Part shown: one piece after another, positions 1 to 64,000 of the stretch | Layout of the letters: every line of letters starts with the position of its first letter | Numbering within the stretch: the first letter of the stretch is position 1 | Assembly (NCBI GenBank): GCA_024277615.1 | Contig: JAJRUW010000067.1 | Coordinates: forward strand, 1 to 64,000 | Direction of reading: 5' to 3' | Source: Fidelibacterota bacterium | Lineage (GTDB): Bacteria > Fidelibacterota > Marinisomatia > SCGC-AAA003-L08 > JACNLC01 | Length of the DNA: 64,000 bases | Notes under the pieces: generated by a model | What the model was told of the DNA's origin: nothing | Seen by the model: only the letters and a program-made list of their open reading frames with translations | Databases searched by the model: none | Program-made: the position numbers and the translations under genes

Positions 1-130
1 CAGGTTTTTTCTCCCCCTGCCAAGGGGGAGATGCCCGCAGGGCAGAGGGGGTCCGGAATCCTCACACCCACAGCCGAGGCTGTGGGTTACTGCTCTCTTT
101 GCCTTTTCCCGCGCTTCAGCGTGGGCTTCG

Positions 131-345
131 GTGCACTCCAAAGCATCCAGCGTAACCCACGGATTTATCTGTGGGAAAGACGAAAAGAAGATATGCCATA
201 ACCGTTTTAACGGTTTGTAATTGAGGGAATGTAAAAACCATTGAAATGGTTAGCAGGGAGCAGGAGCACCAGCATCCCACGATTGAAATCGTGGGTTACC
301 GTGTGTTCAAAAGGGGGAGATGCCCGCAGGGCGCAGGGGGTCCGG
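131..345 (+). repeat. Long direct repeat, copy A
   Basis: About 215 bases beginning GTGCACTCCA and ending GGGGGTCCGG recur almost unchanged at 454-669, a period of roughly 323 bases. The copy contains four successive palindromes. Differences from copy B are a few substitutions and one-base indels, for example TTATCTGTGGG against TTATCCGTGGG, where the change restores or breaks a stem pair. Confidence 0.85.
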
Positions 346-453
346 GTAGCAAGATAAAAGTTAAAAGTGCCTGCCTAACAGCCTGCTGGTTGGCGGGCGT
401 GATTCGAGCGTATTTTCAATCAGCCCCCTGCACCCCTGCCTGCGGGCGGGTCG

Positions 454-669
454 GTGCACTCCAAGATCATCCAGCGTAACCCACGGATTTATCCGTGGGA
501 AAGACGAAAAGAAGATATGCCATAACCGTTTTAACGGTTTGTAATTGCAGGAATGTAGAAACCATTGAAATGGTTAGCAGGGAGCAGGAGCACCAGCATC
601 CCACGATTGAAATCGTGGGTTACCGTGTGTTCAAAAGGGGGAGATGCCCGAAGGCAGAGGGGGTCCGGA
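454..669 (+). repeat. Long direct repeat, copy B
   Basis: This is the second copy of the unit at 131-345, with the same order of palindromes. Its stems are slightly more perfect (CCCACGGAT/ATCCGTGGG). The sequence between the copies (346-453) is not duplicated. After this copy the array ends and about 150 bases of featureless sequence lead to the methyltransferase gene. Confidence 0.85.
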
Positions 670-820
670 ACGGCCGTAAAGCCTGAAATTAAATGTATCA
701 ATTATGTAGAAACCATGATCCGTAATTATTATTGTGCGGGATTTAACATTGGACCCCTTCCCATCCGCAAGGCTCAAGGATTTAGCTCTCCCATGTCTGT
801 GACTCATATTAAATTAATAG

Positions 821-1984
821 GTGGTAAAAGACACCAAATATAGAATAATCAACATCTCCTTTCAGCCTGAAGACAGCCGCCGGCTCCATCAGCTGATAGA
901 AACTGTGAATACCAGCATCGCCCCTGAAGATCTTTATCTCAAGATTGAAGCTGATACACTGAATGTCCATCTGAATAAACTTGATCTCGAAAAATTCAGA
1001 GGGATCATCGCGCCCGACAGTGAGGAATTCCTGCAGATGATCATTGCTGAAATTGAGGCCATCCGCAGTTATGGTATCAAAGGGAAGAAACGTATTTATG
1101 TTGATTATAACAAAGAAAGAAAAGTTCGCAACCGCAAAGCCAAAGAGGAAAACCGCGGCAAATATTACTATGCGCGTGGCAGCAGTTTTTCAAAAGAGAA
1201 CCGGAAACTCCCGGTAGCCTTTCTGGATCAGATTTTCTGCGGTGACAGTCTTGAAATTCTGCAACAGCTTCCTAATAACTGCATTGATCTGGTGTTCACT
1301 TCCCCCCCCTACAATTTCGGGCTGGCCTATCATGAACAGCAGGATGAGCATTTCTGGGAAAAATATTTCCAAAAGTTGTTCGCCATCTTCAGGGAATGTG
1401 TTCGTGTCCTGAAATTCGGCGGACGGATCATTGTGAACATTCAGCCTTTATTTTCCGATTATATTCCCACTCATCATATGATCAGCCAGTTCTTTATCGA
1501 TGAAAAAATGATCTGGAAAGGAGAGATTCTGTGGGAAAAAAATAATTATAACTGTAAATATACGGCTTGGGGAAGCTGGAAAAGTCCGGCCAGCCCCTAT
1601 CTGAAATATACTTGGGAATTTCTGGAAATTTTCTGCAAAGGTGAATTAAAAAAGCCCGGCGGCTGGGAAAATATCGATATCACAGACGAAGAATTTAAAG
1701 CCTGGGTAGTGGCAAGATGGTCAATCGCACCAGAGCGAAAAATGAAGGAGTTGGGGCATCCGGCCATGTTCCCGGAAGAACTCGTGCGCCGTGTGTTGAA
1801 ACTATTCAGCTATCGGAATGATGTCATTCTTGATCCCTTCAACGGGGTGGGCACAACCACGGTAGTAGCCCGGACACTGGAGCGTCGTTACCTCGGCATA
1901 GATATTTCCGAAAAATATTGTGCCGTCGCCCGGGAACGACTCAAAGCGGCCGGGCAGGGCGAGTTCCCTCCAAAAAGCGAATGA
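821..1984 (+). CDS. Site-specific DNA methyltransferase, beta class (TSPPY type), orphan
   Basis: The 387-residue protein is an S-adenosylmethionine-dependent amino-methyltransferase (N4-cytosine or N6-adenine). The catalytic motif IV TSPPYNFGLAY is at about residues 160-170 and the SAM-binding motif I DPFNGVGTT lies near the C-terminus (about 338-346). This IV-before-I order is the beta class. Residues 1-130 are a charged extension I do not recognise. The start is GTG at 821, directly after an in-frame TAG, with no good ribosome site, so the true start could be internal. No restriction endonuclease gene is next to it; the gene on the other side is a convergent transporter. It is therefore probably a solitary methylase or the remnant of a restriction-modification system, and its position beside the palindrome array suggests acquired DNA. 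Confidence 0.85.
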   Translation: MVKDTKYRIINISFQPEDSRRLHQLIETVNTSIAPEDLYLKIEADTLNVHLNKLDLEKFRGIIAPDSEEFLQMIIAEIEAIRSYGIKGKKRIYVDYNKERKVRNRKAKEENRGKYYYARGSSFSKENRKLPVAFLDQIFCGDSLEILQQLPNNCIDLVFTSPPYNFGLAYHEQQDEHFWEKYFQKLFAIFRECVRVLKFGGRIIVNIQPLFSDYIPTHHMISQFFIDEKMIWKGEILWEKNNYNCKYTAWGSWKSPASPYLKYTWEFLEIFCKGELKKPGGWENIDITDEEFKAWVVARWSIAPERKMKELGHPAMFPEELVRRVLKLFSYRNDVILDPFNGVGTTTVVARTLERRYLGIDISEKYCAVARERLKAAGQGEFPPKSE

Positions 1985-2035
1985 TTAAGAGTCCATAATT
2001 TGGCCTTTTATGCGAAACAACTAAGAAGTTATTTT

Positions 2036-2959
2036 CTAATTTGTCAGAGTTAGCAGAATAACTCCGGCAACGGCGATAGCAGCTCCCATTACAGCCCTGT
2101 GCGAAACATGCTCTTTACCGATAAATATTACGGAAGGGATAATAAAAATAGGTACCAGCGAAGTGATGGTTGCGGCAATCCCGGCGGTTACATAATGCAG
2201 AGCCAGCAGCGACAGGGAGACACCGAGAAAGGGTCCTAAAAAGGCTCCTGCCGTAAGATAGCCCAGGGCTGTTTTATACTGCAGGGCCCGGTAGATGTCC
2301 TTCCAGCCCTTTCGGAATGACAGGATTACCAGAAATCCGAGTATTCCGGCGATGACCCGGATCTGTGTTGCGGCGAAGGGGTCCAGAAATTGCCCCTTGT
2401 CCTGCATGCCATATTTACTGAGTACATAACCGCCGGCTTGTCCCACGGCGCCTAAAAAAGCGGCTAGTACTCCGCTACTGGTGAGTACACGGACTTTCCT
2501 GTTTTTGGTCGCATTCCCTGGCCGCTCGAGAATGACCCAGCTGACGCCGGCCAAAGTCACAAACATGCCGGCCCACTGAATGGGGAAATACTGCTCATGC
2601 AGAAAAGATAACCCAAAAACAGCAGATAGCGGAGCACTCAGGGTCATGATCAGCATGGAAATTCTGGGTCCGATTTCCACGAATGCCCGAAACAGGAACA
2701 TATCACCAAAAGCGAACCCGATAATTCCGGATAATCCCAGCCAGAGCCAGGCATGCAGTGAAAAGTTGAGCGGTACAGGTGTACCGCGAATGACCTGGGA
2801 AAGCAAAGCAAAGAAAACAAAGGCAGCCGCCAGCCTCAGCAGGTTGACCGGCAGGGAGCCTATGCGGGTACCGGCAGCTTCGAAAAACTGTGATCCGAAA
2901 GTCCAGCAGAGGGCTGTACCCAGAGCGGCGAGTTCACCGAAATAAGGAGATATCTGCAT
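2036..2959 (-). CDS. EamA/DMT family membrane transporter
   Basis: The 307-residue protein has about ten hydrophobic segments arranged as two repeated EamA halves, the usual architecture of drug/metabolite transporters that export amino acids, nucleobases or other small molecules. The first half starts near FGELAALGTALCWTFG and the second near GVLAAFLGAVGQAGGYVL. Length is normal for the family. It stands alone: a convergent methyltransferase lies on one side and a 64-base gap to the PAP2 gene on the other. The substrate cannot be predicted. A second EamA gene is at 39404-40342. Confidence 0.88.
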   Translation of the reverse strand: MQISPYFGELAALGTALCWTFGSQFFEAAGTRIGSLPVNLLRLAAAFVFFALLSQVIRGTPVPLNFSLHAWLWLGLSGIIGFAFGDMFLFRAFVEIGPRISMLIMTLSAPLSAVFGLSFLHEQYFPIQWAGMFVTLAGVSWVILERPGNATKNRKVRVLTSSGVLAAFLGAVGQAGGYVLSKYGMQDKGQFLDPFAATQIRVIAGILGFLVILSFRKGWKDIYRALQYKTALGYLTAGAFLGPFLGVSLSLLALHYVTAGIAATITSLVPIFIIPSVIFIGKEHVSHRAVMGAAIAVAGVILLTLTN

Positions 2960-3023
2960 ATCAGGCCTTATTTTTTACAGGGGAATCACGGTAAAAATTC
3001 ACTCGTCGTTTCAAGCGTTTCAC

Positions 3024-3839
3024 TTAAAAGTATATCGTAACCCCGACGTAACCCGGTAAAATGTGCGCAGTAAATGATGTATGGTGTTCGGAATGCCCCT
3101 TTTTGCGGGTTGTAACCGCTTTCCCGATCCAGTACCCGGTGATTCCTCCGACGATCACATCCGAGGTCCAATGTTCACCGGTAGCGATACGTTGGGCGCC
3201 CACGCACAGGGCAAAAAAATAAACCGGAACCTGTACCCAGGTTGTGGGATATTCCCGGGCCAGAACCGTCATCATTGCGAAGGCCGTGGCCGTGTGGCCC
3301 GAGAGGAAAGATCTGCGGGCTTTCGATTTGCTGAACTCAAACCAGTAGAACTCCCGGGCACCCCTCTGCATGGAAGGCCTGGCCCTGCCGATAATCATTT
3401 TGGTGCCGAAAGTTGCCAGTAGAGTGTAACCCATCGAGCGGGTTAACAGCAGAGCGGTTTTTTTCATGTGTTCATCGTCATAAAGCAAACCACCGGCATA
3501 AAAGGCTGAGGAGAGTCCGGCGAAAAACCAGGCCACACGTGTATTGTCAGCCCCGTAAAATTGTGCCATTTCCGACATTCTCCTGCCGATATCATAGGGC
3601 AAGCCGCTGCGAGGGGTAGCATAATAGCGGTTAATTTGTTCGTCAAAAGTATATATACATGCGGCGGTCAGTAAACTACTGCCGATCAAGAATGTATGTG
3701 CGGCAGAAGCCGGTGGAAAGATTTTTACCGGTTGTAAAGGGGAAGCCCCAAAAGCTGAGTTCCATATAAACAGCAGCAGGACCGGCGGGATACGACGGCG
3801 GATAACAAAGGGGAATATTTTGCGGGATATTTTATTCAT
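3024..3839 (-). CDS. PAP2-family membrane-associated phosphatase
   Basis: The 271-residue protein has the three PAP2 signature blocks: KMIIGRARP, LSGHTATAF and RIATGEHWTSD, giving the conserved Arg, two His and Asp of the lipid phosphatase/haloperoxidase active site. Hydrophobic segments place it in the inner membrane, and such enzymes dephosphorylate undecaprenyl or phosphatidyl phosphates. The ORF is open further upstream to 3938, but the ATG at 3839 follows a GGAGAAAA ribosome site and overlaps the end of the permease gene by 8 bases, so I use that start. It is the last gene of the xpt - permease - PAP2 operon. The link of a lipid phosphatase to purine salvage is unexplained. Confidence 0.87.
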   Translation of the reverse strand: MNKISRKIFPFVIRRRIPPVLLLFIWNSAFGASPLQPVKIFPPASAAHTFLIGSSLLTAACIYTFDEQINRYYATPRSGLPYDIGRRMSEMAQFYGADNTRVAWFFAGLSSAFYAGGLLYDDEHMKKTALLLTRSMGYTLLATFGTKMIIGRARPSMQRGAREFYWFEFSKSKARRSFLSGHTATAFAMMTVLAREYPTTWVQVPVYFFALCVGAQRIATGEHWTSDVIVGGITGYWIGKAVTTRKKGHSEHHTSFTAHILPGYVGVTIYF

Positions 3840-5232
3840 GATCTTTTCTCCGGGCCGGAACAGCTGCTTTTCCGGTTTTGAAAATAACTCCGCCGGCAAG
3901 TACAAAAAGTAAAAACCCTCCCACAACTTTAAGTTCATAGATGAGAGGATTGATATTCCCGGAGTCCGGAATGACTGACAGACCGATGGCGGTGAGTGTC
4001 GTTAGCAGCCCGCTGAGGCCAAGCAGCCAGGCGAGAACATTATTCCGCGGGATCGTCAGCTTGTCCTGAGGATGCCCGTCTCTGCGCCGCAGGATTATAT
4101 AGGCGAGAAACATATAGGTATAGGGCAGAAAATATACGAGCAGCGTCGTATCCAGCAAAATGGTGTAAGCCTGCTCAACCGTTGAGCCCGCGAAACTCAT
4201 GAGGATGAACAGGGATGCGATGACTCCCTGAATGATGATGGCGATATAGGGTGAACCGTATTTCGAATGAAGTTTGCCAAAACCTTCGGGCAGATAACAG
4301 TCCACACCGGCAATGAAGGGCAGGCGGGCAGCCGCCGTAAACCAGGCCATCAACCCGCCGATACCGCCCAGAGTGATCAGCAAAGCCAGCAAATTGACAG
4401 ACCAGCCGACGCCGAGTTTTTCCCCGATAGCGGACACACCCTGGAGAAAACCGCTGATTATGCTGATCTGCTCCCCTGGCAGAGCAATCCGCAGAGCAAC
4501 GGTTCCCAAAATATAAATGACGGCGATGAACACACCCGAAAAGACGATGGCCGGAGGTATATTTTTCTCCGGATCCCGCACTTCTCCGGCCAGCAGCGAG
4601 GCCAGTTCCAACCCGGAAAAGCCGAAGCACATGGCAGCCCAGAACTTGAGCTTCTCAAAAGTAAGAATACCGCCGATGAAGCTGGGGCCCGTCATGGGAT
4701 TTGCAGCCCCGTATTTGATGACGGCAATAATGCCGAAGAGAATGAGAATTGAGCCCGTCAGCCAGGTCCCCAACCCGCCGATATTATTGACCCAGCGCCC
4801 GAGTTTCATTCCCAGAATGTTAAACAGCATTACCACCCACAGCATCGATAGAGAAAAGATCAGAATATAAAGTTTGCTTTCCCCCACAGCCTCGTAACCG
4901 CTGCCCAGCGTAAAGACGGAAATCCCGGCAATATAAACCAACAGATTCGGGAAATACACCAGGTTGTTTGTCCAGTAACACCAGCCTGCCAGGAAACCGT
5001 GAAAATCGCCGAAAGCCTGCTTTACCCAGATATAAATGCCTCCTTCGCCAGGATATTTACTGGTGAGTTCGCTGACGGCAAAGGCTTGGGGAATGAAGAA
5101 AAATACCAGGGCCAGACCCCACAGTAAAACGGAGGTATTCCCTCCCGCAGCCGCCAGGGAAATCCAGCGCAGCCCCACAATGGCTGTGATATTCAGCAAT
5201 ACCAGATCCCAGAAGCCAAGGACTCTTTTCAT
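3832..5232 (-). CDS. APC-superfamily permease
   Basis: The 466-residue protein has about 12 membrane spans and the N-terminal pattern of amino acid/polyamine/organocation permeases (GFWDLVLLNITAIVGLRW, then SELTSKYPGEGGIYIW). It would be a secondary transporter in the inner membrane. Its ATG begins at the base after the stop of the xanthine phosphoribosyltransferase gene, so the two are almost certainly co-translated. Classical purine permeases coupled to xpt are of the NAT/NCS2 type; this one is APC. By context it may carry a purine-related compound, but by family an amino acid is equally possible. Confidence 0.87.
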   Translation of the reverse strand: MKRVLGFWDLVLLNITAIVGLRWISLAAAGGNTSVLLWGLALVFFFIPQAFAVSELTSKYPGEGGIYIWVKQAFGDFHGFLAGWCYWTNNLVYFPNLLVYIAGISVFTLGSGYEAVGESKLYILIFSLSMLWVVMLFNILGMKLGRWVNNIGGLGTWLTGSILILFGIIAVIKYGAANPMTGPSFIGGILTFEKLKFWAAMCFGFSGLELASLLAGEVRDPEKNIPPAIVFSGVFIAVIYILGTVALRIALPGEQISIISGFLQGVSAIGEKLGVGWSVNLLALLITLGGIGGLMAWFTAAARLPFIAGVDCYLPEGFGKLHSKYGSPYIAIIIQGVIASLFILMSFAGSTVEQAYTILLDTTLLVYFLPYTYMFLAYIILRRRDGHPQDKLTIPRNNVLAWLLGLSGLLTTLTAIGLSVIPDSGNINPLIYELKVVGGFLLFVLAGGVIFKTGKAAVPARRKDHE

Positions 5233-5811
5233 TTAACGAAAAGCCCTGATATTGCCGTCCACCAAATCTATTTTGGCAAGAGTCACGACGGGAACCTGCA
5301 GGGCAGACAGTTTTTCCCGGCCACCTGCAAAAACTTTTTCGATTACACAGCCCACTCCAAGCAGACAGGCGCCGCTCAGCCGCACAATTTCAGCCAGCGC
5401 TAAAACTGTCTTGGCCGAAGCCAAAAAATCATCGATGATGATCACTCTGTCCCTGCCGGAAAGAAATTCACTTGAAACACGGAGCGTAACCAGCTCATTT
5501 TTAGTGGGGCTGAAGGTTTCCGCTTGATAACAGTTTTCGGACATGGTGACGGGTTTACGTTTTCGGGCAAAAACAAGCGGGATCCCGAGCACCTGTGCCG
5601 TGGCCAGCGCCGAAGCAATACCGCTGACCTCAGCTGTGAGTACCAGCGAAGCATTACCGATGCCCCGGGCCCGGAATTTCCCGGCGAAGACCGCACCCAT
5701 TTCCGTGGTCAGCTCAGGGAGAATCTGATGGTTGATGAAACCATCTACTTTGAGGATACCATCGCCGATATGGCTGGCTTCCGATCTGATTTTGTCAATT
5801 AGACTCTGCAT
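5233..5811 (-). CDS. xpt: Xanthine phosphoribosyltransferase
   Basis: The 192-residue cytoplasmic enzyme transfers phosphoribose from PRPP to xanthine to give XMP in purine salvage. The PRPP loop is visible as VIIIDDFLASAKT, and the N-terminal MQSLIDKIRSEA and the hood segment VDGFINHQI match the Xpt type of type I phosphoribosyltransferase; length is as expected. It is the first gene of a three-gene minus-strand operon with the APC permease and PAP2 phosphatase. I looked upstream for a purine riboswitch and saw no conserved core. No clear Shine-Dalgarno precedes the ATG. Confidence 0.9.
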   Translation of the reverse strand: MQSLIDKIRSEASHIGDGILKVDGFINHQILPELTTEMGAVFAGKFRARGIGNASLVLTAEVSGIASALATAQVLGIPLVFARKRKPVTMSENCYQAETFSPTKNELVTLRVSSEFLSGRDRVIIIDDFLASAKTVLALAEIVRLSGACLLGVGCVIEKVFAGGREKLSALQVPVVTLAKIDLVDGNIRAFR

Positions 5812-6133
5812 GTTTATTTTTATATTGTCCGATAACCGCTGTTTGGCGGCAGGATAGAGTGATTTAAAAAACCGATGTCATATAAGACGGAATAAATTAC
5901 TGCGATTTACGGGTCACCTGGCATATAAGAACCCAAAAGTGATATAATTTCTGCATCCGTCAACAATGGCGGGGGGTTGAATGGTAAAGATCCTGCGGAT
6001 GTATCATGTGATACGGCACTGATTTGACAGCCTTTGTGCCTGAAGCCTGCCCTCAACAAAGCAGGCCGGCCCCGGACTGTTGGTGGACAGTCATTCAATT
6101 AATCCGCTCTCCGCCCCAGCGGCTGTTGAAAGT
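5812..6133. other. Intergenic region between xpt and the dockerin protein
   Basis: About 320 bases without a supported gene. It must hold the xpt promoter (reading left) and the 3' end region of the gene at 6134-8608. A short CCGCCAAACAGCGG hairpin lies about 30 bases upstream of xpt (around 5837-5850). No riboswitch core, terminator with a T-run, or repeat was recognised. Confidence 0.6.
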
Positions 6134-8608
6134 TCACTCCCCAATGTGCAAAATGATATTCACGATGAGAATGATATCCTGAATATTCACCTCCCCGTCG
6201 GTATTAACATCTGCCACGAGCAGCATTTCTTCGGAAGGTTCCGTATTTCCCAGAATAATATTGATCACGAGGATAACATCCATGACATTAATGATCTCAT
6301 CCTGATTCACATCACCCGGTTCAATCCAGTAAAAGTTATCCAGTGTAAAATCCCAGATCCCTCTGCCGTAAGTGCCAAAGCGGGCTGTGGCGATTTGCGG
6401 GATATAATCAACCGACCAGTAGGTTTGATCCGGAGCCGATATCCCTGCCAAATCATACCAGATCCCATCATCCGGCACATAGCCGTAAGGGCCTACTTCA
6501 GTGGCGGCAAACAAAATGCTTTCGTCTTCTGTGGCAGCCAGCTCGAAAACCAGCGTACCGGGCAGGCCCTCCACAATGGGCGTAAAGCTGGTCCCGTTAT
6601 CTTCACTGACATAAACAGCGGGATTGGAATATCCGCTTCCGCCGATATAGACCGTACCCAGCTGCGTGGCTGAGGGATGTATGGTGGAACCATAAAAATA
6701 ATGCGACTCCGGACCGCTGAATCCGCTTGATAACTGCCATTCTCCGCCATAGTCCTGGCTGGTATAGAACTGACCTTCTGTAGTGAGCGCATACCAGTAA
6801 GCCTGGTCAATGGGTGAGATGGCCATGGCGGAAACAGTCCCGGCAAAATTAAAAGGCTGCTGCTGATAGGCAATATTCCCTGCGGATGCTTCCAGTCTGA
6901 TAATGTGATTCCCCCCGAAGCCGCCACCGGCGAGATAAGCAACCTCGGGATCAAAAGGATCCGCCATGAGGGGTGGCAGCCAGAGATAGTCCGAGCCTGC
7001 AAAATCCCAGGTCAGACCGTTCGAGCCGGAGGTCGCATTTGGGTAGTACAGTACAAAGCCCGGATAATCACACCAGATGCTGGAGCCGTCATTCCCGGAT
7101 ACGAGGTGTCCGTAATCCCCGCTGATCACCTGCTCGAAATCCAGTATGCCGCCCTGGTCGTCCTGATTACGCTGGTAACCCTGATCCTGTGCCCCGGCAT
7201 AAACATGATAGGGTTCAAAGCGTGTGGTGTAAGTGGAATAGTACTGACTGACTCCCAGGCCGTCCAGTGACAAATTGTTGACCGACTGCAGATAATCGTA
7301 AGATTCATAAAGGCCCCCATCAGTACTCACATATCCTACTTCATTGCCTGCCGAGGTGATGAAAAAGCGTACTTCCGGAATATCGGCATGGAGCCGGTTT
7401 GATTCCTGCCCGTAATATTCCCACCAATTATTGACGATCTGCCAGGTCACTCCGTAATCACTGCTCTTATAGAGTTCCACACCGGCAATGAAGACATACT
7501 GCGGGTTTATATTTGAACAGTTGAAGCTGTTATTCATAAATGTATTTGTCGGAGCCGTACTCTGCCATTGCCAGACATGTCCTGCATTCGGTGAATAGAA
7601 AATATCATTAGCGACCCGGGCATACAGAAAGGGAGTATTGCCATTCATGCCGCCGATGAGCAGGTTGTCGCCTGAGTTGGCCGTGGGAATAGTGCCCACA
7701 GGAAAGATGATATCGTCTTCACCGATGAGGTAAATTTCATTATCATTCTGCAGATATACTCCGGTGTCAGCATAGCGTGCGGTCCAGATGTCAAAGCTGC
7801 CGGACATGTTTTCCGTAAGAATTGCAACAGTCTGAAAGCTCTCGCCCTGATCGGTGGACTTTCGCAGGACTGATATCTGCTGCCAGGCAGCATAATCCCA
7901 TTCGGTGGACAGCAGGTAAATTGTATGCAAGTCATCATTCCTGACGACCACGCGCTGTGTCCAGCCCCAGTTTTGCAGATTGTCCAGTCCGGTGGCTTCT
8001 TGTATGGTAAAACCTTCATCATCGCTGTAATAGAAATGTTGTCCCTGTGTGCCGATGAGAAGTCTGGACGCTGTAGCCGTACTGATAAACCTTAGCAGAC
8101 TGATTCCCTTGATCTGGTAATAATCCGTGAGAGATTCCCAATTGTCACCATCGAGAGTGCCCCGCCAGATATTCCCACCGGATGAAGCACAGTAGAGCAG
8201 ACCGTTTTCATGATCTACAGCAGTAGTCAGCATACGTCCCGACTGATTGTTACTGCCCCGTTCGGACCAGACACCTTCGATATTCCGGTTGCCAAAACTT
8301 ACCTGACTTGGTTGCTCCATAGCCGAGTCATGGCTGTTTGCCCAGAGTTGACGCAGATATGTTTTTTGAAGCCATTTCTGTCGCCGTGTTTCAGCATCTA
8401 ATTTGTGCCAGTCGGTACCGGGGGCAGTTTTGTGCAGACGGTCGATGTACTCCTGCCGCTGCCTTTTAAACTCCTGCCGTTCCCTGTCCTGGAGAACAAT
8501 TTCTGTGGGTGCCGGCGGTATGGCGGGTTTTTTCAAGGCCTGCCTTATGCCGTAAGCACCGAGCAACAGTAATAAGGTTATTCCCGATAGCAGCAATTTA
8601 TTATTCAT
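6134..8608 (-). CDS. Secreted beta-propeller (BNR/VPS10-like) protein with C-terminal dockerin
   Basis: The 824-residue protein begins with a hydrophobic export segment (about residues 5-23), then a charged helical stretch (about 40-90), then a long region with repeated short motifs of the 'SxDxGxTW' kind (YYSDDEGFTI, RKSTDQGESF, YKSSDYGVTW, YTSQDYGGEW, YVSEDNGTSF). These are Asp-box type blades of a sialidase/sortilin-like beta-propeller. The last about 60 residues form two dockerin-type calcium loops, GDVNQDEIINVMD and ADVNTDGEVNIQD. The start ATG has an AGGAG site. It is likely exported and attached through the dockerin; catalytic activity is not evident. Its monocistronic location gives no further clue. 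Confidence 0.85.
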   Translation of the reverse strand: MNNKLLLSGITLLLLLGAYGIRQALKKPAIPPAPTEIVLQDRERQEFKRQRQEYIDRLHKTAPGTDWHKLDAETRRQKWLQKTYLRQLWANSHDSAMEQPSQVSFGNRNIEGVWSERGSNNQSGRMLTTAVDHENGLLYCASSGGNIWRGTLDGDNWESLTDYYQIKGISLLRFISTATASRLLIGTQGQHFYYSDDEGFTIQEATGLDNLQNWGWTQRVVVRNDDLHTIYLLSTEWDYAAWQQISVLRKSTDQGESFQTVAILTENMSGSFDIWTARYADTGVYLQNDNEIYLIGEDDIIFPVGTIPTANSGDNLLIGGMNGNTPFLYARVANDIFYSPNAGHVWQWQSTAPTNTFMNNSFNCSNINPQYVFIAGVELYKSSDYGVTWQIVNNWWEYYGQESNRLHADIPEVRFFITSAGNEVGYVSTDGGLYESYDYLQSVNNLSLDGLGVSQYYSTYTTRFEPYHVYAGAQDQGYQRNQDDQGGILDFEQVISGDYGHLVSGNDGSSIWCDYPGFVLYYPNATSGSNGLTWDFAGSDYLWLPPLMADPFDPEVAYLAGGGFGGNHIIRLEASAGNIAYQQQPFNFAGTVSAMAISPIDQAYWYALTTEGQFYTSQDYGGEWQLSSGFSGPESHYFYGSTIHPSATQLGTVYIGGSGYSNPAVYVSEDNGTSFTPIVEGLPGTLVFELAATEDESILFAATEVGPYGYVPDDGIWYDLAGISAPDQTYWSVDYIPQIATARFGTYGRGIWDFTLDNFYWIEPGDVNQDEIINVMDVILVINIILGNTEPSEEMLLVADVNTDGEVNIQDIILIVNIILHIGE

Positions 8609-8721
8609 ACTTCTCCTGAAATTCAGATTTATTCCGGATTCGTTTTCCCGGGTAAATATAATATAGCGGATCTAGGCCATTAATCAAAGTCGGACGCTGA
8701 ATCGCTCCGGCATACCCGCAG

Positions 8722-8928
8722 TCAGCGGAGATTTTCATCCGGTTGTTTGGTTTGAGTGGTTTGACCCTTCAGATAGTCATCAATGCTTTCCGCCAATATC
8801 CTCCAGCTTCGGCCCACTTTTTTGGCCGGTATTATTTTACGCTTGATCATATCGTAGAGTGTTTGAGAGCTGACTTTCAGTATTTTTTTAGCTTCCTGCA
8901 ATGTCAGGACATCGTTAGCTGTTAACAT
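8722..8928 (-). CDS. Small excisionase/MerR-like helix-turn-helix protein
   Basis: The 68-residue protein is one winged HTH of the excisionase (HTH_17) family: LTLQEAKKILKVSSQTLYDMIKR followed by IIPAKKVGRSWRI and a short helix ending DDYLKG. It has a strong AGGAGG ribosome site eight bases before the ATG. The gene sits 41 bases downstream of the symporter gene on the same strand. There is no integrase or other phage gene nearby, so it is more likely a local transcription regulator than a recombination directionality factor. Confidence 0.85.
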   Translation of the reverse strand: MLTANDVLTLQEAKKILKVSSQTLYDMIKRKIIPAKKVGRSWRILAESIDDYLKGQTTQTKQPDENLR

Positions 8929-8969
8929 TTTATTCCTCCTCTAAAATAAAGCCGGTTTTAATTGTCATT

Positions 8970-10424
8970 CTAACCTGTTTTTACTTCTGCCGGGAACTTG
9001 TCGGGGAAAATAAGCGATAGGCCCACAACCAGCAGCGTTGCGATTACAAAGGCCGTCATGCGGGGTGTAATTATCTCACTTGCCAGGGGCAGGACCGTGA
9101 ACAGTGTTCCCCCCAGCATTCCGCCGATGATGCCTGCCCGAGATGTATGCCGCCACCAGAGAGTAAGCACAAGCGCCGGTCCGAAAGTCGCACCTAACCC
9201 GCCCCAAGCATAGGAAACCATTTCAAAAACCAGGTCTGTAGATTTCCAGGCCAGAAAAAACCCGAGTACTCCAATCACAATGGTGAGCACCCTGCCGATT
9301 GTGAGCAGATTCAGACCGGCAGCTGCTTTTTGGAAAAATCGTTTAAAAATATCTTCCGTGAGCACCGTTGTCGTGACCAGCAATTGTGAATCTGCTGTGG
9401 ACATCATGGCTGCAATGGCACCGGAAATAAAAATACCTGCAATCCAGGGATGCAGCAGGGATTTTGCCATGACCGGCATGAGTTTCTCAGGATCCGGTAT
9501 TTGGGCCAGAGAATGGATAACCTCGCCGTTAAAGTTAAGAATCCCCGTAGTGACCAGTTTAGCGCCTATGAGCCCGATGAACATCGACCCAAAAAAAGCG
9601 GGAACGGCCCAGGCAATGGCAATGCGTCGGCTGGTTTTGATATTCTCAATTTTATCGATGGCCATAAAGCGGGTCACCAGATGGGGCTGACCCATGTAGC
9701 CCAGCCCCCAGCTCAGGCCACCCACAGCACCGGCCAGGGCGGACCAGCCGGATTTACCTCCAAATAACGCAGCAGTATCCCAAACCAGGCCCTGAGCGGT
9801 CAGACCGGTTAACTCAAACCAGGCCACCACAGGGAGGATCACCAAAGTACAGATCATGATGATACCCTGAATCAGATCCGTCCAGGCCACGGCAAAGAAG
9901 CCTCCCATAAGCGTATAAAAAACGATGATGATACCGCCCAGTAACATCCCCTGAATTTCCGTGAGCCCAAAGGTTACATTGAGTACCTTACCGGCACCTG
10001 AAAATTGAGCCGCTACATAAAAAGTGAAGAAAAAAGTGATTATAAGTGATGATAACAATCGGATAATACCCGTGTCATCATTGAATTTTTTAGCCAGTAA
10101 TTCCGGGATTGTAAGCGCATCGAGATCGGCGGTTGCCTGGCGCAGACGGGTGGATACTACGAACCATGAAAAAATGATCCCGGTAATGCAGCCGACTACC
10201 GTCCACAGCTCCAGCAATCCTGACAGGAGTGCCGCACCGGGCAGTCCGATAATTAACCAGGCTGACTCCCCTGAAGCCCGCTCGGAAAAGGCAATTACCC
10301 AGGGTCCCAGTTTCTGACCGCCAAGAGCAAAATCGCTGAGCGTATGGGTCACGCGGAGTGTGTACAGTCCCACTACTAAAATCAATATGAGATAGAGGAT
10401 AAAACCAACTGTGATCGGGTTCAT
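8970..10424 (-). CDS. putP: Sodium/proline symporter (SSS family)
   Basis: The 484-residue inner-membrane protein has about 13 spans and matches the PutP branch of the sodium:solute symporters: SDFALGGQKLGPWVIAFSERASGESAWL near the N-terminus is the conserved region of spans 1-2, and the GQPHLVTRFMAI segment is also typical. It couples Na+ entry to proline uptake. It has an AAAGGGA ribosome site. It lies between a mono-haem protein gene upstream (42-base gap) and a small HTH gene downstream. No proline dehydrogenase gene is nearby, so use in osmoprotection or uptake of another solute stays open. Confidence 0.87.
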   Translation of the reverse strand: MNPITVGFILYLILILVVGLYTLRVTHTLSDFALGGQKLGPWVIAFSERASGESAWLIIGLPGAALLSGLLELWTVVGCITGIIFSWFVVSTRLRQATADLDALTIPELLAKKFNDDTGIIRLLSSLIITFFFTFYVAAQFSGAGKVLNVTFGLTEIQGMLLGGIIIVFYTLMGGFFAVAWTDLIQGIIMICTLVILPVVAWFELTGLTAQGLVWDTAALFGGKSGWSALAGAVGGLSWGLGYMGQPHLVTRFMAIDKIENIKTSRRIAIAWAVPAFFGSMFIGLIGAKLVTTGILNFNGEVIHSLAQIPDPEKLMPVMAKSLLHPWIAGIFISGAIAAMMSTADSQLLVTTTVLTEDIFKRFFQKAAAGLNLLTIGRVLTIVIGVLGFFLAWKSTDLVFEMVSYAWGGLGATFGPALVLTLWWRHTSRAGIIGGMLGGTLFTVLPLASEIITPRMTAFVIATLLVVGLSLIFPDKFPAEVKTG

Positions 10425-10466
10425 TTTATTCCCTTTGCAGCTCAGCCGCAGACAAGTGCTGCCGGT

Positions 10467-10934
10467 TCAATCATCATCTTCTCCATATCCCTCCACGGCG
10501 CCAAGCTGTTTAAACCAGGCCGTGAGTACAGTCTGCTGTGCGGGGTTTAGTTTTGCCTCACCGTTAATCAGAGTATATGAAAACAGCGGCATTTCACCTT
10601 CACCGACCTCTTCCAGGCACTTGATGAGTCTTTGCTTACGTTTTTCCGGCGGATATGTACCCCATTCGGAAAAATTCATATACTCCCGGGCTTCATTTAT
10701 ATGGCCTTTAATCAGCCAGGAGACCGGGGCGACGTTTGTGTACCAGGGATAGCGGGTCTGATTGGAATGACAATCATAACAGGCAGTTTTCAATAATGTC
10801 GCAACTTCAGCGGAAGGATCGGTCAAATAAATAAAATCCTGGGAAAGCACAGAAGGGGGATTGGTTTTATCAATACGGAAAAACTGGATGGCCAGTAACA
10901 CTAAAATGATCAAGGCAATGATTTTTCTTTTCAT
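10467..10934 (-). CDS. Membrane-anchored haem-binding domain protein (Haem_bd)
   Basis: The 155-residue protein has an N-terminal membrane anchor (residues 4-18) and one c-type haem motif, CYDCH, at residues 52-56, followed by SNQTRYPWYTNVAPVSWL, which is typical of the haem-binding domain family of FCB bacteria. It should be exported and receive haem covalently from the cytochrome c maturation machinery, whose genes are at 19712-25278. It may act as a periplasmic electron carrier or sensor. It is the first gene of the run with putP and the HTH gene. Confidence 0.88.
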   Translation of the reverse strand: MKRKIIALIILVLLAIQFFRIDKTNPPSVLSQDFIYLTDPSAEVATLLKTACYDCHSNQTRYPWYTNVAPVSWLIKGHINEAREYMNFSEWGTYPPEKRKQRLIKCLEEVGEGEMPLFSYTLINGEAKLNPAQQTVLTAWFKQLGAVEGYGEDDD

Positions 10935-11047
10935 AGAGATAATCTTTATTCCTATTTGAGTTTGAAACCCCTAAATTTAGTCATTCTAACCGGTTCTGTA
11001 AACAGAGTTTTATTTATGGTACCATGTCCTTATTGTCTGTTGTGCAC

Positions 11048-11086
11048 AAACCAAAACCGCCGGATTTAATCCGGCGGTTTTGGTTT
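11048..11086. terminator. Rho-independent terminator hairpin
   Basis: A long inverted repeat, AACCAAAACCGCCGGAT / ATCCGGCGGTTTTGGTT, with a short TTAA loop and flanking A/T tracts. It lies downstream of the minus-strand lipoprotein gene (ends 11137) and upstream of the haem protein gene, so it most likely ends lipoprotein transcription. Confidence 0.8.
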
Positions 11087-11136
11087 AAAGTTAAGTGTCT
11101 ATCGGGGTATTCTTCAGGGCACTGCTTATAAAGGTA

Positions 11137-11922
11137 TTACTCTGAAGATAGTTTTGCTTCTTCAATGATCAAATCATAGAGATAGCCGTATCCAAAATCT
11201 TTATCGACGGCCAAAACACCTTCAACGGTTACGATATCTCCCACGGCAGCAGCAGCAGCGGTAGTGACGGTGATATCATTTTTACCCTGTGAGCCCGTAC
11301 CGTCCTGAATGTGCAGCCAGTTTTTCCCCATCACCTGGGGAACATATTTGACTACCTTACCCCTGAATTTGACGGTTTTACCGCTGAGATCGGATTTACG
11401 GTCGAAAATCTCTCCAACGCGCAGACCACCCGATGGTACACTAATCCCGCTGAAATCAAATTCATCCGCCCTGGGTGCTTTGGAATGTTCCTGGCCCTGC
11501 TTGATGGCCTCTGCCATCGGCATAGAACCCGGTGCATTTCCGCCCTGGGCCACCGATGAACCAAAATAAATCAGATCAAAAGTGCGTTCAAGGGTTTCAC
11601 TGCGAAAATCAGGCATGGCCATAATACCGTCAACCGTAATGGTCATACCCACGGTGACAGGTTGTTCTTTCACTGCGGCCCACACCTGCCCGGAGCCGGT
11701 ATCAATATTCAAATATGTATAACCACCGGCATTCATGGTTTCCACGATGACACCCGAAATACTTCCGACATTATCCGGTTTAGTTGCCGCAGCATTTTGC
11801 TGTTTCTGCAGCTGCTGATTGCGAATCCAGGCTTGTGTCTCTTTAGATGGTTTGGCCTCACAGGCGCAAAACAGGCTCATCCCCAGGGTGATTCCCAGAA
11901 TTATGAGTAATAATTTTTTCAC
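11137..11922 (-). CDS. Lipoprotein with two OB-fold-like domains
   Basis: The 261-residue protein begins with a lipoprotein signal (LFCACEAKPS, probable acylated Cys). Two OB-fold-like segments follow: about residues 50-115 (GSISGVIVETMNAGGYTYLN) and about 175-255 (KTVKFRGKVVKYVPQVMGKN, then WLHIQDGTG and VGDIVTVEGVLAVDKDFG). The second resembles the small periplasmic OB proteins found near nitrite-reductase and multihaem genes (NrfJ-like), but I am not sure. I chose the GTG at 11922 because GGAGGT lies just before it; an ATG at 11946 is in frame but its AGGAGG is about 19 bases away. Function unknown; probably in the periplasm. Confidence 0.75.
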   Translation of the reverse strand: MKKLLLIILGITLGMSLFCACEAKPSKETQAWIRNQQLQKQQNAAATKPDNVGSISGVIVETMNAGGYTYLNIDTGSGQVWAAVKEQPVTVGMTITVDGIMAMPDFRSETLERTFDLIYFGSSVAQGGNAPGSMPMAEAIKQGQEHSKAPRADEFDFSGISVPSGGLRVGEIFDRKSDLSGKTVKFRGKVVKYVPQVMGKNWLHIQDGTGSQGKNDITVTTAAAAAVGDIVTVEGVLAVDKDFGYGYLYDLIIEEAKLSSE

Positions 11923-12179
11923 GTTACCTCCATTGGAATTAAACATGGAAATTTTGAATAAATCTCCTCCTAAAATTTGAGAGCTTTTGTAAAGATCAAA
12001 AAAGCTTTTTTATGATTAAAGCGTCGTGCACGCCGTCTGATTTGAGAAGGGGCTGAGACCCTGTTTTAAATAATTTGATTTTGAGAATTCACCTCCCGGG
12101 GGCAATTTAACCTCAAATATTACACCTTTATTGAAGGCCGAACCCTGTTAAATTCCCGCCGCAATTTTCGAGGTAAAAA

Positions 12180-12677
12180 ATGGATTACAGTATCAAGCTC
12201 TTCGTGACCGGAGGAACATTTGATAAAGAATACAACGAACTGAATGGCAACTTGTTCTTTAAAAACACACATGTCTCTGAAATGTTGAAGCTGGGCCGGT
12301 CCCTGCTGGATATTCATGTAGAGACCCTGATGATGCAGGACAGCCTGCACATGAGCGAAAGTCAGAGAAATTATATTCTCCAACGTTGTGCGGAAGAAAA
12401 AAGTTCAAAGATCGTGATAACACACGGAACGGATACTTTGACCGACACGGCTGCTCTGCTGGGGAAAAATATGCGGAAAAAAACTATTGTACTCACCGGC
12501 GCCATGGTTCCCTATTGTTTTTCCAGCTCCGACGGATTCTTTAACCTTGGCAGTGCACTCTCTTTTGTTCAGGTTCTTCCGTCCGGTGTGTATGTGGCCA
12601 TGAACGGTCAGTATTTCAGTTGGGACAATGTCAGGAAAAATCGCCGACAGGGTATCTTTGAGCAGGTCATATCATGA
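12180..12677 (+). CDS. Single-domain L-asparaginase-like protein
   Basis: The 165-residue protein matches only the N-terminal domain of type I/II asparaginases. The first catalytic loop (FVTGGTFDK) and the second (THGTDTLTDTA), which carry the two nucleophile-triad Thr residues, are both present, as is the VLTGAM strand. Full-length enzymes are about 330 residues and have a second domain. The ORF ends cleanly with a stop inside the next gene's start (ATGA overlap), so this looks like the known short asparaginase-domain subfamily and not a truncation. The start has a GAGGT site. Amidohydrolase activity on asparagine or a related amide is likely but unproven. Confidence 0.82.
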   Translation: MDYSIKLFVTGGTFDKEYNELNGNLFFKNTHVSEMLKLGRSLLDIHVETLMMQDSLHMSESQRNYILQRCAEEKSSKIVITHGTDTLTDTAALLGKNMRKKTIVLTGAMVPYCFSSSDGFFNLGSALSFVQVLPSGVYVAMNGQYFSWDNVRKNRRQGIFEQVIS

Positions 12678-13561
12678 GCGCTCTCACGGTATTATTAGGG
12701 TTTATCGGTGTGGTTATTTTAACGGGGGTTTTCGTAATCTATTACGGATTGAACCATGTTTATGAAAACCAGCGTACACCGCACCGCAACACGCCGGCAA
12801 AATATGATATTGCATTTGAAGAGGTTCACATCCCCACAGCTAAAAACCTAAACCTCTATGGCTGGCTGGTACAGGGCTCGCCTGAGATGCCCGTGCTCAT
12901 TCTGGTGCATGGCTGGAACCGAAATCTCGAACGCATGATGGTTTACATCCGCCGGCTGCACGAACGGGGATATAATCTCCTGGCGTTTGATTCCCGTAAT
13001 CACGGCAGCAGTGACCCGGACGAGTACTCCTCAATGCTGAAATTCAGCGAAGATATTCTGGCCGTTATCGATTATCTTGAGAAAGCGAAAATTGGCAGTA
13101 ATCCGCTGGGAATCATCGGACTCTCCATCGGCGGGGCAGCTTCAATTTACGCTGCTTCTCACGACAACAGGTTGAAAGCCGTAATGACTGTCGGTGCTTT
13201 TGCTCATCCCAGGGATGTTATGAATCTGGAGTTCAAACGGCGGCATATTCCGTATTACCCCCTGGCCTGGCTGATCTTCAGGACTATGGAACGCCGTATC
13301 GGCCGGACATTCGCCAGTTTTGCTCCAGTCAGGAATATTCAAAATGCGGCAGCGGACTTTTTGCTGGTCCACGGCGAAGAGGACACGACCGTGCCTGTGG
13401 AACAGGCCTATAAATTGAAAAAAGCCGCAAATCCCAGACGGGTACAGTTGTGGGTGATCCCGGGAATGGGACATTCTGATTGTCACCATGCTCCCCGGTT
13501 CTGGCAGCGGACAGATGAATTTTTCCGCCGTGCACTGTTGCAGGAGAATGTCCGCACTTAG
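12674..13561 (+). CDS. Membrane-anchored alpha/beta hydrolase
   Basis: The 295-residue protein has one N-terminal membrane span (about residues 5-24) and an alpha/beta-hydrolase domain. The oxyanion segment LVHGWNRN is at 77-84, the nucleophile elbow GLSIGG at 149-154 (Ser151), the acidic residue near GEEDTTVP and the His in GMGHSD. It resembles the bacterial FrsA/BEM46-like serine hydrolases. The ATG overlaps the asparaginase stop by four bases, so the two are translationally coupled and may act on the same amide or ester substrate. Confidence 0.88.
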   Translation: MSALTVLLGFIGVVILTGVFVIYYGLNHVYENQRTPHRNTPAKYDIAFEEVHIPTAKNLNLYGWLVQGSPEMPVLILVHGWNRNLERMMVYIRRLHERGYNLLAFDSRNHGSSDPDEYSSMLKFSEDILAVIDYLEKAKIGSNPLGIIGLSIGGAASIYAASHDNRLKAVMTVGAFAHPRDVMNLEFKRRHIPYYPLAWLIFRTMERRIGRTFASFAPVRNIQNAAADFLLVHGEEDTTVPVEQAYKLKKAANPRRVQLWVIPGMGHSDCHHAPRFWQRTDEFFRRALLQENVRT

Positions 13562-13612
13562 CTCTTGTTGTGCAGCGGTCTTTATTCGCCGGGAAGCCCG
13601 GTTCAGGTCCTA

Positions 13613-16606
13613 TCAGATCCCAGTGGAATCTTCCTCATCCATTTTTTCTGCCTCAGGCCGACGCGGCCGGTAAATGATCCCCTTCCCCGACAAACCGTCC
13701 ATCTGAACAACCAGAGGCTCCCGTAGTTTGATCCAGGCCAGATACTCGGTTTCTTCGGTTTTGGGCTGTCTGCTTAACCATTCCAGATCCAGTTTATCAA
13801 GTCGGCCTTTATGACTGACGGTAAAATACCCGATGCGCATACTGGTCACATTCTGGAAAAAATGGCTTCCGAATGAAGGGTCCACCTCGAACTCGGCGAG
13901 TCCCATTTCGATCATTACTTTTACATTTGAAATCTGATTCCAAACCACCGGAATACCCAACCACGGATCGGCTGAACCCCAGCGGCCGGGGCCAATCAGA
14001 ATATAGGGCTGCCCGGCACCCAGGCGGTTGTTAAATTTCTCCAGTTCCCGGGCCATCTCTGTGGTTTTTGAAGCATCGAATACTTCAGGCTTGACGTATA
14101 AAATATGTCTCAGTCCTTCAATTTTACCATTCCCCAGGCAGACACTGGTGCGGCAGAAAATATCTTCTTCGTCAATGCCGTCGAGCTCTTCACTCTGCTC
14201 AATGCTGCTCACAGGCAGCGGTTTGATCTGCAGCAGACAGAATTCAGGGAGACGTTTGCGGTCTTTGAAAACATTCACGGCAAATTCGATCTCTACCGGG
14301 CAGCCCAGCGATGCGGCTCCCAGTTCCAGGATCTCATTCAGAATGTCGGCCAGGGGGAACAGGTTATATTTCAGAAAAGGTGCGAATGTAATGACCCTGA
14401 CACCCTCACAACTGAGCGAATCCCGCAGAACATTGTCCTGAGCTGATATGACACTTGCGGCATATTTCAGGATGCCGTCTTTTTCAGCAGCCTCAAGAGG
14501 GAATTTTGTGAGATTGTCCGGGTCTTTATCGGAGAGGGTCGTCAATTCAGAACCCAGCGTCAGGGCGTAAAAATTATTTTGTGAATTCTGCAGGGTCGAT
14601 TTAATGGAATAATACTGCGGCAGGATGGTGGGGTATTTCGGGGAGATCCTCAGGGATTTTTCACCGTCAACTATGGTTTTACCGAATCCCAGAGCAAGAT
14701 AGGCGACGCCCTCATCCCGGCGCATATAAGAAACCGGGTAATAATTATAACTCTGGGCAACACCGCTCATTACCGGGTAAAACCGGTCCCCAAAGCGCTG
14801 TCCTACCATCTCCTGAATGATCACCGCCATTTTTTCGGATTCAAAGCGGTGCCGGGAAGCAGCGATTACGGATTTTGAACTGTGATAAAACATGGAGGCA
14901 AAAACTCTCTTGACCGCTTCGCAAAGCTGGCTCAAGCGGAGACTGCGATCTGCAGCAGTATTCTGCAACATGTAGGTTGAATAGGCTCCTGCCAGGGGAT
15001 TGTACTGGGCATCTTCCAACAGGCTGGAGGAGCGTACAGCCAGCGGCCCCTTCATCTTGGACAAAATGAATTTCAACCGGTCGATCAATTGATCGGACAA
15101 AGCACTTTTGAGAAACAAATTAGTGATAACCTCCGAATCGATCAGAGATACCATGGGGTCCCAGAGCCGGTTAACTTCCATAAAATGATCGAATTCATCC
15201 GTGCCGATTACCATGACCCGGGGGATGCGAATGGTGACCTCGGGGAATTTTTCTTTTAATTCCGCTTGTTGCAGCATGGCATTTGCAAATGCCAGCCCCC
15301 TGGCTTTGCCACCCAGTGACCCGGGACTAATGCGTAAAAAATTTACCGTGTCAAAATTCACATCATCCGAAAAATTGGTGATACGCCCCATGGTGGCCTG
15401 ATGCATCATGCTTTCGATCTCGTGGATGAGAAAAGACCGCAGGTCATCCGTGGAACCGAAATCGGTGATTTGCAGGTGATGCAGTTTGGTGGCTATTGAA
15501 AACTCACCCCGGGCGGCCAGCCAGTTTGAAAAGTGATTACGGGAGGCGTGGAAGTTTAAAGTTTCATCGGGTACACGGCCCAGCAAATTGATGAGTTCTA
15601 CGGGGTTTTGGGCGATGCCCACAATTTCTCCCGAAGGGACTCTGAAAATGAAGTCACCGAAGCCGAAGTTATTGAGAATAAATTCCCGCAGCTGCTGGAG
15701 CATCCGCACCGAACCCTTATGCAGAAAACCAACTGAGGCCTCTTTTGCAAGGATTGAATTTGCAGAATCCGTTGACTGCAGCATCACCGGAATATGCGGT
15801 TCTCGCTTACGGGCCCATTTGGCGAATTCAATCCCGGCCCTTTCCCCCAATATTCCGTTTTTAGGGAAACGTATATCCGAAATGATCCCGAGAAGATTTT
15901 CATGATATTTTGAAAAATAGTATCTGGCTTCTTCAAAAGTCGTGGCCAGCAGAATTTTAGGCCGGCCGATCTTTTTCACTAGTACTCTGGACTCATCCAT
16001 CGTTTTGCTGATGAGCTTGCGGGTATGATACAGGATCTCTTTGTAGATCATGGGCAGTATCAGTGAATAATATTTGGGATTGTCTTCGATGAGAATGATG
16101 GCTCTCACATCCCCAATGCGTATATCCCGGCTCACATTTTGACGATCTTCCACAAATTTGATGATGGCCGGAAAAACATCCGCATTTCCCGAATAGATAA
16201 AAATGCGGTCGATGGTTTTTTTAGGGAGTTTCTCCGGAATTTGTTTTAATTCCGATTCATCAAACAGCAGCAGGATCACCGGTTTTTTAGGATACAGTTC
16301 TTTGATTTTCCCGCTGAAAGCAATAGGATTCATATCGGGAATCCTCAACATGACCAGGATCAGGTCAAATTTCCGATTGATGATCATATCAAGGGCCTGA
16401 GCGGCAGTGGAAGCCTGCCAGATCCGGGGGGCATTCCGCATCCGCATATCGAGATATTCCGTGATGATCTGCTCGGACAAACGACCATCCTCCTCCAGTA
16501 TAAAAGCATCGTAGGGACTGGCCACCAGCAGGATCTCATAGACCTTATGCAACATCAGCCGCATGTAGTCCGGCTCGGGAAGAGAAGCATTCTGAAATTC
16601 TATCAT
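13613..16606 (-). CDS. Receiver-receiver-PPDK_N (PEP/pyruvate-binding ATP-grasp) protein
   Basis: The 997-residue protein has an unusual order. Residues about 13-160 and 165-320 resemble two response-regulator receiver folds (YEILLVASP..FDLILVMLRIPDM; AIILIEDNP..GIISDIRFP). Residues about 430-950 match the N-terminal ATP-binding domain of pyruvate phosphate dikinase and PEP synthase (GGKARGLAFAN, AVRSSSLLEDAQ, LIGPGRWGS). The phosphohistidine swivel domain and the PEP/pyruvate TIM barrel are absent, so it cannot be a complete PEP synthase. Proteins of this size and architecture occur in FCB bacteria without a known role. It is divergent from the acetate genes, which may hint at a carbon-flux regulator. 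The ATG has no strong ribosome site. Confidence 0.8.
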   Translation of the reverse strand: MIEFQNASLPEPDYMRLMLHKVYEILLVASPYDAFILEEDGRLSEQIITEYLDMRMRNAPRIWQASTAAQALDMIINRKFDLILVMLRIPDMNPIAFSGKIKELYPKKPVILLLFDESELKQIPEKLPKKTIDRIFIYSGNADVFPAIIKFVEDRQNVSRDIRIGDVRAIILIEDNPKYYSLILPMIYKEILYHTRKLISKTMDESRVLVKKIGRPKILLATTFEEARYYFSKYHENLLGIISDIRFPKNGILGERAGIEFAKWARKREPHIPVMLQSTDSANSILAKEASVGFLHKGSVRMLQQLREFILNNFGFGDFIFRVPSGEIVGIAQNPVELINLLGRVPDETLNFHASRNHFSNWLAARGEFSIATKLHHLQITDFGSTDDLRSFLIHEIESMMHQATMGRITNFSDDVNFDTVNFLRISPGSLGGKARGLAFANAMLQQAELKEKFPEVTIRIPRVMVIGTDEFDHFMEVNRLWDPMVSLIDSEVITNLFLKSALSDQLIDRLKFILSKMKGPLAVRSSSLLEDAQYNPLAGAYSTYMLQNTAADRSLRLSQLCEAVKRVFASMFYHSSKSVIAASRHRFESEKMAVIIQEMVGQRFGDRFYPVMSGVAQSYNYYPVSYMRRDEGVAYLALGFGKTIVDGEKSLRISPKYPTILPQYYSIKSTLQNSQNNFYALTLGSELTTLSDKDPDNLTKFPLEAAEKDGILKYAASVISAQDNVLRDSLSCEGVRVITFAPFLKYNLFPLADILNEILELGAASLGCPVEIEFAVNVFKDRKRLPEFCLLQIKPLPVSSIEQSEELDGIDEEDIFCRTSVCLGNGKIEGLRHILYVKPEVFDASKTTEMARELEKFNNRLGAGQPYILIGPGRWGSADPWLGIPVVWNQISNVKVMIEMGLAEFEVDPSFGSHFFQNVTSMRIGYFTVSHKGRLDKLDLEWLSRQPKTEETEYLAWIKLREPLVVQMDGLSGKGIIYRPRRPEAEKMDEEDSTGI

Positions 16607-16962
16607 GCTTAAAATTATTGAATCAGGACCATGTAAAACTATGAATATTTGTTTGTGACGAAATTGGGATAGCTTTTAAATTATATAGGATGATTTAATC
16701 CTGTTTATAATATATTGTTCGTTTCTAAATAAAAATATTACTGCAAACAGGATTTAATTATGTTAATACTATGAGAGATATGTGTAATATTAAAAAATTA
16801 ACAGGATTCGTATAATTGAGTACGGCGTTATCCTATATAAAAACATTATATGAGATTGATTAAAATATTGACCGTCGTTTGACAGCATTTTTTATTGAAA
16901 TAAACGGACTGTACAAATTGCATCGGTCACTTCGATGATCCACGACAAATTAGGAGAAATAG
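16607..16962. promoter_or_regulatory. AT-rich divergent regulatory region with three AACAGGATT repeats
   Basis: About 355 bases separate the PPDK_N-like gene (leftward) from the acetate transporter gene (rightward). The element AACAGGATT occurs three times: inverted at 16697-16705 (AATCCTGTT), and direct at 16746-16754 and 16800-16808, so spaced by about 49 and 54 bases. The first two extend to a perfect 10-base inverted pair. Closer to the transporter there is a possible TTGACC/TTGACA -35 box at 16868-16884. This looks like a set of operator sites for a regulator of acetate uptake; no regulator gene for it is in the immediate neighbourhood. Confidence 0.5.
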
Positions 16963-17538
16963 ATGTCAGAAAGAACAACGATTATAGATACAACGGCCAA
17001 TCCTGCTCCTCTCGGGCTCCTGGGGTTTGGGATGACGACGGTCCTGTTGAATTTGCACAACGCCGGATTTTTTGCATTGGGCAGCATGGTGCTGGCAATG
17101 GGCCTGTTCTATGGAGGTGTGGCGCAGATCCTCGCCGGTCTGTTGGAATGGAAAAAGGGGAATACTTTTGGTACTACGGCTTTTACCTCATACGGCCTGT
17201 TCTGGCTGACCCTGGTTTTTTTGATCATGATGCCCAAATGGGGCTGGATGGAACCGGATTCAAAGTCGGCGATGGTTGCTTACTTATTTATGTGGGGATT
17301 GTTTACATTTGTCATGTGGATAGCGACCCTAAAACACAATAAAGCCTTGCAGCTGGTATTTTTTTCACTATTTATTTTATTTTGGTTATTGGCCCTGGCG
17401 GATGCAACCGGGAGTTCCACGCTGAAGGTTATAGCAGGCTGGGAAGGAATTTTTTGCGGACTGTCAGCAGTGTATCTGGCGCTGGCCCAAGTTTTGAATG
17501 AAACCTATGACCGGGTGGTTTTGCCGCTTGGTGAATGA
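16963..17538 (+). CDS. satP: Acetate uptake transporter (GPR1/FUN34/YaaH family)
   Basis: The 191-residue inner-membrane protein has six spans and the family signature NPAPLGL at residues 13-19. Members such as E. coli SatP import acetate or succinate with protons. The ATG has an AGGAG site. The stop is 20 bases before the acetyl-CoA synthetase start, so uptake and activation of acetate are encoded together. The upstream region carries candidate operator repeats. Confidence 0.92.
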
Positions 17539-17558
17539 GTAACTACAGAAGGAGAAAA

Positions 17559-19490
17559 ATGGCTAAAATTTACAAAACGGATTACCTGGATGCAGCAAAA
17601 GCTCACATAAAAAATATGGATGATTACAGGTCCGTATATCAAAAATCAATTGAAGCACCCGAGGCTTTTTGGGGCAAACAGGCGGAGCGTCTGGAGTGGT
17701 TCAGAAAATGGGACCGCGTCTGCTCCAACAACCTTGAGAAGGGGGAAATAAAATGGTTTGAGGGCGGTAAGCTGAATGTATCCTATAACTGTCTTGACAG
17801 GCATGTGGAAGCCGGTTTCGGCGATCAGCAGGCGCTCATCTGGGAGGGCAATAATCCGGAAGAAGACAAAGCCTATACATACAGTGAATTGCTGGTGGAG
17901 GTCTCAAAATTTGCCAATGTTCTGAAAGCCTATGGTGTCAGCCGGGGTGATCGGGTTTGTCTGTACATGCAGATGATTCCGGAGCTGGCCATCGCCATGC
18001 TGGCCTGCGCGCGTATCGGCGCCGTCCATTCCATTGTCTTCGGTGCCTTTTCACCGGATTCTTTGCGGGATCGCATCAACGACTCGACCTGTAAAATTCT
18101 GGTTACGCAGGATACCGGTGTGCGGGGAACAAAGCAGAATATTCCCATGAAAACCAATGCCGATAAGGCTCTCGGTGAAGCCCCTTCGATTGAACATGTT
18201 TTCGTTGTGAAAAGAACGGGAGAAAAAGTCCCAATGTCTGATAAAGACCATTGGTGGCACGAAGCAATGGCCCGGGCTGCCGAAACCTGTGAACCCGAGA
18301 CTATGGATGCGGAAGACCCGCTTTTCATTTTATACACCTCAGGTTCGACGGGAAAGCCAAAAGGAGTTCTGCATACTACCGGTGGATATCTGGTGTACAC
18401 TTCGTACAGTCACGAGATAATTTTTGATTATCAGCCTGGGGATATCTACTGGTGTACCGCCGATATCGGCTGGATCACCGGGCATTCTTACATCATCTAC
18501 GGACCCCTGGCAAACCGGGCTGTCACCGTCATGTTTGAGGGGGTGCCTAATTATCCGGATTCCGGACGCTTCTGGCAGATTTGCGAGAAACATCAGATTA
18601 ACATTTTCTATACCGCTCCTACCGCTTTGCGGGCCCTCATGCGCATGGGAAATGATTTTGTGACGAAGTGGGACCGCTCATCCCTGAAACTGCTGGGAAC
18701 CGTGGGTGAGCCGATCAAAGAGCCGGAATGGAAATGGTATTATAATATCGTCGGTGAAGGCCGCTGCCCCATTGTTGATACCTGGTGGCAAACCGAGACA
18801 GGTGGCGTTTTGATTACACCGCTGCCTGCCGCCACACCGCTAAAACCAGGATCTGCCACCTTCCCGTTTTTCGGGGTGGAACCGGTAATCCTTTCACCGG
18901 AAGGAAAAGAGATTTCAGGCAATCCTGCCGAAGGACTCCTCGCTATAAAACAGGCCTGGCCGGGCGCTATGCGGACAATCTATGGTGATCACAAACGATT
19001 TATAGATACTTATTTCTCTCTGTATCCGGGGTACTATTTCACCGGTGACGGTGCCAGAAGAGATGAAGACGGTTACTATTGGATTACCGGCAGAGTTGAT
19101 GATGTATTGAATGTCTCAGGTCATCGTCTGGGGACTGCTGAGATAGAGGGTGCCATCGGAGCCTACCCCGCCGTAGCCGAAGCCGCCATCGTCGGTTTCC
19201 CGCATGATATCAAGGGGCAGGGCATTTATGCCTTTGTGACACTCATGGCCGGCGAAACCCCGAGTGATGAAATCTTGGCAGGTATCAAAGCCAAAGTAAG
19301 GGAACTCATCGGGCCGCATGCAACTCCGGACAAGTTGCAGTTTACACCAGCTCTGCCGAAGACCAGGTCCGGTAAGATCATGCGTCGTATTCTGCGCAAG
19401 ATCGGAGAGGGAGATGTCACCAATCTGGGTGATATATCGACCCTGGCAGACCCGACAGTGGTGGATGATCTGCTAAATGGAAGACAATAA
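17559..19490 (+). CDS. acs: Acetyl-CoA synthetase
   Basis: The 643-residue cytoplasmic enzyme activates acetate to acetyl-CoA through acetyl-AMP. The AMP-binding P-loop [11 protein letters not shown], the TWWQTETGG motif, the [17 protein letters not shown] hinge segment and the C-terminal [11 protein letters not shown] with the acetylatable Lys are all visible. An in-frame ATG exists 24 bases upstream, but the one at 17559 follows AAGGAGAAAA. It forms an operon with the acetate transporter and is followed by a terminator. The conserved C-terminal Lys suggests possible control by protein acetylation, a general property of the family. Confidence 0.96.
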
Positions 19491-19509
19491 CTTATTCCTT
19501 CTTCAGTGG

Positions 19510-19541
19510 AAAAGGGGTGTGCTCGTTGGCACCCCTTTTTT
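19510..19541 (+). terminator. Rho-independent terminator after acs
   Basis: AAAAGGGGTGTGC and GCACCCCTTTTTT form an uninterrupted stem with a six-base loop and a T-run, 20 bases after the acs stop codon. Confidence 0.9.
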
Positions 19542-19711
19542 ATTGTTCACAGGTTCAGCACAGATTAGAGGTGGTCTGTGAGGGTGCTTTGAGTCTCATT
19601 TGAAGTATAGTAGTGAAAATTATATTCACCTTTTCTCTAATAACTAGAGTGAAAAATATAATAAATTTGCTACTTGTTTAAACCACAAAAATAAATCAGA
19701 GGTACTAATCA

Positions 19712-20128
19712 ATGAGTTTTCGAAAAAAGTTCATTCTTGTTGTGATAGTTTTCGGTCTTTTGACGGTGGCCTGGATTTCGATGGATTTCAAATCCCAGGA
19801 GGTTCCCTTCGTATCGGTTTCCGATTTGGTGAACAACAATGAAATGTTCAGGCAGGACCGGTTCAGACTTGGGGGTAATGTTCAGGAGGGGACGATCCAT
19901 TATTCCGACGACAAGTTAACGGTAGATTTTCTCTTGGAACAGGGCGACAGTATAATCCCCGTAGAACACACCAGCGCAGCCATCCCGGACCTGTTTAAAG
20001 ACGGTGCCCAGGTCATAGTGGAGGGGTCTTATAAAGATGGTATTTTTTATGCAGACAATTTGATGACCAAATGCGCCTCCCGTTATGAAGAAGAGTCAAA
20101 ATATACTTCCGTCTCGGAGACCAATTAA
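19712..20128 (+). CDS. ccmE: Cytochrome c maturation haem chaperone CcmE, CxxxY type
   Basis: The 138-residue periplasmic haem chaperone has an N-terminal anchor (residues 7-22) and a CcmE OB-fold (FRLGGNVQEG to IFYADNLMTK). Classical CcmE binds haem covalently through His in HDENY. Here the equivalent site is CASRY at residues 121-125, so the ligand is Cys121 with Tyr125, the CxxxY variant known from Desulfovibrio and archaea (system I*). It passes haem from CcmC to CcmF. It is the first gene of the ccm operon; its TAA overlaps the ccmF start (TAATG). A GAGGT-like ribosome site precedes the ATG. Confidence 0.93.
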   Translation: MSFRKKFILVVIVFGLLTVAWISMDFKSQEVPFVSVSDLVNNNEMFRQDRFRLGGNVQEGTIHYSDDKLTVDFLLEQGDSIIPVEHTSAAIPDLFKDGAQVIVEGSYKDGIFYADNLMTKCASRYEEESKYTSVSETN

Positions 20129-22113
20129 TGATCGCAATTCTTGGAAACACCTTATTGCTGATGTCCTTTGCCTTTACGATTTACGGCATTTTATCAGCTT
20201 CGCTTTACACTGCAAACGGTAACCGGAAGTTCATGCTTTCCGGTGAAAGAGCAATTCTATCTTCCTCCGTATTCGTGATTTTATCAACGATAGGGCTTCT
20301 GATAGAGCTGTTACGGAGTAATTTTACACTTGAATATGTGGCCAGATACAGCAGCGCCGAGACCCCGACCCTGTACAAATTCAGCGGACTCTGGGCCGGC
20401 ATGCAGGGCTCGCTCCTGTTTTGGGTGATGATCCTTTCCGTCTTCATCATTTTGGTAATCTACCAGAACCGAAACCGGCATCAGAAACTCATGCCCTGGG
20501 TGCTCATCACCCTGGGGGCGATCCAGTTGTTCTTTCTGGCTATGTCCAATTTTTTTGAGAATCCTTTTACACCCATACCGGCCGGAATGGTAATGAATGG
20601 AATGGGATTAAATCCTTTACTGCAAAACCCCGTAATGTTGATACATCCCCCGCTGTTGTATCTGGGATTCATCGGCTTTTCGATCCCCTTTGCATTCGGG
20701 ATGGCTGCCATGATCACCGGAGAGCTTGATACGGTGTGGATCCGCACAACCCGCCGTTGGACTCTGGTTACCTGGCTGTTCCTTTCAGTTGCCATCATTA
20801 TGGGCGGCCGCTGGGCTTATGTTGAATTGGGCTGGGGAGGATACTGGGCCTGGGACCCGGTTGAAAATGCATCTTTACTCCCGTGGCTCACCGGCACAGC
20901 TTATATTCATTCCGTACTCATACAAGAAAAAAAGAATATGCTGCGGATCTGGAATATGGTGCTGATTATGGTGACCTTTACACTCACCATTTTTGGAACC
21001 TATCTCACTAGGAGTGGTGTTGTATCCTCGGTACATGCTTTCGCCGCCACCGATCTGGGTATCTGGTTCTTCTGGTTTATTATCCTGATTCTTGTCACGA
21101 ACATCATCCTGTTGGTTGTCCGTCGCAAGGAGCTGGCCTCCGTGAACAAACTTGAATCTTTTGTGGGGCGGGAAAGCGGCTTTTTGTTCAACAATATGCT
21201 CTTCGTTGCCATGATGCTCACGGTGTTATGGGGCACCATGTATCCCATTCTTTCCGAGGCTGTCACCGGAACCAAGATCACGGTGGGGTCACCTTACTTC
21301 AACCGGGTTATGATACCGCTGGGACTGCTGCTGTTGTTTTTAACCGGCGTGGGACCGTTGCTGGCCTGGCGGAGAACTACTACCAGAAGTCTCAGACGAA
21401 ATTTTACGCTTCCTCTTATTGTAGGGTTGATCCTCACCGGCATTTTCGGAGCCGTTTCCAAAATAACAATGATTTACCCCTTGATATCGGTTTTGCTGAT
21501 CTCATTCGTAGCGGCCATTATTTTCCTGGAGTTTTTCAAAGGGACAAAAGCGAGGCGCCGGATGACCGGAGCCGGATATTTCAGATCCTTTTTTGAGCTT
21601 CTGGAGAAAAACCGTTCCCGCTACGGCGGCTATATCGTTCACCTGGGGATAGTCATGATGTTTCTGGGTTTTACAGGTAAAGTGTTTGACAAAGAGGCCG
21701 ACCTCTCCATGAATCAGGGCGACATTAAAACGGTTGGTCGTTATGACATAGAATATACGGACTACTGGCTTGAAACACCTGAAACCAACCCGGATACACG
21801 CTCGAACCATGCTGCAAAAATAGTGACCCTGAAAATCTCAAAAAACGGCTCATATTATACGACACTAAATGCAGAAAGACGGTTTTACACGGATCAGAAT
21901 AATCAGCCCAGCTCGGAGGTTTCGTTGAAAGCTACTCTCTTTGAAGACCTATATATCGTTTTGGGCAGTCTGGATTTACACTCGGGAAATGCAATCCTGA
22001 AAGTTCGTGTGAATCACCTTGTATCCTGGGTATGGCTGGGGACCTTCGTCCTGATCCTGGGCTCACTGGTCAGTTTAAATATCAGTGGTTTAATCAAAGG
22101 AAAATCCCTATGA
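20128..22113 (+). CDS. ccmF: Cytochrome c haem lyase CcmF
   Basis: The 661-residue inner-membrane protein has about 15 spans and the periplasmic WWD motif GGYWAWDPVENAS near residues 230-245, with conserved His in flanking loops (for example LIHPPLLYLGF). CcmF takes haem from CcmE and attaches it to the CxxCH motif of apocytochromes. The length is typical. It overlaps ccmE by one base and ccmH by four bases (ATGA), so expression is tightly coupled. Its likely clients in this window are the haem proteins at 10467-10934 and 40938-41558. Confidence 0.95.
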   Translation: MIAILGNTLLLMSFAFTIYGILSASLYTANGNRKFMLSGERAILSSSVFVILSTIGLLIELLRSNFTLEYVARYSSAETPTLYKFSGLWAGMQGSLLFWVMILSVFIILVIYQNRNRHQKLMPWVLITLGAIQLFFLAMSNFFENPFTPIPAGMVMNGMGLNPLLQNPVMLIHPPLLYLGFIGFSIPFAFGMAAMITGELDTVWIRTTRRWTLVTWLFLSVAIIMGGRWAYVELGWGGYWAWDPVENASLLPWLTGTAYIHSVLIQEKKNMLRIWNMVLIMVTFTLTIFGTYLTRSGVVSSVHAFAATDLGIWFFWFIILILVTNIILLVVRRKELASVNKLESFVGRESGFLFNNMLFVAMMLTVLWGTMYPILSEAVTGTKITVGSPYFNRVMIPLGLLLLFLTGVGPLLAWRRTTTRSLRRNFTLPLIVGLILTGIFGAVSKITMIYPLISVLLISFVAAIIFLEFFKGTKARRRMTGAGYFRSFFELLEKNRSRYGGYIVHLGIVMMFLGFTGKVFDKEADLSMNQGDIKTVGRYDIEYTDYWLETPETNPDTRSNHAAKIVTLKISKNGSYYTTLNAERRFYTDQNNQPSSEVSLKATLFEDLYIVLGSLDLHSGNAILKVRVNHLVSWVWLGTFVLILGSLVSLNISGLIKGKSL

Positions 22114-22691
22114 AATGGTTGACCGGTTTATTATTTCTGGCGCTCATCTTTGGTCAGTTCAAGAGCGATAAGGAGCTCAAGCTGGAATCGATATTGATGG
22201 CTCCCTGCTGTGGCGGCGGAACGCTTGCCGAACATGAAGAAAACCGCTATTCCCACAATATGAAACAGATCATGTTTGCACTTACAGACTCCGTTTTCGA
22301 TAAGCAGAAGGTCGTAGAGCTGTTTGAGGAAACTTATTCCGATCGTGGGATTTATCAGCTTCATTTTGCTCCGGCTACCAAAAGCCTCAAAGAGATTCAA
22401 AAATATGTTGATGAAAATGTACATGCAGGGATGACGCTGGACGAAATCGTAGATATCTTTGCGTGGATCCACGGAGAAGTTATCCGATCCTCACCGAAGC
22501 ATGAGGGGTTCGGTAATTTGGTCTGGTACATGCCCCTGATCATTTTACTCATTGGTGTGGGGGTCATCACGCTGATTGTCCGAAGATTTGTAAAAAGACA
22601 GAAGGATCAACCTGTTACCTCTCCATCTGTTGATTTTGATCAGGAACTGTCGGCAAAAATAGAAAAAGAAATTGAGGAATTAGATCTATGA
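22110..22691 (+). CDS. ccmH: CcmH-like protein with altered thiol motif
   Basis: The 193-residue protein has an N-terminal export segment, a CcmH three-helix domain and a C-terminal anchor (about residues 138-160) preceded by HGEVIRSSPKHEGFGN, which matches the typical CcmH tail. The canonical LRCxxCxGxxI, used to reduce apocytochrome thiols, is here LMAPCCGGGTL (residues 29-39): the first Cys is Ala31 and a new Cys33 lies next to the retained Cys34. Thiol chemistry must therefore differ or be reduced. I use the ATG at 22110, which overlaps the ccmF stop; a start at 22032 inside ccmF is unlikely. Confidence 0.87.
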   Translation: MKWLTGLLFLALIFGQFKSDKELKLESILMAPCCGGGTLAEHEENRYSHNMKQIMFALTDSVFDKQKVVELFEETYSDRGIYQLHFAPATKSLKEIQKYVDENVHAGMTLDEIVDIFAWIHGEVIRSSPKHEGFGNLVWYMPLIILLIGVGVITLIVRRFVKRQKDQPVTSPSVDFDQELSAKIEKEIEELDL

Positions 22692-23068
22692 CCGTTGTGA
22701 TCGTTGTTTTTATCCTGCTCATCGCTGCAGTTTACTTTACCCTGATGCCTTTTATGAGTGAGAGGGTACTGGCGCGATATCAGAGCGTAAATCAAGATGA
22801 ATACTCTGCTGATGAGTTGAAGAAGATCAATCTGCTAAGACAAATCAAAGAGGTCGAATTTGAAAGAGAGATCGGCATTATTGACCAGGAGGATTTTCAC
22901 AGAGTGAAAAGCGAGCTGATGAATGAAACCAAGGTTGTAATGGATTCAATAGCATCCGAAGAAACCAACGCCCCAAAACCAGCCCCCCGGCATTGCCCGA
23001 AGTGTTCTGCCAGGGTGCCCAAAGAGAGTAAGTTCTGCGGGCATTGCGGCACGCCCTTAACAAAATGA
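22688..23068 (+). CDS. CcmI-like membrane protein with C-terminal zinc ribbon
   Basis: The 126-residue protein has one N-terminal span (residues 2-19), a charged helical region (about 25-80) that resembles the first part of CcmI (LRQIKEVEFEREIGIIDQED), and a zinc ribbon with two CxxC pairs, CPKC and CGHC (about 99-121). The TPR part of classical CcmI, which presents apocytochrome to CcmFH, is missing. Its ATG overlaps the ccmH stop. By position it takes the ccmI place; the ribbon faces the cytoplasm or periplasm depending on orientation, which the sequence does not decide. Confidence 0.78.
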   Translation: MTVVIVVFILLIAAVYFTLMPFMSERVLARYQSVNQDEYSADELKKINLLRQIKEVEFEREIGIIDQEDFHRVKSELMNETKVVMDSIASEETNAPKPAPRHCPKCSARVPKESKFCGHCGTPLTK

Positions 23069-23155
23069 ACTCTGTAATATGCTGCCATTTGGTAATCCTG
23101 CCCGGCGGTTAAGCGGTAAAGATTTCACAACACACAGTCAAATGATTTTTGCCGA

Positions 23156-23842
23156 ATGCTAATCGTCAAGAATATTACAAAATCGTTCCATCATAAAAGA
23201 ATCCTGAAACATGTATCATTTGAAATCGGTCAGGGGGAGCATGTAGCATTACTGGGTCCCAATGGTGCCGGTAAGACCACGCTCTTAAAAATACTTGCCG
23301 GCATTGTGCGTCCTCTTGCCGGCACGGCCGAACTGCTTGGAGAAAAGCTCTTCACGGAAAACTCCTCCCACCGCCGGCATCTGGTTTTCTGGGGTCATTC
23401 GGCTTTATTTTATCCCGCCCTTACCGGCTATGAAAATATTTCCCTGTTTCTGGCATTGAGAGATGAAAAGGTCTCATCCGACGCCATCCGGGAACATTTG
23501 AAAACTTTTCATCTGGAAGGGAGTGAAAATGACCCCGTTCGGACCTATAGCGCAGGGATGCTGCAGCGGCTGACCATGATCAAGCTGGCCCTCTCTTCCT
23601 GGCAGCTTGGCCTCATCGATGAACCCACTACAGGACTGGACATAGAGGGCCTCGAATTTCTTAAATCACTTTCGGAACAATGGAAACAGGAACGTAAAAC
23701 ACTGCTCTTTTCCACACATGATGCCGACTGGGTAAGAGAGCGCGCCGACCGGATCCTGCTCATCGATCAGGGCAAAGTTGCCTTTGACACGCGGGAAGTC
23801 AAAACAATTGATATACAGGCCGTCATGCAGGGGAATTTCTGA
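23156..23842 (+). CDS. ccmA: Haem exporter/CcmE-haem release ABC ATPase CcmA
   Basis: The 228-residue ATPase has Walker A GPNGAGKTT, an ABC signature (YSAGMLQRLT), Walker B and switch (LGLIDEPTTGLD, STHDAD). With CcmB and CcmC it uses ATP to release holo-CcmE. It starts 87 bases after the zinc-ribbon gene, the only real gap within the operon, and overlaps ccmB by one base. No clear ribosome site precedes the ATG. Confidence 0.92.
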   Translation: MLIVKNITKSFHHKRILKHVSFEIGQGEHVALLGPNGAGKTTLLKILAGIVRPLAGTAELLGEKLFTENSSHRRHLVFWGHSALFYPALTGYENISLFLALRDEKVSSDAIREHLKTFHLEGSENDPVRTYSAGMLQRLTMIKLALSSWQLGLIDEPTTGLDIEGLEFLKSLSEQWKQERKTLLFSTHDADWVRERADRILLIDQGKVAFDTREVKTIDIQAVMQGNF

Positions 23843-24507
23843 TGCAGCTGCTGACCCTCATAAAAAAAGAGCTTCGTCAGGAAATGCGTTCGAAAGAATC
23901 AATCGTTTCCATGACGGTCTTCGGCGTGACTGTAATTCTGCTGTTTGCCTTTGCATTTAATGCCGCACCAGCAGAATTCCAGCGTTTTCTGCCGGGTCTC
24001 ATCTGGATGACATATTTATTTGTGTCCATTTTGGGTCTTCTGCGCAGTTTCGCTTCTGAAAAAGAAATGGATGCCTTTGCGGCACTGCTCTCTTCTCCAA
24101 TCGACAGAGGTAATATCTTTCTGGCAAAACTGATTTCCTTTTGGATTTTCATCATGGGGACTCAGCTGCTCACCATGCCCCTTTTCAGCGCTTTTCTGAA
24201 TTTGAAATTAGGCCTCAACCTTCCGCTGTTGTCGGGAGTTTTTATCCTGACTGACTGGTCCATTGCAGCCATTGGCGTGATGATATCCGGGATGGGTTTA
24301 CGGACCCGGATGGGGGAAGTGCTGGTTCCCGTGTTGCTGTTTCCGCTGCTGTCACCGGTGCTCATTGGGGCGACGAAGGTAACTGCCGGGATCTTAAAGA
24401 GCGAGGCCCTTGCAGACTTTAACTTTTGGGTTATGATCATTTTGACCTTTGCTGTTATATTTACACTGGTCGGGTATTTGACATTCGGTTCAATTTCGGA
24501 GGAATAA
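23842..24507 (+). CDS. ccmB: ABC permease CcmB
   Basis: The 221-residue inner-membrane protein has six spans and the typical CcmB start LLTLIKKELRQEMRSKESI and the motif LLRSFASEKEMDAFAALLSSP. It is the permease of the CcmABCD complex. It is coupled at both ends by one-base overlaps (TGATG with ccmA, TAATG with ccmC). Confidence 0.93.
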   Translation: MQLLTLIKKELRQEMRSKESIVSMTVFGVTVILLFAFAFNAAPAEFQRFLPGLIWMTYLFVSILGLLRSFASEKEMDAFAALLSSPIDRGNIFLAKLISFWIFIMGTQLLTMPLFSAFLNLKLGLNLPLLSGVFILTDWSIAAIGVMISGMGLRTRMGEVLVPVLLFPLLSPVLIGATKVTAGILKSEALADFNFWVMIILTFAVIFTLVGYLTFGSISEE

Positions 24508-25175
24508 TGAAATCTTATCTAAGTTATGATAAAAACAAATTGCTGGCTATCGGCACCTTCATCATCGTGCTGGTCAATCTTTATCTGATTATTTATGTGG
24601 CACCCATGGTACCTGAACAGGAGTGGGCGCAGAGGATATTTTATTATCATGTGCCTCTGGCGTGGAATTCATTTCTGGGATATTTAGGCGTCCTGATCTG
24701 CAGCATTCTTTATCTGGTGAAAAGAGATCCCAAATGGGATATTTGGGCACTTTCCATGGCTGAATCCGGAACCGTTTTCGCCTTCCTGATATTAATTACC
24801 GGGCCCATCTGGGCAAAACCGATCTGGGGCAGTCCGTGGACCTGGGAACCCCGCCTGACCACAACATTGATCCTGTTTCTGCTCTACATCGGCTACTTCA
24901 TGATCAGAGAATTCGGCGGTCCCTATGAGCGGTCTTCGCGCTATGCGGCGGTCCTGGGCATCCTGGCTTTTGTAGATGTCCCCATAATTTATTTCGCCGT
25001 TAATTTCTGGGCGCCCGGCGTCCAGTCCCACCCGCAGAGGGGTATCGGAGGGCATGACCCGAACATTAAATATATTTTCTTCTTTTCCCTTTTCAGTTTT
25101 ACACTCATCCTGATCAACATGATCAGATACCGTCTGCATGCCGGACGACTTGAACAGAAACGATTGGAGGCCTGA
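24507..25175 (+). CDS. ccmC: Haem-handling membrane protein CcmC
   Basis: The 222-residue protein has six spans and the WWD motif WGSPWTWEPRLTT, with the two conserved His of the haem site (FYYHVPLAW and PGVQSHPQRG). It forms the haem-CcmE adduct on the periplasmic side. I use the ATG at 24507, which overlaps the ccmB stop, although the frame is open to 24426. A one-base gap separates it from the small ccmD-like gene. Confidence 0.94.
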   Translation: MKSYLSYDKNKLLAIGTFIIVLVNLYLIIYVAPMVPEQEWAQRIFYYHVPLAWNSFLGYLGVLICSILYLVKRDPKWDIWALSMAESGTVFAFLILITGPIWAKPIWGSPWTWEPRLTTTLILFLLYIGYFMIREFGGPYERSSRYAAVLGILAFVDVPIIYFAVNFWAPGVQSHPQRGIGGHDPNIKYIFFFSLFSFTLILINMIRYRLHAGRLEQKRLEA

Positions 25176-25176
25176 T

Positions 25177-25278
25177 ATGTTCAAAGGGTATTTTATAGCA
25201 GCAGTAGCAGCTGTCTGGGTTGTCCTCATCTCCTATATTGTCATGGTCCGCAAGAAGGAAAAAGACAATCTGGACTAA
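25177..25278 (+). CDS. ccmD: Very small CcmD-like membrane protein
   Basis: A 33-residue ORF begins at an ATG two bases after the ccmC stop, with TTGGAGG about eight bases before it. It encodes MFKGYF, one membrane span (about residues 6-23) and a basic tail VRKKEKDNLD. CcmD proteins are exactly this: one span followed by a charged cytoplasmic tail, encoded right after ccmC, and they help release holo-CcmE. The call rests on position, size and topology because CcmD has little sequence conservation. Confidence 0.82.
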   Translation: MFKGYFIAAVAAVWVVLISYIVMVRKKEKDNLD

Positions 25279-25284
25279 AGCCAG

Positions 25285-26688
25285 ATGAATCCGTTCCCAA
25301 TTCCCTGGCGGCTGTTTGGTTTAATCCTGCTGCTGGGTACTTTTCTCCAGTCGCAGGTCGTGCCCTTTGGTGCTCCGGGCTGGCCGATACCGGATGCATT
25401 ACCCATCCGTACGCCGGGGACCCCTGTAACAGTACCCCCCGTGTCTCTGGCCGCTGACGGCGAAACTTCATTTCACGAAGACAGACGCCTTATCCAACTC
25501 CGGATCATACTCCCTGATTCCAGCGGTTACCGACTATTGCTCTCGGCATCATCGCTGACAGATGAAGATCAAGTATTTGTACGCTTTGCGCATGGCTCAG
25601 GCTTCATGGGCCCCTATACCCGGGAACAATTTAGTCCCTCCGGGACACTGACAACGGATGTAATTTTTGAAGCTGATGTTGTTGTTGAATGGGAGAGCTT
25701 CTCGACGGAACCACCTGGGGGTGACATTCTCATTCGGGGTGTATCAGTAAATCCGCCTGTAGCGGCTCAACAGCCTCAGCCAAACCGACCTCAGCCGGTT
25801 AGAAGAGGCAGAGAAAACCCCGTTATTCTCCTTACGGGATACTGGCCGCCAACCAACGAAATGATCCGCCAGTTCAGCCAGAATCCCGAGCTTAATCCGA
25901 ATGGCTGGATGGGAGATGACTGGGAAGGACGGGGATACGATATTGTGAGTTTCTTTCCGGTCTTCGATGTCCCGGATTGCGACGACTGTGGGCAGGGCAG
26001 TGGCGATCTGGAAGTTGACTATCAGGATTCATCATCTGATTTTTGGACTATAGTGGCAGATCTGCAGCCTCTTGCCATCATCACTTTCAGCAGGGGCTGG
26101 ATTGACCACAGCTGGGAACTGGAATGGAATCTCGTCAACCGCACCAACTGGATTTACGATTATACACCGCCAAATCAGCCCACTCCCAATCCGCCGGACC
26201 AGGAGCACCCCGCTTATCTCGTCAGGAATCCCGACCTGCCCCTGGAAGCTATTGTGAACGCCATAAATGCTGCAGAGCTGGGGTTGAACTCTTATGTTGA
26301 CTGGAATGGCACAGCAGGCATGTTCCTGTCTGAATTCATTGGTTATCACGGAATCTGGTATCGGGGAGACAATCCCTATGGGGAGTTCCCCTGTCTGGCG
26401 GCCGGTCATATTCATGTAGGCGGGCAGATCGATTGGGATACGGCCAGAACCGCTGCCGAGATCACCCTCAGACAGCTCACGGATTATCTAGATCAGTTCA
26501 TCTATACACCCGGTGATGCAAATGACGATGGTGTGATCAATGTGCAGGATTTGGTGATCATCGTGAATTACATCCTGGGTCTGGCGGATCCGGATACGGT
26601 CCAATTCTATGCGGCGGATGTCAACACCGATAGCATCATAAACGTATTGGACATTATTATTATTTTGAACATGATCATCGACGCCTGA
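25285..26688 (+). CDS. Secreted pyroglutamyl-peptidase-like (C15-like) protein with dockerin
   Basis: The 467-residue protein has a signal peptide (about residues 5-23), a beta-rich N-terminal region to about 160, a Pro/Gln linker, then a domain (about 178-405) with the pattern of pyroglutamyl peptidase I: VILLTGYWPP near the start, ELEWNLVN (Glu280) where the family has its Glu, TAGMFLSEF (343-351) where the family has AGxxxCN, and GHIHVGG (His377) for FIHVP. The nucleophile Cys position is Ser349. The C-terminus holds two dockerin loops (GDANDDGVINVQD, ADVNTDSIINVLD). It starts six bases after ccmD and may be read through from the ccm operon. The C15 assignment is my alignment by eye. Confidence 0.65.
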   Translation: MNPFPIPWRLFGLILLLGTFLQSQVVPFGAPGWPIPDALPIRTPGTPVTVPPVSLAADGETSFHEDRRLIQLRIILPDSSGYRLLLSASSLTDEDQVFVRFAHGSGFMGPYTREQFSPSGTLTTDVIFEADVVVEWESFSTEPPGGDILIRGVSVNPPVAAQQPQPNRPQPVRRGRENPVILLTGYWPPTNEMIRQFSQNPELNPNGWMGDDWEGRGYDIVSFFPVFDVPDCDDCGQGSGDLEVDYQDSSSDFWTIVADLQPLAIITFSRGWIDHSWELEWNLVNRTNWIYDYTPPNQPTPNPPDQEHPAYLVRNPDLPLEAIVNAINAAELGLNSYVDWNGTAGMFLSEFIGYHGIWYRGDNPYGEFPCLAAGHIHVGGQIDWDTARTAAEITLRQLTDYLDQFIYTPGDANDDGVINVQDLVIIVNYILGLADPDTVQFYAADVNTDSIINVLDIIIILNMIIDA

Positions 26689-26705
26689 CCCCGTCCTGCA
26701 GAGAG

Positions 26706-28598
26706 TTATTTCAAGACAAAAGCATCTACTTTTTCCAGAGTATCGGGGTTGAGCACCTCCACACGAATATGCTGTCCGTCCACCTTGAACAGTACAACTG
26801 CATTTTGAGTTGAAAATAGCTGCAAAGCATCCGACCAGGGGGGATATTCACGGGCATAATAAGGGGCGCCGGCAGCACCGTTGTTGATGAGCCACAACGG
26901 GCGTGACAATTCAAGTTTTGGATAAAGATATCCCTCGGGATAAATGACTGTATCCGATGTCAGCAGCAGACGGTTATAATTATGCTCGTCACCCGTGAGC
27001 ACGGCAATTACTTTGCTGCTCTGATTGATCAAAAGGTCCAGAAATTCATCCCGCCTTTGGATAATGCCCTTATCGACAGGTTTTCCGGCAATAGTTGGCC
27101 GGGGTCCGTTATTCCCGCCATACCACATGTCATCTTTGACATGACCGCCGTTGGGCAGGATGGGTGTGTGCTGAGTTACAAAGATATGCTCAATAGTTGT
27201 ATCCTGCTCCAATTTTTCCAGGGTTCTGCGGCACCAGGCCAGTTGATTGTCCATGATGTAACCATGAAGATTTCCACCACCTTCAGGGTAGCGGCGGATT
27301 GATGGAGAATACCAATAATCTGAATTAAGGGCAATGATCGCAACATTCCCATAAGTGTAGTAATATGCAGTTTCGGCATAAGGTGGAAAATCCCGGGCCT
27401 GCGGATCCGGGTCATATTTAGAGCCATCTTCGCTGAGGGGACCATTCAGCGGATTCACAAAATTGTCGGCAAATACTTTCTCTGAGGACACTTCGTTAAA
27501 GGGGAATTTATCTAAGAAGACTCCCCATCCGCCGTTGTCGAATACTGTTCCCAGGGCTTCGTGATTGCCCATGACGGGGATGAACGGAATATAGTGGGCA
27601 AAGGGTTCGATCGTCCTTTTCCAGTTGGCATATTGCAGCTGCAGTTCACCTTTGTTGTACTTATAGCCTGAGACCAGATCCCCGGTGAACTGAATAAACC
27701 GGACTTTATTATCGAGCACTGCCGCCCCGATGCGTCGCAGCATATATTTATTGACTCCGTAAAGATCCCGTTCGCCCCCTCCTGCGCCTGAGCGGCTGTC
27801 ACTGGCATAGGCGAATGTAAAAGTTGTTTTTTTATCCGGCCGGGGTGCCGTATGAAAGGTATATCGCTCACTTACTCCGTCAATCTCAACCTCATACTCA
27901 TAATCACGATCCGCAGAAAGTCCTGTGAGTTTGATCTCATGATGGACATCCGGCCTTTGATCGCTAAAAATACTGGAGTTCTCAACTCTCACCCTGCCGA
28001 CTACAGGAAAATTCGTCTCAAATGAAATTGTCGCCCCTTCCGGTGTGAGCAGGTTGACAAAGGGTCCCTCTACGATGCATGCAGCGACCTCAAAGGGTCC
28101 GGTTCCTTTCAGACGAATTTTTCCGTCGTACAGAAATTGTCCCTGATCCGTAATGAGCCGATATCCGAGTAAAACGGTTCCTGATTTCTCCCAGTTTGTA
28201 AAATCGTATTTCCCACTAAGACGCTTTTTAATATTGATCTCTGCGATACCGGCGGTCAGTTCAGCCGGAGTATGATAATAAATGGGGTTGGAGTACCGGG
28301 CGTCAGCTGAATTGATTAGTCCGTAGTAAAGCAAACCCTGCAGAGTTGAGTCTGCAAAATTGAAACGGATCCCGGTCTCTGTTCCAACCGCGGCCGAGCG
28401 CATCTGCTGGAGCGTATATTCTTGGGGCTTGTTGAGCAGAGGCAGTGCAAGCCCGTCACGGTCCTGAAATACCATCTCGCCGGTTTGAGTTATGCTGATA
28501 TTCCCATATACTGCGGGGATATCCGTCCCGGCCACCAGGGCAGCGGTACTCACGAGAGCAATCAGGACCCGCACCATCCCTGTTGTATTATTCTTCAT
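26706..28598 (-). CDS. Secreted metallophosphoesterase, purple-acid-phosphatase-like
   Basis: The 630-residue protein has a signal peptide, an N-terminal region with a fibronectin-like/PAP N-domain segment (about residues 185-255, EGATISFETNFPVVGRVRV), and a calcineurin-type phosphoesterase domain (about 265-600). Metal motifs are ASDSR, GDLVSG, GNHE, TQHTPI and GDEHNYNR. It should hydrolyse phosphate esters outside the cytoplasm. An AAGGAG site precedes the ATG. The stop is 17 bases from the convergent C15-like gene. It has no dockerin, unlike several other exported enzymes here. Confidence 0.88.
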   Translation of the reverse strand: MKNNTTGMVRVLIALVSTAALVAGTDIPAVYGNISITQTGEMVFQDRDGLALPLLNKPQEYTLQQMRSAAVGTETGIRFNFADSTLQGLLYYGLINSADARYSNPIYYHTPAELTAGIAEINIKKRLSGKYDFTNWEKSGTVLLGYRLITDQGQFLYDGKIRLKGTGPFEVAACIVEGPFVNLLTPEGATISFETNFPVVGRVRVENSSIFSDQRPDVHHEIKLTGLSADRDYEYEVEIDGVSERYTFHTAPRPDKKTTFTFAYASDSRSGAGGGERDLYGVNKYMLRRIGAAVLDNKVRFIQFTGDLVSGYKYNKGELQLQYANWKRTIEPFAHYIPFIPVMGNHEALGTVFDNGGWGVFLDKFPFNEVSSEKVFADNFVNPLNGPLSEDGSKYDPDPQARDFPPYAETAYYYTYGNVAIIALNSDYWYSPSIRRYPEGGGNLHGYIMDNQLAWCRRTLEKLEQDTTIEHIFVTQHTPILPNGGHVKDDMWYGGNNGPRPTIAGKPVDKGIIQRRDEFLDLLINQSSKVIAVLTGDEHNYNRLLLTSDTVIYPEGYLYPKLELSRPLWLINNGAAGAPYYAREYPPWSDALQLFSTQNAVVLFKVDGQHIRVEVLNPDTLEKVDAFVLK

Positions 28599-28755
28599 TC
28601 GTTAATTGACTCCTTTTCAGTTAAGTTATTCCGTTAAAATTACAAAGAATTCCTGCAGGGTTGCTCAACATTTCCATTTGCAGGATTGCTGTACAGCGGT
28701 ATTCTGCGTTTGCCGTAAATTCAGTTCAATAAATTAAATCAAATATGAGGAGCTG

Positions 28756-29742
28756 ATGAAGTACAGAAGACTTGGAAAACACGGATTGGAAGTTAGTGAA
28801 CTCTCCCTGGGATCATGGGTAACTTTCGGAAATCAGATTGATAACAGACGAGCCAAAGAACTGATGGTCAAAGCCTATGATGCAGGTGTTAACTTCTTCG
28901 ACAACGCCGAAGCCTATGCCATGGGACAGTCTGAAACCGTCATGGGCAATAATCTGAAACAGCTGGGGTGGCCCAGGGATTCGTTTGTTGTATCAAGCAA
29001 AGTGTTTTGGGGTGGCGAGGGACCCAACCGGAAGGGGTTGAACCGCAAACATGTCATGGATGCCTGTCACAACGCCCTGCGTCGTTTGCAGGTGGAATAT
29101 CTGGATCTCTTCTTCTGCCACCGGCCGGATGCACATACACCGATTGAAGAGACTGTTTGGACCATGAACACCCTCATCCAACAGGGAAAAATCCTGTACT
29201 GGGGGACCTCCGAATGGAGTGCGCAGCAGATCATGGAAGCTCATGCCATCGCCCGGCAGAATTGCCTCATTCCCCCTGCCATGGAACAACCCGAATACCA
29301 CATGTTCCACCGGCAACGGTTCGAAGCTGAATATGCTGACCTCTACAGCCATATCGGCCTGGGAACAACGACCTGGTCTCCGTTGAATTCCGGGATTCTC
29401 ACCGGAAAATACCTGCAAGGTATTCCCCGCGGTTCACGTCTATCGCTTGAAAGCCTGGGCTGGCTGAAAGACAAGCTGCTTGAGGGAATCACTGAAGATA
29501 AAATCCACAAACTGCATAAACTGATGACCCTGGCCGATGAACTGGAGCTTTCCATGGCCACTCTGGCCATTGCCTGGGTGTTGAAAAACCCCAATGTCAG
29601 TACTGTTATCCTGGGGGCCACCAAAATGGAACAGCTGGAAGAAAACCTCAAGGCTGTAACCGCTGCAGATCTGCTCACACCTGAAGTTTTGCAGCGGATA
29701 GAAGACATCCTGCAGAACAAACCTCCGGTGATTGAGTGGTAA
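28756..29742 (+). CDS. Aldo/keto reductase (potassium-channel beta-subunit-like)
   Basis: The 328-residue NADPH-dependent oxidoreductase has a TIM-barrel AKR pattern: YRRLGKHGLEVSELSLG at the N-terminus, FFDNAEAYAMGQSE with the catalytic Asp and Tyr, VSSKVFWGG with the Lys, and YLDLFFCHRPD with the His. The C-terminal VILGATKMEQLEENLKAV binds the cofactor. It belongs to the AKR family of YghZ and Kv-beta proteins, which reduce aldehydes such as methylglyoxal. GAGGAG precedes the ATG. It is monocistronic. Confidence 0.92.
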   Translation: MKYRRLGKHGLEVSELSLGSWVTFGNQIDNRRAKELMVKAYDAGVNFFDNAEAYAMGQSETVMGNNLKQLGWPRDSFVVSSKVFWGGEGPNRKGLNRKHVMDACHNALRRLQVEYLDLFFCHRPDAHTPIEETVWTMNTLIQQGKILYWGTSEWSAQQIMEAHAIARQNCLIPPAMEQPEYHMFHRQRFEAEYADLYSHIGLGTTTWSPLNSGILTGKYLQGIPRGSRLSLESLGWLKDKLLEGITEDKIHKLHKLMTLADELELSMATLAIAWVLKNPNVSTVILGATKMEQLEENLKAVTAADLLTPEVLQRIEDILQNKPPVIEW

Positions 29743-29825
29743 ACGGGATGATCTTCATCAATGCCTTACCAAACTAATCGTTGCAATCAGACTGAAGTGA
29801 ATTATTACGCAGGGCAGACCGTAAA

Positions 29826-31151
29826 TTGAATTATTTTCGTAAAACTTTTATCTTTATAACTTCAGATATCTGGAACATCCGTCTGGCGGATTTGGCCAGG
29901 GTACCCTCCTTTTTCCTGAAACAAATACGCATTATGCTGCTTGCATTTTATGGGCTGAAAAAGGACAAATGCCCCCTCAAAGCTTCAGCTCTGACATACT
30001 ACTCATTACTGTCCATCGTGCCGATTCTGGCCATCGGGTTTGGAATTGCCAAGGGCTTTGGGTTTGAAACGATTCTCCGCGGACAGCTATTGGAGAAATT
30101 TGCCACCCACGAGGCTGTACTTACAAAGATCATGGATTCGGCTCAGAACCTCTTGCAAAATACTGCCGGGAGTACGGTTGCGGTGATCGGTATCATCCTG
30201 TTGCTGTGGATAGTATTGCAAATGCTCACTAATATAGAAAGAACTTTCAATGATATCTGGCATGTGCGCAAAGTTCGCAGTCTGGGCCGGAAGTTCAGCG
30301 ACTACCTCTCGACCTTGCTGATAGGGCCGGTTTTCGTTACTTTCTCAGTCAGTTTGACGGTTATTATCTCAACCTCTCTTTCAAACTCCGGTCAGAGCGG
30401 TATCATCCAGCAGATGCTGACCCCTATACTGACTATTCTCCTGCATCTTCTGCCCTATCTCGTGATTTGGGTATTTTTCACTTTTTTATTCATAGTCATT
30501 CCCAATACACGGGTGAGTTTCCGCTCCGGTCTCATCGCCGGGATTATTGCCGGTACGATCTATCAGCTGGTTCAATGGGGCTACATCGAGTTTCAGATCG
30601 GTGTGTCCAAATACAATGCTATTTACGGCAGTTTCGCCGCAATTCCCCTCTTTTTTGTCTGGCTGCAAATCAGCTGGCTGGTAGTGCTTTTCGGTGTGGA
30701 AGTCGCCTATGCTCACCAAAATGTGGAAGCCTACGAATTTGCCACCGACTGTTCCCATATCAGCTATCGTTACAGAATATTATTGACTCTGCGGATTCTG
30801 CATCTGATCATATCGGTCATCATTAAAGGCGGGCAACCCCTGACGGCGAAAGAGATTTCCATCCAACTGGAAATCCCCATTCGTCTGGTAAATCGTATCC
30901 TGTCCAACCTGACGGAAGCGGGACTCTGTACTGAAACCGTGGCCAGAAATGGCACCGAACCAACCTGGCTGCCTGTCGGCGATGTGAACCGGTTCACCCT
31001 GCAATACGTTTTGTCCGCCCTCGATACTGTGGGTGTAAACGACATTCACGTACTGAAGGATGAAAAACTTGATAAACTTTCCCGGGCCCTGCTGGCTTTC
31101 GACCGACGACTTGAGAAAGCGCCTGAAAACAGCCTGTTAAAGGATCTCTGA
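29826..31151 (+). CDS. YihY/BrkB family inner-membrane protein
   Basis: The 441-residue protein has six membrane spans in residues about 40-290 with the family motifs LKASALTYYSLLSIVPILA and IYGSFAAIPLFFVWLQISW. These proteins were once mislabelled ribonuclease BN; their role is unknown and possibly in transport. The C-terminal about 140 residues look like a winged helix (LTAKEISIQLEIPIRLVNRI), an extension seen in some family members. The start is a TTG at 29826 with a weak ribosome site; the N-terminal DIWNIRL segment fits the family, so I keep it. Confidence 0.88.
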   Translation: MNYFRKTFIFITSDIWNIRLADLARVPSFFLKQIRIMLLAFYGLKKDKCPLKASALTYYSLLSIVPILAIGFGIAKGFGFETILRGQLLEKFATHEAVLTKIMDSAQNLLQNTAGSTVAVIGIILLLWIVLQMLTNIERTFNDIWHVRKVRSLGRKFSDYLSTLLIGPVFVTFSVSLTVIISTSLSNSGQSGIIQQMLTPILTILLHLLPYLVIWVFFTFLFIVIPNTRVSFRSGLIAGIIAGTIYQLVQWGYIEFQIGVSKYNAIYGSFAAIPLFFVWLQISWLVVLFGVEVAYAHQNVEAYEFATDCSHISYRYRILLTLRILHLIISVIIKGGQPLTAKEISIQLEIPIRLVNRILSNLTEAGLCTETVARNGTEPTWLPVGDVNRFTLQYVLSALDTVGVNDIHVLKDEKLDKLSRALLAFDRRLEKAPENSLLKDL

Positions 31152-31213
31152 AAAATGTCAGTCTCTGGCTGAACTAAGCGGCTGCTATTTATGAACTTTC
31201 TGATAAATAAATT

Positions 31214-32500
31214 ATGAATCGGGCCTTTTGCTCTCTGAACGGTTTGAAAGTCCTGATTTTGATCTCAGTATTCACCGCTACTCGGCTCGGAGCGGACTGC
31301 GGTTCTTTGCTCAAAGGAGTGGACAGCTCAATGCTGGATCAGGTTGAAGATTACGGCGGTATTTATACGGTAAACGGGTATCCTGAAGATGCCCTTTCAA
31401 TCTTCAGCAATCATGAGATTAACATGGTCCGCCTGAAGCTCTGGAACAATCCTGCCGAAGGCTATAATAATTTATACCGTGTACTCTCTATGGCAAGACG
31501 CGCGCGGGACCTGGGCCTGGATTTGTTTTTGGATTTTCACTATTCCGATACCTGGGCAGACCCGGCGCATCAGACAAAACCAGCAGCCTGGTCGGAGTTG
31601 GACTTTTCGACGCTCACGGACAGTCTTTATCAGTTTACGTATGCTGCCATTAATGCCCTTAAAGCTCAAAATACGACTCCTGCCATCGTACAAATCGGCA
31701 ATGAGATCAGCTGCGGAATGTTGTGGGATGACGGACGGGTTTGCGGTCCGTTTAACACTGACCTGCAGTGGGATTTGCTGGGAACTCTGGTAGATACGGC
31801 CATCATGGCGGTCAGAGATTGTGTACAACCCGACGACTCAACCCGCATCTGTATTCATTTTGATAATGGCGCAAATCTGCCGGCGGCAGAGGAATTCTTC
31901 GAGCAACTTATTCCGCGGATTTCCGATTTTGAGATCATTGGTCTGTCGTATTACCCCTGGTGGCACGGAACTCCGGAAGATGTTTCCACAGCCATGAACG
32001 GACTGCATGAGCTCTTTTCCAAAGATATACTTATTGTGGAGACGGCTTATCCCTGGACGCTGGAATGGGTTGACGGGAGCAACAATATTGTGGGACTGGA
32101 GAGCCAGCTGCTTGAGGGTTTCCCCGCTACCATAGAGGGACAGAGGAATTTTTTAGCTCAATTGATCGGTGAAATCCGCAACATCCCGGATCAGGCCGGA
32201 CTCGGACTCTTTTACTGGGCTCCGGACTGGATTTCGACACCGGACTTTGAATCCCCCTGGGAAAATCTCACTCTGTTTGATTTTGACGGTGAACTCCTCG
32301 AATCGGTCACGGCATTTGAAAACGGACTTACCGGAGATTATGACGGCGATGGAGAGATCAATGTAGCGGATGTTCTGCTGATTGTTGACTGTATTATTAA
32401 TCCTCCCGGAGATTGCCCCTGCTATGATTTAAATCAGGATAATGCCGTAACGGTTCTTGACATCGTATTGCTGGTGGATTTGATCTTAGGAGCAGATTAA
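31214..32500 (+). CDS. Secreted GH53 endo-beta-1,4-galactanase with dockerin
   Basis: The 428-residue protein has a signal peptide, then a GH53 domain from KGVDSSMLDQ (about residue 34) to about 355. The acid/base Glu164 is in QIGNEISCG and the nucleophile Glu276 in LIVETAYPW, both in the expected places. GH53 enzymes cut the galactan side chains of type I arabinogalactan and pectin. The C-terminal tail (about 370-428) carries two dockerin loops, GDYDGDGEINVAD and YDLNQDNAVTVLD. No other galactan-utilisation gene is adjacent. Confidence 0.92.
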   Translation: MNRAFCSLNGLKVLILISVFTATRLGADCGSLLKGVDSSMLDQVEDYGGIYTVNGYPEDALSIFSNHEINMVRLKLWNNPAEGYNNLYRVLSMARRARDLGLDLFLDFHYSDTWADPAHQTKPAAWSELDFSTLTDSLYQFTYAAINALKAQNTTPAIVQIGNEISCGMLWDDGRVCGPFNTDLQWDLLGTLVDTAIMAVRDCVQPDDSTRICIHFDNGANLPAAEEFFEQLIPRISDFEIIGLSYYPWWHGTPEDVSTAMNGLHELFSKDILIVETAYPWTLEWVDGSNNIVGLESQLLEGFPATIEGQRNFLAQLIGEIRNIPDQAGLGLFYWAPDWISTPDFESPWENLTLFDFDGELLESVTAFENGLTGDYDGDGEINVADVLLIVDCIINPPGDCPCYDLNQDNAVTVLDIVLLVDLILGAD

Positions 32501-32542
32501 CGGATACGGCAGTGAATTAATTACTGTAAAAGACGGATTAAA

Positions 32543-32875
32543 ATGAAAAATATATTTTCAAATATACCGGCGCAGCTATCGGAGGAATTAACCGAGACGC
32601 TGTTAAAGGGGCCACACCTTGCAATCGAGCGAATTATTTCAAGAGGACACACTTCACCCCCGGGATTCTGGTATGATCAGGCTCTAAACGAATGGGTAAC
32701 AGTGTTGAAAGGTAGGGCCAAACTGCGCTTTAAAGATGCAGAGCAGACTCTGCTGTTAGGCCCCGGAGATCATGTTATGATTCGGGCACATCGTAAACAT
32801 CGGGTTGAATGGACAGCGACTGACACCGAAACCGTCTGGCTGGCAGTCCATTGGGACGGAGAACACACCGACTGA
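32543..32875 (+). CDS. Small cupin-domain protein
   Basis: The 110-residue protein is one cupin barrel. It resembles the small cupins with the segment GFWYDQALNEWVTVLKGRA and the second motif GPGDHVMIRAHRKHRVEW, which supply metal ligands. The biochemical role cannot be set from sequence. It ends 29 bases before the birA start and may share its transcript. Confidence 0.85.
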   Translation: MKNIFSNIPAQLSEELTETLLKGPHLAIERIISRGHTSPPGFWYDQALNEWVTVLKGRAKLRFKDAEQTLLLGPGDHVMIRAHRKHRVEWTATDTETVWLAVHWDGEHTD

Positions 32876-32904
32876 CGGGTGACCGGATATGTCGGAAAAA
32901 GGTT

Positions 32905-33684
32905 ATGTTTAACCGGGAATTATTTATTAGGACACTGCCCACCAGGACACTTGGCCGGGAGTTTCGGTACCTGCCCCGAACCGGCTCAACAAATGACCAA
33001 CTTCGGAAACTGTGTATGGAAGAAACTCTTCCGGAAGGCACCCTTTTGCTCACAGACCATCAGACGGAGGGTCGGGGGCGGGGAAAACGCCGTTGGTATT
33101 CCGGGAAAGAAATGAATCTGACTTTTTCACTGCTTCTGTCTCCGCAGCTTTCACTGGAAGATTCAGGACTCATCTCCTTAATGTGTGGCGTGGCCGTCGT
33201 AGATGCTATCCGGGCGGGCGGGTATTTTTCAGCAGGACTCAAATGGCCCAATGATATTTTAATTTCAGGCAGCAAGCTCGGAGGTATCCTTACGGAACGA
33301 TTCAAAACTGAAAATGGTCCTGCCGTCATTGTGGGAATTGGAATAAATGTCAACGAAGACAGTTTGCAAATGCCCGGTGAGTTGCGGCTAACCACTGCCT
33401 CATTGTTCACTGCAACAGGGGAAATCTGGTGTCGTGAGACGCTGCTGGCTGCGATCCTCGGGGCGATTGAAAGCTATGATCCGACCCGGCCGCAGGAGAT
33501 TCTGAAAGCCTGGGAATCATATTGTTTACATGTGGGGAAAACGATAAAATTTCACCATGGATCCACTATGCTGAGGGGTCTGTTTGAGGGCCTGACTAAC
33601 CGGGGTTATGCAAAAATTCTGGTTAGCGGACAAGAACGAATATTTTCATCCGGAGAAATTGAATTTGATGATTTTAACAATTGA
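32905..33684 (+). CDS. birA: Biotin--[acetyl-CoA-carboxylase] ligase
   Basis: The 259-residue enzyme activates biotin as biotinyl-AMP and links it to carboxylase carrier proteins. The catalytic loop is modified to GRGRGKRRWYSGKEMNL (family GRGRxxRxW), and the KWPNDI and GGILTE motifs are present. There is no N-terminal HTH, so it is a monofunctional ligase and not a biotin repressor. I use the ATG at 32905; the frame is open to 32851 within the cupin gene. It overlaps coaX by 17 bases, a pairing common in bacteria. Confidence 0.93.
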   Translation: MFNRELFIRTLPTRTLGREFRYLPRTGSTNDQLRKLCMEETLPEGTLLLTDHQTEGRGRGKRRWYSGKEMNLTFSLLLSPQLSLEDSGLISLMCGVAVVDAIRAGGYFSAGLKWPNDILISGSKLGGILTERFKTENGPAVIVGIGINVNEDSLQMPGELRLTTASLFTATGEIWCRETLLAAILGAIESYDPTRPQEILKAWESYCLHVGKTIKFHHGSTMLRGLFEGLTNRGYAKILVSGQERIFSSGEIEFDDFNN

Positions 33685-34414
33685 TATTGGCAACACGAAT
33701 GTTGTTTGCACCCTGTTCAGCGGGAAGACCCGGCTGGAATCGCTGCGATTGGCATCGGACCTCAACTTTTTTGCGAAATTTTCTGCCCTGAAAAAGTATG
33801 AGGTGTCCGGGATTGTGATCAGCTCGGTGGTTCCCGGCTTAACGCCCGTCTATATAGAAACCTGCCGAAATCTGTTTCACCTTGAGCCTGTGAATGTGGA
33901 TTACCGGAGTTCGGGTCTGAAAACGGATGTGATCAAACCTGAGGAGATCGGGGCAGACAGGATCTGCAATGTCATTGCTGCCATTGAACTGTACGGAACA
34001 CCGGGCATTGTCGTCGATTTTGGCACGGCAACAACCTACGATGTGATTGATCCGGAAGGTGTGTTTATCGGCGGTGCCATTGCCCCCGGGATTGATGTGT
34101 CGGCGCGCTATCTGTTTGAAAGTGCCGCCCTGCTGAGAGACACGGCTTTTACCGTTCCCGAGTCTCCAATCGGTAAGGATACAGCCACAAATTTGCAGGC
34201 GGGGATCATGTTTGGGGCTGTCGATGAAGTTGAGGGGATGGTAAGACGCATCCTGCAGGAAACACAGTGGGAAAATCCACCGGTCCTGCTAACCGGAGGA
34301 TTCAGCCCGCTGATCTCCCGCGCTTTGCAAATCCCTCATATTCTGGTTCCGGATCTCACCTCAGTCGGCATGCGGATCATTTATGAAAAAACCGTTAAAA
34401 AGAGTGACGGTTAA
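33668..34414 (+). CDS. coaX: Type III pantothenate kinase
   Basis: The 248-residue kinase catalyses the first step of coenzyme A synthesis. It shows the ASKHA phosphate-1 motif TIDIGNTNVVCTLF at the N-terminus, GADRICN, VDFGTATTYDV and GGAIAPGIDVS, all hallmarks of CoaX. The start at 33668 lies inside the end of birA; an upstream start at 33608 would add 20 residues in front of the ATP motif and is unlikely. Biotin ligase and CoA synthesis genes paired here both serve acyl-carrier metabolism. Confidence 0.94.
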   Translation: MILTIDIGNTNVVCTLFSGKTRLESLRLASDLNFFAKFSALKKYEVSGIVISSVVPGLTPVYIETCRNLFHLEPVNVDYRSSGLKTDVIKPEEIGADRICNVIAAIELYGTPGIVVDFGTATTYDVIDPEGVFIGGAIAPGIDVSARYLFESAALLRDTAFTVPESPIGKDTATNLQAGIMFGAVDEVEGMVRRILQETQWENPPVLLTGGFSPLISRALQIPHILVPDLTSVGMRIIYEKTVKKSDG

Positions 34415-34443
34415 TTGACTATTGTTGAAACAGGAGTCATCCA

Positions 34444-35391
34444 ATGACTGGAATGTTTAAACTCATGGCTGCGGTTGTAATTCTTACGGTAATTTCGCCG
34501 GGTCAGAAAACACCCGATACAATTACGCCATTGGCGGATTTCGACTCAATGTGGAATTACAATGATCCTGGAGCCTCGGAAAAAAAATTCCGGGATCTGC
34601 TCCCGGCGGCTAAGCGATCTCGTAACAAATCATATTATGCCCAGCTTCTGACACAGATTGCCCGTGCCCAGGGGTTGCAGGATAATTTCGTTGGTGCAAA
34701 CGAAACTCTGGACAGGGTGCAAAACATGCTTTCGGATGAGATGATAGTAGCTCGTGTGCGCTATCTGCTGGAGCGTGGCAGGGTTCTGAACTCCAGCGGT
34801 TCTCCGGAGCAGGCAAAACCGCTGTTTTACCGGGCCTGGGAACTTGCAACCGCCAAGGGTAAAGACTACTGGGCGGTTGATGTAGCGCACATGCTGGGTA
34901 TCGTTGAACCACCTGAAAAACAGCTTTACTGGAGCCTGCAAGCCTTGGCAATTGCGGAAAAGACCAAAGACGCTCGTGCAAAGGGCTGGAGGGGTCCGCT
35001 TTATAACAACATAGGCTGGACCTACCATGATCTGGGCCAATTCGATACGGCCCTGGTATATTTTAAGAAAGGTTTGGAGTGGCGTGAAAAAATAGGTGAT
35101 CAGGCCGGAACTCTCATCGCCAAATGGACCGTAGGCCGAACGCTGCGTTCGTTGGGCAGAATTGATGAAGCTCTGGATTTACAAAAAAAACTGGAGCAGG
35201 AAATTGCAGACAAGGAACTGCCTCCAGATGGTTATGTCTTCGAAGAATTGGGTGAACTTTACCTTCTGAAAGGAGATACCGATAACTCCAGGAAATATTT
35301 TAAGCTGGCCTATGATATTTTATTCCAGGATACCTGGCTTCAGGAAAACCAACCCGAGCGTCTTGCCAGGTTGAAGCAAAATAGTGAATAG
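34444..35391 (+). CDS. Exported TPR-repeat protein
   Basis: The 315-residue protein has an N-terminal hydrophobic signal (about residues 5-20) and at least four tetratricopeptide-like repeats, best seen at GPLYNNIGWTYHDLGQFDTA, TLRSLGRIDEALDLQ and EELGELYLLKGDTDNSRKYF. TPRs mediate protein contacts, so this is probably a periplasmic scaffold. AGGAG precedes the ATG. It starts 30 bases after coaX; a functional link is not evident. Confidence 0.82.
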   Translation: MTGMFKLMAAVVILTVISPGQKTPDTITPLADFDSMWNYNDPGASEKKFRDLLPAAKRSRNKSYYAQLLTQIARAQGLQDNFVGANETLDRVQNMLSDEMIVARVRYLLERGRVLNSSGSPEQAKPLFYRAWELATAKGKDYWAVDVAHMLGIVEPPEKQLYWSLQALAIAEKTKDARAKGWRGPLYNNIGWTYHDLGQFDTALVYFKKGLEWREKIGDQAGTLIAKWTVGRTLRSLGRIDEALDLQKKLEQEIADKELPPDGYVFEELGELYLLKGDTDNSRKYFKLAYDILFQDTWLQENQPERLARLKQNSE

Positions 35392-35422
35392 GTTCAACCT
35401 CAAATAATTTATCAGCCGGTTT

Positions 35423-36085
35423 CTATTGTCCTAAAAAACGCGGGTTGAAATTTCTTAACATTTTATCCGGAGCGTGTTTTTCGGTCAGTTTTAAGTCCTT
35501 GGGGAGAGTTAGCTTATCCGGAGGGATTTTAACATTTTCCTGAAGTTTTACAGCCCGGACTTCCTGCCGTATTCCCATGGTGCTGACAATGGATTTCAGA
35601 ATGATTCCATTCCAGACCCAGGTTTTGCTGCGCAAGGCTTTGATTTCCCAGACTTCACATTTTTTATTGAGGAATTCTTCTTCACCTATAAGTTTTCCAC
35701 CCGCTTTTTGCATGGTCTCGTGGAGTTGTGAGATCATGTCCTTGAATTCCTGCCTGACGGGGATTGGCGCATGCACGGGATTTATGGTTTTTGTGCCGGT
35801 TTTATTTATTAAATCAATGTTATATATCCAGGTTTCATCCATGAGCATGAGCGTCTTTGATTTTTTTTCTGTGTCCCCGGCACCCAGCACAGTAGTGGAA
35901 TATCTTGCTTCCCGCTTCCCGTAGTCATCTATGTACAGCATCTCGCGGCCTTGCTGCATTCCATTTAGTTCGAATTCTATAATACAGGATTTGATTGGGT
36001 AGCGATGATGCAGCGAATCCGCCTGTGTATCTGCGGCAAAGACCAGTGAACCCAGGACTAGTAACGATAATATTCTGTTCCGCAT
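35423..36085 (-). CDS. Exported LolA-like/outer-membrane lipoprotein-sorting-like protein
   Basis: The 220-residue protein has a signal peptide (to about residue 20) and a beta-strand-rich body with patterns of the LolA/DUF4412-like fold (REMLYIDDYGKREARYSTTV, LMDETWIYNIDLINKTGTKT, CEVWEIKALRSKTWVWNGI). Proteins of this type bind lipids or lipoproteins in the periplasm, but this assignment is by fold impression only. It lies convergent with the TPR gene and is preceded upstream by a terminator. Confidence 0.6.
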   Translation of the reverse strand: MRNRILSLLVLGSLVFAADTQADSLHHRYPIKSCIIEFELNGMQQGREMLYIDDYGKREARYSTTVLGAGDTEKKSKTLMLMDETWIYNIDLINKTGTKTINPVHAPIPVRQEFKDMISQLHETMQKAGGKLIGEEEFLNKKCEVWEIKALRSKTWVWNGIILKSIVSTMGIRQEVRAVKLQENVKIPPDKLTLPKDLKLTEKHAPDKMLRNFNPRFLGQ

Positions 36086-36227
36086 TTTATTCCCATATTT
36101 CTTAGATTGATCAAATTTCTATCGGGGAAAATTACCGGGTGATAATTCCATTTGGCAAGCAGTAAAGATTTTTGCGACAGTCGGTCAGGGGCCGGGAGGT
36201 AAGGGGCTTAACGGGTAAAGGTCGAAA

Positions 36228-36253
36228 AAAAACCCGGCTTAAGCCGGGTTTTT
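36228..36253. terminator. Perfect-palindrome terminator after the FKBP gene
   Basis: AAAAACCCGGCTT is followed directly by its exact complement AAGCCGGGTTTTT, with A and T tracts on both sides. It lies 20 bases beyond the stop of the minus-strand FKBP gene and can work in both directions. Confidence 0.88.
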
Positions 36254-36273
36254 AAATCAGTCGCTGAGAAAAA

Positions 36274-37155
36274 TTATTTAATATCTACAAGTTCGACTTC
36301 AAAAACGAGGGTTGAGTTGGGCGGTATGGGTCCCGCTCCACGCTCCCCATAACCCAGCTCAGGGGGGATAATAAGGGTTCTTTTTTCGCCTTTTGACATG
36401 GTCATGAAAGCTTCATCCCAGCCTTTTATCACACGCCCTTCACCGACCGGGAATTCTATGGGTTTGCCTCTGTCGTGCGAACTGTCAAATTTTGTACCAT
36501 CCTCCAAGAGTCCGGTATAATGTGCAACCACGGTCTGCCCTTTCTGAGGTGTCGGTCCTTCGCCTTTTTTGTGGACGATCATGCGTAAGCCGGAATCAGT
36601 AACGATTTCTTCACCCGGCAGATCAAAATCAGGATCGTTAAAGGGAGCTTTGATCTCATGCAGTTCCACTTCAAAGGTCAGGGTAGAATTCGGTGGGATC
36701 ACATTCCCGGCACCACGTTCACCGTAGGCGAGTTCGGAAGGAATTATAAGTTTACGCTTCCCTCCGACCTTCATGCTGCTCACACCCTCGTCCCAGCCGG
36801 GAATGACCCGGCCCATACCAATTGGAAAGGTGAATGGAGTTCCCCTGTCAACCGAACTGTCAAATTTTGTTCCATCTTCCAGCCAGCCCGTATAATCTAC
36901 GACGACATTGTCACCCTTTTGCGGGGTCTCTCCTGTTCCGACGACCAGATCAATATATTGTAATCCCGATTCTGTTGTCACGACTTCTCCTTCTGTTTCT
37001 GCAGGTGCCGCATCTTCGGAAGACCGTGCGGTCGTGTTTCCGGCAGCAGCCGTATCCGCCGTACTGTTGACCTGTCCGGCGTCGTCCTGCTTTTTCGAGC
37101 AGCCGATAAGCACTAAAGATATTCCTACAAATATAACTAAAAATTTAAACTTCAT
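36274..37155 (-). CDS. Lipoprotein with two FKBP-type peptidyl-prolyl isomerase domains
   Basis: The 293-residue protein starts with a lipoprotein signal ending LVLIGCSKK, then an Ala/Thr/Glu-rich linker and two tandem FKBP domains (about residues 65-172 and 183-293). Each shows the active-site series [14 protein letters not shown], VIxGWDE and PPNSTL. It should sit in the outer or inner membrane facing the periplasm and speed prolyl isomerisation of exported proteins. GGGAG precedes the ATG. The tandem arrangement is less common than single-domain Fkp or FkpA. Confidence 0.94.
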
Positions 37156-37274
37156 TTAATAACTCCCAATTTAAGGGTTATAATTTACCGGTATTCATTC
37201 CACACTTATGAAGATAAATTCGGAAAATGTAAATTTTAGTTCCAGGAAAAGCCTGTCCGATTCCCGTTTCAGCG

Positions 37275-38087
37275 ATGATAAATTATACCATGGAAAATGA
37301 ACTAAAAACGGCAAGGTTGGCGGCTGTGGAAGCCGGCGGCGAGATCCTGGGCTATTATAAGCGCCATTATGAGATCCAAGAGAAAAGCTATCATAATCCG
37401 GTGACGGACGCAGACCATGCTGCAAACAGACGCATCAAAGAGATTCTGCTTTCTGAATTCCCCACTTACGGCTGGTTGTCTGAAGAAACTATTGATTCTG
37501 ACGATCGGCTCGAACGGGAATTTGTGTGGATCGTTGATCCGCTTGACGGGACGAAGGAATTTATCGAGGGTGTAGATAATTTTGCCGTGAGTATTGCCTT
37601 GGTTAAGGATGGAGTTCCCGTAATGGGAGTGCTGTTTAACCCCGCCACCCGGGAAATGATGTATGCCGTTGCAGGTCAGGGTGCTTTTTACAATGACCAC
37701 CGGGTCTGGTGCTCCCAAAAATCAACTCTTAAAACGTGTTCTATCGCTATCAGTCGCTCAGAAACCCGTAATGGATTGTGGGATAACACGGATCAGTGGT
37801 TCGCAGATAAGGGTCATATTGGCAGTGTGGCTTATAAGCTGGGTCTCACAGCCAGGGGGAAATTTGATTTTTTTGCCACTCTGCGTCCCAAAAATGAGTG
37901 GGATGTCGCTGCAGGTCAAATTATTCTCCGGGAAGCTGGAGGTGAACTCATAAATATTGCCGATGGTGAGATCAGAAAATTTAATCAGGCCAATCCTCTC
38001 ATAACCCCCGGCCTTGCAGGCGGCAATCCGCAGCTGGTGACATCCTTTCAAAAACTCTGGCGCGAGCAACTGCAGGATCGACGATGA
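37275..38087 (+). CDS. cysQ: 3'(2'),5'-bisphosphate nucleotidase / inositol monophosphatase family
   Basis: The 270-residue enzyme has the metal-binding motif WIVDPLDGTKEFIEG and the second motif WDVAAGQIILREAGGEL. The EFIEG segment after DGTKE favours the CysQ branch, which hydrolyses 3'-phosphoadenosine 5'-phosphate. Two ATGs five codons apart (37275, 37290) are possible starts. Its stop overlaps the thyA start by four bases (ATGA), so the gene leads a cysQ-thyA-folA operon. Confidence 0.88.
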   Translation: MINYTMENELKTARLAAVEAGGEILGYYKRHYEIQEKSYHNPVTDADHAANRRIKEILLSEFPTYGWLSEETIDSDDRLEREFVWIVDPLDGTKEFIEGVDNFAVSIALVKDGVPVMGVLFNPATREMMYAVAGQGAFYNDHRVWCSQKSTLKTCSIAISRSETRNGLWDNTDQWFADKGHIGSVAYKLGLTARGKFDFFATLRPKNEWDVAAGQIILREAGGELINIADGEIRKFNQANPLITPGLAGGNPQLVTSFQKLWREQLQDRR

Positions 38088-38899
38088 GAGCCTATCTTGA
38101 AATGGTCAAAACCGTGTTGGAAGAAGGTGTCCGTCAGCCCAATCGAACCGGTATTGACAGTCTGTCTTATTTTGGTTATCACTATAAAATCAACCTTTGG
38201 GAAGGTTTCCCTTTATTGACCACAAAAAAGGTCTATTTTTCTTCGGTCATCCGTGAACTTCTGTGGTATCTGTCCGGTGAGACACATATTCGTAATCTCC
38301 GTAAATACACAAAAATCTGGGATGCGTGGACCTCCGCTGAAAAAAACTGGGAGGTGGGTAAAATGTACGGCTATCAGTGGGTCAACTGGGAAAAGTACAT
38401 GCCGGGAGAAGATGCACAGATACGGCTGGAACATTTCAATCAGATTGACTACGTGATTGATTTAATCAGGACTAAACCTCAGTCCCGGCGTATGGTCGTC
38501 TCCGCCTGGAATCCGTCCGTATTGGATGAAATTGCCCTGCCGAGCTGCCATGCCTTTTTTATGTTTAAAGTTGTGAATGGCCGGCTGAACTGTCACCTCA
38601 CACAGCGCAGCGGTGATATTGCCCTCGGGATTCCTTTTAATGTAGCTAACTATGCTGTACTTACTCAGATGATTGCCCGGGAGACAGGCCTTGAAGTGGG
38701 TGAATTTTCCCATTACATTAATGATGCGCATATTTACGTGAACCACATTAAAGGTCTCGAAAAGCAACTGTCCAGAGAGCCACTGCCCCTGCCTGAGTTA
38801 GAGATCGCAAACAAACCTTTCTGGGAATTGCAGTTTGAGGATTTTAAATTGCTGGGTTACCAGCATCATCCGGCCATCAAATTCGATGTAGCAGTCTGA
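38084..38899 (+). CDS. thyA: Thymidylate synthase
   Basis: The 271-residue enzyme methylates dUMP to dTMP with methylenetetrahydrofolate. The catalytic Cys155 is in LPSCHAFFMF, the phosphate-binding Arg in NRTGIDS and SRRM, and the folate segment HLTQRSGDIALGIPFN is intact. The sequence LPSCH replaces the usual PPCH, a minor change. It is translationally coupled to cysQ and followed after 14 bases by dihydrofolate reductase, the enzyme that recycles its folate product. Confidence 0.96.
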   Translation: MRAYLEMVKTVLEEGVRQPNRTGIDSLSYFGYHYKINLWEGFPLLTTKKVYFSSVIRELLWYLSGETHIRNLRKYTKIWDAWTSAEKNWEVGKMYGYQWVNWEKYMPGEDAQIRLEHFNQIDYVIDLIRTKPQSRRMVVSAWNPSVLDEIALPSCHAFFMFKVVNGRLNCHLTQRSGDIALGIPFNVANYAVLTQMIARETGLEVGEFSHYINDAHIYVNHIKGLEKQLSREPLPLPELEIANKPFWELQFEDFKLLGYQHHPAIKFDVAV

Positions 38900-38913
38900 A
38901 TCGGGCGCAGGCA

Positions 38914-39420
38914 TTGAAGACTCTTTTACAGATTCATCTCATCTGGGCGCAGGACCAGGCCGGTGGTATCGGGAGAAACGGGAAGCTCCCCTGGCATATT
39001 CCCGAAGATCTGAAAAATTTTAAGCGGCTTACGCGGGGTCATGCGGTTATTATGGGCAAAAACACCTGGCTCTCACTACCCCTAAAACCTCTACCTAAGC
39101 GCCGGAATATCGTTTTATCCTCAAACAGGCTGACCGGTGTTGAACAATATGATTCTCTGCAGGCGTGTCTCAAGACCCTTGAAGAAGATCATTTGTCTGA
39201 GGTTTTCGTCATAGGAGGAGCGGGAGTGTATGCACAGTTTTACCCTCTTGCTTCGGATTTGCATATAACGCTCATCAGGGGCAAAACTGAGGGGCTCGAT
39301 ACCTGGTTCCCCATCTCCCTGGCGGAAATAAAAAAAGAATTTAAGCTGCAGGAAGAACGACGGTTATCAATGCAGGCCCGGTACACCCACTGGAGCAGAG
39401 TCCTTAAATCCCGCCGATAA
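38914..39420 (+). CDS. folA: Dihydrofolate reductase
   Basis: The 168-residue enzyme reduces dihydrofolate with NADPH. The Met20-loop region GGIGRNGKLPWHIPEDLKNF, the NADPH motif VIMGKNTW and FVIGGAGVYAQFYP are present. The start is TTG at 38914 with only a weak CAGG ribosome site, which may lower its level relative to thyA. Its 3' end overlaps the convergent EamA transporter gene by 17 bases. Confidence 0.95.
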   Translation: MKTLLQIHLIWAQDQAGGIGRNGKLPWHIPEDLKNFKRLTRGHAVIMGKNTWLSLPLKPLPKRRNIVLSSNRLTGVEQYDSLQACLKTLEEDHLSEVFVIGGAGVYAQFYPLASDLHITLIRGKTEGLDTWFPISLAEIKKEFKLQEERRLSMQARYTHWSRVLKSRR

Positions 39421-40342
39421 AGACCAGATAAACCCCAACAACAGCGGATAGCAGTGACAGACTTCGTCGCCTGGTGATAGGTTCTTTCAGGAATAGCCAG
39501 GCAAAAATGAAAATCCAGACAGTAGAAGTCTGGTTCAGCACACTGGCCACGGATGCTTTGGTCATGGCCATCCCACCAACCCACATGGTCAGTGCTATAA
39601 AACTCCCCATAAACGAACTGCCAAGGAGCAGCGGCCAGAGAGATTTATCTTTAAAAGGTGCGATGAGATCGGACCGCCTGTTGAAATACAGAAAGATGAG
39701 ACCGGAGACCAGTACGCCGGGAACCAGCCTGAACCCGGCAATCCACAGTTGCATGGAGGTATTGTCATAGACCTTGTTAAGTACCGGCTTCATGATGACG
39801 ACACCGAGGGCCATCAACCCGACGGCGGTGATAGCCAGCACAACCCCTTTGCGGTATTCGTGCTGACTTACCGGGATTTTTCGGACTTTGTAGGTTGTTA
39901 TCAGGATTGCAGCGATGATGAGGGCGGCGCCAAAAAACTGCAGCGGACCCAGCCGTTCACCCACCAGTATATAAGCAAACAGAATTACCATGGGGCTGTA
40001 GGCGCTGTCCACAATGGCTGATATCCCGGCCCCCAGCGTATTTAAAGACATGAAAAAAATAGTGTCGGCAATCCCGATGCCTATAATACCACTGAGAATG
40101 AGTAGCGCATAATCGACAAGTGTCAAACCGGGTGAACCTGCTTCGGCAATGGGCTGCAAAATAGGTTGATGAAGAATGAGAATGGTAGCCAAAAACAAGA
40201 TCATACCCACCATGTTTTTGAACGGATTAAGTGCAATGGGAGAAACGCGCTCTCCGATTTTCTTGAAGAACACTACGGATAAGCCCCAGATCATGGCACT
40301 GGCCAGGGACAATATCTCGCCGATGTAGGGTATTTCGGTCAT
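39404..40342 (-). CDS. EamA/DMT family membrane transporter (second copy)
   Basis: The 312-residue protein has ten hydrophobic spans in two EamA halves (IGEILSLASAMIWGLSVVFF; YRKGVVLAITAVGLMALGVV). It resembles but is not closely identical to the transporter at 2036-2959. The substrate is unknown. It lacks an evident ribosome site and sits 143 bases downstream of a small membrane-protein gene on the same strand. Confidence 0.88.
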   Translation of the reverse strand: MTEIPYIGEILSLASAMIWGLSVVFFKKIGERVSPIALNPFKNMVGMILFLATILILHQPILQPIAEAGSPGLTLVDYALLILSGIIGIGIADTIFFMSLNTLGAGISAIVDSAYSPMVILFAYILVGERLGPLQFFGAALIIAAILITTYKVRKIPVSQHEYRKGVVLAITAVGLMALGVVIMKPVLNKVYDNTSMQLWIAGFRLVPGVLVSGLIFLYFNRRSDLIAPFKDKSLWPLLLGSSFMGSFIALTMWVGGMAMTKASVASVLNQTSTVWIFIFAWLFLKEPITRRRSLSLLSAVVGVYLVFIGGI

Positions 40343-40400
40343 TCTGTATTTCTTGATTAATGTATTATTTCAGGATGGTAAAGTTGTGAGTATTCTTCAA

Positions 40401-40437
40401 GACGGATGAACTGTTTTATTGACTTATTTCATCCGTC
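40401..40437 (-). other. Hairpin between small membrane protein and EamA genes
   Basis: GACGGATGAA and TTCATCCGTC form a perfect 10-base stem around a 17-base AT-rich loop. It has no T-run, so it may be a weak terminator, an RNA processing site or a protein-binding site. Confidence 0.4.
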
Positions 40438-40485
40438 GGGGTGAATACCCGGACCGAAACCTGGGGGGAGAATGTTCCGGGTCAA

Positions 40486-40860
40486 TTACGATCGGTCAGC
40501 AAGGATATGGACCGAACCCACTGTGATGATAGGGAAAATTAAATAAGTGAAACCGATATCTGCCATGTAATCCAGGAAGGGCATCTGCATGGGTCCGCGG
40601 CTGAACATCACCAGGTCAATGATCAGACTGATCCCGAACCACAGAAAGCCCACTTTTAGCCCTTCGCTGAGCAGAACTGTACTAAAAGATCGAAAATAGA
40701 GGCGTGTAAAAACCATACAGCAGAAGGTAAGGACCAGGGGCATGATGGTTTCGAACATGGGGGAACCAACTTCCCGCAGGGGATAGATCAGAATCGCAAC
40801 GACAAATGGGATCAGCCAAAGGAGAAAACCGTATCCGAGCGCATACTTAATTGATTTCAT
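40486..40860 (-). CDS. Small four-span membrane protein of unknown function
   Basis: The 124-residue protein has four hydrophobic segments (about residues 8-26, 37-55, 66-85 and 101-118) and few charged residues in between. I do not recognise the family. AAGGA precedes the ATG. It lies just downstream of the c-haem lipoprotein gene on the same strand (77-base gap), so a role in the same respiratory or sensory module is possible but not shown. Confidence 0.7.
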   Translation of the reverse strand: MKSIKYALGYGFLLWLIPFVVAILIYPLREVGSPMFETIMPLVLTFCCMVFTRLYFRSFSTVLLSEGLKVGFLWFGISLIIDLVMFSRGPMQMPFLDYMADIGFTYLIFPIITVGSVHILADRS

Positions 40861-40937
40861 GAAATTATTCCTTTATTTTTATTAAGCAGGTCTTTGTGGT
40901 ACAGCAACTTGTCACCCCGATTTGCGGATCTGAAACA

Positions 40938-41558
40938 TCAGTTCTCCGGCTGTTTGTCGAGAGTCACACTGATTAGTCCCCGAAAATCTTTATCCCGGTA
41001 ACCGGTTGCAGCATCTGCAGGATAGAGCTGATTGATTTTCTTCAGGACATCGGGATTGATATTTTTTTCTTCGCCGTGACAATGCAGACAGACGCCACCC
41101 ATAACAATGGGCTGATAATAGCGGTAAAAGACCTTTTTGGCCTGGATAATCCTTTGGATGTAGTACTCCGGCAAGTCCTCACCCGTCTGCACCTTTTCGT
41201 TGTAATACAGCAGCGCTTCTTTCTCATATTTATCAGGGGCATCTGCCGGATTGCGAACTCTGAAAGCAGTCCTTTTAATTGCCGTTACACCGTCGTATTT
41301 ATCAATTATGCGCTGCGCATATACCGGTGCCCATTGATTACAGATAGTAATGGTATTTACAAATCCGCTGGCATCAATTGAATTTAGTAAGGTTTCCCGC
41401 AGGTTTCCGGTCAATTCTCCCACAACCTCTTCCCCCAATTGAATTTCACGGACAGCTTCTTTCGGGTCAGGAATAGTAATCCGGTCATCTTGTATCTCGC
41501 AGGCCGTGATTAAAATAAGAGCTAGCAGAAGTAATGAGATAATCTTATACCAATTCAT
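40938..41558 (-). CDS. c-haem lipoprotein with Tll0287-like (DUF3365) domain
   Basis: The 206-residue protein has a lipoprotein signal (ILITAC, Cys20) and a Tll0287-like domain with TICNQWAPVYAQRI, RVRNPADAPDKYEKEAL, then a haem c site CLHCH at residues 157-161, and GYRDKDFRGLISVTL at the end. Such domains are haem-based sensors or electron carriers. The frame is open upstream to 41681, but the ATG at 41558 gives a proper lipoprotein signal. Its haem would be attached by the Ccm system at 19712-25278. Confidence 0.88.
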   Translation of the reverse strand: MNWYKIISLLLLALILITACEIQDDRITIPDPKEAVREIQLGEEVVGELTGNLRETLLNSIDASGFVNTITICNQWAPVYAQRIIDKYDGVTAIKRTAFRVRNPADAPDKYEKEALLYYNEKVQTGEDLPEYYIQRIIQAKKVFYRYYQPIVMGGVCLHCHGEEKNINPDVLKKINQLYPADAATGYRDKDFRGLISVTLDKQPEN

Positions 41559-41599
41559 GACATGAATTTTACACTTCCAAGGTGTAATAGCCGAAACAT

Positions 41600-42322
41600 T
41601 TATTCTTTGAAAGGTCCAATTACTAATGGAATAATATCCAGGATGTTGATATCGCCGTCTGCGTTCACATCTCCAGCCCATAATTCATAGGGAGAGAGTA
41701 TCTCCTGAAAACCGAGAATGATTGACACGATCGCCACGATATCAATAATATTAATGTTGCCGTCTGCGTTCACATCTCCTTTTTGAAAAAACTGTGTGAT
41801 GATGACGGAAATTCCATCAAAACGGGTATGCCCAACTCCCGGACCTCCGATTGCCCCGGCATCGAGAATGGCATGATAGCCGGTACCGGGAGACAAATTC
41901 AACAAAGTATCCACCGCCTCTACATAGGTCCACTCTATGGCGTCAGATGGAATTGACATCAGCAGGTCACCTGAGACCGGGTCACCTATCCCAATTCCGG
42001 ATAACAGAGGAATATTCTCTTCCACCTTTATCCAGCCGGCCAGGCTCACAACGGGTACATGATCCGATACATAATGGAGCTCCGGCAATAATTGAGTCGC
42101 CTGCCCAGGGAAACAGCCCTGGTAATTCCCGGATTCCAATCTCAAACTCCAATCACCTTCTCCGGCCGGGGCATCCTGCACTGATTCGGCGAAACAATTG
42201 ACCTCCCAGTTATCAAGACTTGGCAGGGATTCATTTTCAAAGCCCGGATTGAGCACCAGGTTTTGAGAGAGCGCTAGTGATAAAACCAGCGTACCGGTTA
42301 GAATATTAAGTAATCGTTTCAT
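41600..42322 (-). CDS. Secreted jelly-roll protein with dockerin-like tail
   Basis: The 240-residue protein has a signal peptide (MKRLLNILTGTLVLSLALSQ) and then a carbohydrate-binding-module-like beta-sandwich that begins NLVLNPGFENE and contains DNWEV and WSLRLESG (about residues 20-172), similar to CBM4/9 domains. The tail has two dockerin loops, GDVNADGNINIID and GDVNADGDINILD, but after the second loop the helix is short (IPLVIGPFKE) and breaks the usual pattern. AGGAGAGG precedes the ATG. No catalytic domain is present, so it may bind glycan or a surface partner. It ends 42 bases from the upstream ORF open at 41681, not overlapping the real lipoprotein gene. Confidence 0.78.
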   Translation of the reverse strand: MKRLLNILTGTLVLSLALSQNLVLNPGFENESLPSLDNWEVNCFAESVQDAPAGEGDWSLRLESGNYQGCFPGQATQLLPELHYVSDHVPVVSLAGWIKVEENIPLLSGIGIGDPVSGDLLMSIPSDAIEWTYVEAVDTLLNLSPGTGYHAILDAGAIGGPGVGHTRFDGISVIITQFFQKGDVNADGNINIIDIVAIVSIILGFQEILSPYELWAGDVNADGDINILDIIPLVIGPFKE

Positions 42323-42379
42323 GACCTCTCCTGCGTGATTTAATCTTTTATACGGACTCGTGCAAAGATGAGGGACAAG

Positions 42380-45040
42380 TTATCGGCCTGGATCAAGGAT
42401 CAAATTCACCAATCGGACTACATCCAATATATTCAAATCATTGTCACTATTCAAATCCCCTGCCCAGAACTGATAGTCCGTGGGGGTTTCGGTCTGAATG
42501 ACGAAATTCACCAGCAAGACGATATCCAGAATATCCCGGCTGCCATCCTGATTGACATCTCCCGGCATACCAACAACGACAGAAGCACTGCCGGTCTCTG
42601 CAGGGATGGAATTCCCCTGGGGATCCGATACGATGACATCCGCAAAACCGAGCCCGATCACAGTGCCCGGTTCAACCGCTTCGGATGCCTGGTAGTAGAG
42701 CGTGGCAAAAGTGTATTCTCCGGGCTCCAGGGCACAGCCTTCCGTTGAAAAGAAGACGGTGATCACAGCCCCCTCAACCTCGTTGAAGCTGGTGGAGAAA
42801 CAATCGAGCTCTGAAGTAAAACTTACCGTCGTCAACAGATCGGGGTCATCCAGCATAGTGAATTGAATGCCGGCAACTGCTTCCGCATTCTCCAGGAAGA
42901 TGGGAATGGCCACGGTGTCACCGGGGAGAACCGTTCCTCCTCCGGCGGTTATCAGTGCCGGGAACATATTGTCGAGAGGATTTAAATAAAAATTCCGTTC
43001 GGTGAGACCGTCGATCCAGATTTCATCTGCGAGCCCAACATAGCCTTCAGCTTCTATTTCCACGCTGTACAGTCCCGGTTCGGGCAGGTCAATCCAATAA
43101 TTCCCTTCTTCGGTGTAAGTTTCAAACTGCATATCACCCAGCCACAGGACAATATGAGCGTTCCACAGGGGAACCGTCTCACCGAATATGTTAATTCCGT
43201 ACACCATGCCCGTGAGCACAGGTTCAATTGGCTGAGAACCAAAATAAAAATCTACCTGAATTTCTACACCGGGTGGTACAAACGTATCCTCGTTGAGACT
43301 CTCTCCGCCGGGCAGTTCACAGGTAATGAGATAGGGCCCGGGCATTACTTCCATCTCATACCCTCCATCTTCCCCGCTTACGGCATCATAGGCTGCCCCG
43401 GATAACTGCTGGACTGCCGTGATGACCGCGCCGGGGATGACCTCGATCACATCTTGTGTGGTTTGAAAAACCGTGCCGAAGAGGAGGCCATTGTCCTGGG
43501 GCTCCCAGGGATAAACACAGGCCTGATTGCTGAATTCAGATTCCATTTCATTCGCAACAGCAGACACCTTAAAACAGGCGATGGAATCGGGACCCGGAAA
43601 ATCATTAAAGAGATATTCATAATGCTGTTCCGGTGTCTGATCGATCAGGGTGTATTCAAAATCCGACTGCCAGCCGAGATTGGCGAAAATATTAAAGACC
43701 GGCGTCATATCAGGGTCCGGCAGCGGTGGGTATTGCCAGTCGAGAATCGCCGTTCCTCCCAACCCGTTCGAAGGATCATACCAGGCAGTCAGGTTGACCG
43801 GCGCAGGCGGGAAAGGCGGTTCCATATTCCAAACACAAACAGTGTTAGAAGGGGGCGACTCCAATTCATTGCACAGGGCTGTTACGCGGTAACAAATTTC
43901 CCAGGGCTCGTCATCGGGGAATTCCGGTTGATGTTCCCAGCTCAGGTCACTCGTTTCCCCGACCATTTCCCACTGACTATCGGGAATATCAGGAGCGCGG
44001 GCATAGATTCGGTATTGAATCGGGCAGTCATCCGGGATATTCTGGGGTGCCCCCCAGGTTAGAAAAACAACCTGCAGGGCGGGGTCCGTTTCAGCAAGCA
44101 GATTCCGGGGAGGTGAGATTTGCGGATATTCCCAGGCATTGAAATGAAAATTCAATTCCTGTTCGGTGTCCGGCTGAATCACAATTTCGCTTTGCAGGGT
44201 CCCCAACTCCGTAATGCAGGTCACTATCCAGGGGATATCAATTGCGGGAAGTTCCAGAAGATACTCACCGTTTTGGTTGCTTTCAGTCTCAGGGTTAGGT
44301 TCGGGTCCCCAGGCCGGTGTAGCCGAGATTAGCGCTCCTTCAATGGGGAAGGTGGGTCCCTCAGGTGATAGTTGGCCGGTGACAAGACCGAAAATCCAGC
44401 CCACCTCGTTGACGGATTCAGGCTGCAGGTAAAAATCAAGTTCAAGGGGTTCATTGCTGTAACCGGGCAGGGGTTCACTCTGGTCGATATACCCTGCCAG
44501 TGCTACCATAATTTCGAAAGCGGCATAGGCCACATCACCAAATTCATAATATCCGGTCGAGTCGGTAAATGTTTCTGCCAGCAGTCCCCCGGTAAAGCCT
44601 CCGAAGATCTGCACCAGCGCACTGTACAGCGGAACCGGCATTTCGCCTGAGGGATTATCTGCATACACGTGGCCGTACAGGGCCGCAACCTGCAGGTCTT
44701 GAGGGATCAGTTGGAAATCAACCTGGTATTCCAATTCTTGCGGTAAAAAGGTCTCATCCGCCGGTTGAAAACCCTCCGCTGTGCAGGTTGCCGTAATAGG
44801 CCCATCCCACAACCAAAGAAAAGTGAACTCATAATAACCGTCTTCATCGGAGAAGCCTCCCATATCCGGACCGTTGCCGACGAAAATATGAGCTCCGGCG
44901 AGGGGTTGGACCAGCCCGGCACTTAGTGTGGTTACCTGTCCGAATAGGGTTACTTCCTGGGAAAACAACGGTAATGCGAGAAACGGCAGAAAAACCGTCA
45001 AAATTTTTATCTGCCGGTAATTGAAGATTTTCTTAAACAC
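42380..45040 (-). CDS. Large secreted protein with Cna/CarboxypepD-like and FnIII-like repeats, cohesin and dockerin
   Basis: The 886-residue protein has a signal (VFLPFLALPLFS), then repeated carboxypeptidase-regulatory-like beta-sandwiches (for example LFGQVTTLSAGLVQPLAGAH, YGHVYADNPSGEMPVPLYSA, GLVTGQLSPEGPTFPIEGA), two fibronectin-III-like domains in the middle, and near the C-terminus a cohesin-like domain (from about VLPGDTVAIPIFLENAEAVA to ETGSASVVVG) followed at once by two dockerin loops (GDVNQDGSRDILD, GDLNSDNDLNILD). I use the GTG at 45040, eight bases after AGGAGGA; an ATG at 45073 is less well placed. A protein with both halves of a cohesin-dockerin pair could chain to itself or gather other dockerin proteins. 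Confidence 0.8.
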   Translation of the reverse strand: MFKKIFNYRQIKILTVFLPFLALPLFSQEVTLFGQVTTLSAGLVQPLAGAHIFVGNGPDMGGFSDEDGYYEFTFLWLWDGPITATCTAEGFQPADETFLPQELEYQVDFQLIPQDLQVAALYGHVYADNPSGEMPVPLYSALVQIFGGFTGGLLAETFTDSTGYYEFGDVAYAAFEIMVALAGYIDQSEPLPGYSNEPLELDFYLQPESVNEVGWIFGLVTGQLSPEGPTFPIEGALISATPAWGPEPNPETESNQNGEYLLELPAIDIPWIVTCITELGTLQSEIVIQPDTEQELNFHFNAWEYPQISPPRNLLAETDPALQVVFLTWGAPQNIPDDCPIQYRIYARAPDIPDSQWEMVGETSDLSWEHQPEFPDDEPWEICYRVTALCNELESPPSNTVCVWNMEPPFPPAPVNLTAWYDPSNGLGGTAILDWQYPPLPDPDMTPVFNIFANLGWQSDFEYTLIDQTPEQHYEYLFNDFPGPDSIACFKVSAVANEMESEFSNQACVYPWEPQDNGLLFGTVFQTTQDVIEVIPGAVITAVQQLSGAAYDAVSGEDGGYEMEVMPGPYLITCELPGGESLNEDTFVPPGVEIQVDFYFGSQPIEPVLTGMVYGINIFGETVPLWNAHIVLWLGDMQFETYTEEGNYWIDLPEPGLYSVEIEAEGYVGLADEIWIDGLTERNFYLNPLDNMFPALITAGGGTVLPGDTVAIPIFLENAEAVAGIQFTMLDDPDLLTTVSFTSELDCFSTSFNEVEGAVITVFFSTEGCALEPGEYTFATLYYQASEAVEPGTVIGLGFADVIVSDPQGNSIPAETGSASVVVGMPGDVNQDGSRDILDIVLLVNFVIQTETPTDYQFWAGDLNSDNDLNILDVVRLVNLILDPGR

Positions 45041-45229
45041 GGCGGGGTCCTCCTGTTCAAATTGATGAGGCAATACGAGGAGTAATTTAAGACTTTTTAA
45101 ACTAATCTGGAAGTGCCCGGCACGTCCCCTGCCCGCAGCCGGCTTTAGCAGGCCTCAGAGAGCGGTAACATCAGGCGGTCAGAACTACGCTGCCAGGCCA
45201 GGTTGTCAGGGTTGACTTCCGAAAAGGGT

Positions 45230-46213
45230 CTATCCGGGGAGCTTATCCGGATTAAACAGATACTTTTCCATGATCTTGATCTCATCAATGCCCGAGATTA
45301 CGATTGACGGATCCGGAATCAGCTCTTCATCAGCAATTTTCCCCTTATAATCAATCTGCGACAGAATGAATTTCATACAGTTCACCCGGGCAAGTTTCTT
45401 TTTATCCGAGCGAATGATCGTCCACGGGGTCAGGGTCCTGTTGGTTTCCGTGATCATCTGGAATTTCCGCATGGAATACTGGTCCCAAAGGTCCTGCGCT
45501 TTTTTATCAACAGGAGATATTTTATATTGTTTAAGAGGGTCGCTGATGCGGGCATCAAAGCGGCTTTTCTGAGTCATTTTTGACACGGAAAAATACAGTT
45601 TAAATAATTTGATGCCGTCTTTTACCAGTAATTCTTCGAAAAGTGGTGCATATTTCAGAAAGCGTTTATTCTGTTCGTCAGTACAAAAGCCCATTACAGG
45701 TTCAACCATGGCCCGATTGTACCAGCTACGATCGAATAAAACCAATTCTCCTGCTGCAGGCAGATGCGGTACATAGCGCTGAAAATACCATTCGGTCTGT
45801 TCCCGGTTACTGGGTTTATCCAGAGCTACTACACGTGCACCGCGAGGATTGATATGTTCGGTGATGCGTTTAATAGTCCCGCCTTTGCCGGCGGCATCGC
45901 GTCCTTCAAACAGCAGGAGAATCCGCAACCCCCTGGCTTTCACGTGGTTCTGCAGTTTCAGCATTTCGACCTGCAGTTTTCCGAGTTCTTTTTCATATTC
46001 GATCACATGTTTTTTAACCCAGATTGCAATCTTGCCTTTGGACTCCTTATTATCAACGGACGCCAGGGCCGTTCCCTCGGATAAAATTTCCGACGGGATT
46101 TCTTGAGAGGTCTTTACCCGGGGCCTGCGAGTTGTGGCGGCAGACCCCTTTTGGGATGCGGGTACGGCTTTGGCTTTTTCTGTGGTTTTGTGAGCACTTT
46201 GCTTTTCAGTCAT
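45230..46213 (-). CDS. ppk2: Polyphosphate kinase 2 (PPK2), copy 1
   Basis: The 327-residue kinase uses polyphosphate to phosphorylate nucleotides (or the reverse). Walker A is FEGRDAAGKGGT (about residues 102-113), the lid and Walker B region is LVLFDRSWYNRA (157-168), and the C-terminal DPLKQYKISPVDKKAQDLW matches the one-domain PPK2 class. Residues 1-60 are a Lys/Thr/Ala-rich tail absent from the second copy. AGGAG precedes the ATG. It lies 78 bases after copy 2, and the pair may prefer different nucleotides. Confidence 0.92.
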   Translation of the reverse strand: MTEKQSAHKTTEKAKAVPASQKGSAATTRRPRVKTSQEIPSEILSEGTALASVDNKESKGKIAIWVKKHVIEYEKELGKLQVEMLKLQNHVKARGLRILLLFEGRDAAGKGGTIKRITEHINPRGARVVALDKPSNREQTEWYFQRYVPHLPAAGELVLFDRSWYNRAMVEPVMGFCTDEQNKRFLKYAPLFEELLVKDGIKLFKLYFSVSKMTQKSRFDARISDPLKQYKISPVDKKAQDLWDQYSMRKFQMITETNRTLTPWTIIRSDKKKLARVNCMKFILSQIDYKGKIADEELIPDPSIVISGIDEIKIMEKYLFNPDKLPG

Positions 46214-46291
46214 AATTTTCTCCTGCCATATTTCTTGAAATATTTTACGTATTTACACTCACCGTGCCGGGCTGTATAACGGTCAATTTGT

Positions 46292-47137
46292 TTAGAATAT
46301 GTATTTTCCATAACGTCGTTTTTGGCGCTTCATTATCTTGATTTCCTGGTCTGCGGGAATCACAATTCGCGGATCAATGTTGAAATCCAGTTTTTTTGCC
46401 CGCCCCCGATAGCGTACCGAATTGAGGATCACCTTCATGGTTTCCCGTCTTGCGAGGTGTTTGTTGTCTGAGCGGATAATTATCCAGGGGGCTTTCGATG
46501 TACTGGTGGCTTTGAGCATTTTGTATTTCTTTTCCGTAAATTCATCCCAGTATTGCTGAGCCTGCAGATCCACTTCGCTGAGCTTCCAGGAACGAAGGGG
46601 GTCGTTTTTACGGCGTTCAAAACGGTATTCCTGTTGCTTTTTAGATACGGAAAAATACAGCTTTAATAAAATTGTATCGCCATCCGATAAAAAATTTTCT
46701 TCATAGGAAACAACATTCTTAAGAAATTTTTTATATTGCTTTTCAGTGCAAAAATGAAAGATAGGTTCAACCATGGCGCGATTGTACCAACTGCGGTCGA
46801 ACAACACTACCTCCCCGGCATGTGGGAAATGCTCGATGTATCTTTTCATGTGCAGTTCCGTTTTCTGATTATAGGTGGGCTTCCCCAGCGCAACTACACG
46901 ATAATGCTTCTCGTTCATATAGCGTACAACCCGGCGGATGGTCCCGCCCTTTCCCGAAGCATCCCGACCGTCAAACAGGACGATAAGTTTTCTCCCGGTC
47001 TTTTCAAGGTGGCGCTGCATCTTGATCAGTTCGGCCTGGTAGGGTTTCAGTTCCCGTTTGTATAGCTGCCTTTTAAGGGCTGAATTCAACAGTTTCTGGT
47101 CAATTTCCTGCTGTGCAGCCCACGATCGTCTGGTCAT
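46292..47137 (-). CDS. ppk2: Polyphosphate kinase 2 (PPK2), copy 2
   Basis: The 281-residue protein shows the same PPK2 motifs as its neighbour: FDGRDASGKGGT (about 55-66), VVLFDRSWYNRA (about 112-123) and DPLRSWKLSEVDLQAQQYW. The copies share motifs but are clearly divergent over their length, which points to an old duplication and probably to different nucleotide specificity. No PPK1 gene is in the window. It starts 28 bases after the HD-domain gene. Confidence 0.92.
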   Translation of the reverse strand: MTRRSWAAQQEIDQKLLNSALKRQLYKRELKPYQAELIKMQRHLEKTGRKLIVLFDGRDASGKGGTIRRVVRYMNEKHYRVVALGKPTYNQKTELHMKRYIEHFPHAGEVVLFDRSWYNRAMVEPIFHFCTEKQYKKFLKNVVSYEENFLSDGDTILLKLYFSVSKKQQEYRFERRKNDPLRSWKLSEVDLQAQQYWDEFTEKKYKMLKATSTSKAPWIIIRSDNKHLARRETMKVILNSVRYRGRAKKLDFNIDPRIVIPADQEIKIMKRQKRRYGKYIF

Positions 47138-47164
47138 CGAGATAGTTTTCCCATTTGCATAATA

Positions 47165-47761
47165 TTATAAGTTCTCATCAAAAGTCTGAAAACGGCATTG
47201 TAAACCGGTCAGGTCTTCAAAGTATTGTTTCTTTCGCAAAGCTCCCCAGATCTCTGTTAAAACATCCAGCTGAGAAACCAAATAAAAAGTAAGTATGTCT
47301 TTCTTAAGTTTGATTCTTATTTTCTGTACATTGCTGCCATGAGATCTGTCCAGGCCGTCGGCTATTCTCAAAATGGCAGTGGCAATTTTCACCGTTTGCT
47401 GCCATCTTGCAGGAAGCCGCTTAAAATCAGGGTCTGCCCGTCCTGGAAGTTCACGTCGGTGAAATTTTGCAATACAGGCGATTGTCAGCAGTTCCTTTTT
47501 CTTAAAACCGCCCAACCCCTCACGCAGGATGATATCTCTGCTGTGTTTGTGATGTTGTCTCGGGCTGACGGATTGCCCTATATCATGCAGCAGGGCACCT
47601 GCTTCCAGATAAACAGATTTTTCGTCACAGAACAGTCCGTTTTTTTTCAGTTTTTTGAGGATGGACTTTGCCAGCCGTCGAACCTGATCGGAGTGCCGAC
47701 CGTTTTTTTCAAATCGATCTCGTAACTTTGCTGCCTCTTTTAGTCTGCGCTTTGTACCCAA
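47165..47761 (-). CDS. Free-standing HD domain of the exopolyphosphatase (Ppx/GppA) C-terminal type
   Basis: The 198-residue protein matches the C-terminal HD part of long Ppx/GppA proteins: RHSDQVRRLAKSI, ALLHDIGQSVSPRQHHKHS (His-Asp pair, then HHKHS), and RIADGLDRSHGS. The actin-like exopolyphosphatase domain that normally precedes it is absent. The start is TTG at 47761, four bases after the stop of the GH13 gene. With two PPK2 genes right downstream, it is probably part of polyphosphate or (p)ppGpp-linked metabolism. Confidence 0.85.
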   Translation of the reverse strand: MGTKRRLKEAAKLRDRFEKNGRHSDQVRRLAKSILKKLKKNGLFCDEKSVYLEAGALLHDIGQSVSPRQHHKHSRDIILREGLGGFKKKELLTIACIAKFHRRELPGRADPDFKRLPARWQQTVKIATAILRIADGLDRSHGSNVQKIRIKLKKDILTFYLVSQLDVLTEIWGALRKKQYFEDLTGLQCRFQTFDENL

Positions 47762-47765
47762 CGGA

Positions 47766-50700
47766 TCAGAGAGTTCCTTTCAATTTTGACAAAAACTGTG
47801 CCGTTAGATATCCGGCGGCGCTTCCGGCCCGACACCAGTCAAGATACAGACCATGGAAATGCTCAAACTCTCTAAGCAGCTCGGTGGTAATTTTCGGATT
47901 TCCCTTCAACAGCCGGAAAAGTACCATAAAATACATTACTTGTGTTAAAGCCTCAAATGCCGCCTGATCAAAATACTCCTCATCTTTGCAGGCATGCATT
48001 TCCAGCAGCTCGCGTACTGCTTGCCGTTTAAATAAACTGCGAAACAGGGCGGAAGCAGAATTGCAGCCTTGTTTTATCTCCTCTATCAAATCCTGTATGC
48101 TCATCATCACAGGCAGGAGCTTACCTGCAAGCCGGATGTCCTGTCCCGTGAGATCGAACTCTCTAAATAAAGTCTCAAGAACCGGTCCCAGACAGAGCAT
48201 CTGCAGCAGCGATATTCCGGCCTTTTTGTCTTCGAGGAATTCAGACAGTTCCCTGGTACATATCCAACTCACCATGAGTGCTTTTAAGCAGGAATTACTC
48301 CGGATTTTCCTTAAAGCCGATACAGCCGGCAGGTCTGTCTGTGTCGTGTCGGTGGTGAGTGCTCTCAATTGTTTTAAACTTGCCAGGTCTTCCGCCAGAT
48401 GCCTTTGAGCAGCCTCCACTGCCCCCCGGCCGGAAAATTTTTCCATCTGGGACAGAAATTCCCGACCCTCCGGGCCCGGATCCACAGGCCTGCCGGCAGC
48501 AGCCTCCCGGGCAGTGGTTTCGGAGTAATCCGGTATAAAATATTTCAGCATAGTGCTACTGAAAAATTTTCTGAAAGCGTTGTGTACAGGGGGCAGTAAA
48601 TATTCACTGACGGCAGTTTCTATATTTGCAACGCCTTTGCCCTCCAACTGCTGACAGAGTGCCCGGTAAATTTGCAGTGATGAATCGCTCACCTGTCGAA
48701 ATTCCATAAAAACATGATATCCATAGCCCTCTAATTCGAGATAGAGACCTTTTTTGATGAGTTCATCAGCAGGGTGCAGATATTCCTTCCCGCAGATTGT
48801 GTCCCGGAAAATTACAAATTTATCTGCCCCGTGAGCAAGTTCCAGTATTGCTCCCAGCTCTTTCTGCTGTAAATGCGCGCTGCCGGAGCTGTTTTTTTCG
48901 AGACGGGCGGCTGAGATTTTGATCCACCCGGCGGTTCTGTTATAGCCGTTGTTGTACACCACCAGATTTTTTTCTCCCTGCCAGGAATTGGAATAGGCAA
49001 TTACATTCTCGTCCACTATACCGCCGGATGTATAAAGGTCAAAAAGATAAAAATTTTCAGCTCCGGCAAAATGACGACGCTTGTGCAGCAGGGGAAAAAT
49101 CACATTTTCGTGACTTTTGATCAGCTGTTCATTTTCCTGTTCCTGCCAGTAGGCCCGGGTGTATTCCATACCGTATTTTTCTTCGAAACCTTCAATCTGT
49201 CCGTGGGCAAACATGGGCAGACCCGGTAAGGTAGTCATAAGTACACAGACTCCGAAATATTTGTCATCCCGGCCGAATTGACTGGCGGCAGATTCTTCAT
49301 CGGGATTGCTCATGAAATTGACATAGCGCTTCAGTATTTCCGGATCAAATTCCAGTGTATTTTTGAGCAGCTTTCTGAATTTGCCGTTTTCTTCCATTTT
49401 CAACATGTTCATGAAAGCCGAATTATAGACCCGGTGCATCCCAAGATTGCGTACGAAATAGCCTTCCATCATCCAGAATGCCTCCGCCAGCAACAGAGTG
49501 CCCGGAGCCTCAACTGCAATTCGGTCTGCCACTTCACGCCAGAACTCCACCGGGAAAGCCCGTTCAAATTCGGTCTTGGGCAAGCTGAACTCAGCGCGGG
49601 TTGGAATATCACCACCACTGCCGGGTTCAGGGAACCACAGACGTCGGTAATGTCTTTTGGCCAGAGTCATGGCCGCATCAAAGCGAATGATAGGAAAAAG
49701 CCGGGCAACTTCCAGGATGATTTTCATCACTGCCTGCCGGAGATTGTGATTCAGGTAATTCAGCTGAGCCGTGTCATTCCACGGCATGGACGTTCCGTCA
49801 TTTCCGTGGTAAATGTACTGGATTTCCCCCGTTCGCAAATCTTCCCGTTTGAAAACTACCGCCGCATCCGTGCGATCATAGTAATGATCTTCAATACTTA
49901 CGCTGATTTCCCCGCAGCCCGACAGATTTTCACCGCTGAAACTGTAATTGGGATAGGGACAATCCGGCCGGGAGATGAACCACTCCGGATGCTCAATTAT
50001 CCAGGTTGAATCCAGACCTGTGTGATTGGGAACCATGTCGCAGGCCAGACGGATTCCACGGTATTGGCAGCGTTTTTTCAGGTCTTCAAGGGCGGGATAG
50101 CCGCCCAGCGCAGCGGCGGGGCGGTAAGCTTTGAGGGAATAGGCTGAGGCGGCCGCTTCCGGATTGCCGCACAATTGCTTGATCCTGCGCGAGGCGGGGC
50201 TGCGTTCCCATAGACCGATGAGCCAGAGTCCGCTGAAACCCCGGGCCGCCAGCAGGTCCAATTCCTCATCGGGGATCTGGTCCAGACGCGAGATCGTCCG
50301 GGAATATTTGTTGGACAACTGATCCAGCCAGACCAGTATGTTCTTTGCCATCATCACCAGCCGAGGCATCCAATGGCTGTCACTTGAAAACCGCTCCTCC
50401 CCGTCATCCGCATAGGTAATTACCTCAGCCGGTCCTGGCCCGGCTCCTCTGTATTTTTCCTCCTCTCTGAGTACGTCCCGTCCCAGCAGCAGCCGTGAGA
50501 AGTCGAATCCCACCCGTCTAAGCAAATCATCCCAATTGGTGGCAATATACTGCAATTGACCGGAGAGTGAGTCCGGTGAAAAAATAACGGGTTCACGGAG
50601 TAAGGCGATGAGATTTTGTCCTTTTGTTCCCAATCCTTTACCGCTATCTGAACAGCGCTTTATTTCCTCAATAATCGTTGTGTAATCGGATTTGCTGCGG

Positions 50701-51209
50701 AGTTGTGAGTCATCAAACAGCTCCCGGGCGCCGGTAAAGGCCGGATTGCCGTTGGCCAGCCACAGGTAGAGCATTTCTTCCAGTGTGGATTCTGAAGGGC
50801 TGTATTGCGGAGTGCTTTTGGCCGCATGACCCCCCGCTTCCCGTGCTGCCCCGGCGGCCGTATCCAAAGGAAATTCTTCTGTGAATCGTATCAGGGAGTC
50901 CGTTAACCTTTTCGAACCGATTTTCTGCTCAACCCGCTCCAGAGACCCGGCAAACAGCGTAGTATCCGCATCCTGCTTTAAGGCGCCGGTGACCAGGCGT
51001 ATTATTTCATTAATGAGTCCCATGGCGAACAATTCTGCCGCCGTAGCAAAATCTCCGGGCTGTTGGAGCATGTCCCGTCGATCATTGATTTTTTTAACCA
51101 GTTGGCGGATCTGCTGCAGATTCTCAAGCTGCAACTTCCCCGTGGGAGACCAGTTTGACTGGCCCAGATCATATTTAACTCTGCATTTCCGGGAGATATG
51201 AAGTTCCAT
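47766..51209 (-). CDS. Very large GH13-family (alpha-amylase-like) protein
   Basis: The 1147-residue protein has a GH13 barrel in its middle. Counted from the upstream TTG at 51263, region I is ACDMVPNHTG (407-416), region II RFDAAMTLAKRH (527-538, nucleophile Asp529), region III LLLAEAFW (591-598, acid/base Glu594) and region IV MSNPDEE (651-657), where the usual His of NHD is Pro. The N-terminal about 330 residues and C-terminal about 330 residues are not amylase-like; both are helical and unrecognised. No signal peptide is seen, so it acts in the cytoplasm. I prefer the ATG at 51209 over the TTG at 51263; neither has a good ribosome site. It heads the HD-PPK2-PPK2 run and may act on glycogen-like glucans or their phosphates. 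Confidence 0.85.
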   Translation of the reverse strand: MELHISRKCRVKYDLGQSNWSPTGKLQLENLQQIRQLVKKINDRRDMLQQPGDFATAAELFAMGLINEIIRLVTGALKQDADTTLFAGSLERVEQKIGSKRLTDSLIRFTEEFPLDTAAGAAREAGGHAAKSTPQYSPSESTLEEMLYLWLANGNPAFTGARELFDDSQLRSKSDYTTIIEEIKRCSDSGKGLGTKGQNLIALLREPVIFSPDSLSGQLQYIATNWDDLLRRVGFDFSRLLLGRDVLREEEKYRGAGPGPAEVITYADDGEERFSSDSHWMPRLVMMAKNILVWLDQLSNKYSRTISRLDQIPDEELDLLAARGFSGLWLIGLWERSPASRRIKQLCGNPEAAASAYSLKAYRPAAALGGYPALEDLKKRCQYRGIRLACDMVPNHTGLDSTWIIEHPEWFISRPDCPYPNYSFSGENLSGCGEISVSIEDHYYDRTDAAVVFKREDLRTGEIQYIYHGNDGTSMPWNDTAQLNYLNHNLRQAVMKIILEVARLFPIIRFDAAMTLAKRHYRRLWFPEPGSGGDIPTRAEFSLPKTEFERAFPVEFWREVADRIAVEAPGTLLLAEAFWMMEGYFVRNLGMHRVYNSAFMNMLKMEENGKFRKLLKNTLEFDPEILKRYVNFMSNPDEESAASQFGRDDKYFGVCVLMTTLPGLPMFAHGQIEGFEEKYGMEYTRAYWQEQENEQLIKSHENVIFPLLHKRRHFAGAENFYLFDLYTSGGIVDENVIAYSNSWQGEKNLVVYNNGYNRTAGWIKISAARLEKNSSGSAHLQQKELGAILELAHGADKFVIFRDTICGKEYLHPADELIKKGLYLELEGYGYHVFMEFRQVSDSSLQIYRALCQQLEGKGVANIETAVSEYLLPPVHNAFRKFFSSTMLKYFIPDYSETTAREAAAGRPVDPGPEGREFLSQMEKFSGRGAVEAAQRHLAEDLASLKQLRALTTDTTQTDLPAVSALRKIRSNSCLKALMVSWICTRELSEFLEDKKAGISLLQMLCLGPVLETLFREFDLTGQDIRLAGKLLPVMMSIQDLIEEIKQGCNSASALFRSLFKRQAVRELLEMHACKDEEYFDQAAFEALTQVMYFMVLFRLLKGNPKITTELLREFEHFHGLYLDWCRAGSAAGYLTAQFLSKLKGTL

Positions 51210-51292
51210 AATATTTTTCTGTTCTGCTTGGGTGAGCGGCTTATATGCGGTAACACCCCGCAACGGGCTTTTAGCGGCGGCCTGTCGGAGTT

Positions 51293-53766
<2,474 letters not shown>

Positions 53767-55290
53767 TTATTCGGCGGGCTTGTCAGCGGCAAGCATATTG
53801 ATTTCGCTCTCTACGGCAGAATTCAAACAGAAATATTCACCGCTCCTGAACTTAAATGTTTTATGTTCGTAATCACCATGATCGTTGATGAAATACAATT
53901 CTTTGAACTCATCCCGACGACGGATGATCTCGTCCAGGGCATGGATGAAATGATCAACATCGGCAGGCGTGTTATAAATCCCGAAACTCACCCGCACCAT
54001 GCCCATCCAGGGTTCAGCGTGCCAGTCTTTTACCTGCCTGACGCGGGCGATATGTATCTCCCGGCTGTGGGTCAGCTCCAGCATCTTCTCAACATAGGGA
54101 TGGGCGCAGAAACATTCGTTACGCACGGCGATGTTGAAGTAATCGTTAAGGATAGCCGCCACAAGACCATGGTTATAATGACGTATATTGAAAGAGATCG
54201 TTCCGGCCCGGGGGCATGAATTTACATCCGTCTCTCCGTAAACGACCACATCCTCAAATTTCAGCATGGCTTCCAGCGCCCGGTTTGTGATGGTTTGATC
54301 ATCACGCAGGACCTTTTCCATACCGATACGATCCAGAATGTCGATAGCCGCACCCAGCAGAACAGCGCCGTAGATATTGGGCGTGCCGGCTTCTTCCCGG
54401 GTGGGGAATTCATCAGAGATGATGTAACTGTCGGGGAAAACCCTGTCCACCATGCCGCCGCCGACTTCTTCCGGTTCCAGGCTTTCTAACAGCGATTTCC
54501 GGGCTACTACCACTCCCGGCGAACCCGGAGCATAGGTTTTATGTCCTGAAATGACCAGGGCGTCCACATTGTGCAGGGGGTTCTGATGTCCGCTCATGCG
54601 GATGGGCACATGCGCCGCCATTTGTGCTGCATCCACAATGAGATATGCTCCGTATTCATGAACCAGCCGCGCAACCTCATTAATGGGATTGATGATGCCA
54701 GTGACATTGCTGATGCCCGTGACGGACACATAGTTGATCTTATCCCGGTATTCTTCGAGATAGGTTTTGAGCAGGACCAGATCGATGCAGCCCATGTGAG
54801 ATTCGTGTGTATCCACAGGAATATGGATCACCGTACCTCCGTGTTTGCGGTGGGGCAGATCGTTGGAATGATGCTCCATGATGGAGATCAGCACGATATT
54901 GCGTTCAGGCCGCAGATGTTTAAAGGTGCGGGCCATGCGGTTCATGCCGGCGGTAACACCGCTGCCGGTGAAAAAACAGGTATATTCAGCAGGGTCGGCC
55001 CCGACAAAATCCCGGATCCGGTCATGGACCCAGGCAAAAGTATCGGTGGCGATGCGGGCACTGTAATGCATCACGGAATGGGTATTGGCATAATGATTTA
55101 GAAAATCAGCTGCTGCCCGGTAGGCAGAGCCCATCATCAGCGTAGAGGCTGTGGAATCGAGATAAATTCTGCGGGTGGTTTCACCGGTAGCCAGTTTATA
55201 TTTCGTATTTAGTCCGATGAAATCAGATTGGATCACCTCCAGCAGGGCTTCTCCGGAGAGTGTATTTTTTGAGTTAGGCATGTTTGTCAT
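53767..55290 (-). CDS. SufS/Csd-like PLP-dependent cysteine desulfurase
   Basis: The 507-residue protein is a class V aminotransferase fold. SIMEHHSND (about 136-144), VDAAQ (219-223) and the PLP Lys251 in ISGHKTYAPGSPG are conserved. The mobile-loop Cys is seen in VRNECFCAHP, the equivalent of the persulfide Cys in SufS. It is about 100 residues longer than SufS, with 40 extra at the N-terminus and a C-terminal extension. It probably takes sulfur from cysteine for Fe-S clusters or other thio-cofactors, but no suf or isc partners lie nearby, so another class V activity (for example selenocysteine lyase) is possible. Confidence 0.85.
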   Translation of the reverse strand: MTNMPNSKNTLSGEALLEVIQSDFIGLNTKYKLATGETTRRIYLDSTASTLMMGSAYRAAADFLNHYANTHSVMHYSARIATDTFAWVHDRIRDFVGADPAEYTCFFTGSGVTAGMNRMARTFKHLRPERNIVLISIMEHHSNDLPHRKHGGTVIHIPVDTHESHMGCIDLVLLKTYLEEYRDKINYVSVTGISNVTGIINPINEVARLVHEYGAYLIVDAAQMAAHVPIRMSGHQNPLHNVDALVISGHKTYAPGSPGVVVARKSLLESLEPEEVGGGMVDRVFPDSYIISDEFPTREEAGTPNIYGAVLLGAAIDILDRIGMEKVLRDDQTITNRALEAMLKFEDVVVYGETDVNSCPRAGTISFNIRHYNHGLVAAILNDYFNIAVRNECFCAHPYVEKMLELTHSREIHIARVRQVKDWHAEPWMGMVRVSFGIYNTPADVDHFIHALDEIIRRRDEFKELYFINDHGDYEHKTFKFRSGEYFCLNSAVESEINMLAADKPAE

Positions 55291-55437
55291 GGGGTAAAAT
55301 TAGGAGATTTTGCTCTATAGTGACGACAGAAGTTTGAGGATGATTCTACGGATTGCCGGTGAACCATGTTACGATCATCGCCTCTGCCGGAAGCGGCCGG
55401 CAAACCCTACCGGATTGCTTCAGCACCATTCACTTCC

Positions 55438-57120
55438 CTACAATTCGGTTTTTTCCAGAACCCGCAGTCCCCACTTAAGTGGTAGCCAGACCAGCAGAGA
55501 ATGCAGTGCGATTATGCCCGCCGTGACTGAAAGCGTGACACCTGTGTACCCGGTATCCATAAGCCACATGAGCAGCCCCATGGCGCTAACCATCAGGCCC
55601 ACATAGACCAGACTGGTGATAATGGTGATGATACCGCCTGTACCTGAGCTGATTTTTATAGGGTTGCTCTCATCAAATTGAGCGAATACGGCACCGAACC
55701 CCAGAGAGATACTGATCAGGACCAGGCTCATCACGAGCAGCATGACCGAAGAGATCACAGCAGTGGGCAGATCCCGGCTCAAAAATAAGTTACTCGTGAG
55801 AGAAACGGCTTCCGCCAGGGTGAAAAAGACGGCGAAAGATAACCAGAATTTCTGCCGGAATAACTGTATGATCTTCAGCGGCGAAGACAGGACCACCCAC
55901 AATCCCCTGCCCTCGAGACTGATGAGTGGAAAGACAAAGCGAGAGGTCAGAGCCGCAATGATGAAGCTGCTGAAACCGAAATTAAAGAGATAGATCAACC
56001 GCTGCCAGAAGGGATCTATAGCGGATGTTTTCAGATCAAAGCGTGACAAATTAATAAGATAGACGGCAATGAAAAATCCGAAAAACAAAAATTGAATCCA
56101 CTGCTGGGGAGTGCGCCGAAACTGGATCAGGTCTTTCTGCACCAGTCCCCGGATTTGAGGACCCAGTTTCTGCAGAATGCTGAAATGCAGGGGCGTGACG
56201 GTTTTTTCAGGAGCGGTTTTTCTGCCGCTGAATTCCATTATCTGAAAGGAGCGAAAATAGAGTCTGCCGGCCAGCTGTCGCGACAGTTCGTAAAACAGCA
56301 GCGCATTGGTGAGCATGATCCCGGCGAAAAAAATAAAGTGCACTCTGGCTGCTGCCGCTGCAGTCACAAACAGCTGGCTGAACCAGTTGCTGGGAATAAA
56401 CGGGAACGGCACCCGGGATAAGTTCTGCAGGTAACGGTTCAGCATGCGGAAACTGGCAAACTCACCGCTCATTACGACCTCTGTCCGGCCGAAGTGCAGA
56501 TATAAGCCGAATAACAGTACGAAAATCACAGCCAGACTTAAAAACACAGTGCGCAGTCTGAACCATTTGGAGAGATACACAACCGTCATCGTAAGACAGA
56601 GTCCCAGGGCGGTGCTTATCACGAGAAAAGGCAAAAGTCCCACCACATAGATCAGTCCTATCTCAGAACCTGGGATTGATTTGATGCTTCCATAAGCCAG
56701 GGTTAAAGGCAGTCCTAACAGCAAAATGGCCCATGAGCTGTAAATCAGGTTTTCGTAAAATTTAAGGGAAAATATTTCCCTGTGCGCCAGGGGCAGTGTC
56801 AACAGGAAAAAGACCTCTCGTGAACGGTAGAGTGTTGAAAAAGCAGTGATAATGTTCGACAGGATCAGCAGATAAAAAATGACTGACCAGCCGAGATAGA
56901 AAATCCTGTCCAGCAGCAGACTCCCGATCTCACCTTGCAGGCGAAGAAAGATAGCGCCCTTCATGAGCAGCAGATAAGCGCCAAAGATCATACTGCAAAT
57001 AATACTGCCGGAGACCAGTATCTCCAGCCATTTCCGCCTCAGGTCAAGTTTTAAATGTGTGAAATAAGCCCTGAATTTTAACCACCCGAGTGTGAAAGCA
57101 GGGTCAGCATTCAGGAGCAT
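55438..57120 (-). CDS. ABC-2 type exporter permease
   Basis: The 560-residue protein has about 12-14 hydrophobic segments and no soluble domain of note. The pattern (FSTLYRSREVFFLLTLPL near the middle and SISLGFGAVFAQFDESNP near the end) matches the large ABC exporter permeases. I use the ATG at 57120; the frame runs up to 57321 inside the ATPase gene. It overlaps the ATPase gene by 17 bases in another frame, so both are translated together. Confidence 0.85.
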   Translation of the reverse strand: MLLNADPAFTLGWLKFRAYFTHLKLDLRRKWLEILVSGSIICSMIFGAYLLLMKGAIFLRLQGEIGSLLLDRIFYLGWSVIFYLLILSNIITAFSTLYRSREVFFLLTLPLAHREIFSLKFYENLIYSSWAILLLGLPLTLAYGSIKSIPGSEIGLIYVVGLLPFLVISTALGLCLTMTVVYLSKWFRLRTVFLSLAVIFVLLFGLYLHFGRTEVVMSGEFASFRMLNRYLQNLSRVPFPFIPSNWFSQLFVTAAAAARVHFIFFAGIMLTNALLFYELSRQLAGRLYFRSFQIMEFSGRKTAPEKTVTPLHFSILQKLGPQIRGLVQKDLIQFRRTPQQWIQFLFFGFFIAVYLINLSRFDLKTSAIDPFWQRLIYLFNFGFSSFIIAALTSRFVFPLISLEGRGLWVVLSSPLKIIQLFRQKFWLSFAVFFTLAEAVSLTSNLFLSRDLPTAVISSVMLLVMSLVLISISLGFGAVFAQFDESNPIKISSGTGGIITIITSLVYVGLMVSAMGLLMWLMDTGYTGVTLSVTAGIIALHSLLVWLPLKWGLRVLEKTEL

Positions 57121-57847
57121 CAGGTTGTTCCCCGGGGTCAATAATATTGAAATACAGCTCTTCCAGTGTCTGCTGTCCATGGTGATCACGAAGTTCTTCG
57201 AGTGATCCTGCCCTGACCATGCGTCCGTGGTTGATGATGATGATGCGGTCAGAGAGCTTCCCGGCGGTGTGCAAATCGTGAGTTGAAAGAAAGATAGTGA
57301 GTCCCCGGGCTGCTTTTTCACGCAACAGGTGCCTGGTCGTGCGGATGGTTTGCGGGTCCAACCCTACCATAGGCTCATCAATGAGGAGTATTTCAGGCTC
57401 GTGCAGCAAGGCCGCCGCAAAGACAATACGTTGTTTCATGCCCCGGGAGTATTCTTCGATGCGCTGACCGACCCAAGGTCTGAGCTGAAGTTTTTCCTCA
57501 TAAAATTCAATTTGACTCCGGATATGTGCGGCTGCCATGCGGTAAAGATTTCCAATTAGTTGCAGGAATTCCCGGCCGGTCATTTTCTCATATAAATTGG
57601 GTGCATCGGGGATGTAACCGGTGATCTGTCTGGCGGCAAGGGGCTCTTTCAAGATATCAATGCCGTTGAAAACGATGCGGCCGCTGTCCGGGGTCATAAG
57701 TCCCGCCAGCATTTTGATAGTCGTCGTTTTGCCGGCACCGTTCGGACCGAGAAAACTGAAAAGGTTGCCATCATCCACCTGCAGGGTCAGGTTGTCCACC
57801 GCTTTCAAATTCCCGAAGGCTTTGGAGAGATTGTAAACTTCGATCAT
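57104..57847 (-). CDS. ABC exporter ATP-binding protein
   Basis: The 247-residue ATPase has Walker A GPNGAGKTT, Q-loop region, signature EYSRGMKQR, Walker B ILLIDEPMVGLD and the switch STHD. It belongs to the ABC-2 exporter ATPases. Its partner permease is the overlapping downstream gene and the transglutaminase-like gene ends six bases upstream, so the three form one operon. Confidence 0.93.
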   Translation of the reverse strand: MIEVYNLSKAFGNLKAVDNLTLQVDDGNLFSFLGPNGAGKTTTIKMLAGLMTPDSGRIVFNGIDILKEPLAARQITGYIPDAPNLYEKMTGREFLQLIGNLYRMAAAHIRSQIEFYEEKLQLRPWVGQRIEEYSRGMKQRIVFAAALLHEPEILLIDEPMVGLDPQTIRTTRHLLREKAARGLTIFLSTHDLHTAGKLSDRIIIINHGRMVRAGSLEELRDHHGQQTLEELYFNIIDPGEQPDAPEC

Positions 57848-57853
57848 GGGTTG

Positions 57854-59326
57854 TTAATACTCCGTGCTGATAATTCTGATGGAGACCTGTCCCAGAACAG
57901 GGATTAGTTCTGTGAGGTTATTAAAATCGTTTTCAAGAAAAGCGATATGGGTGGCATCCGCTACGGGTTCATCGAAAGTCGGATCGAGAGATGTCCACTG
58001 ACCATCGACATGCACTACCGGCCAGGCATGATACAGGAAACGTCCATCCATATAAACGACGCCAATATCAACTTTTGTGGGAATACCCCGGGCGCGGCTG
58101 AGAGCCGTGAAAAGTACCGTGTGTTCACTGCAATCCCCTTCCTGATGATCCAGAATTTCCAGGGCGGATGTAAAATTCACCACCGGCCATTTTTTCAGGT
58201 ACTTGAAAACCCATTCCCGCAGAGTCTGAACGCAGGTTTCGGGGTCCGGTATCTGTGCCAGAATTTCGGCACTTTTCCGGCGGATGCGGGGATGATCTGC
58301 CTGAATAAACTCGTTGGAAGCCAAATAGGGCAGACTGTCAATGAGTGTCTCTGCATAAGGGGCTGTGTTGATTTTCAGACGCAGCGGTTTTGTCCCGATG
58401 ATGGTCTGCCGGGGAGACTCGATCCGCCTGACATAGGCCTCGGGCAGTCCTTCGATTTCAAGTATCATGCTTTTTACTTTCCGGGGGTCACGGATAATCC
58501 GATCAACAGGGATGGCAAATGCGCCGAGCAGATCGAAGGGCTGGTCCTCAGTTTCCTCTGAAAGCGCAAGTTCGGGGGTAGTGCGCTCCATGAGCATGCC
58601 CATGATAGTTTCTTCACGATAGGTCTGCCCGTTATCATCCAGCCAGAGCGTAGAGGGAATATCTTTAAAGACGATCCGTAATTTGTTGAGGTGATAAGTT
58701 GTTTCACCGATTCGGACGTCCTCTTTCCCGAGATGTGTGACCACCAGATCGGCTACTTCCAGATTCATGGGATCCAGGGCCGGCAGGCGAACGGTTTGAC
58801 CCCGGCTGATCCCCTGCCTGGAGACGAGTGCCTGAATACTTTCGGAAGTGTACAGCTCACGGGGGACAGTGAGCACCCGTCGGGTAGTATCCTTTCCGTG
58901 GATAAATGTCAGGCTGAGCTTGTCCCCGTTTTTTGCGGCACCGATTTTAGTTGAATACAGGTCCGATACCACATTGGTCCCAACATTTATCAGCCGGAAA
59001 AGTGTATCGACCCGGGCCCTGGTATCCAGAGACAACTGAGTCTCCATTCCGGCAATGGTGACCTGCAGCTGCGTGCGGTTTTCGATGATGTAACCATCCG
59101 CACCGCGGTTTTGAACGGAATTCACAGCATAGCCCATGCGGTTTCCGTTTTGGTAAATCGTCATCCATTCCGAGTCTGAAGGGAGGTTCCGGATGCCCGT
59201 GTCCAGTGAGATGTATTCCGTTTCGGTGGAAGTCTTAAAATAGGAATTAAAGACCAGGCGGCCCATGAGTAAAACCCAGATTAAAATCAATCCGGCCAGA
59301 TAAGTTCTGCGAGACGGCAGAGTCAC
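57854..59326 (-). CDS. Membrane-anchored transglutaminase-like protein
   Basis: The 490-residue protein has an N-terminal span (about residues 9-25) and a C-terminal transglutaminase-like cysteine protease domain. Its triad is Cys399 in EGDCSEHT, His433 in YHAWPVV and Asp448 in SLDPTFDE. The middle region (about 60-330) is a beta-rich region of DUF3858-like character. It would face the periplasm. Start is GTG at 59326. The gene is followed directly by an ABC exporter, and such pairs often process or export a peptide or surface polymer; the substrate is unknown. Confidence 0.85.
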   Translation of the reverse strand: MTLPSRRTYLAGLILIWVLLMGRLVFNSYFKTSTETEYISLDTGIRNLPSDSEWMTIYQNGNRMGYAVNSVQNRGADGYIIENRTQLQVTIAGMETQLSLDTRARVDTLFRLINVGTNVVSDLYSTKIGAAKNGDKLSLTFIHGKDTTRRVLTVPRELYTSESIQALVSRQGISRGQTVRLPALDPMNLEVADLVVTHLGKEDVRIGETTYHLNKLRIVFKDIPSTLWLDDNGQTYREETIMGMLMERTTPELALSEETEDQPFDLLGAFAIPVDRIIRDPRKVKSMILEIEGLPEAYVRRIESPRQTIIGTKPLRLKINTAPYAETLIDSLPYLASNEFIQADHPRIRRKSAEILAQIPDPETCVQTLREWVFKYLKKWPVVNFTSALEILDHQEGDCSEHTVLFTALSRARGIPTKVDIGVVYMDGRFLYHAWPVVHVDGQWTSLDPTFDEPVADATHIAFLENDFNNLTELIPVLGQVSIRIISTEY

Positions 59327-59372
59327 TTTTAAACGCCTGCTTTCTGCGGCGGACCGTTTTTTTGAAACACTC

Positions 59373-60212
59373 TCACGATTTCAGCTCGCCGATAGTCTGT
59401 CGAAGTAATTTCTGCAGTTCAAAAGTCACCGTATATTCAGAAGACCAGCCTTCCCAGTAACAGGGCTGGAGACCGATCCCGGTTGAAGTTATGAAGGCCT
59501 CCGTCATGCTGTCAACTTCAGCGAAGGGGACGAAGGTTTCCAGAACCGTTAGAGCAAGTTGCCGCGCCAGCCCCATCACCGTATCCCGCATGACCCCGGG
59601 CAGTACACCGAGCTCGAGAGAGGGCGTCATCAGAACCCTGTCTTTGATGAAAAAAATATTGCGGATTGCACATTCAGTTATAATACCCCTGCGGTTAACA
59701 AAGACAGGCTCGTAAGCCTGCTGCCGGCCGGCTTCTTTTTTCGCCAGCAGATTGCCTACGTAATTCATGGATTTAATAGCCGGATTAAAGCGAATGACGG
59801 GATAATCTTTTTCTCTGAGAAAAACTACTTTTACAGGAGTGGGAGGAAGCGGTGAAAGAGGACGAATATTCAGATAGACACCGGGCTCACCTTCGTACAG
59901 CCAGGGAGGTCCCTGCACCAGTCCCCGGGTGATCATCAGTCTGAGCAGACCTGATTGGAGATCATTTTTTTGAACGCCTGCTTCTAGCAGCTTAAGCAGC
60001 GCCTCGTCATTCTGCCGGGGACTTAGCTGCAGAACACTTAATCCCGCCCGTAATCTTTCGAGGTGTTTTTCGGGCCGGAACAGAAGCCGGTTTTGAAACC
60101 GGACGGTTTCGAAGAGCCCGTCCCCATAGACGAAACCGGCATCATTAAAGGGCACCCGGGCTGCGGATTGCCGTACCCATTTACCATTGACATACACCAT
60201 TCTATCCGGCAT
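59373..60212 (-). CDS. Class IV PLP aminotransferase (PabC/IlvE-like)
   Basis: The 279-residue protein has the fold type IV pattern: FVYGDGLFETVRF near the N-terminus, the PLP Lys147 in AIKSMNYVGN, RGIITECAIRNIFFI and GVLPGVMRDTVMGLA. This fits either 4-amino-4-deoxychorismate lyase (PabC) or a branched-chain/D-amino acid aminotransferase. The upstream stop overlaps the start by 11 bases. No pabA/pabB genes are next to it, so I leave the specificity open. Confidence 0.85.
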   Translation of the reverse strand: MPDRMVYVNGKWVRQSAARVPFNDAGFVYGDGLFETVRFQNRLLFRPEKHLERLRAGLSVLQLSPRQNDEALLKLLEAGVQKNDLQSGLLRLMITRGLVQGPPWLYEGEPGVYLNIRPLSPLPPTPVKVVFLREKDYPVIRFNPAIKSMNYVGNLLAKKEAGRQQAYEPVFVNRRGIITECAIRNIFFIKDRVLMTPSLELGVLPGVMRDTVMGLARQLALTVLETFVPFAEVDSMTEAFITSTGIGLQPCYWEGWSSEYTVTFELQKLLRQTIGELKS

Positions 60213-61152
60213 AGGGAGTACCTTTCTTTTCGAGGGGAGATCGTTTGAAGTCCCCGAAAGTCGTGTAATTCAGAATTTGCGGGGATGGAATCGCATAGGA
60301 AAAGACCTTTCGCTTTTTCAGCCATTCCTGCAGGCCGTATTTCTTAACTTCATGCAGAGGAACTTTGAATCGGCGGCCCTCAATGCGGCTGGTGATCACG
60401 GGCAGTGCGGGGGGCGTCCATTTCAGCTCATTGCCAAACAGCCGGAACAGCCCCAGGATGACATCTTCGTCCCAATCCGGGTTGAACTGATATTGCAGGC
60501 TGCGTAAGCCCAAATGCACACTTTTCAATTTGCCGCTGCGGGAAACTGCTCCCAGAGCCTTGAGTTTCGGATACAGCAGTTCATCAATCCGCTTTTCGTA
60601 CGTTCGTGTGTTCACCTTTTTAAACAGCCAGTCCCAGTCGTAATCCCCAAGGATCTCCGTCCAGGTTTTTACATTCCCCGGATAATGCTGAAACTTCAGC
60701 CAGACGGCATCCGCATGCAGCACCAGCAGACGCGCCATGAGGGAATTTTCCACCTTTAAATTGTGCAGCCAGAGCAGGTAGATGAGCGTCGAAAAAGGGA
60801 ATTTTTTCCTAAAATCTTTGGCAGTGAGACCGTACAGAATATTTGGATTACAGGAAGTTTCAAAGCCCCGGGGTGTTTCTCTGCCCGGTGAAATGATGTG
60901 GCCGCCGATGGCACGCCCCCGAACCGGGAGGATGTTCAGATCAACCCAGATGAGGTCTTGACGGGACTGGCGTGCCCTTTCGGAAATCCACAGGGAGGTT
61001 AGATCGTAATACCCCACCAGCTGCCAGTTGAGCTGTTGATGCAGCATTGAGGCACAGATAAGACCGTCATAGTCTGCAGAGATGATGAAGTGATGGTCAC
61101 GTTCTGCAAGCCAGGGATAGTTTGAAATGATCTTTTTACGGCTGAATTCCAT
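60202..61152 (-). CDS. Unrecognised protein with a possible DHH-like N-terminal motif
   Basis: The 316-residue protein has FIISADYDGLICASMLHQQ near the N-terminus and LIWVDLNILPVRGRAIGGHI about 35 residues later. These resemble the DxDG and downstream acidic/His motifs of DHH phosphoesterases (RecJ, NrnA), although the strict DHH triplet is not seen. The rest is unassigned, with several conserved-looking aromatic patches. I use the ATG at 61152, since a TTG at 61188 adds only 12 residues. Its stop overlaps the class IV aminotransferase start by 11 bases. Confidence 0.6.
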   Translation of the reverse strand: MEFSRKKIISNYPWLAERDHHFIISADYDGLICASMLHQQLNWQLVGYYDLTSLWISERARQSRQDLIWVDLNILPVRGRAIGGHIISPGRETPRGFETSCNPNILYGLTAKDFRKKFPFSTLIYLLWLHNLKVENSLMARLLVLHADAVWLKFQHYPGNVKTWTEILGDYDWDWLFKKVNTRTYEKRIDELLYPKLKALGAVSRSGKLKSVHLGLRSLQYQFNPDWDEDVILGLFRLFGNELKWTPPALPVITSRIEGRRFKVPLHEVKKYGLQEWLKKRKVFSYAIPSPQILNYTTFGDFKRSPLEKKGTPYAG

Positions 61153-61710
61153 GGACAAAGCTAAAATTTTTTGAGGGCAATGTTGCAATTAAATTACAAA
61201 CTGTTTCGCCCGGATACGATCCGGACAGGGCAAATGGGCTTACAACGGGAAGTATTCGTAAAGCAGTGTTGGTCACGGCTGTCTAAAATAAATTCACATT
61301 TGCCTAAAACCGTTCAATCTCTTCCCGGACTCGGACAGGTTATGCTGGAACTCCTACGGGACAAATGTCGATTTGATGATTGAAAGCACCATAAAATCCT
61401 GCAGGGACGAGATATCTGCAAACCTGATGGAGGCGACAGCAAAAATGTCCCGGAGGGACGAAACTTTTGTAGTAACAGAAGCTACTACAAGCCGAAGCTC
61501 CATAGGAGCGGGACGGATTATCTTTTTCTTATTACCCCTAACGTTTTGGACGTATGCGCGTATTCCTGAAGCATCAATAAATTTAAGTGGTTCATGTTCT
61601 CATTATCTTTTAAATTCGGTTTGAAATTGCAGATTGAATCAGGTTGTCAGACAAAAGTGAACCTGCTTTTTATGCGATAGTGCAATAAATAAACTTTTCA
61701 AGGAGACGAG
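61153..61710. repeat. Intergenic region with short imperfect palindromic repeats
   Basis: About 560 bases without a supported gene; two short open frames here have no family traits. Within 61351-61513 there are several related units: CTCCTACGGGACA (61351), ATCCTGCAGGGACGA (61397), GTCCCGGAGGGACGAAACTT (61447) and CTCCATAGGAGCGGGA (61498). An 8-base stem TTGTAGTA/TACTACAA with an 8-base loop is at 61467-61490. Units of the TCCCGnAGGGACGAAA type occur as interspersed repeats in FCB genomes. They differ from the palindromes at 1-670. An AAGGAG site and ATG for the next gene close the region. Confidence 0.65.
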
Positions 61711-62787
61711 ATGAAACCCTTAACCCGTAAATATTTTTTGATCATTCCCCTGTTGTTCATAGTGCTTCCCCTGCAGGCTGAAAGTCTGGATGTTACTCTG
61801 GAGAACTTAATATCGGAGAATGCCAGGGGATATCTTGGGCCTGCCCCAACGGCTTTTGGAACCAACATCAATTCAGGTACCTTTCATACTGCTGCAACCC
61901 ACAAATTTCTGGGTTTTGATTTCACCCTGAATTCCAGCCTGGTTGAAATTCCCGATGCAGATCTTACCTTTGACTTCATCCTGCCTCAGGAGCAGCTGCC
62001 TTTTAGCGTTCCCTTTATGGGTGGAAGTGTCGATGTTAACTTATCCCTGGATCAGCTCTATGAAGATGACCGTGCCGTTCCCACGATTTTCGGCTCAAAG
62101 GATGAGGGTTCCATCGAAGTTGATGAACTGAAGGCCAGGGATATCATTGCCCAGCAGATCAGCGGCCAGACGGGAGTATCCGTGGAGGATGTCATAGCCT
62201 CTGCCGGCCCTGAGATCATCGCACAGATCCAGGCGGCTAATTTGAGCCCTATCACGACACCCGCCGGATTTGATCTGGGGCTGGTGCCCATGGTGATTCC
62301 CCAGTTTGCCGTCGGCCTGCCTTTTGACCTGGAGGTCATGGTGCGGGGATACCCCAAAACAAATTTTGAAGATATCGGCGAAGTTTCCTTCCTCGGATAT
62401 GGCGCTAAAATAGGCCTGAATCAGTTCAACCCGATACCCATTCCATTTTTACCCCGGGTTTCAGTTGGCTACTATCAGACCAATCTCACGATCGGGTCGA
62501 TTTTAGATGCTTCCAACACGATCATTAATTTGCAGGTGAGTAAAGCGATTCCCTTCATAACAGTCTATGGCGGATATGGTATTGAGTCCAGCAGCATGGA
62601 TGTGAATTACGATTATGATGACGGGGCACGCACCGTTCAGAATATTAACTTCTCTCTGGATGGGAAAAACGAAACCCGGATCACAGCCGGTGTCAGATTG
62701 AAATTGGCCATGTTCAGTTTGAATGCAGATTACTCTCAGGGCGAATACACAGCTTATAATCTCGGCCTGGGAATTACATTTCGTTAG
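61711..62787 (+). CDS. Exported DUF6588-like outer-membrane beta protein
   Basis: The 358-residue protein has a signal peptide (IIPLLFIVLPLQAES) and an all-beta body with alternating hydrophobic strands and a C-terminal aromatic residue (GLGITFR end), as expected for an outer-membrane barrel. The pattern (GTNINSGTFHTAATHKFLGF, PFDLEVMVRGYPKTNFEDIG, SFLGYGAKIGLNQF) is like DUF6588 proteins of the Bacteroidota group. AAGGAG precedes the ATG. It is monocistronic. Function unknown. Confidence 0.78.
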   Translation: MKPLTRKYFLIIPLLFIVLPLQAESLDVTLENLISENARGYLGPAPTAFGTNINSGTFHTAATHKFLGFDFTLNSSLVEIPDADLTFDFILPQEQLPFSVPFMGGSVDVNLSLDQLYEDDRAVPTIFGSKDEGSIEVDELKARDIIAQQISGQTGVSVEDVIASAGPEIIAQIQAANLSPITTPAGFDLGLVPMVIPQFAVGLPFDLEVMVRGYPKTNFEDIGEVSFLGYGAKIGLNQFNPIPIPFLPRVSVGYYQTNLTIGSILDASNTIINLQVSKAIPFITVYGGYGIESSSMDVNYDYDDGARTVQNINFSLDGKNETRITAGVRLKLAMFSLNADYSQGEYTAYNLGLGITFR

Positions 62788-62860
62788 GTTTACACCACAG
62801 CTGAAAGCCGGGAATACCCGGCCCTGAGCCCAGGCGGGGCCAGGTACCCATCCTGTGATA

Positions 62861-64000
62861 TCAGTTCAATTTTTTTGCCAGGATGACCCGGGCAACATTG
62901 CGGTAAGATTTCCCCGAGTAGGCGTTGGAAGCTTCCAGAACAAGCAGATACCTGCCAACCCTGCATCGTCGGCCGGCATTGTTTTTCCCGTCCCAACGTA
63001 AAATGCCCTCCATCCCGGTGTGAATACCGGGAGCCAGAGTGTATATTTTGCGGCCTTTTACATCATAAATTTCCACCGACAGGGTTGCCTCCGTAAAGGG
63101 CAGGTGATAGGCGACGGTGAGTTCATCTTCAAATCCGTCACCATCGGGTGAAAAGGGGTTTGGGTACAATTCCAGCGCAGTATCCGCCTGCATATCGGGA
63201 ACATACAGGGAATTGACTTCACCGGGAGTGCAGCCGGAAGGTGCCACACAGGTTCCCCAGTTGGCCGGATCATTTGAATCGATGTAAAAGGTCATTCTTT
63301 CAAGAGAATATCCACGACCCCCGCCCCAAACCGGATCATATTGCACATGGTCGATCATTCTGCCCGTAGGATCGAAGAGAAAAACATCGTCACCGGTGTT
63401 GTTAAGCCCCGGGAAGTCAGCGAAATAAACCATCCCGGACATGGTTGAATCCGCGCTGACTACTACATATTCTCCCGGGTAAAGTTCAAAATGATCGCGG
63501 ATGCCCTCTCCGGGAGTTTCATTGTCTGCAATCCGCCAATCGAACAGATCGACCGCTGAACCCGAAATATTTACAAGTTCACACCATTCGGCGTCATCCC
63601 CGGATGGACTATACTGGATTTCGTTGATCAGCAGAGTGCGGTAGCCGGATTTGATCCTGACTTCATGCCAAAGGCTGTCATTACTGCGGTCAAAATCATT
63701 TACCGCCGAAATTGTCAGTAGATAAGGCATAACACCCGGTGGTTCACCTGCGAGCTGGTACTGATATGCAATCGTATCGTTAACAGGCAAATACAGGGAA
63801 TCGATAAAATTGTTGTTGATCTTCAAGGCACCTGTGACATCAAAAAGACCCGTATTGACCAGATTCAATCTCAGGCTGAAGGTCTCCAGTGCCTCCGGGA
63901 ATAAGGGAATATGGGCAATGGATGCAAGAGCAATGTCGATCGTATAGGATGACACGCTGTTTTCAAATCCCGGTGTTCCGTTGGGAGTCAGACTCCGGCG
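62861..64000 (-). CDS. Secreted lamin-tail / FlgD-like C-terminal protein, 5' end outside the window
   Basis: The frame is open to the window edge; the protein continues upstream beyond it, so the start is missing. The visible 380 residues begin with RRSLTPNGTPGFENS, typical of the end of a lamin-tail domain. They continue with a beta region, then a lamin-tail domain (INEIQYSPSGDDAEWCELVN, about residues 110-245 of the visible part) and a C-terminal FlgD/Ig-like domain (YPNPFSPDGDGFEDEL, then IYDVKGRKIYTL and GRYLLVLEA). This C-terminus is a cell-surface or secretion signal domain in this phylum group. Without the 5' part the main domain, which could be a nuclease or metalloprotease, is unknown. 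Confidence 0.87.
   Translation of the reverse strand, partial: RRSLTPNGTPGFENSVSSYTIDIALASIAHIPLFPEALETFSLRLNLVNTGLFDVTGALKINNNFIDSLYLPVNDTIAYQYQLAGEPPGVMPYLLTISAVNDFDRSNDSLWHEVRIKSGYRTLLINEIQYSPSGDDAEWCELVNISGSAVDLFDWRIADNETPGEGIRDHFELYPGEYVVVSADSTMSGMVYFADFPGLNNTGDDVFLFDPTGRMIDHVQYDPVWGGGRGYSLERMTFYIDSNDPANWGTCVAPSGCTPGEVNSLYVPDMQADTALELYPNPFSPDGDGFEDELTVAYHLPFTEATLSVEIYDVKGRKIYTLAPGIHTGMEGILRWDGKNNAGRRCRVGRYLLVLEASNAYSGKSYRNVARVILAKKLN

Follow-up and report, generated by a model that had tools for sequence, protein, structure and literature searches.

To our knowledge, the characterised enzymes that combine a PPDK_N ATP-grasp domain with a phosphohistidine swivel all act on small molecules or glucans. 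In rifampin phosphotransferase (RPH), Lys22, Arg117 and Thr136 position ATP (PMC4844700). Receivers joined to PPDK are also on record: census papers class the pairing of REC with PPDK as 'Bacteroides-like' (PMC5847659) and describe Asp-less receivers as enriched with PPDK effectors (PMC4395418), so the architecture itself is already known. Two further papers place PPDK_N near SelO (PMC10364804) and describe an ordinary two-component system affecting transcription of glutamate dehydrogenase (GDH; PMC12918730). In the open-licence papers searched, we found no GDH link, function or hidden His domain for REC-PPDK.

The window analysed here, a 64,000-nucleotide stretch of a Fidelibacterota contig (JAJRUW010000067.1), carries a gene of this kind on its minus strand (13613..16606; all parts given below lie on the same strand), as one open reading frame with an ATG start encoding 997 aa. 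The protein runs from two receivers through a DUF5752-like linker and a PPDK_N ATP-grasp domain to a swivel-like C-terminus. Pfam searches bore out the receiver-receiver-PPDK_N composition proposed in a first-pass annotation of the sequence, with PPDK_N at residues 430-811 (E 4e-39, 135 bits against a cut-off of 27) and Response_reg in two stretches (E 3e-8). The same annotation had noted the lack of a TIM barrel, and indeed no PEP/pyruvate-binding TIM-barrel family was matched in the protein, whose chain stops about 185 residues past PPDK_N. The linker (residues about 318-425, 15332..15655) matched DUF5752 just below threshold (8e-5, 22.5 bits against a cut-off of 23), with a better match, above the cut-off, in the relative L011 (30.0 bits). 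Comparison with the relative L002, whose protein is 94% identical, gave a dN of 0.033, a dS of 0.97 and a dN/dS of 0.034, and the gene is therefore real and under strong purifying selection. It is present as a single copy in its own genome (G000; 2.4 Mb in 103 contigs, 77% complete), which named relatives assign to the Marinimicrobia (FCB group), and an anti-phage library returned no match for its product. Residue conservation was counted in an alignment of 52 homologues (A1), from which an AlphaFold model was also built (mean pLDDT 84.8). Elsewhere in the window, a 165-aa frame at 12180-12677 (+) overlaps the next gene by a few bases and matches only the N-terminal asparaginase domain PF00710, as half an asparaginase standing alone, and an 824-aa secreted-looking protein (6134-8608, minus strand) ends in what, by eye, may be dockerin type I repeats.

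The two receivers have different pockets. Receiver 1 (residues about 21-155, 16142..16546) matches the PorX receiver structurally (Z 13), but its phospho-Asp position is Met86 (codon 16349-16351), with M in 47/52 homologues, T in 4/52 and G in 1/52, which makes it an aspartate-less receiver (ALR). Its dN/dS of 0.006 is the lowest within the protein, and it is a conserved pseudo-receiver. Receiver 2 (residues about 166-317, 15656..16111), of which residues 167-317 match receiver folds with Z up to 15.9, has the Asp, acidic pair, Ser/Thr and Lys of a response regulator: E174 (52/52), D175 (47/52), D244 (48/52; codon 15875-15877), S278 (51/52) and K297 (52/52). The first-pass annotation had asked for a check of the phosphoacceptor Asp in each receiver, and only receiver 2 has it; as this receiver is intact, the absence of an Asp pocket from both, which would have made the folds purely structural, does not apply.

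The PPDK_N part (14174..15319), an ATP-grasp domain as in PEP synthase and PPDK, aligns with Listeria RPH in a profile search. Arg117 and Thr136 of RPH correspond to R525 and T544 by profile alignment, and Lys22 to K434 by the GGK motif; all three are invariant (52/52 each), so that the RPH-type catalytic Lys, Arg and Thr are all present, and the domain also carries E774 and Q793. Receiver-bearing proteins such as this one form type A of three subfamilies; types B and C share its catalytic half, but no receiver was detected in them, and in an alignment mixing types A, B and C (A4) the Lys and Arg columns, together with that of the C-terminal His described below, are invariant.

No Pfam family matches the C-terminal 185 residues, which nevertheless contain two highly conserved stretches, GPGRWGS (872-878) and S-x-G-[ST]-H-F-F, in which His915 (codon 13862..13864) is found in 52/52 homologues and also in 5/5 type B and 5/5 type C sequences. 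Residues about 812-985 (13652..14173) are predicted to form a swivelling beta/beta/alpha domain, modelled alone at a pLDDT of 90.3. Its elements run as two strands, a helix, a strand, a short helix, a strand, a loop, the helix that His915 opens (108-115 of the domain model), a strand and final strands bearing a DG-x-x-G turn; this is presumably also the element order of the PPDK swivel. Structural comparison with VIA-align put phosphohistidine swivels in the top ranks, with RPH 757..867 at Z 6.7 (104 residues, 3.2 Å), PPDK 384..509 at Z 6.3 and enzyme I (EI; 2eza, 1zym) at about 5.2-5.5; the extra domain of pyruvate kinase was also near the top at Z 6.5-6.6. All Z values for the domain alone are below 8, and non-phosphohistidine domains of transferrin receptor, chaperonins and LD-carboxypeptidase, which share the same general swivelling fold, are near the top as well, with Z 4.5-6. 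Foldseek with the isolated domain returned nothing at E<1e-3, LD-carboxypeptidases leading. In the full model, residues 411..982 superpose on PEP synthase (PEPS) 2ols 4..467 across its ATP-grasp and swivel region (Z 25.8, 357 residues, 4.4 Å), compared with 276 residues on 5hv6, where the ATP domain alone is superposed.

Sequence profiles did not confirm this homology. The PEP-utilizers family PF00391 matched neither the window protein nor any of the 52 C-terminal domains, and hhalign of the C-terminal part against 12 PEP-utilizers swivels was not significant (P 0.015 for the whole, 0.009 for the trimmed core; 0.2-0.3 for a reversed control), with no gain when types B and C were added (P 0.018). 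A forced low-threshold alignment placed His915 on the catalytic His, which we rejected as evidence, and a PDB profile search with the domain gave chance matches only (best E 0.18). The case for a swivel is therefore structural and positional. When a model of the domain was searched against 40 genomes, 32/32 matches, in 32 genomes, fell within frames of this PPDK_N family, one of these frames being cut by a contig end. We regard the domain as a probable, though not proven, phosphocarrier, and the initial description of the protein as lacking a swivel is, on the predicted structure, probably wrong.

Neighbour clustering over 59 loci revealed one dominant partner, GDH. Among genomes of the same class, drawn from 60 relatives and excluding the window's own, full-length type A has GDH no more than 5 kb away in 25 of 37, always tail to tail and often 6-92 bases apart; being convergent, these adjacent genes are not co-transcribed. 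GDH is also within 3 kb of type A in 26/40 loci from other named genomes; by record title, these 26 include Ignavibacteria/Bacteroidetes, Cloacimonadota, KSB1, Bdellovibrionales, Desulfofustis, Acidobacteria and Armatimonadetes, and several of the remaining 14 loci are short contigs and three (L002-L004) belong to the window's own wider group. The genomes behind both counts are related, and the counts are thus not independent. As a control, acs and GDH were never within 5 kb of each other in 38 genomes with both. The linkage spans several phyla and all three subfamilies, with proximity kept while order and orientation vary. The subfamilies pair with GDH clades: in a set of loci that includes same-gene duplicates, the nearest GDH is of the archaeal type for all 13 type B and C copies, while for type A it is of the NADP type in 39, of the archaeal type in 6 and absent within 2.5 kb in 31 (two truncated copies split one and one). 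Since the gene usually lies beside GDH in related bacteria, it may control that enzyme, and we know of no dedicated post-translational GDH controller in these phyla. A presence/absence table scored by eye over 60 genomes (protein and GDH 46, protein only 1, GDH only 8, neither 5) agrees with the linkage, and was set aside as evidence because both the completeness of the genomes and their kinship confound it. In family f6, GDH is retained in five reduced genomes that do not have the protein. Neighbour cluster c20 was rejected as a gene, as it consists of antisense frames of GDH; such long open frames opposite GDH, up to 572 aa (L016, L027, L034), are an annotation trap.

The window's own lineage is arranged differently. 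Here the gene is divergent, as first reported, from an acetate uptake transporter (16963..17538, plus strand; NCBIfam NF038013, above cut-off) and an acetate-CoA ligase (acs; 17535..19490, plus strand; TIGR02188). It stands head to head with acs in 10 genomes including its own, 161-1910 bases apart. In the nine acs-linked relatives it is not near GDH, which is located elsewhere in the genome, and three genomes (G002, G057, G058) have neither acs nor GDH beside it. GDH is not adjacent to the gene in the window's own family; none was found in the 77%-complete own genome, and a congener (G001) has one. The suggestion that acetate, PEP and pyruvate flux is relevant to this protein thus stands as far as the acs linkage of this lineage goes, but not for most relatives and other phyla, where the partner is GDH.

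Types B and C differ from type A in what surrounds the shared catalytic half. Type B is shorter, and in 8/9 genomes it points the same way as GDH, with 0.7 kb between the ends of the two matches. At L092 a carbamoyl-phosphate synthase large subunit follows type B, and in L092-L097, from family f4 of the same order, frames for GDH, the PPDK_N-His protein and a carB-like protein stand in a row in the same direction, an apparent nitrogen operon. Type C (L009:3200-6361, L008, L020, L021 and L041) opens with a sensor-like module, continues with PPDK_N and the same His domain, and ends in a nucleotidyltransferase that bears a GS...DxD signature; it too is found next to GDH, of the archaeal type, which suggests that one arm of this control works by nucleotidylation. 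In L009-like loci, PPDK_N-His proteins and GDHs alternate, three of each. Among the Bacteroidales, relatives 1538-1577 aa long (L129:8263-12936, L133:4358-8971, L132:1146-5876) carry repeated sensor-like modules of ~130 aa N-terminal to the receivers, without a Pfam name; L129 has four copies, and the modules match the type C N-terminus (E 1e-27 to 7e-11). With receivers and N-terminal sensor-like modules, the family is one of signalling proteins.

Taken together, these data are consistent with a receiver-controlled, dikinase-type phosphotransferase that passes phosphate from ATP to His915 and regulates GDH (or Acs) in trans, a reading to which, taken whole, we give about an even chance; the first-pass proposal of a signal-controlled phosphotransferase remains the best description. 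As happens in PPDK, PEPS and RPH, PPDK_N would bind ATP and use it to phosphorylate the swivel-like domain, here on His915. Judged from the conserved residues and the predicted fold, phosphorylation of His915 is reasonably probable. Transfer would be gated by receiver 2, phosphorylated on Asp244 by some kinase, together with pseudo-receiver 1, a role that we infer for receiver 2 from its conserved pocket. The charged swivel would then act in trans on an enzyme of nitrogen or carbon entry and control its activity, the target being most likely GDH for the family as a whole, whereas in the lineage of the window it may be acetyl-CoA synthetase. Gene linkage makes GDH a likely regulated partner across the family, and a less likely one in the window's lineage; that GDH itself accepts the phosphate is a more doubtful, tentative proposal, although gene context makes it the best candidate.

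Asp244 and His915 lie in one chain, which also accommodates an intramolecular relay, in which ATP charges His915 and the phosphate moves on to Asp244 (or the reverse), yielding a self-switching response regulator that binds GDH without phosphorylating it. In keeping with this, neighbour clustering revealed no kinase gene recurring beside the gene, and D244N occurs in only 4 copies (L006, L010, L029, L030), each the second gene of a Cloacimonadota tandem pair beside an intact copy. In the Bacteroidales locus L129, a single gene separates a long intact copy from a short one whose receiver 2 is degraded (D175 and K297 changed). As losses occur only where a second copy could supply it, the Asp pocket of receiver 2 looks selected. 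However, the receiver-dead copies retain every ATP-site residue and His915, so that the His serves a purpose even where the Asp is lost; in types B and C, moreover, the catalytic half is kept and no receiver was detected. We consider a relay improbable.

Alternatively, the protein could be a metabolic enzyme like RPH, PEPS or the prodigiosin ligase, with a small molecule as phosphate acceptor, bound either by its receiver/DUF5752 half or by its partner GDH. The substrates of its characterised counterparts would fit, and PigC and PEPS are its best partial NCBIfam matches, both far under cut-off. Against this, no acceptor-binding domain of the PEPS or RPH kind was detected, and the receivers, the sensor-like repeats and the nucleotidyltransferase all belong to signalling, which makes such an enzyme rather unlikely.

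It could also be that no phosphate is transferred, PPDK_N only sensing ATP/ADP in an allosteric GDH partner. In favour of this, the C-terminal domain has diverged so far that its homology to phosphohistidine domains is unproven at the sequence level. This is hard to square with the full conservation of K434, R525, T544 and His915, with the presence of that His in all three subfamilies and with the invariant columns of A4, and we think it equally improbable. Least credible of all is the half-enzyme of the first-pass annotation, phosphorylating a separate His-swivel protein: the failure of PEP-utilizers to match the protein speaks for it, but a swivel-like domain with an invariant His is very likely fused in the same chain, and the only PF00391 match in the 77%-complete own genome lies in a 919-aa, PPDK-length frame, so that a separate His protein is not supported and no free-standing one was found there.

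We return to the receiver-controlled phosphotransferase. GDH is a meeting point of carbon and nitrogen metabolism, and a dikinase that is gated by receivers and brings its own phosphohistidine carrier would, if true, let two-component signals act straight on a metabolic enzyme, bypassing transcription. It would also offer a testable function for the REC-PPDK output, listed without one in the census papers. In its broadest and most speculative form, which we hold to be unlikely as a whole, dedicated GDH regulators of this kind may form a class that is widespread and so far undescribed, having put the chemistry of PEP synthase to use in controlling a protein: an ATP-charged His-swivel would covalently phosphorylate GDH, gated by receivers in type A, sensor-like modules in types A and C and a fused nucleotidyltransferase in type C, with subfamilies matched to GDH clades and one lineage redirected to acetyl-CoA synthetase.

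The census proteins likewise join a PPDK domain to one or more receivers, including an Asp-less one, and, matched by description rather than accession, very probably belong to the same family; the passages available give no function, C-terminal His domain, second intact receiver or GDH link (PMC5847659, PMC4395418). Four things appear new: that the protein probably has its own His carrier, that its receivers divide their roles, that there are three subfamilies, and that they pair with GDH. RPH (PMC4844700; 5hv1, 5fbu) has an ATP-grasp domain first and a His swivel last, an order that the 997-aa protein shares on its predicted structure, with Lys22/Arg117/Thr136/His825 as counterparts of K434/R525/T544/H915. 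Unlike RPH, our protein has no rifampin-binding domain, its C-terminal domain following PPDK_N directly, and it carries N-terminal receivers and a DUF5752-like part, with a swivel unrecognisable by sequence. PEP synthase and PPDK (2ols, 1dik) are similar in that a swivel, or here a swivel-like domain, directly follows the ATP-grasp domain, with a similar relative placement in the predicted model, and differ in their PEP/pyruvate TIM barrel and GG-x-T-S-H signature, both missing here. Finally, the N-terminal half of PTS enzyme I (2eza, 1zym) differs in using PEP, rather than an ATP-grasp domain, as donor and in its HPr-binding helical domain, which was not detected in the 997-aa protein, but offers a parallel for what we propose here, a swivelling phosphohistidine domain with a protein as acceptor.

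Follow-up and report, generated by a model that had tools for sequence, protein, structure and literature searches.

Pyroglutamyl peptidase I makes up peptidase family C15, the single family of clan CF, whose catalytic triad consists of Glu, Cys and His (2025 review, PMC12445089). The family is described by the Pfam profile PF01470 and is represented by PDB entries 1iof, 1aug and 5z47. Ser at the active-site Cys position is also found in engineered forms of the P. furiosus enzyme, Pcp (PDB 1ioi, 1x10, 1z8t and others), but these are laboratory mutants of a cytoplasmic enzyme, whereas in the protein reported here the Ser is natural, invariant and accompanied by further changes around it. A second system that bears on this locus is the periplasmic glutaminyl cyclase of Bacteroidetes, which turns a Gln at the mature N-terminus into pyroglutamate and thereby stabilises exported proteins, a Gln rule that is reported as not valid across the whole FCB group (PMC5837995, PMC10653852).

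In the window, that is the whole stretch of 64,000 nucleotides analysed here, the preliminary description had singled out an open reading frame for a secreted, dockerin-tagged protein in which the motifs TAGMFLSEF and GHIHVGG seemed to line up with AGxYLCNY and GFIHVP of pyroglutamyl peptidases, with the nucleophile Cys replaced by Ser. The features of this gene and its product are:

25285..26688, plus strand: exported C15-like protein with a dockerin, 467 aa (open reading frame; homologues in 39 genomes of the phylum)
25285..25353, plus strand: signal peptide, residues 1-23, followed by Gln24 (basic, hydrophobic N-terminus; cleavage-like site of A, G or S followed by Q)
25354..25803, plus strand: variable N-terminal region, residues 24-173, without a Pfam match (19% mean family identity)
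25804..26493, plus strand: C15-like core, residues 174-403 (hhalign against C15; 60% mean family identity)
25843..25860, plus strand: WPPTNE, residues 187-192, replacing the C15 loop EPFGGE in the alignment (W187, P188, P189, N191 and E192 invariant)
25978..25989, plus strand: Cys232-x-x-Cys235, in a segment where C15 has a gap (invariant, 37/37)
26122..26124, plus strand: Glu280, at the position of the C15 catalytic Glu (invariant; maps to P. furiosus Pcp E79)
26329..26334, plus strand: Ser349-Glu350, at the positions of the C15 nucleophile Cys and the Asn that follows it (invariant, 38/38)
26407..26415, plus strand: His375-x-His377, where His377 maps to the catalytic His and His375 to an invariant Phe of C15 (both invariant)
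26509..26676, plus strand: type I dockerin, residues 409-464, with two calcium-loop repeats (PF00404, E 3.6e-8)

Export and the dockerin tag are both borne out. The signal peptide, which in the window protein ends in LLLGTFLQS directly before the Gln, is evident in the family, signal peptides having been called by inspection and with a crude script of our own, without a dedicated predictor; the dockerin scores 33.9 bits against a PF00404 cut-off of 22.9 and is the only domain that Pfam and NCBIfam scans of the 467-residue protein detect, the core being left unrecognised. Of 245 genomes searched in the same phylum, 39, distributed over several families and several genera, have one clear homologue each; no more distant relatives were found in these 245 genomes and no relatives in plasmids or viral contigs, and this family of exported proteins is to date known from a single phylum. 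Mean identity within the family falls from 60% in the core to 42% in the dockerin and 19% in the N-terminal region, and the contrast between the first and the last of these values identifies the core as the constrained part. One family copy (L046, G123:C4:11691-12378) is broken by stop codons in its assembly, which could be real decay or sequencing error. In the exported protein, the invariant Cys232-x-x-Cys235 and a nearly invariant Cys370 (26392-26394) could form a disulfide or a metal site.

Profiles of 36 family cores and of 15 true C15 sequences, the latter being P. furiosus Pcp (identical to PDB 1iof) and 14 plasmid-encoded enzymes, were compared with hhalign. This HMM-HMM comparison, which had been proposed as a check on the original assignment, gave a score of 49.4 over 184 columns (E 8.9e-7, probability 91.4), whereas 60 column-shuffled versions reached at most 20.7, the reversed version 19.2, and 43 unrelated natural families taken from the neighbourhoods at most 21.9. 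The N-terminal half (26.9) and the C-terminal half (33.2) each match the corresponding part of C15 separately and co-linearly. When the family alignment was searched against all PDB chains with hmmsearch, the top nine matches were C15 enzymes, each weak (E 0.12-0.25); the first seven of the nine are P. furiosus Pcp variants, and those whose alignments are listed have Ser at the active Cys. A single-sequence search of PDB chains gave weak matches besides the dockerins, the best being pyroglutamyl peptidase 5z47 (residues 303-378, E 0.23). The weakness of these single-sequence and sequence-profile matches, together with the failure of PF01470 to recognise the core (no match to the window protein at E up to 10), is what one would expect if the domain had another fold and its likeness to C15 were convergent or an artefact of alignment, but an hhalign score more than twice that of any control, a co-linear match over the full length in both halves and the stability of the triad mapping on resampling make this very improbable. 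We conclude that the core is almost certainly homologous to C15 over the whole domain, and the relation to pyroglutamyl peptidase I, as judged from sequence, is well supported, being distant but clear. AlphaFold2, run with two sequences only, those of the window protein and of a single close relative, returned a pLDDT of 33, too low for a usable model. PF01470 was over its cut-off in 0 of 244 genomes of the phylum, which are thus without a C15 gene at that cut-off.

In the full-length profile-profile alignment Ser349, within TAGMFLSEF (residues 343-351), and His377, within GHIHVGG (residues 374-380), fall at the positions of the C15 catalytic Cys and catalytic His respectively, just as had been read from the two motifs by eye; the suggested Glu/Ser/His arrangement at the position of the C15 triad is recovered as Glu280/Ser349/His377 in 40 of 40 resampled alignments. 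Mapped onto P. furiosus Pcp, E79 corresponds to E280, N84 to N285, C142 to S349, N143 to E350, F164 to H375 and H166 to H377. Conservation of the serine among homologues, on which the original assignment had been made to depend, is complete (Ser in 38/38), and it is encoded across the family by TCN codons only. In the 38-sequence alignment Glu280 and His377 are likewise invariant, as are Glu350, His375, Gly345, Glu278, Asn285 and Asp292, and His355 is invariant in all 37 sequences readable at this position. Because Ser349 is invariant and aligned on the catalytic Cys, with Glu280 and His377 on the Glu and His, the resemblance of the two motifs to those of pyroglutamyl peptidases goes beyond chance. 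Since the place of the Cys in the C15 triad is taken by Ser throughout and the protein falls outside the Pfam cut-off, it is a variant related to C15, rather than a C15 member.

The likeness to C15 is one of full-length profile homology: among C15 columns with a conservation of 90% or more, 29 are aligned, and 11 of these retain their residue, including the catalytic Glu and His. Besides these two positions, the family has in common with P. furiosus Pcp the Gly of the nucleophile loop, Asn84, Pro61, Pro116, Tyr147 and Gly163. It differs from C15 in having Ser for Cys, Glu for the following Asn, His375 for Phe164 and GYWPPTNE for the loop GFEPFGG, and in its additional CxxC segment, its export, its N-terminal region and its dockerin. 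In C15 structures the GFEPFGG loop holds the aromatic residues of the pyroglutamate pocket, and with its replacement by GYWPPTNE the pyroglutamyl specificity may therefore be lost. His375-x-His377, Glu350 and His355 are invariant additions that lie near C15 active-site positions in sequence, as could be expected if a C15-like domain had been converted to other chemistry, for example with a metal site made of His375, His377, Glu350 and His355, and to a different substrate. We regard such a conversion as quite unlikely, given that Glu280 and Ser349 are equally invariant and not obviously needed by a metal site, and that neither a known metal motif nor a Pfam metallo-family was found.

The reading that we favour, with a probability of about 0.5, is that the protein is an exported C15-related serine amidohydrolase which uses a Ser nucleophile and unblocks peptides, both its catalysis and its substrate being predicted. 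Glu280 would orient His377, which would activate Ser349 for attack on the carbonyl to give an acyl-enzyme, and the enzyme would act outside the cytoplasm, at the cell surface or beyond. A Cys-to-Ser change usually abolishes the activity of a cysteine peptidase, hence an active Ser form would need a remodelled site. The loss of the thiol nucleophile and a rebuilt loop with Trp, Pro, Asn and Glu as invariant residues would also suit a C15 homologue that has lost catalysis and serves as a surface binding or sorting protein for N-termini with pyroglutamyl or a similar residue; pyroglutamyl ends may occur on some exported proteins of the group, and an assembly role fits the dockerin. This seems unlikely to us, because in a protein that only binds some of the catalytic residues should have been lost, whereas Glu280, Ser349 and His377 are kept in all 38 sequences. 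No described Ser form of C15 was found in the literature searched, a coverage outside which most subscription journals fall, in agreement with the preliminary description, which knew of no enzyme like it, and the serine amidohydrolase proposed here may represent the first naturally occurring serine form of such a peptidase. If so, it would add a new example of cysteine/serine nucleophile exchange, with the natural Ser fixed in many genera and the accompanying changes (Glu350, His375 and the WPPTNE loop) amenable to direct test.

Of 33 family members, 32 have Gln as the first residue of the mature protein, and the genome of the window encodes a secreted homologue of type II glutaminyl cyclase (L143:872-1807, minus strand, contig C9), whose own signal peptide likewise precedes a Gln and which matches the glutamine cyclotransferase 6qro best in the PDB (E 4e-50); a type I glutaminyl cyclase was looked for in vain. 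Taken together, the Gln and the cyclase homologue indicate that pyroglutamyl N-termini are probably present in the envelope of this organism, and the cyclase homologue suggests that pyroglutamyl capping of exported proteins extends beyond Bacteroidetes. A strict Q-rule in the group was considered and rejected: among secreted open reading frames outside the family, Gln is the commonest residue at +1, yet it is found there in 10 of 44 in a crude scan. The best PDB matches of the cyclase homologue are glutamine cyclotransferases of Bacteroidota.

The C-terminal type I dockerin, with its two calcium-loop repeats, is like that of exported proteins in cohesin-dockerin systems, and cohesins likewise occur in the genome, where three cohesin domains in a row are over the cut-off (G000:C90:2978-4684). 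The dockerin may thus have a partner and probably docks the protein to a cohesin-bearing surface protein; unlike in typical cohesin-dockerin systems, the attached domain here is not a glycoside hydrolase. About 78 dockerin-type matches accompany the three tandem cohesin-like domains in this genome, a possible non-cellulosomal scaffold system.

No conserved operon was found around the family gene, whose neighbourhood varies by lineage. An Asparaginase_2 gene lies downstream of the family gene and overlaps it in genome G180, and is found within a few kb of it in G145, G117, G115 and G024; four genomes of genus g5 have a gamma-glutamyl transpeptidase gene downstream of the family gene, and in g6 a peptidase E gene is convergent with the family gene. 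These neighbour enzyme families are low-copy (0-3 matches per genome). The association with enzymes of unusual peptide bonds, which was noticed after the fact and differs between lineages, is suggestive, and since such neighbours recur in several lineages, the proposed amidohydrolase would act on an N-terminal residue that is blocked or otherwise unusual. Pyroglutamyl heads the candidates, since N-termini of this kind are probably formed in the organism's own envelope. A more specific proposal, that the protein is a natural serine peptidase, the first in clan CF, docked at the surface of a bacterium in which part of the exported proteins carry a pyroglutamate cap, and removing pyroglutamyl or a related blocked N-terminal residue as the counterpart of the glutaminyl cyclase, is tentative and on balance doubtful; if true, it would suggest that pyroglutamyl-capped exported proteins are handled by enzymes outside Bacteroidetes as well. 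The loci at which an isoaspartyl peptidase, gamma-glutamyl transpeptidase or peptidase E gene stands beside the family gene are L101, L104, L105, L113, L116, L126 and L129.

The theme of unusual-peptide-bond enzymes is absent from the window, in which the gene is preceded by genes that by eye resemble those for cytochrome c maturation and followed by a metallophosphatase-like gene on the opposite strand. The family gene may be read through from this putative cytochrome c maturation cluster. A small open reading frame at 25180-25278, CcmD-like by eye, comes after CcmB- and CcmC-like genes and ends a few bases before the start codon.
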